Source of the DNA: Verrucomicrobiota bacterium
GTDB lineage: Bacteria > Verrucomicrobiota > Verrucomicrobiia > Limisphaerales > BJHT01
Assembly: GCA_014193395.1 (NCBI GenBank)
Contig: BJHT01000023.1
Span: 1-41,761, forward strand
Reading direction: 5' to 3'
DNA: 41,761 nt
Position numbers and translations under genes: made by a program. The notes beneath the pieces were generated by a model, which was not told where the DNA came from, searched no databases, and was given only the letters and a program-made list of their open reading frames with translations. Shown here piece after piece: positions 1 to 41,761 of the stretch (position 1 is its first letter; the number at the start of each line of letters is the position of its first letter).

Positions 1-312
1 AGATTCAGGGCGACCGCAGATGGGGAATTCAATCTGTGGTCGCTTTGAATCGGCGGGAGTTTTTCCGACCGCTGCGAGGCGGTTTCGCGGTTTCGCTTCT
101 CTGGGGGAAGAAGGGGTTAGTGGAACGGGGTTTTCGGCGGGCCGCCGAAAACGGCACGCCGGCGGCGTGCGCTCCCCGGGGCACGGCGGGCGGTCCGCCT
201 CCTCACGTCGGCGGCTACGGGGATGTCCCGCAGATTCAGGGCGACCGCAGATGGGGAATTTCATCGGTGGGTGCTTTGAATCTGCGGGAGGTTTTTCACC
301 AATCACAGCGCC
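1..312. repeat. Non-coding repeat region left of the ABC permease
   Basis: No convincing gene. A roughly 66-bp unit at 1-66 recurs, somewhat degenerate, at 232-297. The first copy folds: positions 2-21 pair with 32-51 at 17 of 20 positions. At 193-217 lies one arm of the 25-bp inverted repeat that is complete at 13971-14040. The short open frames here run through repeat sequence and have no family signature. The ATPase partner expected for the permease at 313 is not in this region and may lie to the left of the window. Confidence 0.6.
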
Positions 313-1950
313 ATGAGTAATCCCATTTTGCGGCGGGAGTTGAAGTTTGCGTTGCGCGCGCCGGTGACGCTGGGGCTGGCGGCGATGTATTTGGGCGTGC
401 TGGCGTTGCTGCTGTGGTGGATGTGGCCGCAGGAGGGGATTTTCTCGATGGCGGCGCGATCGTCGCGGTCGCTGTTGCTGGTTTTCAGCGTGGCGCAGTT
501 GCTCCTGGCGATGCTGTATGCGCCGGCGTTTGCGGCGACGGCGATCACTTCGGAAAAGGAGCGGAACACGTATGACATGCTGTTCGCGACGTTGCTGCGG
601 CCGGGCGAGATCGCGGTGGGCAAGCTGGGGTCGTCGATTCTGGCGCTGCTGATTTTTGTGGCGCTGTCGGTGCCGTTGTTCGCGGCGTGTTTTTTTCTCG
701 GGGCGGTTTCGGTGCGCGAGGCGGCGGTGATTTATCTGATCACGGCGGCGAGCAGCGTGCTGTTCGGGTTGCTGGGGTTGGCGGTGAGTGCGGTGGCGCG
801 GAGTTCGCACACGGCGCTGGTGAGCACGTATCTGCTGTTGTTGGTGGTGAACGCGGGGCCGTGGGTGCCGTATCTGCTGCTGCAGCAGAAGCCGTGGGCG
901 GCGGAGTTTATCTACCAAGTGCGCGCGTTCAGTCCGCTGGCGGCGATGGCGTCGGTGGTGATCCCGGCGTTTCAACCGGTGGGTGCGTGGCAGGGGTATC
1001 TCGGGTTTTGCGCGGTGGGTTCGGCGGTGCTGCTGAGTTTCGTGGTGGGCCGGGTTTACTGGGCGGGACAGCGCAACACGCGGCGGCACGGGCGCGCGAT
1101 TGACGACGCCGGCGAGTTGATGAAGCGCAAGCTGCAGTTCCCGTTTTACCTGATTGATCCAATGCGGCGGAAAGGGAACATCCCGGACTGGCTGAATCCG
1201 ATGTTTGCGAAGGAATTGCGCAGCCAGGCCTTTGGCGGCGGGGTGTGGATTTTCCGCAGCGCCTACGCGTGCTTCGGGCTGTCGATGTTGCTGATGGTCG
1301 GGGCGGTGGGGAATCTCGTGGGGCCGACGCCGAACCTGATCCGCTCGGTGGCGCTCGTTTTTCAGCTCGGCTTGATCGTGCTGATCGTGCCGTCGCTGAC
1401 GGCGGGCGCGATCACGCAGGAACGCGAGCGCGGGAGCATGGAGCTGCTGCGGTTGTCGCGGCTCGGGGCGTTTTCATTTCTCGTGGGGAAAGTGGCGGTG
1501 GCGCTGTTGTTCGTGGCGTTTCTGATATTGGGTGCGCTGCCGGGATGGTTCGCGCTGCATTATCTGGAGATCAACACGCTGAAGGAAATTTTGATCGCGT
1601 GGGCGGTGATCGGGACGGCCATCGCGCTGTCGCTGACGACGGGGCTGTTCAGTTCGGCGATAGCGCCGCGCACGCCGGTGGCGACGGCGCTGGCGTATGG
1701 GCTGATGTTCGCGGTGGCGGTGGTGACGCTGCTGCCGTTGCTGGCGGCGGATCAGATGTCGGTGCGGTTGCGCGAACTGGTGTTCACGGTGAATCCGTTT
1801 GTCGCGGCGTTGCAGGTGCTGACGCGCGGGGTGTTCGAAGATATTGGCGAGCTGTGGCGGCCGCATTTGAAGTTCGCCGGCGCCACGGCCGGGGTGTTTT
1901 TGGTCGTCGCTTATTTGCGACTGCGCCGGATGTTGTTGCCGCAAAAATGA
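313..1950 (+). CDS. ABC-2 type transporter permease, internally duplicated
   Basis: A 545-residue, very hydrophobic protein predicted to be the membrane part of an ABC exporter; the substrate is unknown. It reads as two halves, each with about six hydrophobic segments. Each half carries the same cytoplasmic motif after its second helix: A-I-T-S-E-K-E-R-N-T near residue 77 and A-I-T-Q-E-R-E-R-G-S near residue 360, both followed about 20 residues later by V-G-K. That motif is typical of ABC-2 permeases of the NatB/GldF kind. The two halves are joined by a charged stretch (about residues 255-300). No ATPase gene is in the window. The stop overlaps the next start (ATGA), so the two genes are translationally coupled. 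No strong ribosome binding site is visible before the ATG. Confidence 0.75.
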   Translation: MSNPILRRELKFALRAPVTLGLAAMYLGVLALLLWWMWPQEGIFSMAARSSRSLLLVFSVAQLLLAMLYAPAFAATAITSEKERNTYDMLFATLLRPGEIAVGKLGSSILALLIFVALSVPLFAACFFLGAVSVREAAVIYLITAASSVLFGLLGLAVSAVARSSHTALVSTYLLLLVVNAGPWVPYLLLQQKPWAAEFIYQVRAFSPLAAMASVVIPAFQPVGAWQGYLGFCAVGSAVLLSFVVGRVYWAGQRNTRRHGRAIDDAGELMKRKLQFPFYLIDPMRRKGNIPDWLNPMFAKELRSQAFGGGVWIFRSAYACFGLSMLLMVGAVGNLVGPTPNLIRSVALVFQLGLIVLIVPSLTAGAITQERERGSMELLRLSRLGAFSFLVGKVAVALLFVAFLILGALPGWFALHYLEINTLKEILIAWAVIGTAIALSLTTGLFSSAIAPRTPVATALAYGLMFAVAVVTLLPLLAADQMSVRLRELVFTVNPFVAALQVLTRGVFEDIGELWRPHLKFAGATAGVFLVVAYLRLRRMLLPQK

Positions 1951-3455
1951 CCAATCTTCTCCAAGTGCTCACGGTCTGGACGCCGTTGGTGATGCATCCG
2001 ATGAAGGACGCGGCGACGCACGATTTGCTGCGGGGCGTGCTGGCGGAGCCGGACCCGGTCGTGCGCGAGCGGGCGCTCGAGGCGCTGGCATTGGCGAAAA
2101 GCCCGGCGGACATCGTGCTGGTGCGGAAGCTGCGCGACGCGCCGTTCGAGGCGACGCGGCAGCAGGCGGCGCGCACGGCGATGGCGTTGGGCGAGCCGCT
2201 CGGTGCGCGCGAGGCGGCGGTGGCTGCGGCGACGCGGCGGATGGTGCCGGTGGCGGGCGGGCCGACGTTGGCGGGCGCGGTGCGCAGCGGAGATGTGGTG
2301 GGAATTGCGGGAGCGCTGCGACGGCTGGAGGCGGCGGAGATTGGCGGCAGCGCGGCGGCGGTTTTGGCGCTGCTCGATCACGCGGAAATCTTGGTGCAGG
2401 AGGAGGCGGTGCGCGCGGTGCAGCGGGGGCTGCTGGTGCAGGCGGGGCCGAAGCTTTTGCAGAAACTGGCTGATCCCGACGAGGCGTTGCGTCGCGCGAG
2501 CGCGGAGGCGTTGGGCGCGATGGCGACGAAGCTCAGCGGGGGCGAGGTCATCGCGGCGGTCGTGAAGCGGATGGAGATCGACGAGAGTTCGCTGGTGCGG
2601 CAGGCCGCGGGGAACGTGCTGGTTGCGCGGCACGACGAGGCTGCGCTGGTGGCGTTGCGCGGGCTTCTGCGCAGCGAGCGTGGCGTGACGCGGCAGGCGG
2701 CTGCGCAGGCGTGGGGCGCGTGGGGTGACGCGGAACTGGCGCGGGAGATTGAGCCGTTGCTCGGCGATTCCGCGGACCTCGTGGCGCGCACGGCGGCGGA
2801 GTCGTTGGGGCAGCTCAAGCATCCGGCGTCGAAGGCTCCGCTGATCGCGGCACTGCCGGGGCGCGCGCCATTTGTGCAGGAGAAGATCGCGTGGGCGCTG
2901 GGGGAATTGCGGGCGGCGGAGGCGATCGGCGCGTTGAGCAAACTGCTCGGGACGACGGAGGAGACGTTGAAGGTGGAGGTGATCCGGGCATTGGGAAAAA
3001 CCGGGGACAAGGCCGCGCTGCCGCCGCTGCGGCAGGTGTTGGCGTCGATCTCGGTGATGCACTTGCTGCCGCGAACGCGCGTGGCGGCGCTGGAGGCGTT
3101 GCTCGAAGCGAAGGACAAGCTGTCGCTGCCGCGGGCGAGCGCGCTGGTGACAGACTTGGTGGTTCCGCCGCCGCCGGGGGGCGGGCCGAGCCATGATGAC
3201 AACTCGGTGCGCGTGGCGGCGCTGCGGTTTCTCGCGGCGCTCGGCGACAAAAACACGGGTATCGCGTTGCAGGCGGCGTTCAAGTACATGGCGCCGCGCG
3301 ATATTCGGCCGGCGGTGGCGGAGACGTACACGCGGCTGTTGGGGCGGACTTATGTGCCGCTGCCGGATGAGGATTCGCGGGGGTATTTTGTGGAGAGCCT
3401 GGCAGTTCGCGAGCGGGTGGAGTTGCCGCTGCCGGGGGTGAGGTTGCAACCGTAA
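1947..3455 (+). CDS. HEAT/PBS-lyase repeat protein
   Basis: A 502-residue Ala/Leu/Arg-rich protein made almost wholly of paired helices of about 30 residues. Each carries HEAT-like signatures such as D-P-x-x-x-R-x-x-A-x-x-A-L (for example near residues 30-45, 170-185, 270-285). Such solenoids are scaffolds for protein binding. A Pro/Gly-rich break (P-P-P-P-G-G-G-P near residue 410) separates the last repeats. I chose the ATG at 1947, although the frame is open back to 1245, because upstream codons only shadow the permease and this ATG overlaps the permease stop by four bases. The coupling suggests the protein works with the transporter, perhaps as a cytoplasmic adaptor (inference). No signal peptide is seen. 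Confidence 0.7.
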   Translation: MTNLLQVLTVWTPLVMHPMKDAATHDLLRGVLAEPDPVVRERALEALALAKSPADIVLVRKLRDAPFEATRQQAARTAMALGEPLGAREAAVAAATRRMVPVAGGPTLAGAVRSGDVVGIAGALRRLEAAEIGGSAAAVLALLDHAEILVQEEAVRAVQRGLLVQAGPKLLQKLADPDEALRRASAEALGAMATKLSGGEVIAAVVKRMEIDESSLVRQAAGNVLVARHDEAALVALRGLLRSERGVTRQAAAQAWGAWGDAELAREIEPLLGDSADLVARTAAESLGQLKHPASKAPLIAALPGRAPFVQEKIAWALGELRAAEAIGALSKLLGTTEETLKVEVIRALGKTGDKAALPPLRQVLASISVMHLLPRTRVAALEALLEAKDKLSLPRASALVTDLVVPPPPGGGPSHDDNSVRVAALRFLAALGDKNTGIALQAAFKYMAPRDIRPAVAETYTRLLGRTYVPLPDEDSRGYFVESLAVRERVELPLPGVRLQP

Positions 3456-3535
3456 CACGAGGGGAAGGTTTGGGGCGACGATGGCGGCGAGCGCGGAGGT
3501 GGCGGTGAGCGCATGGGAATGGGGCAGGGGGTTTT

Positions 3536-3610
3536 TGGCAAAGGAATGGAGGCAAAGGAATGGGGACGGGGAACGTTTTTCTTCATTCGTTTGCCTCCAT
3601 TCCTTTGCCA
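3536..3610. repeat. Inverted repeat family B, copy 1
   Basis: Arms 3536-3562 and 3584-3610 are complementary at 26 of 27 positions around a 21-nt loop. Each arm is a tandem duplication of a 14-mer, GGCAAAGGAATGGA, so the element is a palindrome built from direct repeats. Two further copies occur at 14136-14210 and 20293-20384. All three lie between genes. Confidence 0.9.
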
Positions 3611-3869
3611 AATCAGGTTCGGAGATTGGGGTTCATTTCCGTGTTGGCCGTGATGTGTTGGACGACCCGCCGCCGACGACGACGCAGGGAGAATCCGGGT
3701 GCCGAAACGGCACAGCATCGGGCAACGTGTCCGGCAGGCGAAGGGCGGGGCGTTGGCAGGCGGATCGGTCGCGCTGGGTGGATGCGGATGCCTCGTCACG
3801 AGGGCGGCTGCGGGTTCTCGGGTTACCGGCGCTCCTCCACAACTAATTTGGCCCGCTGGTACGGTCCCC

Positions 3870-3889
3870 CACCACAAATGGTGTTTTTT
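3870..3889 (+). terminator. Possible weak intrinsic terminator
   Basis: A five-base stem, CACCA at 3870-3874 and TGGTG at 3879-3883, with a CAAA loop, is followed by six T residues (3884-3889). The T tract fits Rho-independent termination, but the stem is short for a GC-rich genome. It would stop transcription arriving from the HEAT gene before gyrB. Confidence 0.3.
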
Positions 3890-3939
3890 GACGAAAAGAG
3901 ATGGAAATAGAGGTTGTTATCGGAAGCCCATTTTCGTAG

Positions 3940-6501
<2,562 letters not shown>

Positions 6502-6510
6502 AGAAAGGGA

Positions 6511-6540
6511 TTGACGAGTGTAGTCACGCGTGACTACATA
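6511..6540 (+). promoter_or_regulatory. Promoter with palindromic operator for the toxin-antitoxin operon
   Basis: A perfect 20-bp palindrome, TGTAGTCACGCGTGACTACA, occupies 6519-6538. TTGACG at 6511-6516 matches a -35 element. TACATA at 6535-6540, 18 bp later, could be a weak -10. The palindrome then fills the spacer, where a repressor would block RNA polymerase, as expected for autoregulation by an antitoxin-toxin complex. A -10 here would place the transcript start near the antitoxin ATG at 6547, which would make the message leaderless. The palindrome is directly visible; the promoter reading is inference. Confidence 0.65.
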
Positions 6541-6546
6541 GCGCCC

Positions 6547-6876
6547 ATGAAGACGAAACCTAACAAAACCATCGCCCGAAGGGCCAAGCCGAGCGCCATC
6601 GATTTGGAGGAAGCCGCGACCATACCGGGAATCGGGATCACCATTCCCGTCCGAGTTGCCAAGGCCAAGCTGTCGGCAGTGCTGGAAGTGGTCGCGGGCG
6701 GTCAGCAGGTCACCATCACCAGCGGCGGTTTGCCGAAAGCGGTGCTCTCGCCGGTTTCCGCGGAGCGTGGGCGCAAAGTGTTCATGGGGATGGGAGATTA
6801 CCTCCTCAAACAACCGATTCATCGGGGGCTTTCCGCTGATGAAATCCTTCGTGAGGAACGCGTTTCCCGCGGTTGA
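6547..6876 (+). CDS. Phd/YefM-like antitoxin
   Basis: A 109-residue protein. The segment I-P-V-R-V-A-K-A-K-L-S-A-V-L followed by V-A-G-G-Q-Q-V-T-I-T and G-L-P-K-A-V-L-S-P-V (about residues 37-75) is the Phd/YefM DNA-binding and dimerisation fold. The Arg/Glu-rich tail D-E-I-L-R-E-E-R is the usual flexible toxin-binding end. The N-terminus, about 35 basic residues, is longer than usual. I prefer the ATG at 6547 over the TTG at 6511, because 6511-6540 carries the promoter and operator. The stop overlaps the toxin start by one base (TGATG). Expected role: neutralise the PIN toxin and, with it, repress the operon at the palindrome. Confidence 0.8.
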   Translation: MKTKPNKTIARRAKPSAIDLEEAATIPGIGITIPVRVAKAKLSAVLEVVAGGQQVTITSGGLPKAVLSPVSAERGRKVFMGMGDYLLKQPIHRGLSADEILREERVSRG

Positions 6877-7331
6877 TGCCGATGTATCTCGACCCAGCCA
6901 TAATCGTGAAGCTGCTCGTGCGGGAAACCGACAGCGAGTGGTTCGGGCGTAACCTGGTCGGGCAGATCTTTGAAGCCTCCGAACTGGCGCTCGCGGACGT
7001 GCGATATGCGCTGCTCGCACAGGAGCGGGCAGGGCAGATCACGAAGTCTGAACGGGTGATGGCCGAAAAGAAGTTTCAAGCAATGTTGGAGGAGGAAATC
7101 ATCCGACTTTTGCCGCTGAATCGCACGGTTCTGGAGCGTGCCAAAGCCATCCAGATGGCGTGTCATCCGCACCTTTCGATGCGGACCATCGATTCGTTGC
7201 ATGTCGCCACCTGTGCCTTGCACAACATCGGCACCATGGCCACCACGGATGGTCGGCGGCGCGCCGCTTGCGAACAGTTCGGCATCGCACTTATTCCCGC
7301 CAAACCGGAAGACGTGACCAATCCTACCTAA
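6876..7331 (+). CDS. PIN-domain toxin, VapC type
   Basis: A 151-residue PIN-domain ribonuclease; VapC toxins of this fold cut tRNA or rRNA. The acidic metal-binding residues are visible: D6 in M-Y-L-D-P, D41 in A-L-A-D-V-R (more often Glu in the family), D106 in T-I-D-S-L-H-V-A-T, and D125 in T-T-D-G-R. The first motif has Pro where Thr or Ser is common (L-D-P-A instead of L-D-T-S). The ATG at 6876 overlaps the antitoxin stop; a second ATG at 6882 is also possible. gyrA begins 10 bp after the stop, so the toxin sits inside a gyrase transcription unit. All four acidic positions are kept, so it is probably active. Confidence 0.8.
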   Translation: MPMYLDPAIIVKLLVRETDSEWFGRNLVGQIFEASELALADVRYALLAQERAGQITKSERVMAEKKFQAMLEEEIIRLLPLNRTVLERAKAIQMACHPHLSMRTIDSLHVATCALHNIGTMATTDGRRRAACEQFGIALIPAKPEDVTNPT

Positions 7332-7341
7332 TCTTTACCAA

Positions 7342-10029
7342 ATGCCCGACGAAACCGACCCCGACTCCACAGCCTCCCACGCGACCGGCGGCGCCTATTC
7401 CGTTGGCGAGAAGATCGCGAAAATCAACGTCGCCGACGAGATCAAGAACTCGTTCCTCGACTACTCGATGTCCGTGATCATCTCACGCGCGCTGCCCGAC
7501 GTGCGCGACGGCCTCAAGCCCTCGCAGCGCCGCATCCTGTTCGCGATGCACGAGCTGTCGCTCTTCCCCGGCCGCAAGCATTACAAGTGCGCCAAAATTT
7601 GCGGTGACACCTCGGGCAACTACCACCCGCACGGCGAGGCGGTGATCTACCCGACGCTTGTCCACATGGCCCAGCCGTGGGTCATGCGCGAGAAGCTCGT
7701 GGACGGGAAGGGGAACTTCGGCTCCATCGAAAACGATCCCCCGGCGGCCATGCGTTACACCGAGGCGCGGCTCACGCACCTCGGCGCGGCGTTGATGCAG
7801 GACATGGACAAAGACACGGTGGACTTTGTCCCGAACTACGACGAGCGGATGACCGAGCCGAAGGTCTTTCCCGCGGCGTTCCCGAATCTCCTCGTCAACG
7901 GCGGCACGGGCATCGCGGTCGGCATGGCCACCAACATGGCCCCGCACAACCTCGGCGAAATCGTCGATGGCATCTGCGCGCAGATTGAAAATCCGGACAT
8001 CACGATCCCGGAGTTGATGAAGTTCATCAAAGGCCCGGACTTCCCCACCGGCGGCATGATTTGCGGCGTCGAGGGCATCAAAAATTATTTCACCACCGGC
8101 CGCGGCAGCGTGAAACTGCGCGGCCGCGTCGGGGTCGAGGAACTCAAGGGCAACCGCGAGCAGCTCGTCATCACGGAGATTCCGTTCAACGTCAACCGCG
8201 CCGGCCTCGAGGAGCAGATCGCCGCGCTCGTGAACGAAAAGATCATCTCCGAGATTTCGGCGATGCGGAACGAGTCCGACGAGAACACGCGGCTTGTCAT
8301 GGAGCTCAAGCGCGACGGCCTGCCCAAGGTCGTCATCAACAAGCTCTATCAGCACACGCAGCTTGAGGTTTCGTTCAGCGTCAATTCGCTTGCGATCGAC
8401 CACGGCCGCCCGAAGACGCTCAACCTCAAGGAGCTGATCCAGTGCTACATCGATCACCGCCGCGAAGTGATCCTGCGCCGCACGCGCTTCGAGTTGCGCA
8501 AGGCCGAGGAGCGCGCCGAGGTCCTCGAGGGCTATCTCATCGCGCTGTCCAACCTCGATGAATTCATCCGCATCATCCGCAGTTCCAAAAATCGCGACGA
8601 GGCCAAGATCAAGCTGCTCGCCTTCGAATGGAGCCGCGCGCAGGTCGAAAGCTGGGCGATCCTGATTCGCCACGACGGCCGCCTTGTCAACGGCCGCTAC
8701 GCTCTCACCGAGCGCCAGGTGGATTCGATTCTCGACCTCCGTCTCTACCAGCTCACCGGCTTGGAAATCGACAAGGTCGAGGCCGAATACAAGGCCCTGA
8801 TTGAGGTCATCAAGGACCTCCTCGACATTCTCGCCAAGGAATCGCGCGTCATGGCGATCATCAAAAACGAGCTGCTTGCCATCAAACAAAAGCACGCCAC
8901 GCCGCGCAAAACCCAGATCGTCCCGGACGAAGGCGAGATCGCCATCGAGGACCTCATCGCCAACGAGGGTGTCATCATCACGCTCACGCACGGCGGACTC
9001 ATCAAGCGCACCAACGTCTCCGCCTACCGCTCGCAGCGGCGCGGCGGCAAGGGCGTCATCGGCATGACCACCCGCGAGGGCGGGGGCGGCGAGGGCGAGA
9101 CGGCCGACTTCATCGAGCATCTCTTCACCGCGAGCACGCACGATTACCTGATGTTCTTCACGAACACCGGCCGCGTGTACGTCGAGCGCGTGCATGAGAT
9201 TCCCGACATGGGCCGCGCCTCCAAGGGCCGCAGCATCGCCAATATTCTCGAACTGAAGGCCGACGAGAAAATCGCCGCGCTCATCCGCATCCAGTCCAAG
9301 ACCGACGCGGACCGGCAGGACATTACTTGGGAACAATCCGGCGAACTCTTCTTCGCCACGCGCCAGGGCACGGTGAAGAAAACGTCGCTGAACGAATTCG
9401 GCAACGTGCGCAAAGGCGGCATGATCGCCATCGGCATCGACCCCGGCGACACGCTCATTGCGGTGAAGCTCACCCGCGGCAGCATTGTGGAAAACGAGGA
9501 TGTGAAGGATCCCGGCGACGACGTCGTGCTGATCACCAAGGACGGCATGAGCATCCGCTTCAGCGAGGCGGACGTGCGCTCGATGGGCCGCTCCGCCACC
9601 GGCGTGCGCGGCATCAGTTTGGAAAAAGGCGACGAACTCGTCGCCGCGGCCATCGTTGTGCCCGACGCGACCCTGCTCGTTGCGGGAGCCGGCGGCATTG
9701 GCAAACGCACGGACTTCGGTGAATACCGCGTCCAGTCGCGCGGCGGCAAAGGCATCATCACGATGAAGACCGGCGACAAGACCGGCGTGGTGATCGGTGC
9801 GCTAACCGTGCGCGACGCCGACGAAATCATGCTCATCACGACCGGTGGTCAGTTGGTGCGGACCTTCGTGAAAGACATCCGCGAGGCGGGCCGGAACACG
9901 ATGGGAGTGAAGCTGATCAACCTTGATGCCGGCGATCAGTTGCTCGCCATCGCGCCGGTGATCAATGAGGACAAGGACGAAACTGCCGCGCCGACGGGCG
10001 CGCCTGCGCCTGCGCCCACGCCGGAGTAA
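7342..10029 (+). CDS. gyrA: DNA gyrase subunit A
   Basis: An 895-residue breakage-reunion subunit. The catalytic tyrosine is Y139 in A-A-M-R-Y-T-E. The GyrA box Q-R-R-G-G-K-G near residue 564, followed by beta-pinwheel repeats such as S-R-G-G-K-G-I, shows a DNA-wrapping gyrase C-terminal domain, not ParC. The quinolone region reads H-P-H-G-E-A-V-I-Y-P (residues 95-104), so the positions matching E. coli Ser83 and Asp87 are Ala100 and Pro104. The C-terminus is a short Ala/Pro-rich tail. With only 10 bp to the toxin stop, transcription probably comes from the upstream operon. Confidence 0.98.
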   Translation: MPDETDPDSTASHATGGAYSVGEKIAKINVADEIKNSFLDYSMSVIISRALPDVRDGLKPSQRRILFAMHELSLFPGRKHYKCAKICGDTSGNYHPHGEAVIYPTLVHMAQPWVMREKLVDGKGNFGSIENDPPAAMRYTEARLTHLGAALMQDMDKDTVDFVPNYDERMTEPKVFPAAFPNLLVNGGTGIAVGMATNMAPHNLGEIVDGICAQIENPDITIPELMKFIKGPDFPTGGMICGVEGIKNYFTTGRGSVKLRGRVGVEELKGNREQLVITEIPFNVNRAGLEEQIAALVNEKIISEISAMRNESDENTRLVMELKRDGLPKVVINKLYQHTQLEVSFSVNSLAIDHGRPKTLNLKELIQCYIDHRREVILRRTRFELRKAEERAEVLEGYLIALSNLDEFIRIIRSSKNRDEAKIKLLAFEWSRAQVESWAILIRHDGRLVNGRYALTERQVDSILDLRLYQLTGLEIDKVEAEYKALIEVIKDLLDILAKESRVMAIIKNELLAIKQKHATPRKTQIVPDEGEIAIEDLIANEGVIITLTHGGLIKRTNVSAYRSQRRGGKGVIGMTTREGGGGEGETADFIEHLFTASTHDYLMFFTNTGRVYVERVHEIPDMGRASKGRSIANILELKADEKIAALIRIQSKTDADRQDITWEQSGELFFATRQGTVKKTSLNEFGNVRKGGMIAIGIDPGDTLIAVKLTRGSIVENEDVKDPGDDVVLITKDGMSIRFSEADVRSMGRSATGVRGISLEKGDELVAAAIVVPDATLLVAGAGGIGKRTDFGEYRVQSRGGKGIITMKTGDKTGVVIGALTVRDADEIMLITTGGQLVRTFVKDIREAGRNTMGVKLINLDAGDQLLAIAPVINEDKDETAAPTGAPAPAPTPE

Positions 10030-10345
10030 ACGGCGGGGCGGCGGCAAGCCGGATTTGTAGATGGGAAGCTGCTCGGAGTTTAGACAAGCCGCAGTGCGCT
10101 TGGCCAGGGACGCAGCAAGGTGGACGCGGCGGCGATGTTTTTGACGCCGCTGGAAGTTCTGACGTCGCTGCGCCCGGGGACGGGCGCACTCCCCTGCCGC
10201 ACTCGGAGTGCGGCCGTCCCCGGCCGCAGCGACGTCCGCCTGCAATCGGGGCTTGGAAAAACGGAAGGGGTCGTACCATTCGGAAGCTTGTAGCGCCTGA
10301 GATCGGGCGCACTCCGCCAACTTCCGCGTCCACCGTCCCTCCGCC
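10030..10345. other. Convergent intergenic region after gyrA
   Basis: Lies between convergent genes. It holds a strong structured element at 10161-10236 (separate entry). The flanks 10240-10330 are GC-rich and carry further short inverted pieces. I see no gene here. The position fits a bidirectional transcription barrier. Confidence 0.5.
10161..10236. repeat. Inverted repeat family E, three-way hairpin
   Basis: Outer arms 10161-10183 and 10214-10236 pair at 22 of 23 positions. The 30-nt interior contains a second perfect hairpin (CCGCACTC at 10197-10204 against GAGTGCGG at 10206-10213). A related, more decayed element (GGTCCCCG ... CGGGGACC type) lies at about 26665-26760. Located 130 bp past gyrA, it may end transcription from both sides. 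Confidence 0.8.
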
Positions 10346-10546
10346 TCACTGATTCACCCGGAACACTGACAGCACCACCAGGCCAAAGACGACGGCGAGG
10401 AAGACGGTCGAGGCCACGAACAGCGTGATGGGGTGCAGGCAGTGCAGGACGAACTCCAGGAACATGATGAGGATGGCGGTAAATTTCAGCGCGCGAATCA
10501 GCGCGCGGAGCAATTCACTTTTTTTCGCTGAAGTTGATTCCGTCAT
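10346..10546 (-). CDS. Small two-span membrane protein, unknown
   Basis: A 66-residue protein with a polar N-terminus (M-T-E-S-T-S-A-K-K) and two hydrophobic segments at about residues 18-35 and 38-60, separated by C-L-H-P. It ends F-R-V-N-Q. I recognise no family. An in-frame ATG 18 bp upstream (position 10564) is an alternative start, and neither has a clear ribosome binding site. It lies 88 bp downstream of hisS on the same strand and may be cotranscribed with it. The hydrophobic pattern makes a real gene more likely than not. Confidence 0.5.
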   Translation of the reverse strand: MTESTSAKKSELLRALIRALKFTAILIMFLEFVLHCLHPITLFVASTVFLAVVFGLVVLSVFRVNQ

Positions 10547-10634
10547 TGGTTTGCCACGATTCATCCCGCGGGCGGACTGACGAGCGGCCCTTTCCACTAC
10601 GTCACGGACCTTGGTTTCGCAAGCTGGGGTGGGA

Positions 10635-11906
10635 TTATTTTTCCACGGTTCCGCCGGAGAGTTGCCCGGCGGCCTCGCCCGGAGTGGTGAGGCGTTCCTC
10701 GCGGGTCCGCAGATTGCGGAGCCGCACTTGTAGATCGGCGCCGCCGCCGGACGCCTCGAGGCGCGCCGTCCATTGCGCGTCCAGTTCCAGCGCGCGCTTG
10801 AACTGCTTGTCCGGCTTCATCGCCGTGAAGGAATACTCTACCGTGCGCCCCGCCTCGCGGAGGCGCTGGACGAGTTGGAGTGACGGCCCGCGCAGCGCCT
10901 CGTCCTCGATGAGCACGTAGGCTTCGACGGTGGCGCGGAACTTCGGCAGCAGCCCGCGGCTCTTGAGCAATTCGAGCAGCACCACATCGCCCATCCCAAA
11001 GCCGAGTGCGGGCAGGTCCACCTTCCCGCCTGAGATCACCTTGATGAGATTGTTGTAGCGCCCGCCGCCGGCGATGGCGCGAAACTCGCCCTTCTTGTCA
11101 AACGCCTCGAACACCGTGCCCGTGTAATAGGCGAGGCCGCGGATGACATTGTAGTCAATCTTCACAAAACCCCCGAGACCGCGCGCGGCGAGGTTGTCGA
11201 GCACGCGTTGCAAATCGGCCGTGGGCACGCCTGCCGCGATGAATTCCTTCACCTCCGCCAGCGAAAAACCAAGCGCCGCGAGCCGCGTCTCGCTCTCGCG
11301 CTGATCCTCGCGTTCGAGCTTGTCGATGATCTGGTAAAACTCGTACGCCCGCGCCTCGTCGCTGCACCGGCGCGCGAAGAATTGCTGCCACGCGTCGCGG
11401 CTGCTGAGCCGGATGACGAAATCTTCCGCGGTGAGTTTGAGCGCGCGCAGCGAGTCGATCAGCAGCGCGATCAACTCCGCGTCCGCCGCCGGATCGGTCT
11501 CGCCGAAGATGTCGCAGTTGAGCTGGAAATGTTCGCGCAGGCGGCCCTTCTGCTGGCGTTCGTAGCGGAAGAGCTGCGGGATGGCGAACCACTTGATCGG
11601 CTTTTTGTAACTGCGGTCGTGCGCGGCGACCATGCGCGCGAGGGTCGGCGTCATCTCGGGCCGCAGCGCCACCTCGCGGTTGCCTTTGTCCTTGAAATTG
11701 TAGAGCTGGCCGACGATCTCCGCGCCGCTCTTGGCGATGTAGAGTTCGAGCGTTTCCAGCGGCGGCCCGTCGTATTCGCGGAAGCCATAACGGCGCGCGA
11801 CGGCCTTCCAGGTGTCAAAAATGTAGGTGCGCGCGTCGGCGCTCCAGGCGTCGGGCGTCGGCAGCGGCTCCGGGTAGAAGTCGCGAAATCCAGGCAATCG
11901 TTCCAT
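10635..11906 (-). CDS. hisS: Histidyl-tRNA synthetase
   Basis: A 423-residue class II aminoacyl-tRNA synthetase that charges tRNA-His. Seen: L-R-P-E-M-T (81-86), motif 2 F-R-Y-E-R-Q-Q-K-G-R-L-R-E-H-F-Q (113-128) and the HisRS-specific R-G-L-A-Y-Y-T-G-T-V-F-E (about 257-268), in which the usual Asp after R-G-L is Ala. The region matching motif 3 reads G-F-G-M-G-D-V-V-L-L (about 300), without the arginine of the usual G-x-E-R-L. An anticodon-binding domain follows. The start is the ATG giving M-E-R-L-P-G-F-R-D-F, with GGGAG about 9 bases upstream. The open frame extends 36 bases further but adds nothing typical. Confidence 0.92.
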   Translation of the reverse strand: MERLPGFRDFYPEPLPTPDAWSADARTYIFDTWKAVARRYGFREYDGPPLETLELYIAKSGAEIVGQLYNFKDKGNREVALRPEMTPTLARMVAAHDRSYKKPIKWFAIPQLFRYERQQKGRLREHFQLNCDIFGETDPAADAELIALLIDSLRALKLTAEDFVIRLSSRDAWQQFFARRCSDEARAYEFYQIIDKLEREDQRESETRLAALGFSLAEVKEFIAAGVPTADLQRVLDNLAARGLGGFVKIDYNVIRGLAYYTGTVFEAFDKKGEFRAIAGGGRYNNLIKVISGGKVDLPALGFGMGDVVLLELLKSRGLLPKFRATVEAYVLIEDEALRGPSLQLVQRLREAGRTVEYSFTAMKPDKQFKRALELDAQWTARLEASGGGADLQVRLRNLRTREERLTTPGEAAGQLSGGTVEK

Positions 11907-12305
11907 GTGTGAAAACTCCCGCGTGCCGGCGCAGCGTCGCACTCAGCGAACACCCGCGGCGGTCAGGCGGCGGGAGGTTGTAATCGAATCGGGCGGTGGG
12001 AAGGAAACAAAAAGGCGCTCGCCGATCGCCAACGCGCGCATCGCCGAATGAGCGCGATGGGGAGGTTTCCATTCCAGAGCACGCCGGGATCTTCCTTCTG
12101 GCTACCGGGCCTGTTGACGTTTCAATGACGCCGTCGGGGGCTTTTCATAAATCGCCCGGAACGATGATCAACAAACCGGAACCGGCGAATCAGGCTGGCC
12201 TTCGCCTGCCCAGTTTCCGGCGCTGCCTGACTTCAATGCGCGTGCGGCCGCGGTTAGGCGCAGTGCCCGTTCACAAACTAGTGAGCCCTCCAACCCTTCC
12301 AGCCA
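11907..12305. other. Intergenic region between moaE and hisS
   Basis: About 400 bp upstream of hisS with no gene I can support. I find no strong inverted repeat here, unlike most other gaps in the window. The hisS leader and promoter must lie in it. The open frames crossing it are GC artefacts without family signatures. Confidence 0.4.
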
Positions 12306-12707
12306 TCACCCCTCCGTCGCCACAATCCCCCGCTTCCAAATGGTCACCTTTGCCTTCATTTCCTCGATCAAGAACTGGCACGCGGCGAATGCCTCGCCCC
12401 GATGCGGCGCGATCACCTCTACCCACAGCGACGCCTCGTTCACCTTCACGAAACCGATGCGATGCACCACGCGCACCGACTCCACCGGCCACCGCTGCGC
12501 CACCGCGTCGAAGATCAGTTGAAACTGATGCTCGGCCATCGCGCGAAACGCCTCGTAGTCGATCCCCTTCAGCGCCCGCTCGCCTTCCATCTCCCGCACC
12601 ACGCCGGCGAAATAAACGGCTGCGCCCATACCCGACGACATCCGCCGCGCCGCCACCAATCGGGCCTCGTCAATCGGTTCCGCTGAAATGGCCAGCTCAC
12701 GTTTCAT
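12306..12707 (-). CDS. moaE: Molybdopterin synthase catalytic subunit MoaE
   Basis: A 133-residue large subunit of molybdopterin synthase, which inserts sulfur from MoaD thiocarboxylate into precursor Z. Recognised by G-A-A-V-Y-F-A-G-V-V-R, the central Y-E-A-F, the H-R-I-G segment, V-E-V-I-A-P-H-R and the C-terminal K-A-K-V-T-I-W-K-R. Both active-site lysines appear to be present. The residue after W-K-R is Gly, where the family usually has Glu (W-K-K/R-E), and the protein ends nine residues after W-K-R, short for the family. moaD lies about 380 bp upstream on the same strand, separated by a repeat element. Confidence 0.88.
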   Translation of the reverse strand: MKRELAISAEPIDEARLVAARRMSSGMGAAVYFAGVVREMEGERALKGIDYEAFRAMAEHQFQLIFDAVAQRWPVESVRVVHRIGFVKVNEASLWVEVIAPHRGEAFAACQFLIEEMKAKVTIWKRGIVATEG

Positions 12708-13088
12708 TTTTGGAACAAGCTCGGAATATCATCCGCGCGGGAACGCCGTGACCGGATGGGCTTTGGCTTTGGAGTGCGGTGACTTGTCACCGCTTTTCCG
12801 AGGCGACTTGTCGCCGTCGAACTGCGGTAGGCGTCGGTGCGCAATGGGGGCGTCAGGGCTCGCGCCAGCGCGGGCGTGTGCGCCTGTTCGGACGCGTATG
12901 AAACTCCGACGGCGACAAGTCGCCTGCGCGAAAGCGGTGCCAAGTTACCGCACTCCATAACGGGTCGTCGCCGAAATTTCGCGCAACTTGCGCCAATGGT
13001 GGAGCGTAATAAGCGCGGGAAAAACACGGAGCGGAAAGGGGATTCAGCAGGTTTCATTACTCGTTCTCCATCCGTAACCAAAGCGAGG
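12708..13088. other. Intergenic region between moaD and moaE
   Basis: No gene. Mostly occupied by the long nested inverted repeat at 12771-12956. The part 12957-13088 shows nothing I can name. A 380-bp gap between two genes for subunits of one enzyme is unusual and looks caused by element insertion. Confidence 0.5.
12771..12956. repeat. Inverted repeat family F, nested palindromes
   Basis: Arms 12771-12819 and 12907-12956 are inverted copies of each other, about 49-50 nt with roughly 44 matches. Each arm contains its own mini-palindromes: left arm GGTGACTTGTCACC at 12778-12791 and GGCGACTTGTCGCC at 12802-12815; right arm GGCGACAAGTCGCC at 12911-12924. The 87-nt interior is GC-rich with no gene. 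The hierarchical structure resembles other elements in this window. Confidence 0.85.
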
Positions 13089-13334
13089 TCATCCCCCTTG
13101 CACCGGCGGAAACACCGACACCTCGTCCCCCTCGCGCAGCGCCTGATCCTTCGGCGCGTACTCAACGCCCACTGCGACCAGCGTGGATTTTTCCGCGCCC
13201 CGCAGCTTCGGAAACCGCTCCGCCAGCGCCGTCAGCAGCTCCGCCACCGTCGCCCCCTCGGGCAGCGACTCGCTCGTCGCCGACGTGCCGGTCAACTGCT
13301 TGAAATACGAAAAAAACTGGACGTGTACATTCAT
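13089..13334 (-). CDS. moaD: Molybdopterin synthase sulfur carrier MoaD
   Basis: An 81-residue ubiquitin-like sulfur carrier for molybdenum cofactor synthesis. Key signs: N-terminal V-H-V-Q-F-F-S-Y-F-K-Q-L-T-G, the V-A-E-L-L-T-A-L helix, the segment G-D-E-V-S-V-F-P-P-V, and a terminal Gly-Gly on which the thiocarboxylate is built. The start is the ATG at 13334, five bases after the hpt stop, which gives a normal family length; the longer frame into hpt is a shadow. It should work with the MoaE encoded downstream. Confidence 0.9.
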   Translation of the reverse strand: MNVHVQFFSYFKQLTGTSATSESLPEGATVAELLTALAERFPKLRGAEKSTLVAVGVEYAPKDQALREGDEVSVFPPVQGG

Positions 13335-13339
13335 GATCT

Positions 13340-13933
13340 TCAGTCCGCCGCGGGCAGATACATCCGCTCGTGCAACACGCCGACGAACGGCAGGTTCCGA
13401 TACCGCTCCGCATAGTCCAGCCCGTAGCCGATCACGAAGAGGTCGGGAATCTCGAAGCCCGCGTAATTCGCGCGCACGGCCTCGACCCGGCGCGACGGCT
13501 TGTCCAGCAGCACGCACGTTTTGATGCGTCGCGGCTTGAGTTCGCGCAGTTTCGCCAGCACCGACGCGAGCGTCTTGCCCGTGTCGAGAATGTCATCCAC
13601 CAGCAGCACGTCGCGCCCGCGCACGTCCAGCCGCAGCTCCTTGGTGTAAAACAATTCGCGCGCCGACGTGCCCTCGCGATAGCTCGAGACGCCCATGAAA
13701 TCGAGGCGCAGCGGCAGGTTCAAATGCCGGATCAAGTCCGCCAGAAACATCACCGTCCCGTTCAGCAGCGACACCACCACGAAGTCCCGCCCCTGAAAAT
13801 CCCGCTCGATCTCCCGCGCCAGCTCGCGCACCCGCCGTGCAATCTGCACCCGCGTGATGAGCACGCCGCGCACCTCTTCGCGCAGCCGTGCCGGCACGCG
13901 CGTCGAGGGCTGGAGCACAGGCTTGGGAATCAT
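13340..13933 (-). CDS. hpt: Hypoxanthine phosphoribosyltransferase
   Basis: A 197-residue purine salvage enzyme that joins hypoxanthine or guanine to PRPP. The PRPP-binding motif V-L-L-V-D-D-I-L-D-T-G-K-T lies at about residues 109-121. The PPi loop region L-N-G-T is at 57-60. V-S-S-Y and L-F-Y-T-K-E-L are typical of the flexible loop, and V-I-G-Y-G-L-D-Y-A-E-R-Y-R-N-L closes the base-binding site. The N-terminus has about 20 extra residues before the fold. moaD follows after five bases, so the two are almost surely cotranscribed. Confidence 0.93.
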   Translation of the reverse strand: MIPKPVLQPSTRVPARLREEVRGVLITRVQIARRVRELAREIERDFQGRDFVVVSLLNGTVMFLADLIRHLNLPLRLDFMGVSSYREGTSARELFYTKELRLDVRGRDVLLVDDILDTGKTLASVLAKLRELKPRRIKTCVLLDKPSRRVEAVRANYAGFEIPDLFVIGYGLDYAERYRNLPFVGVLHERMYLPAAD

Positions 13934-13970
13934 GATGCGTCAGGTTGAACGGAGGAAAAACTCCGCGCCC

Positions 13971-14040
13971 GTAGCCGCCGACGTGAGGAGGCGGATCGGT
14001 CGTGCGACGGAGCCGTCCGCCTCCTCACGTCGGCGGCTAC
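13971..14040. repeat. Inverted repeat family A with perfect 25-bp arms
   Basis: Positions 13971-13995 and 14016-14040 are exact reverse complements around a 20-nt loop. Single arms of the same sequence occur at 193-217 and, with one change, at 14226-14250. Confidence 0.92.
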
Positions 14041-14345
14041 GCCGCGTCCTGGTACCGCAGGCGTCTCGCCTGCGAGTTCGCGGGGCGTCTCGCCCCGAGT
14101 CGAAAGGCGCACAGGAGCGGGGCAGCGGCGTTTGGGGCAAAGGAATGGAGGCAAAGGAATGGGGAGGGGAAAACTTTTAGTCTTCATTCCTTTGCCTCCA
14201 TTCCTTTGCCAAATCGAAAGAGCCGTCCGCCTCCTCGCGTCGGCGGCTACGCCGCGTCCTGGTACCGCAGGCGTCTCGCCTGCGAGTTCGGGCGGCGTCT
14301 CGCCGCCCGTACCGACTCGGGCCGAGACGCCTGCGGTGCGTAGCC
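14011..14345. repeat. Direct 70-bp repeats with GGCG-TCT-CGCC hairpins
   Basis: The 70 bp at 14011-14080 recur at 14221-14290 with a single change. Both carry the hairpin CGCAGGCG-TCT-CGCCTGCG. Each is followed directly by another hairpin with the same TCT loop but a different stem: CGGGGCG/CGCCCCG at 14081-14097 and GGCGGCG/CGCCGCC at 14291-14307. The stems differ by two complementary base-pair swaps. Confidence 0.85.
14136..14210. repeat. Inverted repeat family B, copy 2
   Basis: Arms 14136-14161 and 14185-14210 are perfectly complementary over 26 nt around a 23-nt loop. Each arm is two tandem units of GGCAAAGGAATGG. It matches the copies at 3536 and 20293. Confidence 0.92.
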
Positions 14346-14414
14346 TCAGTGTCGCCTCGCCGTCCGCTCTCCGTGTTCACTCCGGGTTTCATCTGCGACT
14401 GAGAAAAATCCGCC

Positions 14415-14795
14415 TCAGATGTGCTTCGAGTCCCCGTGATCCTTGGCCGTGTAGCCCGTCTCCTGCCGTTTGAAATTCACCTCGTTCTTCTTCACATACG
14501 CGGCAAACACGTCGTCCGCGCTCATCCCCAGCACCTGCGCCATGCTGATGAGAAAGTGGAACAAATCCACGACCTCCACCCGTGCGTTCTGCTCGTCGAA
14601 CTTCTGGTATTTCGCCCACCACTTCCACGGCACGCTGTCCGTCAGTTCCGCCAGCTCCTGCCCCATTGCGCGGCAGTAGTTCAAAATCCACTTGGTCTTC
14701 TCCTCCTCCGTCAGCGTGTCCGTGTGGACGCCGATGCGCGCATTGAGCGCTTGTTGCATCCGAAAAAGTTCACGCAGTTGGTCGGGATTGTTCAT
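14415..14795 (-). CDS. All-alpha dUTPase-like NTP pyrophosphohydrolase
   Basis: A 126-residue protein resembling dimeric all-alpha dUTPases (dUTPase_2/MazG superfamily), which hydrolyse dUTP to dUMP and PPi and keep uracil out of DNA. The Mg2+-binding acidic pairs are E47-x-x-E50 and E74-x-x-D77, and W57-K-W-W follows the first pair. The segment Y-V-K-K-N-E-V-N-F-K-R-Q-E-T-G-Y at 100-115 is close to the dimeric dUTPase signature. The start is the ATG at 14795 giving M-N-N-P-D-Q-L; longer frames add only Arg-rich sequence. Another NTP substrate within the superfamily is possible. Confidence 0.8.
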   Translation of the reverse strand: MNNPDQLRELFRMQQALNARIGVHTDTLTEEEKTKWILNYCRAMGQELAELTDSVPWKWWAKYQKFDEQNARVEVVDLFHFLISMAQVLGMSADDVFAAYVKKNEVNFKRQETGYTAKDHGDSKHI

Positions 14796-14875
14796 GCGCG
14801 ATGGGATTACCCGCCGCCCGCTCCGGTGGGAAGGCAAAAGGCGCGGGCAACGGCCGGGCGCGGCGCGCGCGGGAG

Positions 14876-16846
14876 CTACGGTTCGTACACCAACACGTCA
14901 TCCACCAGCAGTTCCGCGCCTGCCGGAACAAAGATGCGCAACTCGTCGAGCGCCGACGGTGCCGTCGCGGCGTCGGCCTGGTCGCGCGCGGAGAAGGTCA
15001 GATTCAATTCCTCCCAACGGCCGCTCGGCAAATCGTTGAGTTGCTTCGTGAGGGTTGCGCCGGATCGGCTGTTGGCCAGGACCAGTTTCAACGAGCTGCC
15101 GTTGCTCAGGTGATAGCGCAGTCGCAGGGCGGTCGTGTCGCCAATCGGCCGCAGGCCGCGAAAGGAAATGCGCAGCCACGGAGCGCCCGTTTCGGGATGG
15201 AGTCTCGACTTCGCCGCCTTCCATTTTCCGGGCGGTTGGTGCGGCACGATGTCGAAGTCGCCGGGCCATTCCACCCCTTGTTTACCGGTGTCGAACCAAC
15301 CGGTGAAGACGAAGCGCTTGGGAAACGGGCGCGCTTCGCCGGCGGGCGCGGCATCATACAGCACCACATCGTCCACGCTGACCTGCGCGGTGGGCGAAAC
15401 GTAGAACTGAATGTCATCGATCCGTTCATCGACCGCGAGCGCGCCCCCCGTGCCATCCGGGCGGCGCATCTGCGTCATGTCCACCGTTCCGTGCTCCCAG
15501 CGATCCTGCGGCAGGCCGGACACCGACAGATACCGATGATAGCCCTTGCTCAAACTGTAGAGCTGGACCCGCAAGGTGTCGGTGCCGTGGAGCCGATAGC
15601 GAAAACTCAACCGCGTGTTCTCGCCCATCGGCGGTCCGGGGACGGGATTGAAAACCACGGCGGGATACATGGATTTCAAATCGCCCTGCCGATCATCGAA
15701 ATCCAGCGTCAGCACGCTGCGAAACGCGCGCCGGCCGGGCGGTGGCACACCGTTCGTTTCCAAGCGACCGCTCAACCACCAGCGCTTTTCAATGTCCGTT
15801 TCGTAGTCTTCAAACGTGTGGACTTGCCGCGGCAGATTTCCCTGCGGGACCAGCGTCGTGTGGTTTTGCAGCGCGCGCGGCTGCGTGCGTTCCCCGTGCG
15901 CGGCGATGCGATCCACGGCCCACGCGACAAACTCCTCACTCTTCAACGCCCGCGCCACCCGTGCGTTGGCCGCTCCGGGAATCACCGCGGTGACGCCGCT
16001 GGCTTCCACGGCGAGTCGTTGCTCGTCGAATTCGAAAAAACGATCCGGCAGCACCGCCGCCGCGACGGCCACGGCGTCGAACAGCGCCGGAGTCTCGTCA
16101 TCCAGCAATTGGAACATCGTTTCGATTTGCTGCGTGAGCAGGGTCTGGGCGGCGAACAAACGGTCACGCTGTGGCACGGACAATTTCACCTGCGCGGTCG
16201 CGTCGAGCGGCACGACGACGAGCGGCACACCGGCTGCGAACACCGCTTTCGCCGCCGCAACATCCGCCTTGATATTCCACTCCGCCGCCACCGGTGGCCG
16301 GCCGTTGTAACCGACCCTGATCGCCCCGCCCATCACCACGATGCGGGCCAGCCACGGTTTGCAGTCGGGATGCGTTTCCAAAAGCTTGGCGAAATTGGTG
16401 AGCGGCCCCAGCGCCAGGAGCGTGTTGGCGTGGGGGCGTTGCACCAGCCGGCTGTAGAGCAACTCCACCGCGTCGGTGGCGACCGGCTTCGCGGTCCGGT
16501 TGAAGAGCACGGCCGGATGATAACGATACTGAAACAGCGGTCCGACTTTCTCCCCCGCATTCGCCGCGCGACTCCAGGCCGCCGGCACCTCGCGACGGTT
16601 GGCCATCGTGAGGAACCGGCACGCAATCCACGCGCGCGTTTCCGCATCGCCACCGCAGGTGGTCACACACCGCAGTTCGACTTCAGGACTGGCGACCAAC
16701 AGCGCGAGCGCCACAGTGTCATCGAGATAGCTGCCCACATCCGTATCAACCAACACCCGCAGCCGCTGCGGCTCCTGCGCGCGGATTCCACCGGCCAGCC
16801 AGCAGCACAAAACCGCGAGCACCAAGCCGGTTATTTTTCGCGACAT
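14876..16846 (-). CDS. Secreted nucleoside hydrolase with two C-terminal beta modules
   Basis: A 656-residue exported protein. Residues 1-22 form a signal peptide (M-S-R-K, hydrophobic core, likely cleavage after I-R-A). The inosine-uridine hydrolase domain covers about 28-320. It shows V-D-T-D-V-G-S-Y-L-D-D (Ca2+-binding aspartates), A-L-G-P-L-T-N-F-A and V-V-M-G-G-A, which are typical of enzymes cutting the N-glycosidic bond of nucleosides. Two similar modules of about 150 residues follow, ending V-D-D-V-V-L-Y-D and V-D-D-V-L-V-Y-E-P. They look like beta-sandwich binding domains. With hpt downstream on the same strand it could feed purine salvage from outside (inference). The start is the ATG at 16846 with AGGT upstream. 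Confidence 0.82.
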   Translation of the reverse strand: MSRKITGLVLAVLCCWLAGGIRAQEPQRLRVLVDTDVGSYLDDTVALALLVASPEVELRCVTTCGGDAETRAWIACRFLTMANRREVPAAWSRAANAGEKVGPLFQYRYHPAVLFNRTAKPVATDAVELLYSRLVQRPHANTLLALGPLTNFAKLLETHPDCKPWLARIVVMGGAIRVGYNGRPPVAAEWNIKADVAAAKAVFAAGVPLVVVPLDATAQVKLSVPQRDRLFAAQTLLTQQIETMFQLLDDETPALFDAVAVAAAVLPDRFFEFDEQRLAVEASGVTAVIPGAANARVARALKSEEFVAWAVDRIAAHGERTQPRALQNHTTLVPQGNLPRQVHTFEDYETDIEKRWWLSGRLETNGVPPPGRRAFRSVLTLDFDDRQGDLKSMYPAVVFNPVPGPPMGENTRLSFRYRLHGTDTLRVQLYSLSKGYHRYLSVSGLPQDRWEHGTVDMTQMRRPDGTGGALAVDERIDDIQFYVSPTAQVSVDDVVLYDAAPAGEARPFPKRFVFTGWFDTGKQGVEWPGDFDIVPHQPPGKWKAAKSRLHPETGAPWLRISFRGLRPIGDTTALRLRYHLSNGSSLKLVLANSRSGATLTKQLNDLPSGRWEELNLTFSARDQADAATAPSALDELRIFVPAGAELLVDDVLVYEP

Positions 16847-17814
16847 AAATTTACCTGAGGTTGTGACACAGCAGGGAACGAGCGGTGTTTTCGCCGCGCA
16901 GTTCCGCCACGGAGTCACAGATGGGAAACTGCTTTCGGGACACTCCGCGGTTCCGCCGGGTTTGCTTCTGCGCCGGAGTCACGTTGCTCGAATGATTGTG
17001 CGGGTTAATACCGTGAGCTGGATCGCTTGCCGATCACAAAGCGCGGCGGCGTGACCCGGTTGCGCGGTCGCACGAGAGTGTCCGGGCTTGGTGCTTGGCC
17101 GTCTCTCCGCAGCCGCAAAGGCCGAGCGGACCAGAGAGATACGAAGCGGGCCGGACGGCGGGCCGCAAACCGCGGAGCGCGGCTGTGCCCGACGCGGACC
17201 ATCCGCAGCGGCCCCGAAGCCGAGCGGGCTGCCGTTGAAATCAGCGACGTCCCCTGCGGCCAAGCCCCTACGACCGGTGCCGCGCGCACACCGCCGCGCT
17301 CCGAGAAAAATCCTCGCGGCAAGCGTGTATTTAAGATTGCACCAAGGTCCAGATCGGCCCGCCCCCTATTCGTTCCCTCCCATTCCCTTGCCCCAAATTT
17401 CCCTGCCCAACTCGGCTCTGCTCCTGAGCGGTTTCGTCCCTCGCCTGCAGCCAAATCACCGTAACCCAGATTTTTCACGCCGATCTTGTAGCGCAGGCTT
17501 CCAAGCCTGCTGTATCGCGGGATTCTAGACCCGCAACGCGTTCGGCAAGACCGACACCCGCCGACTTGGAAGTCGGCGACACAGCAGGTTTGGAAACCTG
17601 CGCTACAAGGGCGGGCGGCCTGTGCCCCGATGAGGTTATGAAATATCCGGGCTAAGTCGGTAGAGGCAGTCGGCAGCTTGTCCGCCCCTGACAGGCATGT
17701 GTTTCTGTGGTCTGATCTGGTTGTGTGAAAGTTTCCGATTGGGTGCTCCGCAAATCCATCTGTTAAGAGTTACAAAATGTTAACAGCGACTTACGCATGC
17801 TGGTTTGAATTTTC
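16847..17814. other. Long intergenic region (968 bp) with repeats
   Basis: No gene that I can support; the open frames at 17005-17528 on both strands have biased composition and no family signature. The part 17080-17330 is GC-rich and repeat-like. 17375-17420 weakly echoes the family B arms. 17485-17609 is the nested inverted repeat of family G. An AT-richer tract at 17755-17810 has a seven-base inverted repeat (CTGTTAA at 17760, TTAACAG at 17780) just past the reductase gene, without a T tract. The nucleoside hydrolase promoter should lie near 16850-17000. Confidence 0.5.
17485..17609. repeat. Inverted repeat family G, palindrome of palindromes
   Basis: Arms 17485-17513 and 17581-17609 pair at 27 of 29 positions. 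Each arm contains its own mini-palindrome, GCAGGCTTCCAAGCCTGC on the left and GCAGGTTTGGAAACCTGC on the right. The interior holds a further one around CCGACTTGGAAGTCGG (about 17561-17576). The two arm differences are a complementary pair within the mini-palindrome. Confidence 0.9.
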
Positions 17815-18570
17815 TCACCGCCAGTAAAGGTCGCGCTTCGATCGCCTTCGCTGGCTAGTTGTCGGTTGGCGGAGGGCGTGGAAGACGAGGAAGAGTTCGT
17901 CGCCGCGGCGGCGGCGGGAGTGGAGTTGGAATTGGGCGGCGGCGGCGAGGATCGGTGCGCCGAGGCCGTCGGCGAGGGTGGGGGCGGTGCGGCCGCCGAA
18001 GAGGCGCGGGCAGAGGGTGAGGTGGATTTCGTCCACGAGGTTTTCGCGGAAGAGGGCGTCGTTGAGTTCGCCGCCGCCTTCGCAGAGGAGGCGCTTCACG
18101 CCCCACTCGGAATGGAGCCAGCGGAGGGCGCGGGTGAAATTGATTTTCTTGTCACCGCAGATTTTCACGGTGTCGGCGGCGGCGCGGAGGGCGCGGAGAC
18201 GGTTGGCTCCGGCGTCGCGGGTGGTGAGGATGATCAGGGGGGAGAAGTGGTGGCGGAAGATTTCAGAGTCGAGATTCACACGACCACTGCCGCTGACGAT
18301 GATGCGAAGGTTGTACTCGGCGAGTCCGGCGCGCAGGCGTTGGCGACGGTATTTCGCGGCACCGGGACTGAGTTGGATTTCGGGTTGGGCATTGATGGTG
18401 CCGGCGCCGGTCATCACGGCGTCGGCGGTGGCGCGCAGGGCGTAGAGATGGGCGTGGTCGGCGGCGCTGCCGAACGAGGTGACGGCGCGGTTGGCGGTGG
18501 CGATCTTGGCGTCGGCGGTGAGGGCCATGTTGATGGCGACGACGGGGCGCGGCGGGGCAGGGGAGGGCAT
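17815..18570 (-). CDS. Stand-alone RibD C-terminal reductase domain protein
   Basis: A 251-residue protein of the RibD_C/DHFR-like fold. In riboflavin synthesis this domain reduces the ribosylamino-pyrimidinone using NADPH. Seen: V-A-I-N-M-A-L-T-A-D-A-K-I-A, the G-S-A-A-D-H segment, R-A-T-A-D-A-V-M-T-G-A-G-T near residue 50-60, and C-E-G-G-G-E-L-N-D-A-L-F with L-V-D-E-I-H-L-T-L-C-P in the C-terminal half. The N-terminal deaminase domain of bifunctional RibD is absent, so it acts either with a separate deaminase or on another pteridine-like substrate. The start is the ATG at 18570; the frame upstream translates a repeat element. Confidence 0.8.
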   Translation of the reverse strand: MPSPAPPRPVVAINMALTADAKIATANRAVTSFGSAADHAHLYALRATADAVMTGAGTINAQPEIQLSPGAAKYRRQRLRAGLAEYNLRIIVSGSGRVNLDSEIFRHHFSPLIILTTRDAGANRLRALRAAADTVKICGDKKINFTRALRWLHSEWGVKRLLCEGGGELNDALFRENLVDEIHLTLCPRLFGGRTAPTLADGLGAPILAAAAQFQLHSRRRRGDELFLVFHALRQPTTSQRRRSKRDLYWR

Positions 18571-18632
18571 GGGATTAGTGCGGGAGGGGGTTTCTTTGAA
18601 CCACGGATGGACGCAGATGAACGCGGATGGGA

Positions 18633-19041
18633 AAGCTCCAAGGATAAAGCTCAAAGCTCAAGGGAAGGACCAGGTTCCAAGGACCAGATGACGTAGGATG
18701 GGCTTGCGGCGGCGACTTACTTGCTAAGTCGCAGCTATTCAGTTGAGCAGATTTAGATGAACCACAGAGACACGATGAACACAGAGAAGAGAAAGAATTA
18801 CCTAAAAGGCATTTACTAACTGATAGGTGATTTCTTAGTGGCGACCCTGTTCCTTCTATCTCTTTATGTTCATCGTGCCTCTGTGGTCTTATTTCCCGTT
18901 TCCACTGAGTAGAAACGAATAAGTATCTACCGTAGTCCCGGCCATGGGACTCTGTGTGCCGGAGGTGTCTGGCGTCTTGGCTTTGGAGTCTGCTTGGTGG
19001 TTGGTCCTTCCCTTGAGCTTTGAGCTTTAAGCTTTGAGCTT
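18633..19041. repeat. Inverted repeat family H, copy 1
   Basis: Arms 18633-18672 and 19002-19041 are reverse complements at 37 of 40 positions and are separated by about 330 bp. Each arm carries tandem AAGCTCA-type units and ends in GGGAAGGACCA. A second, imperfect copy overlaps the end of murG (34886-35015). Confidence 0.88.
18761..18887. repeat. Inverted repeat family C, copy 1
   Basis: ACCACAGAGACACGATGAAC at 18761-18780 recurs inverted at 18866-18887 (20 of 22 matches over the arms). It is nested within family H copy 1. Copy 2 is at 33538-33666. Confidence 0.85.
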
Positions 19042-19092
19042 CCGCCCCACGGATTTCCTTTTTCAGTTTCATCTTCACGCGGCGGTTCGGCT

Positions 19093-20190
19093 TCAGAGCA
19101 GCAGCATCGCGTCGCCGTAGCTGAAGAAGCGGTAGCGCTCGCGGATGGCGTCGGCGTAGGCGGCGAGGAGGAGGTCGCGGCCGTGCAGTTCGCCGGGAGC
19201 GGCGAAGGCGGAGGCGAGCATGAGGAGCGTGGATTGCGGGAGGTGAAAGTTGGTGAGGAGGGCATCCACGATTTGGAATCGCGCGGGGGGATGAATGAAA
19301 ATGCGGGTGCGGCCCGGACCGGGGACGAGCGCGCCGTGGTGCTGGGCGGCGACGCTCTCGAGGACGCGCGCAGTCGTGGTGCCGATGGCAAAGACGCGGC
19401 GGCGGTTGGCGCGCGTGCGGGTGATGAGCTCGGCGGTGGCGGGCGGGAGGTCGTAGCGTTCTTCGTGCATGACGTGCTCGCCGAGCGTGGCGGCTTTCAT
19501 GGGCGAGAAGGTGCCGAGGCCGACGTGCAGCGTGACGAAGCCGAGGTGCGCGCCGGCGTCGCGCAGTTGGGCGAGGAGTGCGGGCGTGAAGTGCAATCCG
19601 GCGGTGGGCGCGGCGACGGAGCCGGGGGCTTGGGCAAAGACGGTTTGGTAGCGCTCGCGGTCGCCGGCGGACGCTTGGTGCGGGGCGCTTTCGATGTAGG
19701 GCGGGAGCGGGGTTTCCCCGAGGTCTTCGAGCGCTTCGAAAATGTTTTTCGGACCGGAGAACTGGAGGCGGCAGTGACCGTCGGGATTTTTTTCGAGAAC
19801 GACGGCGGTGTGGGCGGTGGCGTCGCCGCGCGTGTTGGTGAGGTGAATCATGGTGCCGGGGCGCACGCGTTTTCCCGGGCGGAGCAAGGCCCACCAATCG
19901 TTGGGAGCATTTTCCTCGGTCAGAAGCATTTCGATCTGGCCACCGCTGCCGGCTTTGTTTCCCCAGAGGCGGGCGGGGATGACTCGGGAGTCGTTGAAAA
20001 TGAGGGCGTCGCCGGGAGCGACGTGGGCCAAGAGATCGGGCAGGCGGCGGTGTTCCCAGCGGGCTTCGCGGCGGTGGAGGACAAGGAGGCGCGAGGCGTC
20101 GCGCGCGGCGGCGGGCTGCTGGGCGATCAATTCCGGCGGGAGCAGGTAATCAAAGTCGGCGGGGCGCAGGGTTTTTCCGGAGTCATTCAC
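19093..20190 (-). CDS. queA: tRNA preQ1(34) S-adenosylmethionine ribosyltransferase-isomerase
   Basis: A 365-residue enzyme that transfers and isomerises the ribose of SAM onto preQ1 at tRNA position 34, the step giving epoxyqueuosine. Recognised by the N-terminal F-D-Y-L-L-P-P-E-L-I-A-Q, A-L-I-F-N-D-S-R-V-I-P-A-R-L, A-P-T-A-G-L-H-F-T, the V-T-L-H-V-G-L-G-T-F segment and the end R-Y-R-F-F-S-Y-G-D-A-M-L. Length fits the family. It is the first gene of the minus-strand block and is divergent from mraZ across a 482-bp region. Confidence 0.96.
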   Translation of the reverse strand: MNDSGKTLRPADFDYLLPPELIAQQPAAARDASRLLVLHRREARWEHRRLPDLLAHVAPGDALIFNDSRVIPARLWGNKAGSGGQIEMLLTEENAPNDWWALLRPGKRVRPGTMIHLTNTRGDATAHTAVVLEKNPDGHCRLQFSGPKNIFEALEDLGETPLPPYIESAPHQASAGDRERYQTVFAQAPGSVAAPTAGLHFTPALLAQLRDAGAHLGFVTLHVGLGTFSPMKAATLGEHVMHEERYDLPPATAELITRTRANRRRVFAIGTTTARVLESVAAQHHGALVPGPGRTRIFIHPPARFQIVDALLTNFHLPQSTLLMLASAFAAPGELHGRDLLLAAYADAIRERYRFFSYGDAMLLL

Positions 20191-20292
20191 GCGGGCGCAG
20201 CGTAGCAGAGGATTTTACGCGGGCGAGCTTCGGGCGTGCGGGCCGGGTTTTCTGGCAGGGGAAGTTGAGGAGGAGGAAAATCCGGAGTTCTT

Positions 20293-20384
20293 GAGCCAAG
20301 GAATGGAAGCAAAGGAATGGGGAGGAACGGGAGTTTCAGATTCATAATTCCGGTCCCCATTCCTTTGCCTCCATTCCTTGGCTC
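20293..20384. repeat. Inverted repeat family B, copy 3
   Basis: Arms 20293-20323 and 20354-20384 pair at 30 of 31 positions around a 30-nt loop, with the same internal duplication of AAGGAATGG units as the other two copies. The arms extend further outward (GAGCC/GGCTC) with their own complementary differences. Confidence 0.92.
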
Positions 20385-20601
20385 ATACCTCCACTTGTTT
20401 CCCTGCCGCCCCGGTTTTTGCCCCGCGACGGCCCGCCGGAGCGCCGACTTTGGCGGCTTGCGCGGTTGGTTGCCCCAAGCGGGGCCGATTGGCGGCCCGT
20501 GCCAATTTTGACCTAACCCTTTGCCTCTCAAATCACCCCAAAAATTGTGAACAAGTATTGGCCCCTAAAGCCCCGATCGGAATTGACGATGGGTAGGTAA
20601 A

Positions 20602-20647
20602 GTGGGACAAAGTGGGAATCAGTGGAAGAAAATGGGTTGTAGTGGGT
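20602..20647 (+). promoter_or_regulatory. MraZ box array: five direct repeats at 10-bp spacing
   Basis: Hexamers GTGGGA (20602), GTGGGA (20612), GTGGAA (20622), ATGGGT (20632) and GTGGGT (20642) start exactly 10 bp apart. A further ATGGGT at 20589 is out of phase. E. coli MraZ is known to bind TGGG-type direct repeats with this spacing upstream of its own gene. The array ends 25 bp before the mraZ ATG, as expected for autorepression of the dcw operon. Confidence 0.85.
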
Positions 20648-20672
20648 TTTGGTTTCGGCGCAACATTTAGTC

Positions 20673-21143
20673 ATGGCCTCCGGCGACAACATCGCGACGA
20701 CGATCTTCAATTTCCGCTACCGGCATGGGGTGGATGAGAAGCGGCGCGTGCAGATTCCGAAGCCGTGGCGGCCGGCGGATGAGGACACCGAGTTCACGCT
20801 GATGCTCTGGTCCAAGTCGCCGCACGGGCCGTGTCTGCGGATGCTGCCGCGGGCGCAGTTCGACAAGCTGATGCAGGACGTGGAGGCGATGAGCGGCAGC
20901 GATCCGCTCAAAGCGGCGCGCAAACGGGCGCTCGGGTCGTGGTCGCTGCAGGTCACGTTCGACAAGACCGGGCGCATCTGCATCCCGGACGCGCTGGCGA
21001 ACGAAGCGGGCATCCTCCCCAACCAGGAAGTCTGGCTGGTCGGCCTGACGAGCAGTTTTGAAATCTGGAACCCCGAGCGCCTCGCCAACGTGGACAAGGC
21101 GGACCGGGCGCTGTCGGCGGACGTGTTCCGCGATCTGGAGTGA
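20673..21143 (+). CDS. mraZ: MraZ transcriptional regulator
   Basis: A 156-residue member of the MraZ/AbrB fold, which binds DNA and controls the dcw operon. It has two halves with the family signature: V-D-E-K-R-R-V-Q-I-P near residues 18-27 and F-D-K-T-G-R-I-C-I-P-D near 98-108, followed by V-W-L-V-G-L and F-E-I-W-N-P-E-R-L. The ATG at 20673 is preferred over the upstream GTG-like start because the box array ends just before it. The next gene starts two bases after the stop. It is divergent from E. coli MraZ but complete. Confidence 0.88.
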   Translation: MASGDNIATTIFNFRYRHGVDEKRRVQIPKPWRPADEDTEFTLMLWSKSPHGPCLRMLPRAQFDKLMQDVEAMSGSDPLKAARKRALGSWSLQVTFDKTGRICIPDALANEAGILPNQEVWLVGLTSSFEIWNPERLANVDKADRALSADVFRDLE

Positions 21144-21145
21144 TT

Positions 21146-21616
21146 ATGGGACTCATCAACTTGCTCAGCGTGGGCCGGAGCCTGATCGGAGTTTCGCATG
21201 GCTCCGGGCATTACAAATTGGCGCAGGGAAATCTGCTGCCGAATTTCGGCGGCGTGCGGCCGACGGGCGGCGCGGCGAACGGGGCGGTTGGGAAAGTGGT
21301 GAACCCCTCGGTGATGGAATCGAAGTCCGCGGCTCCGGTGCGCGGGACGGGGCAGGGTGAATTGAAACTGGAAGTGCCGCCGGCGGTGAAGCTGGCGGTC
21401 ACGGAACCGGCGAGAGCCGCGCCCGCCGCGACCGCCACCGCTGCAGCCACCGCGGTCAATGCGGGCGCCGCGTCACCCGCCAAGGTTGCGGCTGCGGAAA
21501 CAAAACCCGCTCCGGCGAGTGCAGCGACCACGCCAGCGGCACCGACACCGTCGCGTCCGCGAGCCGAAGAAAAATTCACCCTCGGCCGCTGGGTCAGCCT
21601 GATGCTCAACCGCTGA
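21146..21616 (+). CDS. Unknown Ala/Pro-rich protein between mraZ and rsmH
   Basis: A 156-residue protein I do not recognise. The N-terminus M-G-L-I-N-L-L-S-V-G-R-S-L-I-G-V could form an amphipathic helix. The middle (about 60-140) is low-complexity Ala/Thr/Pro/Lys sequence, likely disordered. The end K-F-T-L-G-R-W-V-S-L-M-L-N-R is again compact and amphipathic. Two structured ends joined by a flexible linker suit a membrane-associated adaptor, but this is inference. It starts two bases after the mraZ stop and must be cotranscribed with the division genes. There is no signal peptide or transmembrane helix. Confidence 0.6.
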   Translation: MGLINLLSVGRSLIGVSHGSGHYKLAQGNLLPNFGGVRPTGGAANGAVGKVVNPSVMESKSAAPVRGTGQGELKLEVPPAVKLAVTEPARAAPAATATAAATAVNAGAASPAKVAAAETKPAPASAATTPAAPTPSRPRAEEKFTLGRWVSLMLNR

Positions 21617-21651
21617 CGCTGCCCGCGCGCCCGTAGCCACCGACATGAACC

Positions 21652-22581
21652 GTGAACGATTTCATCCACAGCCCGGTGATGGTGGCGGAAGTGCTCGCGG
21701 CGTTGCAGCCCCGGGACGGCGGCCGGTACGTGGACGCCACGCTGGGTGGGGCTGGGCACGCGGCCGCGATCTTGAGGGCGAGCGCGCCGACGGGATGGCT
21801 GTTTGGCTGCGATCGCGATGGCGACGCGCTTGAGGTCGCGCGCCAGCGGCTGCGGGAGTTCGCGGGGCGCTGTGAGTTGCGGCCGGGAAATTTTGCGGAG
21901 CTGGCCGGCTGGGTGCCGGCGGCGAGTTGTGACGGCGTGTTAATGGACCTCGGGGTCAGCTCGCCGCAGATCGACCGCGCGGAGCGGGGATTCAGTTTTA
22001 TGCAGGACGGCCCTTTGGACATGCGGATGAACCGGCAGCAAACGCTGACCGCGGCGCAGTTGGTGAATGAAGCGCCCGCGGACGAGCTGGCGCGGTGGTT
22101 TTGGGAACTCGGCGACGAACGCGAATCGCGCCGCATCGCCCGCGCCATCGAGCACGAGCGGCGCGTGCGACGCATCGGCACGACCGGCGAACTGGCCGCG
22201 CTGATTGAGCGCGTGGTGCCGCGGCGCGGGCAGAAAACGCATCCGGCCACGCGGGTGTTCATGGCGCTGCGGATGGTGGTGAACGACGAGCTGGCGTCGC
22301 TCGAGCGCGGCCTGCAGGCGGCGTTCGACGTGCTGAAGCCCGGCGGCCGGCTGGCGGTGATCACTTTCCATTCGGTGGAAGACCGGCTGGTGAAGAATTT
22401 CGGGCGCGACCTAGCGCGCGACTATTGCGTGCCGGGCGACGTGGACGTGCCCGAGCTGCGGCGGCCGCGCACGCCGCCGGCCCGGCTGGTCAACCGCAAG
22501 GCGATCCTGCCGGGCGCGGAAGAAACGGCGGAAAACCCGCGCGCCCGCAGCGCGCAATTGCGGGTGCTCGAGAAAAATTGA
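21652..22581 (+). CDS. rsmH: 16S rRNA (cytosine-1402 N4) methyltransferase
   Basis: A 309-residue SAM-dependent methyltransferase (formerly MraW) that modifies C1402 in the ribosomal decoding centre. Signs: H-S-P-V-M-V-A-E-V near the start, the SAM loop V-D-A-T-L-G-G-A-G-H-A, F-G-C-D-R-D, D-L-G-V-S-S-P-Q-I-D-R-A-E-R-G-F-S-F, P-L-D-M-R-M, and I-T-F-H-S-V-E-D-R-L-V-K near the end. The start is a GTG at 21652. An ATG seven bases earlier is in another frame and no strong ribosome site is visible, so translation may be modest. Confidence 0.96.
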   Translation: MNDFIHSPVMVAEVLAALQPRDGGRYVDATLGGAGHAAAILRASAPTGWLFGCDRDGDALEVARQRLREFAGRCELRPGNFAELAGWVPAASCDGVLMDLGVSSPQIDRAERGFSFMQDGPLDMRMNRQQTLTAAQLVNEAPADELARWFWELGDERESRRIARAIEHERRVRRIGTTGELAALIERVVPRRGQKTHPATRVFMALRMVVNDELASLERGLQAAFDVLKPGGRLAVITFHSVEDRLVKNFGRDLARDYCVPGDVDVPELRRPRTPPARLVNRKAILPGAEETAENPRARSAQLRVLEKN

Positions 22582-22588
22582 ACTGGTT

Positions 22589-23017
22589 ATGAAACGAGAA
22601 AATGAAACGGCGGGGTTCACGTTTGGACCGGCGATCAAGGCCTTCCTGTTCTGTCTGTTCATCGGCGGCTCGGGGCTGGGCTTTGTGTGGCAGAAGCAGG
22701 AGATCGGCGACCTGGGCCGCCAGCTCAAGGACGCCGAACTCCGGCTCGAGGAACTCCGGCGCCAGAACAAAAACCGCGCCGAAACTTTGCAGCAGTTCCT
22801 CGATCCGCGGCTGCTCGCGCAGAAGGCCAGCAACCAGTTTCCCGACCTGATGCAGCCGGTGGCGAACCGGATTTTCATCCTGCCCGAGCCGCCGCCGATG
22901 GTGCGCGAATCGGTCACGCCCGCCGCGGTTCCGTCGTCGGTGCCGTCGGGCGCGCCCGGTCCGGCCGTCGCTCCTTCCGTCCGGCAGATCGCCCGCACGG
23001 GCGGACGCGTTCTCTAA
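22589..23017 (+). CDS. ftsL: FtsL-like division protein
   Basis: A 142-residue bitopic protein. A short cytoplasmic N-terminus is followed by one membrane helix (about 15-34) and a charged coiled coil (about 36-68, Q-K-Q-E-I-G-D-L onwards). A Pro-rich extracytoplasmic tail (L-P-E-P-P-P and A-P-G-P) then follows. Sequence identity to E. coli FtsL cannot be judged, but topology, size and position between rsmH and ftsI are exactly those of FtsL, the partner of FtsQ/FtsB that activates FtsWI. The Pro/Ala-rich tail of about 50 residues is longer than usual. Confidence 0.72.
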   Translation: MKRENETAGFTFGPAIKAFLFCLFIGGSGLGFVWQKQEIGDLGRQLKDAELRLEELRRQNKNRAETLQQFLDPRLLAQKASNQFPDLMQPVANRIFILPEPPPMVRESVTPAAVPSSVPSGAPGPAVAPSVRQIARTGGRVL

Positions 23018-23040
23018 CTCAACCCAGCGGAGCCACGATC

Positions 23041-24969
23041 ATGGAACCCAATCTCAACGCCTCGGTTTACCGCCGCCTCGTCCTGCTGTCCGGGCTGTTG
23101 CTGCTCGGCTTTGCCGCGCTCGGGGGCCGCCTCGTTTATCTCCATCTCGTTCCGAGCAAGCAGGTCATTCATGTGGCGATTGCCAACCATCAGCACGAGA
23201 CCTTGCGCGAGCCGCGGCGCGGCGAGATTCGCGACATCCGCAACCGCGTGCTGGCCAGCAGCACGTTTGTCAAAACGGTCTGCGTCGATCCGTCGGTCGT
23301 GAGTGTTTACGGTCCGCTGATCGCCCGGACGCTGGCGCCCATTTTGCAAATGCCCGAGGCGGAACTGACGCGGCTGGTGGGGCAGCGCCTGCGCACGAAT
23401 GACGACGGCGTCGTGGTGACGAACAAGTTCGTCGTGTTGCGGCGCAAGGTCCCCAACGACGTGTGGCAGCAGGCGCAGTTCGCGTTGGCCACGATGCCGG
23501 TCACGCTCAGCACCAACGGCCTGACCAAGGCCCAGATCGCCGCCCAGAACGCCACGCTCTACGTGGTGCGCAACAAGGCCGTCTTCGCCGACGCGGTCGA
23601 TGACCAGCAGCGCGTGTATCCGAACCGCACCCTTGCGGCGCATGTGGTCGGGTACCTGAATCCGTTCGACAATGCGCCCGTGCGCGGCATCGAGGCCTCG
23701 ATGAACGAGCAGCTCACGGGCGTGCGCGGCTGGATGACCAGCCAGACCGACAAGCGCAAACGCGAGGTCGTGTCGCTGCGCTCGCAGGATGTGCAGCCAC
23801 GCAACGGCCTCAACGTCGTGCTCACCCTCGACGCCACGGCGCAGTATGTGGTCGAGGAGGAAATCGCGGAGGCCATGCGCCAGCACACGCCGATCAGCAT
23901 TTCCGCCATCGTGGTGCGGCCGAAGACCGGGCATATCCTCGCGATGGCGACGTGTCCGACGGTCGATCTGAATTCGCCGACGAATTTTCCGCTGGAGTTC
24001 CACCGCAACCAAAGCATCTCCGCCGTGGCCGAGCCGGGCTCGACCTTCAAGATTGTCGTGGTCGCCGCCGGCTTGAACGAGCGGGTCGTCACGTTGCGTG
24101 ACCGGATCGAGTGCGAGAACGGGGCGTTTCATTACGGTGGCCGGGTGCTGCACGACCACGATCATTATGGTGTGTTGTCGGTCGAGGAGATCATCACCAA
24201 GTCCTCCAACATCGGCTCGGCCAAGATCGGCCTGCGGCTGGGCGAAAAGCGGCTGTATGACTACATCCGCGCCTTTGGTTTCGGCGAGCGCTCCAACATC
24301 ACCCTCGACCGCGAAGAGAAGGGCATCGTCCGCGGCCTCGAGCGGTGGACCAAGATCTCGAATGCGTGGATTCCGATGGGCCACGAAATCATGGTGACGC
24401 CGTTGCAGATGGTGATGGCCATGTCCGCCATCGCCAATGGCGGCAAGCTCATGGCCCCGGTGCTCGTGGATCACATCGTGGACGACAACAACCACGTGGT
24501 TGCGCGCACGCAGCCGCAGGTGCTCCGCCAGGTGGTCTCGGCCGAGGCGGCGCGGCTCACGGTGCAGGCGCTCAAGACCGTGGTTTCGACCAATGGCACC
24601 GCGCCCAAGGCGCGCCTCGACCTCTACACGGTGGCGGGCAAAACCGGCACCGCGCAGAAGGCGATCGGCGGCGCGTATGTGAAGGGAAAATACTTCTCGT
24701 CGTTCATCGGCTTCTTCCCGGCGGACGATCCCGAGCTGTGCATCTCGGTGGTCATGGATGAGCCGCGCAACGGCTACTACGGCGGTCACACCGCCGCGCC
24801 GGTCTTTAAGAAAATCGCCGAGCGCCTCGCGACTTATCTGAACATCCGCCCCGATCTGGTGCCTACGGATTCGCTGAATCCGGGCACGCCGGGCACGCCG
24901 CCGTCGCCCGGCACGCCGGTCATTCCGTCCACGCCCGCCGCGCGGGTCGCCGCCAAACGCTCCCGCTAG
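23041..24969 (+). CDS. ftsI: Septal peptidoglycan transpeptidase (class B PBP, FtsI)
   Basis: A 642-residue penicillin-binding protein that crosslinks septal peptidoglycan with FtsW. It has one membrane anchor at about residues 12-34, then a class B dimerisation domain beginning R-R-G-E-I-R-D. The transpeptidase domain has S334-T-F-K337 (acylated serine), S388-S-N390 and K534-T-G. The tail after about 590 is low-complexity Pro/Gly/Thr. The ATG at 23041 is chosen because it puts the anchor at the N-terminus; the open frame extends 118 codons upstream only as a shadow of ftsL. The gene could also be called spoVD-like, but position supports ftsI. Confidence 0.93.
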   Translation: MEPNLNASVYRRLVLLSGLLLLGFAALGGRLVYLHLVPSKQVIHVAIANHQHETLREPRRGEIRDIRNRVLASSTFVKTVCVDPSVVSVYGPLIARTLAPILQMPEAELTRLVGQRLRTNDDGVVVTNKFVVLRRKVPNDVWQQAQFALATMPVTLSTNGLTKAQIAAQNATLYVVRNKAVFADAVDDQQRVYPNRTLAAHVVGYLNPFDNAPVRGIEASMNEQLTGVRGWMTSQTDKRKREVVSLRSQDVQPRNGLNVVLTLDATAQYVVEEEIAEAMRQHTPISISAIVVRPKTGHILAMATCPTVDLNSPTNFPLEFHRNQSISAVAEPGSTFKIVVVAAGLNERVVTLRDRIECENGAFHYGGRVLHDHDHYGVLSVEEIITKSSNIGSAKIGLRLGEKRLYDYIRAFGFGERSNITLDREEKGIVRGLERWTKISNAWIPMGHEIMVTPLQMVMAMSAIANGGKLMAPVLVDHIVDDNNHVVARTQPQVLRQVVSAEAARLTVQALKTVVSTNGTAPKARLDLYTVAGKTGTAQKAIGGAYVKGKYFSSFIGFFPADDPELCISVVMDEPRNGYYGGHTAAPVFKKIAERLATYLNIRPDLVPTDSLNPGTPGTPPSPGTPVIPSTPAARVAAKRSR

Positions 24970-24981
24970 CCACGCCGACCT

Positions 24982-26487
24982 ATGCAACTCAAACAACTCA
25001 TCCACGAACTCGAGACCGAGACGGTGGAAGGCTCGCTGGACCGCGAGGTTGTCGGGGTCGGCTACGACTCGCGGCGGATCAGCCCCGGCATGGTGTTCGT
25101 CGCCATTCCCGGAAAGAACACCGATGGCCATCAGTACATTACCGCCGCGCTGGAACGGGGGGCGGTGGCCATCATTTCGCAGCAGAACGGCTTCGTCCCG
25201 CACCGTGCGACGAAGATCAAGGTGCCCGATGCACGGCGCGCGCTGGCGCGGACGGCGGCGGCGTTCTACGGCTTTCCGAGCCAGCAGCTCAAAGTCATCG
25301 GCGTCACGGGAACGAATGGAAAAACGACGGTCTCGTTCATGGTGAAACACATCCTAGAGGCCGCGGGCGTGAAGACCGGCCTGCTCGGCACCGTGCGTTA
25401 CGAGATCGGTGAGCGGTGCATCCCGGCGCAGCGCACGACGCCCGAGGCGCTCGAGATTCAGGCGATGATGGCGCAGATGCTCAACGCCGGCTGCAAGGCG
25501 TGCGTGATGGAGGTGAGCTCGCACGCGCTCGATCAGCAGCGCGTGGTGGGCGTCAATTTCGATGTCGGGATTTTCACCAATCTCACGCAGGACCACCTCG
25601 ATTATCACGGCACGATGGATGCCTATTTTCAGGCCAAAGAACGGCTGTTCGCCACGCTTAGTACCGGCGGCAAATCGGCCACGGCGGTCATCAACATCGA
25701 CGACGCCTACGGGGCGCGCCTGGTCAACGAGTCCAGTCTCGAAGTCAAACTGACCTACGGACTGCACGACGCCGCACGCCTGCGCGCCACGAAAATCCAA
25801 CTCGGCCGCGGCGCGACGAAACTCACGATTGAAACGCCCGCGGGCAGCTTCGCCTGCCGCCTGCCGCTCATCGGCCGGCACAACATTTACAACGCGCTCG
25901 CCGCGGTCGGCGCGGCGCTGTCGTTGCAGGTGGACCTCAGCACCATCAAGACGGGTCTCGAGACGATGAAGCCGGTGCCGGGGCGTTTGGAGAAGGTCGA
26001 TTGCGGCCAGCCGTTCTCGGTCTTTGTCGATTACGCGCACACGGACGACGCGCTCCAGAATGTGCTCACCACGCTGCGCGAGATCACGCAGGGCCGCGTG
26101 CTGCTGGCCTTCGGCTGCGGTGGCAACCGCGACAACGGCAAACGCGCGAAGATGGGCCGCGTCGCCGCGCAGCTCGCCGATCACACGATCATCACGACCG
26201 ACAATCCGCGGAAGGAATCGGCGACGTGGATCGCAGCGCAGATCGAGGAAGGCTTCCGCGCGGTCCGCACTGGCGGGCATCAGGTCGAGCTGGACCGGCA
26301 TCGCGCGATTGATGAATTGATCCGCATGGCGCGGCCCGGCGACGTGGTGTTGCTCGCGGGCAAGGGCCACGAAACCTACCAGGAATTCGAGGACACGGTG
26401 GTGCCCTTCGATGACCGCGTTCACGCCCGCGAAACCCTCGAGGCCCTCGGCTTTTCGCAGGACGAGGATGCGGTGGGGACGCTGTGA
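24982..26487 (+). CDS. murE: UDP-MurNAc-tripeptide synthetase, diaminopimelate type
   Basis: A 501-residue ligase that adds the third residue to UDP-MurNAc-L-Ala-D-Glu. The ATP loop G-V-T-G-T-N-G-K-T-T-V is at about 107-117. S-S-H-A-L-D and N-L-T-Q-D-H-L-D-Y-H-G follow, with the carbamylated Lys region at Y-F-Q-A-K-E-R-L-F. The D407-N-P-R410 motif indicates meso-diaminopimelate as the added amino acid, so the wall is of the Gram-negative A1gamma type. Spacing to ftsI is 12 bases. Confidence 0.97.
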   Translation: MQLKQLIHELETETVEGSLDREVVGVGYDSRRISPGMVFVAIPGKNTDGHQYITAALERGAVAIISQQNGFVPHRATKIKVPDARRALARTAAAFYGFPSQQLKVIGVTGTNGKTTVSFMVKHILEAAGVKTGLLGTVRYEIGERCIPAQRTTPEALEIQAMMAQMLNAGCKACVMEVSSHALDQQRVVGVNFDVGIFTNLTQDHLDYHGTMDAYFQAKERLFATLSTGGKSATAVINIDDAYGARLVNESSLEVKLTYGLHDAARLRATKIQLGRGATKLTIETPAGSFACRLPLIGRHNIYNALAAVGAALSLQVDLSTIKTGLETMKPVPGRLEKVDCGQPFSVFVDYAHTDDALQNVLTTLREITQGRVLLAFGCGGNRDNGKRAKMGRVAAQLADHTIITTDNPRKESATWIAAQIEEGFRAVRTGGHQVELDRHRAIDELIRMARPGDVVLLAGKGHETYQEFEDTVVPFDDRVHARETLEALGFSQDEDAVGTL

Positions 26488-26873
26488 AATGGTGAACGCA
26501 AAACGGCAGAAGTGATGAACCACGAAAGACACGAAAGACACGAAAACCGAGGGGCCGGGCTCGTTGGGGTGTTGTCGTGGGGACTCGTCGAGGCGGAGAA
26601 TTCCTCTTTGCTCCAGCGCTGCGAAAGCCTCGCGCGGTGCGAAAAATTTGGCGCGCGTGCGGTCCCCGCCCGCAGCGGCCACTCCCCCGCCGAGCTGCCG
26701 GAAACTGCGCTGGCCCCGGCTCCGATGTTGCCGCTGCGACCGGGGACCGGTCGCGCTCCGCTCTCGTTGCGGCTCCGCCGCGCTGTCGTCACAGCGCCGT
26801 TTCCTTTCGTGTCTTTCGTGTCTTTCGTGGTTGCCGCTCCCCGTTCCGCAGTGAATCCGCGCTGAATTTTTTC
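26488..26873. other. Intergenic region between murE and murF with repeats
   Basis: No gene. Framed by the family D inverted repeat (26518-26545 and 26805-26832). Inside it a decayed family E-like structure (26665-26760) is recognisable. It interrupts an otherwise tight operon. The frame of murF stays open back to 26577, but those codons translate repeat sequence. Confidence 0.7.
26518..26832. repeat. Inverted repeat family D with perfect 28-bp arms
   Basis: Positions 26518-26545 and 26805-26832 are exact reverse complements, separated by 259 bp. Each arm contains a 10-bp unit, ACGAAAGACA, repeated in tandem. The arms face each other across the whole murE-murF gap. Confidence 0.92.
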
Positions 26874-28304
26874 ATGGCTCCCCGCACGCTCCAATATGTC
26901 GCCGACGCCTGTGGCGGCACGCTACTGCACGGCCCGCCGCTGGGCACGGTGGCGCGCGTCTGCACGGACTCGCGGCGCGTGGCGGCGGGCGATCTGTTCG
27001 TGGCGCTGAGCGGCGAGCGGTTTGATGCGCACCAGTTTCTGGACCAGGTCGCGCACGCGGGCGCGGCGGCGACGGTGGCGGAATCGAACCGATTGCCGGC
27101 GGACTGGCGCGCGCTGCCGGTGGTCGCGGTCGCGAACACGCGCACTGCGCTGGGCGCGCTGGCGGCGCGGTATCGCCGCGACTTTTCGCTGCCTGTGATC
27201 GCCGTGGCGGGATCGAACGGCAAGACGACGACGAAGGAATTGCTTGCCGCCGTGCTGCGCGAAAAGTTTCCCACGCTCGCGAGCGAGGCTAGTTTCAACA
27301 ACGACATCGGCGTGCCGCTCACGTTGCTCCGGCTCGACGCGTCGCACGGCGCGGCGGTGCTCGAGGTCGGGACCAATCATCCCGGCGAACTCGCGCCGCT
27401 GTTGCGGATGATCCAGCCGCGTTTCGGCGTCATCCCGAGCATCGGCCGCGAGCATCTGGAATTTTTCGGCGACGTGGCCGGCGTCGTGGCGGAGGAAGGC
27501 TGGCTGGCCGAGTTGCTGCCTGCGGACGGCTGTCTTTTCATCAACGGTGACAATCCGTTCATCGCGCCGATCCTCGCGCGCACCACGGCCCGCGTGGTGA
27601 AAGTCGGCCTCGGCGCCGGCAACGACTGGCGCGCGACGGACATGCGCTGCGACGAGCACGGCATGACCTTCGCAGTCACGGCTCCGCGCACGGAATTTTC
27701 TGGGAGTTACCAACTTCGCCTGCATGGTCGCCATCAAGTCGTCAACGCCCTGCTCGCGCTCGCCATGGGCGCAGAGCTGGGACTTATGCGCGGTCAATTG
27801 CAGGCGGGCCTGGCGGGATGCACCCCGCCCGGCATGAGATTGCAACTGTGGGAAACCGGTGGCGTCCGCGTGCTCGACGATTCGTACAACGCCAACGCGG
27901 ACTCGATGCTCGCGGCGTTGCAGACGCTGCAGGATTTCCCGTGTGCGGGCCGCAAGTTCGCGGTGCTCGGCGACATGGCGGAACTGGGCAATCACACCGC
28001 GAGCGCGCACGCCGAGGTGGGCGCACGCGCAGCGACCGCGGGCTTGGAAATGTTGCTCGCGGTCGGGCGCATGGCGGGCGTCACCACGCAGGCCGCGACG
28101 CGCGCGGGCCTGACGGGCGTGCGTGAATTCGCCGATGCCGAGAGCGCCGGACACGCGTTGCGGGAACTGGTGCGGCCCGGCGATGTCGTGCTGCTCAAGG
28201 CCTCGCGGTCGTCGCGCATCGAGCGGGTCGGCGAGATTTTGCGCGGTTCGGCAACGATGAGCGGCGCGGAGAACGCGCGCGGCGGGGAGGCGCAGCAGCC
28301 ATGA
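26874..28304 (+). CDS. murF: UDP-MurNAc-pentapeptide synthetase
   Basis: A 476-residue ligase that adds D-Ala-D-Ala to the UDP-MurNAc-tripeptide. The ATP loop reads A-V-A-G-S-N-G-K-T-T-T-K-E (about 110-122). F-N-N-D-I-G-V-P-L-T-L, V-L-E-V-G-T-N-H-P-G-E and D-D-S-Y-N-A-N-A-D-S-M are all family signatures. The start is the ATG giving M-A-P-R-T-L-Q-Y; the longer open frame crosses the repeat element. The stop overlaps mraY (ATGA). The C-terminus has about 20 extra residues. Confidence 0.95.
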   Translation: MAPRTLQYVADACGGTLLHGPPLGTVARVCTDSRRVAAGDLFVALSGERFDAHQFLDQVAHAGAAATVAESNRLPADWRALPVVAVANTRTALGALAARYRRDFSLPVIAVAGSNGKTTTKELLAAVLREKFPTLASEASFNNDIGVPLTLLRLDASHGAAVLEVGTNHPGELAPLLRMIQPRFGVIPSIGREHLEFFGDVAGVVAEEGWLAELLPADGCLFINGDNPFIAPILARTTARVVKVGLGAGNDWRATDMRCDEHGMTFAVTAPRTEFSGSYQLRLHGRHQVVNALLALAMGAELGLMRGQLQAGLAGCTPPGMRLQLWETGGVRVLDDSYNANADSMLAALQTLQDFPCAGRKFAVLGDMAELGNHTASAHAEVGARAATAGLEMLLAVGRMAGVTTQAATRAGLTGVREFADAESAGHALRELVRPGDVVLLKASRSSRIERVGEILRGSATMSGAENARGGEAQQP

Positions 28305-29449
28305 TTTATTACCTCGCCCATTATTTGCAGGAGCAGGCCGCCGGGACGGAGTGGGCGGATGCGTTGTCGGTGCTGCGCGTGTTTCGCTACATCACGGTGC
28401 GCAGCGCGGGGGCGGCGTTGACGGCGCTGCTGCTGTCGCTGTGGCTGGGGCCGCGGATGATCGCGTGGCTCAAGGAATTGAAGTTCGGCCAGAATTATCG
28501 CGATCGCGCGGAAGAGCAGGGCGACCTGAAGGCGCGCATTCTCAGCAAGAAAGGCACGCCAACGATGGGCGGGCTGATGATTGTACTGGTGCTGGATTTC
28601 ACGGCGCTGCTGTGGACGCAGTGGAACGAGCTGGTGGTGCTGACGCTGCTGTCGGTGGTCGTGTTGGCGGGGCTGGGTTTCTACGATGACTACGCGAAGA
28701 TCACGCGGCAGAGCAGCGCCGGCGCGACCTCGGTGGTGAAGCTGACGGTGCAGACGACGCTGGCGTTGTTCATCGGCGTTTATCTGTGGCGGCTGCCGGC
28801 CACCGCGACGCTGATCACCGAGGTGCATGTGCCGTTTTTCAAGCATCCGGTGCTGACCGGCGCGGGGCTGGCCGGCCTCGCGGTCGCGGTGCTGACGATC
28901 GTGGGCAGCTCGAACGCGGTGAACCTGACGGACGGCCTCGACGGGCTGGCCATCGGCTGCACGGTAATCGTCGCGCTGGTGTTTTTGATCATGACCTACA
29001 TCGCGGGCAATGCGATTGCGGCGCGTTATTTACAGGTGCCGCATGTGCCGGGCGCGGGCGAGTTGACGGTGATTTGCGCGGCGCTGATCGGTGCGGGGTT
29101 GGGGTTTCTCTGGTTCAATTGTCACCCGGCGCAGGTGTTCATGGGCGACACCGGATCGCTGGCGCTCGGCGGCGCGCTGGGGTTGATCGCGCTGCTTATT
29201 CACCAGCCGTTCGTGCTCGTGATCGCGGGCGGCGTGTTCGTCGCCGAGGCGGCGTCGGTGATGATGCAGACGGGATGGTTCAAGCTGACGCGGCTCCGGA
29301 CGGGGACGGGGCAGCGGGTGTTTTTGAAAGCGCCGCTGCACCATCATTTTGAAGTGAAGGGCTGGTATGAATCGCAGGTGGTGACGCGGTTCTACATCCT
29401 GAGCATCGTGTGCGCGCTGGTCGCGCTGAGCACGTTGAAGCTGCGGTGA
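28301..29449 (+). CDS. mraY: Phospho-MurNAc-pentapeptide translocase MraY
   Basis: A 382-residue polytopic membrane enzyme that makes lipid I from UDP-MurNAc-pentapeptide and undecaprenyl phosphate. About ten hydrophobic segments. Catalytic and signature motifs: G-F-Y-D-D-Y-A-K (about 125-132), N-L-T-D-G-L-D-G-L-A (about 208-217), F-M-G-D-T-G-S-L-A-L-G-G-A, and P-L-H-H-H-F-E-V-K-G-W (about 345-355). It overlaps the murF stop by four bases. Confidence 0.97.
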   Translation: MIYYLAHYLQEQAAGTEWADALSVLRVFRYITVRSAGAALTALLLSLWLGPRMIAWLKELKFGQNYRDRAEEQGDLKARILSKKGTPTMGGLMIVLVLDFTALLWTQWNELVVLTLLSVVVLAGLGFYDDYAKITRQSSAGATSVVKLTVQTTLALFIGVYLWRLPATATLITEVHVPFFKHPVLTGAGLAGLAVAVLTIVGSSNAVNLTDGLDGLAIGCTVIVALVFLIMTYIAGNAIAARYLQVPHVPGAGELTVICAALIGAGLGFLWFNCHPAQVFMGDTGSLALGGALGLIALLIHQPFVLVIAGGVFVAEAASVMMQTGWFKLTRLRTGTGQRVFLKAPLHHHFEVKGWYESQVVTRFYILSIVCALVALSTLKLR

Positions 29450-29521
29450 GTGGTGATGCGTGATTTGAAATTCGTAACTCGAAATCTGTAATTCGAAATT
29501 TGGAACTGTTTTTGCCGTAGC
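29450..29521. repeat. AT-rich spacer with AATTCGAAAT-type units
   Basis: The 72-bp gap before murD contains three loose direct copies of a GAAATTCGTAA/GAAATCTGTAA/TTCGAAATTTG-like unit at about 29465-29505. It is much more AT-rich than its surroundings and looks like one arm of another dispersed repeat. Confidence 0.5.
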
Positions 29522-30916
29522 ATGTTTTCTCTCGCACAAAAATCGGTCGTGGTGCTGGGCCTCGGAACGAGCGGCCAGGCGGCCTGCCGTCTGCTCGTCG
29601 AGCAAGGCGCGACTGTGACCGCCGTGGACTCCGCGGACAGCGCGGCGTTGCGGGCCGAGGCGGACGCGCTGCGCAAGCTCGGGGTCGCAGTGACGCTCGG
29701 TTGCGCGACGGCACCGGAGGGGCCGTTTGATCTCGCGGTGGTGAGTCCGGGGATCGCGACGAGTTCGACCTTGGTGCGTGGCGTGACGCAGCGCGGCGTG
29801 CCGTTGATTGGCGAATTGGAACTCGGCTACCAACAGTCGCGCTGCCTGACCATTGCGATCACGGGGACCAATGGAAAAACCACGACGACCGAACTGGTCG
29901 CGCGGATGATCAACCATTGCCATCGCAAAACCATCGCCGCGGGCAACATCGGCCTCCCCGTGTGCGCCGTCGCGTCGCAGACGCGAGAGCTGGATTTTCT
30001 TACGGTCGAAGCCAGTTCTTTCCAACTCGAGACGACGCAATATTTCCGCCCCTCCGTCGCGGTGTTGCTCAACATCACGCCCGATCATCTCGACCGTTAC
30101 GCGACGATGGGCGACTACGCGCGGGCCAAGGCGCGCGTGTTCCTGAACCAGCAGCCGTTCGACTGGGCGATCATCCAGAGCGAGGCCCTCGCGCAGCTCC
30201 ACGCGCTCGGCGTGAAGGTGCCGTCGAAGATTATCACCTTCAGCGCGACCTCGCGCACGGCGGATCTCTTCTACGACCGCGGCCTGCTCGTGAGCCGGCT
30301 CGATGACTGGTGCGGGCCGTTGCTGAACATGGAGCAGGGCCAACTCCGCGGTCCCCACAACGCGGAGAATCTCATGGCGGCTCTGGCCGTCGGGCGCGTG
30401 CTCCGCCTCCCCCTCGCGCAGGTGATCGAGGCGCTGCAGAGCTACCCGGCGGCGGCGCATCGCTGCGAGCTGTTGGCCGAGGTGAACGGCGTTAAATTTG
30501 TCAACGATTCCAAGGCCACGAACGTGGACGCCGTGCGCAAGGCGCTGCTGACCATGCCGGGCGGCGAACGCGGCGAACCGAACATCCTCCTCATCGCCGG
30601 CGGCAAGGACAAAGGCTTCGATTATCACGACCTCGGACCGCTCCTGGCGCAGCGCGTGAAACACGCGTTTTTGCTCGGCGAAACGCGCGAGAAAATCCGC
30701 GCTGCCTGGGGCCTGTTTACTCCTTGCACCACCGTGGATTCATTGCTAGAAGCAACCCTTGAAGCGGCCCGGAAAGCGGTCCCCGGCGACGTAGTTTTGC
30801 TTTCACCAGCCTGTTCCAGCTTTGACATGTTTCAGAATTATCAACATCGGGGTGAAGTGTTTCGACAGGCGGTCAACGTCGGGGCGCGCACAATGAATGG
30901 TGGTGCTCCCGTTTGA
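29522..30916 (+). CDS. murD: UDP-MurNAc-L-alanine:D-glutamate ligase
   Basis: A 464-residue ligase that adds D-glutamate. The N-terminal Rossmann part is V-V-V-L-G-L-G-T-S-G-Q-A-A. The ATP loop I-A-I-T-G-T-N-G-K-T-T-T-T-E lies at about 114-127. N-I-G-L-P-V, E-A-S-S-F-Q-L-E and N-I-T-P-D-H-L-D-R-Y are typical, and N-D-S-K-A-T-N near 328 belongs to the C-terminal domain. Start and length are normal for the family. Confidence 0.96.
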   Translation: MFSLAQKSVVVLGLGTSGQAACRLLVEQGATVTAVDSADSAALRAEADALRKLGVAVTLGCATAPEGPFDLAVVSPGIATSSTLVRGVTQRGVPLIGELELGYQQSRCLTIAITGTNGKTTTTELVARMINHCHRKTIAAGNIGLPVCAVASQTRELDFLTVEASSFQLETTQYFRPSVAVLLNITPDHLDRYATMGDYARAKARVFLNQQPFDWAIIQSEALAQLHALGVKVPSKIITFSATSRTADLFYDRGLLVSRLDDWCGPLLNMEQGQLRGPHNAENLMAALAVGRVLRLPLAQVIEALQSYPAAAHRCELLAEVNGVKFVNDSKATNVDAVRKALLTMPGGERGEPNILLIAGGKDKGFDYHDLGPLLAQRVKHAFLLGETREKIRAAWGLFTPCTTVDSLLEATLEAARKAVPGDVVLLSPACSSFDMFQNYQHRGEVFRQAVNVGARTMNGGAPV

Positions 30917-31063
30917 GGCCACAGCCGATGGTGTCCGGGGTTCCGGGTCGCGACAGTTGCCAGCAACAGATCAGAAATAAATCGACGATTAAAAATAGAT
31001 TTCGCGTTGGGCGGTGAGTTTTCCCCGCCGCGCGAAGCCAGTGTCACCAACGAAAAACCAGTT

Positions 31064-31864
31064 ATGAACAACCCCAACCAACCTGCTCCCGAGGGCGCGC
31101 TCAACGAGTCCGCGTCGAAACCCAAATCCAACGTCCGCCTCTTTGTCTTCGTGATCATTGCGATCCACGCGGTCTTCTTCGCCGGCGTGCTGCTTCAGGC
31201 CTGCAAGCCGAAGGACGAAAAGCCCGCCAACACGGGCGTGCCGACGCCGCCGCCGATCGATTACACGCCGGCCGGCAGCAGCACTCCGCCGCCACCGATC
31301 GGCCTTCCGCCCGGCGGCCCCCCGCTCAACCCGCAGGGCGCCGGCAATTTCGCAACCACTCCGCCTCCGCTGCCGCCGCAGCCGGTCGCTCCGGCCCTGC
31401 CCGAGCCGCCGCCTGTGCAACCGCCGGCGGTCGTTCCGCCGCAGCCCAAGCCTGAGCCGCCGCCGTCGCTTGATGGCCCGAAGCAGCACACCATCGGCAA
31501 GGGCGACTCGTTCTCCACGCTCGCGAAAAAATACGGCGTCTCCGCCGCCGCGATCACGAAGGCCAATCCCGACGCCAACCCGAACAAGCTGAAGATCGGC
31601 CAGAAAGTTACCATCCCCGCCGCCGCGCCCAAGTCGGCCACGCCCGAGACCAAGAAGACTGCCGACGCGAAACCCGATGAAGCCGGCACGTACACGGTCA
31701 AATCCGGCGACACCCTCGGCAAAGTTGCCAAGGCCAACAAGACCACGGTCAAGGCGATCCGCGACCTCAACAAACTCAAGACCGACCAGATCAAGGTCGG
31801 CCAGAAACTCAAGCTGCCCGCGGCCTCCGACAAACCGGCGCCGAAGGCGGTTCCCGCCAGTTGA
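31064..31864 (+). CDS. Membrane-anchored protein with two LysM domains
   Basis: A 266-residue protein. Residues 1-24 are polar, one hydrophobic segment spans about 25-46, and it ends L-L-Q-A-C-K, which could be a lipobox or simply a membrane anchor. A long Pro-rich region (about 55-140) follows. Then come two LysM domains, at about 150-196 (H-T-I-G-K-G-D-S-F-S-T-L-A-K-K-Y-G-V) and 212-258 (Y-T-V-K-S-G-D-T-L-G-K-V-A-K-A-N). LysM binds peptidoglycan glycan chains. Its place between murD and ftsW suggests a role at the septum. No catalytic domain is present. The ATG at 31064 is chosen because upstream codons are non-typical. Confidence 0.82.
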   Translation: MNNPNQPAPEGALNESASKPKSNVRLFVFVIIAIHAVFFAGVLLQACKPKDEKPANTGVPTPPPIDYTPAGSSTPPPPIGLPPGGPPLNPQGAGNFATTPPPLPPQPVAPALPEPPPVQPPAVVPPQPKPEPPPSLDGPKQHTIGKGDSFSTLAKKYGVSAAAITKANPDANPNKLKIGQKVTIPAAAPKSATPETKKTADAKPDEAGTYTVKSGDTLGKVAKANKTTVKAIRDLNKLKTDQIKVGQKLKLPAASDKPAPKAVPAS

Positions 31865-31965
31865 TCCGATGGGTCCTTCCGGCGGGCGTCCCCTGATGGA
31901 TGCCCGGCAAGACCGGTCGCAAACCCGATCCGGCAGCGGCGGCAAGTGGTGACATTGGCCCGGGG

Positions 31966-31988
31966 CGGAGTGTCGGTTGGACACTCCG
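31966..31988. promoter_or_regulatory. Perfect hairpin upstream of ftsW
   Basis: CGGAGTGTC at 31966-31974 and GACACTCCG at 31980-31988 form a nine-base perfect stem with a GGTTG loop. It ends 30 bases before the ftsW ATG. There is no T tract, so it may be an mRNA structure or a repeat remnant. Confidence 0.45.
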
Positions 31989-32018
31989 TCCGCGCGGGGC
32001 GACGGCGGAAGGACGATT

Positions 32019-33506
32019 ATGCGACGAGCGACAACGCTGTTGGTATTTTGCGTCGGTGGCCTGCTGGCCTTGGGGCTGGTGACGTTGTATAGCGCCAGCA
32101 TTTACATGCAGGCGCGGCCCCATCGGCTGACGGTGGCGGACCTCAAGGAAGTGACGCTGCTGGCCGTCCGGCTCGCGCAGCGGGCGGACCCGGTGGCGGC
32201 CTTCCTCGGCGACCAGCTTTCTCCCGCCGGTCAATGGGCCGTCGCCGAAGCCCTCGAGAAAACCTCCGACATCAAGACGGTGCGGCGCGTTTTGGTGGAC
32301 GAGTTCAACCGAATTCTGGCCGGCCCGCTCCTGTACGATTCCGTGCTCTTCAGCCGCGTGGAGTTGCGCGCCGACACCCGCAAGCTGGTCGAGTCGAATC
32401 CCTCCGACACCGAAATTGCCCACGCCAACCGGCTCCTGCTCGAGGACGCTTTTCCCATGGAGTTGTCGCGAAAAAAACGACCGGGTTTGTTGTTGATGCA
32501 GCTCGGCTGGGCCGCGCTCGGCGTGCTGATTGGGATTGGTGCTGCGGCGCTTGATTACCGCAAACTCAAGGACTGGTCGTGGCTGATCTACGCCGTGGCG
32601 ATCGTCCTGCTGGCGCTGGTGTTCGCTCCTCACATCGGGATCAAAAAGAACGGCGCGTTTCGCTGGCTGGATTTCCGCGTCGCCGGCTTCCAGCCCTCGG
32701 AACTGGCCAAGTTCGCGCTCATCATCGTCCTCGCGCATTACGCGGAATTTCATCGTCGCCAGATGGCCAATGTGGGGCGTGGCCTTGTGCTGCCCGGCCT
32801 GCTGGTGGCCCCGCTGCTGGGGCTGATTATTTTCGAGCCGGACTTCGGCACCACGATTCTGCTCGTGCTCGTGACCGCCTCGCTGCTGGTGCTCGCCGGG
32901 TCGTCGTGGAAATGGGTGGTGTCCTCCGGCGCGGCGATCGCCGTTGTGATTGGCGTGGCCATCTACCACAACCCGGTTCGCTTCAATCGCATCCTCGCCT
33001 TCCTCGATCCCGAGGCGCACAAGTCCGGCGTCGGCTACCAGGCCTGGCAGGCGCTCGTGGCAATCGGCTCGGGCGGCTGGAGCGGCCTCGGACTCGGCAA
33101 CGGGTTGCAAAAACTCGGCTTCGTGCCCGAGAATCACACCGACTTCATCCTCTCCGTCATCGGCGAAGAACTGGGCCTCGTCGCCACGCTCGGCATCGTG
33201 CTCGCCTACGTGGTGCTCGTCATCTGCGGCCTCTTCATCGCGTCGCACGCGCGCGATCGCTTCGGCTTCCTGCTTGGTGCGGGCATCAGTTTGCTCATCG
33301 GGTTTCAGGCCTTCATCAACATCGGCGTCGTCACCAGTTCGCTGCCGAACAAGGGCCTGCCGCTGCCCTTCATCAGCTACGGCGGATCGAGTCTGCTGAT
33401 GATGCTCATCGGCGTCGGCATTCTCCTGAGCATCGCGCGCCACGCCGCCGCGCCCGAATCCGCGACCGTCGAGGTCCTCGACGAAAACGCCGTGCCCGCC
33501 ACCTAG
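32019..33506 (+). CDS. ftsW: Septal peptidoglycan polymerase FtsW, with enlarged first loop
   Basis: A 495-residue SEDS-family glycosyltransferase working with FtsI. TM1 is at about 5-28 with the conserved S-A-S (26). Typical SEDS features follow: N-G-A-F-R-W-L (about 210), Q-P-S-E-L-A-K (about 228), P-D-F-G-T-T, F-I-L-S-V-I-G-E-E-L-G, and P-L-P-F-I-S-Y-G-G-S-S near the end. Unusual: about 125 residues, mostly predicted helical, lie between TM1 and TM2 (about 31-155), where E. coli has a short extracytoplasmic loop. The start is the ATG at 32019 with AAGGA eight bases upstream. Confidence 0.93.
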   Translation: MRRATTLLVFCVGGLLALGLVTLYSASIYMQARPHRLTVADLKEVTLLAVRLAQRADPVAAFLGDQLSPAGQWAVAEALEKTSDIKTVRRVLVDEFNRILAGPLLYDSVLFSRVELRADTRKLVESNPSDTEIAHANRLLLEDAFPMELSRKKRPGLLLMQLGWAALGVLIGIGAAALDYRKLKDWSWLIYAVAIVLLALVFAPHIGIKKNGAFRWLDFRVAGFQPSELAKFALIIVLAHYAEFHRRQMANVGRGLVLPGLLVAPLLGLIIFEPDFGTTILLVLVTASLLVLAGSSWKWVVSSGAAIAVVIGVAIYHNPVRFNRILAFLDPEAHKSGVGYQAWQALVAIGSGGWSGLGLGNGLQKLGFVPENHTDFILSVIGEELGLVATLGIVLAYVVLVICGLFIASHARDRFGFLLGAGISLLIGFQAFINIGVVTSSLPNKGLPLPFISYGGSSLLMMLIGVGILLSIARHAAAPESATVEVLDENAVPAT

Positions 33507-33537
33507 CTGCAACCCGTTCGGCAGGACAAAACAGATG

Positions 33538-33666
33538 AACCACAGAGACGCGATGAACACAGAGAAGGAAAGAAAGTGGCTGTGTTGTTTTGGATCGTTG
33601 CTCGGCAGCATCCCGGTGCTGGAGCATTGGCCTGTTTTTCTCTGTGTTCATCGTGTCTCTGTGGTT
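33538..33666. repeat. Inverted repeat family C, copy 2
   Basis: Arms 33538-33566 and 33638-33666 pair at 28 of 29 positions. The arm sequence, beginning AACCACAGAGAC, is the same as at 18761-18780. It fills most of the 203-bp gap between ftsW and murG. Confidence 0.9.
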
Positions 33667-33709
33667 AACCACCTTCCCTCCGCCCGCCCCGTCACCGCCT
33701 AGCTCCCCG

Positions 33710-35035
33710 ATGCAACCCGCACCTGCAAAACCGTTGGTCGCCCTCGCGTGCGGCGGCACGGGCGGCCATCTGTTCCCCGGCCTCGCCATCGCCGACGCCC
33801 TGCAGCAGCGCGGTTGCGACATCCTCGTGCTCGTCTCGCCGAAAGAAGTGGACCAGCAGGCCGTGCGCTCCGTGCGCGGAATGCGCGTCGAAACCCTGCC
33901 CGCCGTGGGCCTCAGCCGCGGCGGCATCGGCCGTTTTGCACTCGGCTTTTTTCGTTCGCTCAATGCGGCCCGCCGGCTCTTCAAAACGACGCCCCCGCGC
34001 GCCGTGCTGGCGATGGGCGGCTTCACCAGCGCCCCGCCCGTGCTCGCCGGCAAGCTTCGCGGCGCGGCCACGTTTTTTCACGAGGCCAACGCCATTCCCG
34101 GCCGCGCCAACCGCCTGCTCGCGCACGTCGTGAACGAAGCCTTCGTCGGATTCGCCTCGGCCACCGATCATCTTTTTCTCCAACGCGTCACGACCACCGG
34201 CACGCCCGTGCGTTCGCAATTCATCGCGCAGCCACCGGCGTCCTGCCGCGCCGCGCTTGGTTTGAAATCTGACCGTCCCGTCCTGCTCGTCGTCGGTGGC
34301 AGCCAGGGCGCGAGCGGGGTCAACGACCTCGTGCTCGCCGCGCAACCACTGCTCGCCCGCGAGCAGCCCGAGCTGCAAATCCTCCATCTCACCGGCCCGG
34401 ACGATTTTGAAAAAGTCCGCGCCGCGTGGGCGGCCACGGGACAAAAAGCCGTCGTCCGCCCGTTCCTCACCGAAATGGAACTCGCGCTCGGCGCGGCCAC
34501 CGTAGCCGTCAGCCGTGCCGGCGCGTCGTCGCTCGCGGAATTCGCCGCCGTGCGCGTGCCGACCATCCTCGTCCCATATCCCGCCGCCGTGGACAATCAT
34601 CAGTTCCACAACGCCATGGCCCTCGTCCGCACCGGCGCGGCCGCGCTGCTCGAACAACGCGGCGCCACCGGCGAACAGCTCGCCCGCTTGATTCTCGATC
34701 TCCTCCGCGACCCCGCCGCCCGCGCCCGCATGACCGACGCCCTCGCCGCGTGGCATTTCCCCGCCGCCGCCGAACAAATCGCCGGCCGCATCGCCGACGT
34801 GATCGGCTGTGCGTCGCCGTCTCTCGCGGCGGGCGGTTTCTCCGCGGCTCAAAGTGGAAGGGCGGTGCAGCGGCTATCTCAACGCGAAGCTCAAAGCTCA
34901 AAGCTCAAAGCTCAAAGAAAGCTCCAAGCCCCAAGCCCCAAGCCCGCCCGCCCCTCGTTTGGTCCTTGTCCCTTGGCCCTTCCCTTGAGCTTTGAGCTTT
35001 ATCCTTGGAGCTTTTCTTCTTCCCCGCGCGCATGA
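33710..35035 (+). CDS. murG: Lipid II synthase MurG with repeat-derived C-terminal tail
   Basis: A 441-residue glycosyltransferase that adds GlcNAc to lipid I. Signatures: G-G-T-G-G-H-L-F-P-G-L-A (about 16-27), H-E-A-N-A-I-P-G-R-A-N-R, G-G-S-Q-G-A-S-G-V-N, and S-R-A-G-A-S-S-L-A-E-F with P-Y-P-A-A-V-D-N-H-Q. The normal fold seems to end near residue 370. The last roughly 70 residues (after A-S-P-S-L-A-A-G) are Lys/Gln/Ser/Pro-rich and then read L-P-L-S-F-E-L-Y-P-W-S-F. They are translated from a family H repeat element. The stop overlaps the next gene (ATGA). The upstream open frame crosses the family C repeat. Confidence 0.93.
   Translation: MQPAPAKPLVALACGGTGGHLFPGLAIADALQQRGCDILVLVSPKEVDQQAVRSVRGMRVETLPAVGLSRGGIGRFALGFFRSLNAARRLFKTTPPRAVLAMGGFTSAPPVLAGKLRGAATFFHEANAIPGRANRLLAHVVNEAFVGFASATDHLFLQRVTTTGTPVRSQFIAQPPASCRAALGLKSDRPVLLVVGGSQGASGVNDLVLAAQPLLAREQPELQILHLTGPDDFEKVRAAWAATGQKAVVRPFLTEMELALGAATVAVSRAGASSLAEFAAVRVPTILVPYPAAVDNHQFHNAMALVRTGAAALLEQRGATGEQLARLILDLLRDPAARARMTDALAAWHFPAAAEQIAGRIADVIGCASPSLAAGGFSAAQSGRAVQRLSQREAQSSKLKAQRKLQAPSPKPARPSFGPCPLALPLSFELYPWSFSSSPRA
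34886..35015. repeat. Family H repeat, copy 2, inside the end of murG
   Basis: The left part (34886-34930) is AAGCTCA repeated four times, then AAGCTCCAAGCCCC units. The right part (34959-35015) is the inverse type (CCTTGAGCTTTGAGCTTTAT). Pairing is imperfect. The sequence matches 18633-19041. It is translated in the murG frame and ends just before the murC start. Confidence 0.8.
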
Positions 35036-37479
35036 CCCGCATCGACCCCAGCCAAGTCAGCGCCATCCTCCGCGAGGCTCCGCCCGGCGGCGCCGTGCAT
35101 CTCATCGGCGCGGGCGGTTGCGGCATGAGCGGCCTGGGCCACCTGCTGCTCGATCTCGGCTTTGGCGTCAGCGGCTCGGACCTCTGCGAAAACGAAGACA
35201 TCGAAATCCTCCGTCGTCGCGGGGCACGCATCGGGGTGGGTCATGCCGTGTCCCACCTCGGCGACCCGCCGCCGTTCCTGGTGGTTTACTCGTCCGCCAT
35301 CCGGCTCGAGAACCCCGAGATTCTCGCCGCGCAGCAACTCCAGATTCCCATCGCGCGCCGCGCCAGCCTGCTCGCCGCGCTCGTGCGACGTCAGCGCGGC
35401 ATCTGCGTCGCCGGGATGCACGGCAAAACCACGACCACTTCGCTGCTCGCGTTCGCGCTCGAGAAATTGCAGGCCGAACCCAGCTTCGCTATCGGCGCGA
35501 CCGTGCCGCAACTGCCCCGCCACGCGCGCTTCAGCCGCGGCACCTCCCGCGAGCCGCTGCTCGTCGGCGGCGGTGCGGGCGCGGCTCCGAACGCCTTCGC
35601 TGTCGCCGGCCAGGACCGCTGGTTCGTCGTCGAGGCCGATGAAAGCGACGGCACGCTGCGCGAGTTCCACCCCGAGCACGCCATCGTCCTCAACGTCGAT
35701 GAAGAGCATCTCGACTACTACGAAACCTTCGAGGCCATTTGCGACGAGTTCCAACGTTTCGCCAGCCACACCAGCGGTCGCCTCGTTTACTGCGCCGACG
35801 ATCCGACCCTTGTCGCGCTCTTCGCCAGCCGGCCCGGCGCGATTTCCTACGGCTTCAATCCCGCCGCGCAGTTCCGTCTCGAAGCCGTGACCGTGCAGCC
35901 TGCGGCCGGCCGCCAACTCGCCGAGACGTTGTTTGAAATCCATCGCGGCACCACGCGGCTCGGCGGTTTTTCGCTCAACCTGGTCGGCGAAAAAAATGTC
36001 TCCAACGCCGCCGCCGTCGTCGCGCTGCTGACGGAACTCGGCTACGAAGCCGCCGACATCGCCCGCGCCCTCCGCGGTTTCACCGGCGCGGCGCGGCGGC
36101 AGGAACTGCTCCACAGCAGCCGCGAACATCGCATCTACGATGACTACGGCCATCATCCGCGCGAGATCGCCGCGACGCTGCGGGCGTTGAAACAGCTCGG
36201 CTGCGGGCGTTTGCTCGTCGCGTTCCAGCCGCATCGCTTCACCCGCACGCGCAGCCTGCTCGCGCAGTTCGCCACCTGTTTCAGCGACGCCGACTGCCTC
36301 TGGCTCACCGAGGTTTACGCAGCGAGCGAACCGGAAATCCCCGGCATCAACGGCGGCGTCCTCGCCGACGCCGTGCGCGCCCGCGGCCAGTCCGCGCGCT
36401 TCGTGCCCGTCCTCGACGACCTCGTCGCCGCCGTGCGCGCCGAAATGCGTCCCGGCGACCTCGTCCTCTTCCTCGGCGCGGGCGACATCACGCGCGTCGC
36501 CCATCAGCTCGCGGCGGAAATGAAAGCCGCCGTCGCGACCACCACGGCCGCTGTCGCTACCGCCGCCCCGTCCGCTCCGCTCGCCGCCGAACTCCGCGCC
36601 CTGCTCGCGCCCGGCACCGTGCTCCGCGAAAACGAACCGCTCGCCAAACGCACCACCCTGCGCGTCGGCGGCCCCGCGGACTTTTTCATCGAACCCGCTT
36701 CGGACGACGAGCTGGCGCGGCTCGCGCGCTTCTGCGCCGAACGCGCCGTGCCGTTCTTCGTGCTTGGGCGCGGCTCGAATCTCCTCGTGCGCGACGGCGG
36801 CATCCGCGGCGTGGTCGTGTCGCTCGCGCAGCCGCATTTCTCGCAGGTCGAGATACGCGGCGAGCGCCTGCACTGCGGCGCGGGCGCGAAATTGAAAACC
36901 GTCGCCGTCGAGGCCAAGCGCCACGGCCTGAGCGGACTCGAATTTCTCGAAGGCATCCCCGGCAGCGTCGGCGGCGCGTTGCGCATGAACGCGGGCGCGA
37001 TGGGTTCCTGGACCTTCGCCGCGCTCGAGTCGCTGCGCTTCATGGATTTCACCGGCCAGATTCACGAACGTCCGGTGGCCGAGGTCCCGGTGAAGTACCG
37101 CTCGTGCCCGCTGCTCCGCACGCACATCGCGCTCGGCGCGGTCTTTCGCGGACGCCCCGCGCCTCGCGACGAGATCGAGAAAACGATGCGCGCCAGCAAC
37201 GACAAGCGCTGGACCACCCAGCCCGCCGCGCCGAGCGCCGGCTGCATTTTCAAGAACCCCGGCCCCTGCCCCGCCGGCAAGCTGATCGACGAACTCGGCT
37301 TGAAGGGCCGCCGCGTCGGCGACGCCGTCGTCTCGGATGTCCACGGCAATTTCATCGTCAACGGCGGCCACGCCACCGCGCGCGACGTGCTCGAACTCAT
37401 TGAGCAAATCCGCGCGCACGTCCGCACCCAGCGCGGCCTCGAACTCGAAACCGAAGTCGAAATCATCGGCGAACCGTGA
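35032..37479 (+). CDS. murC-murB: MurC-MurB fusion: UDP-MurNAc-alanine ligase / UDP-GlcNAc-enolpyruvate reductase
   Basis: An 815-residue fusion of two consecutive wall enzymes. Residues 1-about 498 are MurC, which adds L-Ala: G-A-G-G-C-G-M-S-G-L (22-31), ATP loop G-M-H-G-K-T-T-T-T-S (about 126-135) and E-A-D-E-S-D-G-T. A Thr/Ala-rich linker spans about 499-518. MurB, the FAD enzyme reducing enolpyruvyl-GlcNAc, follows with R-V-G-G-P-A-D-F-F, G-R-G-S-N-L-L-V-R-D-G-G, G-I-P-G-S-V-G-G-A and A-G-C-I-F-K-N-P. The catalytic position often filled by Ser is Cys738. The stop overlaps ddl (GTGA). Confidence 0.95.
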   Translation: MTRIDPSQVSAILREAPPGGAVHLIGAGGCGMSGLGHLLLDLGFGVSGSDLCENEDIEILRRRGARIGVGHAVSHLGDPPPFLVVYSSAIRLENPEILAAQQLQIPIARRASLLAALVRRQRGICVAGMHGKTTTTSLLAFALEKLQAEPSFAIGATVPQLPRHARFSRGTSREPLLVGGGAGAAPNAFAVAGQDRWFVVEADESDGTLREFHPEHAIVLNVDEEHLDYYETFEAICDEFQRFASHTSGRLVYCADDPTLVALFASRPGAISYGFNPAAQFRLEAVTVQPAAGRQLAETLFEIHRGTTRLGGFSLNLVGEKNVSNAAAVVALLTELGYEAADIARALRGFTGAARRQELLHSSREHRIYDDYGHHPREIAATLRALKQLGCGRLLVAFQPHRFTRTRSLLAQFATCFSDADCLWLTEVYAASEPEIPGINGGVLADAVRARGQSARFVPVLDDLVAAVRAEMRPGDLVLFLGAGDITRVAHQLAAEMKAAVATTTAAVATAAPSAPLAAELRALLAPGTVLRENEPLAKRTTLRVGGPADFFIEPASDDELARLARFCAERAVPFFVLGRGSNLLVRDGGIRGVVVSLAQPHFSQVEIRGERLHCGAGAKLKTVAVEAKRHGLSGLEFLEGIPGSVGGALRMNAGAMGSWTFAALESLRFMDFTGQIHERPVAEVPVKYRSCPLLRTHIALGAVFRGRPAPRDEIEKTMRASNDKRWTTQPAAPSAGCIFKNPGPCPAGKLIDELGLKGRRVGDAVVSDVHGNFIVNGGHATARDVLELIEQIRAHVRTQRGLELETEVEIIGEP

Positions 37480-38405
37480 CCTGCGCCCACCATATCACCG
37501 TGATGCTCGGCGGCCCCTCGGCCGAACGCGACGTCTCGCTGCGCTCTGGCGCGGCCGTCGCCGCGGCGCTGCGCTCGCTCGGCCACCACGTCACCGAGCT
37601 GGACCCGCGCACCGCGGACTGGCAGTTGCCCGCTGGCACCGAGGTCGTGTTCCTCGCTCTGCACGGCACCTACGGCGAGGACGGCACGGTGCAGCAGCAG
37701 TTGGAAAAACTGGGCGTGCCCTACACCGGCTGCGGCCCTGCGGCCAGCCGCCTCGCCTTTGACAAAGTACTCACCAAACAGCGCTGCGTCGCCGCCGGCG
37801 TGCCGACCGCGCGTTTCGCCGTCTTCGCCGCGCCCGCCGCGCCGTGGCCCGCGGGCTGGCAGCCGCCCGTCGTGCTCAAGCCCGTGCGCCAGGGTTCGAG
37901 CGTCGGCTTGCAATTTGTCGATCGCGTCGCCGACTGGCCCGCGGCGTTGCGCGAGTCGCTCCAATTCGACACCGAGGTCCTGGTGGAAGAACGCATCGTC
38001 GGCTGCGAGACCACCGTGGGCATTCTCGATGGCGTCGCGCTGCCGGTCGTCGAGGTCCGCCCGCACAACGGCGTGTACGATTTCCACAGCAAATACACGA
38101 AGGGCGCGACGGAATATTTTTGCCCCGCGGATTTGCCGCCGGGCGTGACGGAACGCGTGCAGGCCGCGGCGCTCGGAGCCTTCGCGGCGATTGGCGGCGG
38201 CGATTACGCGCGCGTGGACGTGATGGTCCGCGCGAACGGCGAGCCGGTGGTTTTGGAAATCAACACACTGCCCGGCATGACCGAGACAAGCCTGCTGCCC
38301 AAGGCGGCGGCCGCCGCGGGCTTGGGCTATCCGGCCTTGTGTCAGCGAATGGTGGACCTCGCGTTGCGCCGCGGCGCAGCGCCGAAAATGGAAACGCGGA
38401 AGTGA
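37476..38405 (+). CDS. ddl: D-alanine--D-alanine ligase
   Basis: A 309-residue ATP-grasp ligase that makes the D-Ala-D-Ala used by MurF. Seen: V-M-L-G-G-P-S-A-E-R-D-V-S-L-R-S-G near the N-terminus, L-H-G-T-Y-G-E-D-G-T, P-Y-T-G-C-G, V-L-K-P-V-R-Q-G-S-S-V-G, and L-E-I-N-T-L-P-G-M-T near the end, where Mg2+ and substrate bind. The GTG start overlaps the murC-murB stop. It lies between murC-murB and ftsQ, as in E. coli ddlB. Confidence 0.96.
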   Translation: MTCAHHITVMLGGPSAERDVSLRSGAAVAAALRSLGHHVTELDPRTADWQLPAGTEVVFLALHGTYGEDGTVQQQLEKLGVPYTGCGPAASRLAFDKVLTKQRCVAAGVPTARFAVFAAPAAPWPAGWQPPVVLKPVRQGSSVGLQFVDRVADWPAALRESLQFDTEVLVEERIVGCETTVGILDGVALPVVEVRPHNGVYDFHSKYTKGATEYFCPADLPPGVTERVQAAALGAFAAIGGGDYARVDVMVRANGEPVVLEINTLPGMTETSLLPKAAAAAGLGYPALCQRMVDLALRRGAAPKMETRK

Positions 38406-38411
38406 GTGCTT

Positions 38412-39371
38412 ATGGCTTGGCTTGGCAAAAATAAAAACAAACGGAAACGGCAGATGGAACGCCTCGACGTGAACCTGCGCAACGAGCGCGTGCGCGCCCA
38501 GCGCGTGCGCGTGCTCGGCGTCGGCTTCGGGTTGCTCTTCGCGCTCGTGGTCGTCGTGTTCGGCGTCTGGCGCGGCGGCGAGTGGGTGCTCGACCGCCTC
38601 GTGTTCGCCAGCGATCAGTTCGCCATCCAGCACATCGAGACGATCACCGACGGCGTGCTCGCGCCGCAGCACATCGAGAAATGGGCCGCCGTCCGCAAGG
38701 GCCAGAACCTGCTCGGGCTGAATCTCTGGGAGGTCAAACGCAACCTCGAGCTGGTGCCGATCATCCGCACCGCGTCCGTCGAGCGCACGCTGCCGCACAC
38801 GCTCCGCATCCGCGTCACCGAGCGCGAGCCGATCGCGCAGATCGTGTCACTCGCGGTCGATCCGAAGCAGGGCCTGCAAAACCGCGTGTATCACGTGGAC
38901 CCGACCGGCCACGTCATGAACCCGCTCGACCGCCGGCTCGCGGCCGATCCGGCGAGTTTGCCCGACGATTCCCTGCCGCTGCTCACCGGCGTGAACGCGG
39001 CCGATTTCAGCCTCGAGCGCGGCATTTCCACGCCCCAGTTCAAGGCGGCGATCCAGCTCATCGACCAGTTTGAAGGCTCGCCGATGTCCGGCGTGGTGGA
39101 CCTGCGGCGCATCGACGTTTCCGCGCCGGACGTGCTCACGGTCGTCACCGGCGCAGGCGCGGAAGTCACGCTGGCATTGCACGATTTGGAGAAGCAATTG
39201 CGCCGCTGGCGGCAGATTCACGAGGCCGGCGTCAAGCTCGGCAAACAGGTCGCCACGGCGGATTTGTCGGTCGTTCACAACATCCCCGTGCGCTGGCTCG
39301 AGCCGGGCCAGGCCCCGCCGCAAAACCCACCGCCGGTCAAAAGCACCCGGCCAAGGAGGAGACATGTTTGA
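38412..39371 (+). CDS. ftsQ: Cell division protein FtsQ
   Basis: A 319-residue bitopic division protein. A basic cytoplasmic tail (G-K-N-K-N-K-R-K-R) is followed by one membrane helix at about 34-53. An extracytoplasmic POTRA domain (about 70-150) starts F-A-I-Q-H-I-E and ends T-L-P-H-T-L-R-I-R-V-T-E-R-E-P-I-A. A second beta domain follows, and the tail is Pro/Arg-rich. FtsQ links the divisome to FtsL/FtsB and FtsWI. The ATG at 38412 is preferred over the GTG at 38406. The 3' end overlaps ftsA by eight bases. Confidence 0.9.
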   Translation: MAWLGKNKNKRKRQMERLDVNLRNERVRAQRVRVLGVGFGLLFALVVVVFGVWRGGEWVLDRLVFASDQFAIQHIETITDGVLAPQHIEKWAAVRKGQNLLGLNLWEVKRNLELVPIIRTASVERTLPHTLRIRVTEREPIAQIVSLAVDPKQGLQNRVYHVDPTGHVMNPLDRRLAADPASLPDDSLPLLTGVNAADFSLERGISTPQFKAAIQLIDQFEGSPMSGVVDLRRIDVSAPDVLTVVTGAGAEVTLALHDLEKQLRRWRQIHEAGVKLGKQVATADLSVVHNIPVRWLEPGQAPPQNPPPVKSTRPRRRHV

Positions 39372-40602
39372 GAAGAAACGCACCATCATCGGACTGGAAA
39401 CCGGCACCGCGAAAATCCGCGTCGCCGTCGGCGAGCAGAGCGCCACGGGCGCGCTCAACATCGTTCACGTCAGCGAGGTCGAGTCCAACGGCGTGGTCAA
39501 GGGCGAGATCGTGAATCCGGGCGCGGCGCTCGAGGACCTGCGCAACGCGCTGGCCGACGCCGAGGACCAGGCCAACGTCGAGATCACCCACGTCGTCCTC
39601 GGCGTCACCGGCCGCCACGTCTCCGGCTTCAACAACCGCGGCGTGAAAATGATCCCCTCCGCCGACCGCGAGATCACCGAAGAGGATGTCGAGGACGTGC
39701 TCAAGGACGCCCGGGCCGTCGCGCTCCCGAACGGCCACTGCATGATCCATTGCATCCGGCAGAATTTTAACGTCGATGACCGCACCAACTTGCCCAGCCC
39801 CGTGGGCATTTGCGGCAGCCGCCTCGAGTCCTATCTCCACGTCGTGCATGGCAACAAGGACCGCAGCCAGACGGCCTTCAAGCTCCTCAAGCAGCTCGAA
39901 CTCGGCGTGGACGAAATGGCTTTCAACGGTCTCGCCTCGGCCATGTCCCTCCTCGAACCCGAGCACAAGGAACTGGGCGCGCTCGTGATTGATCTCGGCG
40001 CGGGCACGACCGAATTCGTGGTCTATGCCAACCGCATCATCAAGCACACCGGCGTTGTCGCCGTCGGCGGCCACAATGTCACCAACGACCTCGCCCTCGG
40101 CCTGCGCGTCTCGCAGGTCCAGGCCGAGCAGCTCAAACTCAAACACGGCGAGGCCATCGCTGACGACAGTTGCAAAGGCCAGATCATCACCCTGCCCACC
40201 GATGTCGGACTGCCCGCGCGCTCCGTCAATCTCGAGCATCTCCGCCGCATCCAGGCGCTGCGTTTGACCGAAACCTTCGAGATCATTGCTGATGCCCTGA
40301 CCGACAATGACCTGTGGGAATGCCTCGGCGCGGGCGTGTTCCTCTGCGGCGGTGGCAGCCGCACGCCGCGCATCCAGGAACTCGCCGAAAAAGTTTTTCA
40401 GCTTCCCGTCACGCTCGGCAAATCCAGCCTCAGCGGCCCCACCAGCGTGACCTCCGTGCCCGAGTTCCAGGCCGCCATCGGCCTCGTCCGCTTCGGCGCC
40501 TCCCAGCGCGCCCGCCGCTCCACCGGCGACTCCTTCATGGAACGCCTCGCCGAACCGCTGAAAGCCATCTCGGCGTGGCGCAACCCTGTCAAAGCGCGGT
40601 AA
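39364..40602 (+). CDS. ftsA: Cell division protein FtsA
   Basis: A 412-residue actin-like ATPase that tethers FtsZ to the membrane. Phosphate loops G-L-E-T-G-T-A-K-I-R (about 10-19) and I-D-L-G-A-G-T-T-E-F (about 209-218), an SHS2-like 1C domain between them, and the adenosine motif C-G-G-G-S-R-T-P (about 330). The end M-E-R-L-A-E-P-L-K-A-I-S-A-W-R forms a good amphipathic membrane-targeting helix. The start is fixed by a near-perfect Shine-Dalgarno AAGGAGGAG at 39353-39361, inside the end of ftsQ. Confidence 0.95.
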   Translation: MFEKKRTIIGLETGTAKIRVAVGEQSATGALNIVHVSEVESNGVVKGEIVNPGAALEDLRNALADAEDQANVEITHVVLGVTGRHVSGFNNRGVKMIPSADREITEEDVEDVLKDARAVALPNGHCMIHCIRQNFNVDDRTNLPSPVGICGSRLESYLHVVHGNKDRSQTAFKLLKQLELGVDEMAFNGLASAMSLLEPEHKELGALVIDLGAGTTEFVVYANRIIKHTGVVAVGGHNVTNDLALGLRVSQVQAEQLKLKHGEAIADDSCKGQIITLPTDVGLPARSVNLEHLRRIQALRLTETFEIIADALTDNDLWECLGAGVFLCGGGSRTPRIQELAEKVFQLPVTLGKSSLSGPTSVTSVPEFQAAIGLVRFGASQRARRSTGDSFMERLAEPLKAISAWRNPVKAR

Positions 40603-40622
40603 TCCCCAACCCTGCGAAGCCT

Positions 40623-41761
40623 ATGATCCATCACACCGATTACCCGGCCGACGCCCCTGAACCCGCCGCCGCGCCGCGCCCGCTCACCGTCCGCTTCTTC
40701 GGCGTCGGCGACGCCGGCTGCAAAGCCCTCGAACACCTCGCGCGCCTCGGCTTCACCAACGCCGAGTTCATCGCCGTCAACACCGACAGCCACGCGCTGC
40801 ACGCCTGCGCCATCGCGCACAAACTGCCCATCGGCGCGCGCACCACGCACGGCCTCGGCACCGGCGGCGACATGCAGATCGGCCACACCGCCGCGCAGGA
40901 AGGCCTCGACCGCATGCGCCACTGGTGCAAAGGCGCGGACCTCGTCTTCTTCCTCACCAGCCTCGGCGGCGGCACCGGCTCCGGCGCGACCCCCGTGCTC
41001 GCCCGCCTCGCGCGCGAGTGCGAAGCCCTCGTGATCGTCATGGCCACGCTGCCCTTCGAGTTCGAAAGCCACGCCCGCCACCGCACCGCTGGCAACGCCC
41101 TCGACCAGCTCAAAGCCGCCGCGGATGCCGTCGTCACGCTCCCCCTCGCCAAACTCCTGAAACTCACCGGCGAAAATCCCGCCGTACCGCAAAGCCTCGC
41201 GCTCACCTACGACTTGCTCGGCCAGTCCGTCGCCGGCATCTGGCGGCTGCTCCACGGCGACCATCTGCTCAAGCTCGATTTCGCCAACCTCCGCGCCGTC
41301 TTCCGCGGGCGCCACGCCGAGAGCGCCTTCGCCACCGTCGAAGCCACCGGCCCCAACCGCGCCCGCGAGATCATGGAAAAACTCACCGCGCACCCGCTCC
41401 TCGAGCACGGCCAGATCCTCGCCGAAGCCACCTCCGTCCTCGTCAGCTTCGCCGCCGCCGGCGACCTCGGCATGAACGAAATCGGCCGCGTCATGGAAGA
41501 CCTCAACCGCCACTGCGTCCACGCCCAGCCCGCCTTCGGTGCCGTCCTCGACCCCGCGCTCGGCGAACGCCTCCTCGTCACCGTCTTCGCCGCCCGCCAC
41601 TCCTCCGCCAGGCATCTCCCCCACACCCCTGCGCCTCCCGCGCACCTCGTCACCGCACCCCCGCCCGCCCCCGCTCCCGTGCCCTCGTCCGCGCCCCCCC
41701 CCCCCCCCGCACCCCTCCTTAGACCCCTCCCAGAAATCCTCCGTCCCCCACTCCACCCCCC
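40623..41761 (+). CDS. ftsZ: Divergent FtsZ, 3' end outside the window
   Basis: At least 379 residues of an FtsZ/tubulin family protein; the frame is still open at the window end. The signature G115-G-G-T-G-S-G121 is intact. Other GTP loops deviate: T1 reads G-V-G-D-A-G-C-K (27-34) instead of G-V-G-G-G-G-G-N; P-N-D-K-L of T6 is P-L-A-K-L; T7 reads L-K217-L-D219-F-A-N222, where FtsZ usually has N-x-D-F-A-D. The C-terminal domain is recognisable (A-R-E-I-M-E-K-L, M-E-D-L-N). After about residue 325 a Pro/Ala-rich linker begins. It lies 20 bp after ftsA, the usual ftsZ place. Confidence 0.88.
   Translation, partial: MIHHTDYPADAPEPAAAPRPLTVRFFGVGDAGCKALEHLARLGFTNAEFIAVNTDSHALHACAIAHKLPIGARTTHGLGTGGDMQIGHTAAQEGLDRMRHWCKGADLVFFLTSLGGGTGSGATPVLARLARECEALVIVMATLPFEFESHARHRTAGNALDQLKAAADAVVTLPLAKLLKLTGENPAVPQSLALTYDLLGQSVAGIWRLLHGDHLLKLDFANLRAVFRGRHAESAFATVEATGPNRAREIMEKLTAHPLLEHGQILAEATSVLVSFAAAGDLGMNEIGRVMEDLNRHCVHAQPAFGAVLDPALGERLLVTVFAARHSSARHLPHTPAPPAHLVTAPPPAPAPVPSSAPPPPPAPLLRPLPEILRPPLHP
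41694..41708. other. Run of 15 C near the window end
   Basis: Fifteen consecutive C residues lie inside the FtsZ linker, and the sequence after them is C-rich to the end of the window. Such a run at a possible contig edge is prone to sequencing or assembly error, so the reading frame after 41693 is uncertain. Confidence 0.7.

What the first reader, a model, noticed from the sequence alone, without database searches (positions are those of the whole stretch)
40623..41761. dcw-encoded FtsZ lacks key residues of the GTP-hydrolysing T7 loop
FtsZ hydrolyses GTP at the subunit interface. The T7 loop of one subunit (N207, D209, D212 in E. coli numbering) acts on the nucleotide of the next. Here the loop reads K-L-D-F-A-N, so only the middle Asp remains. 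T1 (D-A-G-C-K for G-G-G-G-N) and T6 (P-L-A-K-L for P-N-D-K-L) are also changed, while the GGGTGSG signature is kept. Either this lineage divides with a slowly hydrolysing or non-hydrolysing FtsZ, or the loop chemistry has been rebuilt. The position directly after ftsA argues against a mere paralogue.
Basis: partly seen in the sequence, partly recalled or inferred. Interest (0 to 1): 0.78.

Follow-up and report, generated by a model that had tools for sequence, protein, structure and literature searches.

The report
Division protein missing its catalytic residues
The only copy of FtsZ (the filament protein that organises bacterial cell division) found in this bacterium's draft genome has lost two of the three loop residues that other FtsZs use to split GTP, and most of the related bacteria checked have changed one or more of the same three, so this group likely divides with a slowed or rebuilt FtsZ engine.

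Summary
The ORF directly after ftsA is an FtsZ orthologue whose T7 loop reads K-L-D-F-A-N, with two of three catalytic-loop residues changed. It is the only tubulin/FtsZ match found in its own draft genome, and a sister genome also has one. Five full-length relatives share the K-x-D-x-x-(N/T) loop. The ftsZ core is under strong purifying selection (dN/dS 0.03), the predicted fold is FtsZ, and the FtsA-binding tail is intact in those relatives.

It is not an isolated oddity. Of 283 readable genomes of the phylum, 222 lack the exact N-D-D triple, against 0 of 120 Bacteroidota controls. 120 of 120 Verrucomicrobiaceae-type homologues lack D209. Losses of D209 and D212 avoid each other: both are gone in 9 of 283, where independence predicts about 36. 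The arginine-finger residue is R/K in 201 of 220 deviant genomes. This argues for a GTPase run on one T7 carboxylate rather than an abandoned one.

In S. aureus FtsZ, N208L and D213N abolish assembly, so natural proteins changed at these positions as the apparently sole FtsZ are surprising and testable. Whether hydrolysis is slow, absent or chemically rebuilt cannot be decided from sequence.

The parts
40623..41761 (+). ftsZ (379 aa seen, truncated by the contig end; 455 aa in the sister genome)
   Evidence: PF00091 E 5.7e-31 and PF12327 E 2.6e-10; TIGR00065 208.3 bits, below its 295.2 cut-off
40701..40724 (+). T1 phosphate loop GVGDAGCK (relatives mostly GVGGAGCN: G->D, N25->K)
40779..40793 (+). 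T2 loop NTDSH (N44 and D46 kept, Q48->H; S. aureus numbering)
40965..40985 (+). T4 tubulin signature GGGTGSG, intact
41076..41078 (+). R152, equivalent of the arginine-finger-like R143 of S. aureus FtsZ, kept
   Evidence: role from PMC8936486 passages
41142..41156 (+). T6 PLAKL (relatives mostly PNQ(K/R))
41271..41288 (+). T7 catalytic (synergy) loop K217-L-D219-F-A-N222 instead of N-x-D-F-A-D
39364..40602 (+). ftsA, immediate upstream neighbour (412 aa)
41625..41761 (+). proline-rich end of the ORF running into poly-C; departs from the sister genome, probable contig-edge noise

Best explanation
The gene encodes the only FtsZ found in this draft genome, set directly after ftsA, whose T7 loop reads K-L-D-F-A-N where canonical FtsZ has N-x-D-F-A-D, and it likely still drives division as an FtsA-tethered filament that hydrolyses GTP slowly with its single remaining T7 aspartate. 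Inferred mechanism: GTP still binds in a largely conserved pocket (T2 Asp, T3 Gly, T4 signature and arginine-finger Arg are kept). The T7 loop of the next subunit docks on it and D209 positions the attacking water. Without the D212 carboxylate and the N207/Q48 pair (which in S. aureus holds a K+ ion), hydrolysis and filament turnover would be slowed. This is one instance of a phylum-wide, recurrent change in which at least one T7 acid is nearly always kept.
Against: In S. aureus FtsZ, N208L and D213N each abolish assembly, and the paper says changes at these positions inactivate E. coli FtsZ in complementation (PMC8936486 passages). By that standard this protein should not polymerise at all unless other changes compensate, so 'slow but working' is not the straightforward prediction. 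No activity was measured. The mutual-exclusion signal is modest once phylogeny is allowed for (independent-pairs p range 0.002-0.45); in the class sample it rests on a few families that each lost one acid. 9 of 283 genomes lack both acids yet keep an ftsZ. The protein is under the TIGR00065 FtsZ cut-off.
Confidence: 0.55

Rival explanations
1. Rebuilt chemistry: near-normal GTPase with a substituted active site. The K217 ammonium would sit where S. aureus FtsZ holds a K+ ion (its ligands N208 and Q48 are both replaced here), and T1 changes (G->D, N->K/R) would supply further contacts.
For: N207 is K in 6 of 6 clade members and K/R in 116 of 120 Verrucomicrobiaceae-type homologues, with Q48 replaced in all 126. 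N208 and Q48 side chains coordinate K+ (PMC8936486 passages). N207 loss goes with Q48 loss by genome (134 of 152 versus 70 of 128; p 5e-10) and by family (p 0.001). Strong purifying selection.
Against: In the census, K/R at 207 is not linked to Q48 loss (14 of 20 versus 190 of 260; p 0.80), and the N207-Q48 link is not significant on independent pairs (median p 0.5). No model of the filament interface could be made.
Confidence: 0.25
2. Non-hydrolysing scaffold: FtsZ binds GTP and assembles without hydrolysis; turnover comes from other factors, and septal wall synthesis does the work.
For: Two of three T7 residues plus Q48 are gone. [quoted passage not shown] No ZapA and no MinC match in the own genome (weak, see Tried and rejected).
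Against: D209, R143, D46 and G72 equivalents are invariant in the clade, and acids 209/212 are rarely lost together, which is hard to explain if catalysis had been dropped. [quoted passage not shown]
Confidence: 0.12
3. The gene is a decaying or dispensable paralogue, or an assembly error, and a canonical FtsZ does the job.
For: The genome is a 730-contig draft with 5.8% contamination, so a second copy could be missed. 7 of 183 order genomes and 3 of 114 phylum genomes show two matches; some may be split genes, which was not checked.
Against: One match each in two genomes of 95-96% completeness. Of 17 single-contig genomes in the two samples, 12 could be read at T7; all 12 deviate and 11 of them have only one match (3 unreadable, 2 not fetched). 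dN/dS 0.03. dcw position and C-terminal peptide kept.
Confidence: 0.05

Closest known systems
Canonical bacterial FtsZ (E. coli, P. aeruginosa, S. aureus)
   Same: Fold, GGGTGSG signature, T2 Asp, arginine-finger Arg, D209, dcw position after ftsA, C-terminal FtsA-binding peptide in the full-length relatives
   Different: N207->K, D212->N, Q48->H, T1 N25->K, T6 N->L
Verrucomicrobiaceae-type FtsZ (named members: Verrucomicrobium, Roseimicrobium, Prosthecobacter)
   Same: Also departs from the T7 triple: K/R at 207 in 116 of 120, Q48 replaced in 120 of 120. ftsZ is essential by transposon sequencing in V. spinosum (PMC12283558 passages)
   Different: Loses D209 and keeps D212, the opposite of this clade
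Engineered slow or dead FtsZ: E. coli D212A; S. aureus D213N, N208L, Q48A
   Same: The same positions are changed (PMC8142252, PMC4383033, PMC8936486 passages)
   Different: Laboratory mutants; S. aureus D213N and N208L do not assemble, whereas here changes at these positions are the natural and apparently sole state
Candidatus Thiosymbion oneisti FtsZ
   Same: A natural FtsZ reported with low GTPase activity (PMC8953583 passages)
   Different: The paper reports conserved GTP-binding and catalytic residues and a fairly conserved T7 loop
Beta-tubulin T7 face (recalled, not tested)
   Same: Lys replaces the catalytic acid of alpha-tubulin, giving a non-hydrolysing interface
   Different: Tubulin is a heterodimer with one active and one inactive interface; here every interface would be alike

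Membership tests
FtsZ (orthologue of the division protein) | Tubulin/FtsZ GTPase domain and FtsZ C-terminal domain | tested here: met
   PF00091 108.7 bits (cut-off 33), PF12327 40.9 bits (cut-off 27)
FtsZ (orthologue of the division protein) | FtsZ fold | tested here: met
FtsZ (orthologue of the division protein) | dcw position after ftsA and C-terminal FtsA-binding peptide | tested here: met
   ftsA 20 bp upstream; DLDIPT in P0002-P0006. The window's own C-terminus is cut off by the contig end
FtsZ (orthologue of the division protein) | Score over the NCBIfam TIGR00065 equivalog cut-off | tested here: not met
   208.3 versus 295.2 bits. Only 11 of 115 genomes of the phylum pass, against 13 of the 14 control genomes, so I take it as a naming threshold that most of this phylum fails rather than a test of ancestry
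Canonical hydrolysing FtsZ active site | T7 N-x-D-x-x-D (N207, D209, D212) | tested here: not met
   K, D, N; filed as an FtsZ orthologue that works like FtsZ, not as a canonical FtsZ active site
Canonical hydrolysing FtsZ active site | Arginine-finger-like residue and T2 Asp | tested here: met
   R152 and D55, 6 of 6 clade members
Canonical hydrolysing FtsZ active site | GTP-dependent assembly and GTPase | not testable with these tools
   needs protein
Tubulin/BtubAB, TubZ or FtsZ-like paralogue | A second, different superfamily member in the genome | tested here: not met
   one PF00091 match in G000 and one in G001, both drafts

The most novel reading that the evidence does not exclude
A whole bacterial phylum has taken the FtsZ engine apart and rebuilt it many times: division filaments run on a single T7 carboxylate, either one, and in this clade and in Verrucomicrobiaceae a built-in Lys/Arg stands in for the potassium ion of the canonical active site, so the canonical fast-GTPase treadmilling motor is not a universal requirement for FtsZ-based division.
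Probability: 0.3. Interest if true: 0.88.

Novelty: new variant of a known kind. Interest (0 to 1): 0.72.

Why it matters
FtsZ treadmilling powered by GTP hydrolysis is widely held to organise septal wall synthesis (recalled), and residues N208, D210 and D213 are described as conserved across species and needed for assembly (PMC8936486 passages). A phylum in which these residues vary in the apparently only FtsZ, including cultured genera and the family of the genetically tractable V. spinosum (where ftsZ is essential; PMC12283558 passages), turns 'how much hydrolysis does division need, and which residues truly do it?' into a comparative experiment with dozens of natural variants. It would also bear on how the related phyla Planctomycetota and Chlamydiota came to lose FtsZ: weakening of the engine may have come first (inference).

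Tried and rejected
Sequencing error or pseudogene: rejected (identical codons in two genomes, dN/dS 0.03). Second canonical FtsZ: searched by PF00091 in G000 and G001, none found. Lineage-specific oddity: rejected by the census.

A T1 Asp as a rebuilt catalytic acid: in the order, T1 Asp occurs in 10 of about 125 genomes with a deviant T7 and in 1 of 53 with the exact triple, too few and too clustered to build on. K/R at 207 as a general partner of Q48 loss: not supported (p 0.80). A filament-interface model was not made: the structure tool takes single proteins and the session's data folder held no coordinates. ZapA and MinC: no match in the own genome, but ZapA rings in only 4 and MinC in only 6 of the 14 control genomes, so this says little.

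Literature: ten searches. None of the titles and abstract starts listed, and none of the passages I opened, reported T7 loss in Verrucomicrobiota FtsZ. PMC1845146 (passages) calls V. spinosum FtsZ canonical in its title, while noting 8 changes at positions conserved in the other sequences compared; the words loop and synergy do not occur in its text. A likely relevant older paper (PMC2347405) is not held. Ten papers were seen as passages only; none was read whole.

Limits: T7 was read by profile alignment; 6 of 289 loci were unreadable there. D->E counts as a change in the 'exact triple' but not as loss of an acid. Seven genomes of one genus (g109) were not fetched, to stay under the cap, so 106 of the 113 matched phylum genomes other than G000 were fetched. 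Tree: FastTree, 282 rows, T7 columns removed, with warnings of long branches that meet, so minimum change counts (18 for the exact triple, 25 for D209, 26 for D212, 36 for N207) are rough. The 120 Bacteroidota controls are the listed best of 8000 matches to one Bacteroidetes query, and the 120 Verrucomicrobiaceae-type proteins the listed best of 1451 matches to one query; most are unnamed, so the group labels rest on the query and on the named rows. This is one phylum's control, not a survey of Bacteria. The alignment for the structure job used 30 of the 121 homologues. A first ftsA mapping used an off-by-one translation and was redone.

Full report

THE LOOP. T7 is AAG-CTC-GAT-TTC-GCC-AAC, K-L-D-F-A-N (41271-41288), against N-x-D-F-A-D. 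The sister genome G001 has the same codons. Using the six residues that PMC8936486 names as key for S. aureus FtsZ (passages): D46 kept, Q48->H, R143 kept, N208->K, D210 kept, D213->N (S. aureus N208/D210/D213 = E. coli N207/D209/D212, recalled). In that paper N208L, D210N and D213N abolish assembly, while Q48A and R143K are about 6-fold slower but assemble. E. coli D212A keeps about 7% of the GTPase (PMC8142252 passage).

ITS CLADE. The protein search lists P0002-P0006 at 64-98% identity, then a drop to 51% or less (120 listed of 587). All six, the window's protein included, share K at 207, D at 209 and N (5) or T (1) at 212, T6 PL(A/G/P)K and T1 GD(A/G)GC(K/R). The five full-length members end in DLDIPT followed by F or V and a basic stretch. 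Between G000 and G001 the ftsZ core has dN/dS 0.03 (4 nonsynonymous differences), ftsA 0.108: the altered loop sits in a gene under strong purifying selection.

SINGLE COPY. PF00091 finds one match in G000 and one in G001. Of 183 order genomes with a match, 176 have one; of 114 in the phylum search, 111 have one. Seventeen genomes of the two samples are single contigs: 12 could be read at T7, all 12 deviate and 11 of them have one match; 3 were unreadable and 2 not fetched. In the order, 13 of 196 genomes gave no match at all.

THE WIDER PATTERN. I read T7 in 283 genomes: 181 of 183 in the same order, 28 of 31 fetched elsewhere in the class, 74 of 75 elsewhere in the phylum. The exact N-D-D triple is present in 54, 0 and 7. 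D209 is not acidic in 83, 13 and 16; D212 is not acidic in 36, 15 and 41. Among 120 listed homologues of a Verrucomicrobiaceae-type query none keeps D209; named members include Verrucomicrobium sp. BvORR106, Roseimicrobium and Prosthecobacter. Among 120 listed homologues of a Bacteroidetes query all 120 keep the triple and also Q48 and R143. On a tree built without the T7 columns the triple changes state at least 18 times (rough tree). Of 84 mapped loci with flanks, 81 have ftsA upstream by a strict test; in the other three the ftsA match lies inside the unusually long stop-to-stop frame of ftsZ. Of 112 ORFs that end within their locus, 66 of 80 deviant or unread and 31 of 32 canonical proteins carry a strict C-terminal peptide; 13 of the 14 strict misses among the former carry a close variant (e.g. 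EDLDQPTY, QQLDVPTY), read by eye, and one lacks it. The other 177 of 289 ORFs were cut before their end and could not be judged.

A ONE-ACID RULE. D209 and D212 are both lost in 9 of 283 genomes, D209 alone in 103, D212 alone in 83, neither in 88; independence predicts about 36 double losses (Fisher p 8e-14). On one genome per family (91) the table is 3/32/21/35, p 0.003; on 18 independent pairs the median p is 0.039 (range 0.002-0.45). The pattern holds separately in order (7 versus 16.5 expected), class (0 versus 7.0) and phylum (2 versus 8.9), though in the class sample a few families make the whole signal. The arginine-finger position is R/K in 201 of 220 deviant genomes and 61 of 61 canonical ones, and T2 D46 is acidic in 200 of 220 and 55 of 60. 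By contrast Q48 is kept in 42 of 220 deviants (34 of 60 canonical) and T1 N25 in 58 of 219 (53 of 60). I read this as relaxed but not abandoned catalysis (inference).

HOW IT LIKELY WORKS. Shown: sequence, neighbourhood, single match, selection, fold prediction, census. Inferred: GTP binding and assembly; slow hydrolysis by D209 with the arginine finger; tethering by FtsA through the tail. Speculative: K217 filling the K+ site. The N208/Q48 K+ ligands are both replaced here and in the Verrucomicrobiaceae-type proteins with K/R at 207, but in the wider census K/R at 207 does not go with Q48 loss (p 0.80).

AGAINST THIS READING. S. aureus data predict that D213N and N208 changes should stop assembly altogether (N208L was tested there, not N208K). 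The protein may have compensating changes, or may not hydrolyse at all. No biochemical data on a Verrucomicrobiota FtsZ turned up in the listings of ten literature searches. V. spinosum ftsZ is essential and its cells divide by binary fission (PMC12283558 passages), which suggests that FtsZ of that family works in vivo. V. spinosum's own T7 was not retrieved by name here; the 120 homologues, among them one named Verrucomicrobium sp. BvORR106, are the evidence.

VERDICT. Observation confirmed, interpretation partly supported, and the phenomenon is larger than the finding: recurrent change of T7 catalytic residues in the apparently sole FtsZ across Verrucomicrobiota. A new variant of a known kind, with a direct bench test.

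Noticed in passing
window 35005-37479: murC and murB appear fused in one 824-aa ORF (names recalled from the translation), as reported for V. spinosum (PMC12283558 passages).
   Followed up: no
L004 (CAMAUZ010000080.1): Sister genome G001 (7.9 Mb) lies in a record titled Akkermansia muciniphila; its size suggests the record is misnamed.
   Followed up: partly
G089 and G122: Two order genomes of 92% and 94% completeness gave no FtsZ/tubulin match in two searches; either gaps or real loss of FtsZ.
   Followed up: partly
L284, L287, L288 (family f65): Small genomes (2.3-2.5 Mb) with FtsZ so divergent that T7 could not be aligned; L287 still ends in an FtsA-type peptide (NLDLPAFLRKG).
   Followed up: partly
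L290-L293 (family f21, genus g75): FtsZ whose T4 signature is also broken (e.g. LGGDFTGEF); L291-L293 also lack both T7 acids (L290 has Glu at the D209 position). Candidates for a truly non-hydrolysing FtsZ.
   Followed up: no
L198, L206, L215 and others outside the class: The glycines of T4 vary too (MGRGTATGA, FGRGTGTGG) in several families.
   Followed up: no
window 41700-41761: Poly-C run at the contig edge; the ORF's last residues are unreliable.
   Followed up: yes
G000: No ZapA (PF05164) or MinC (PF03775) match in the genome.
   Followed up: partly
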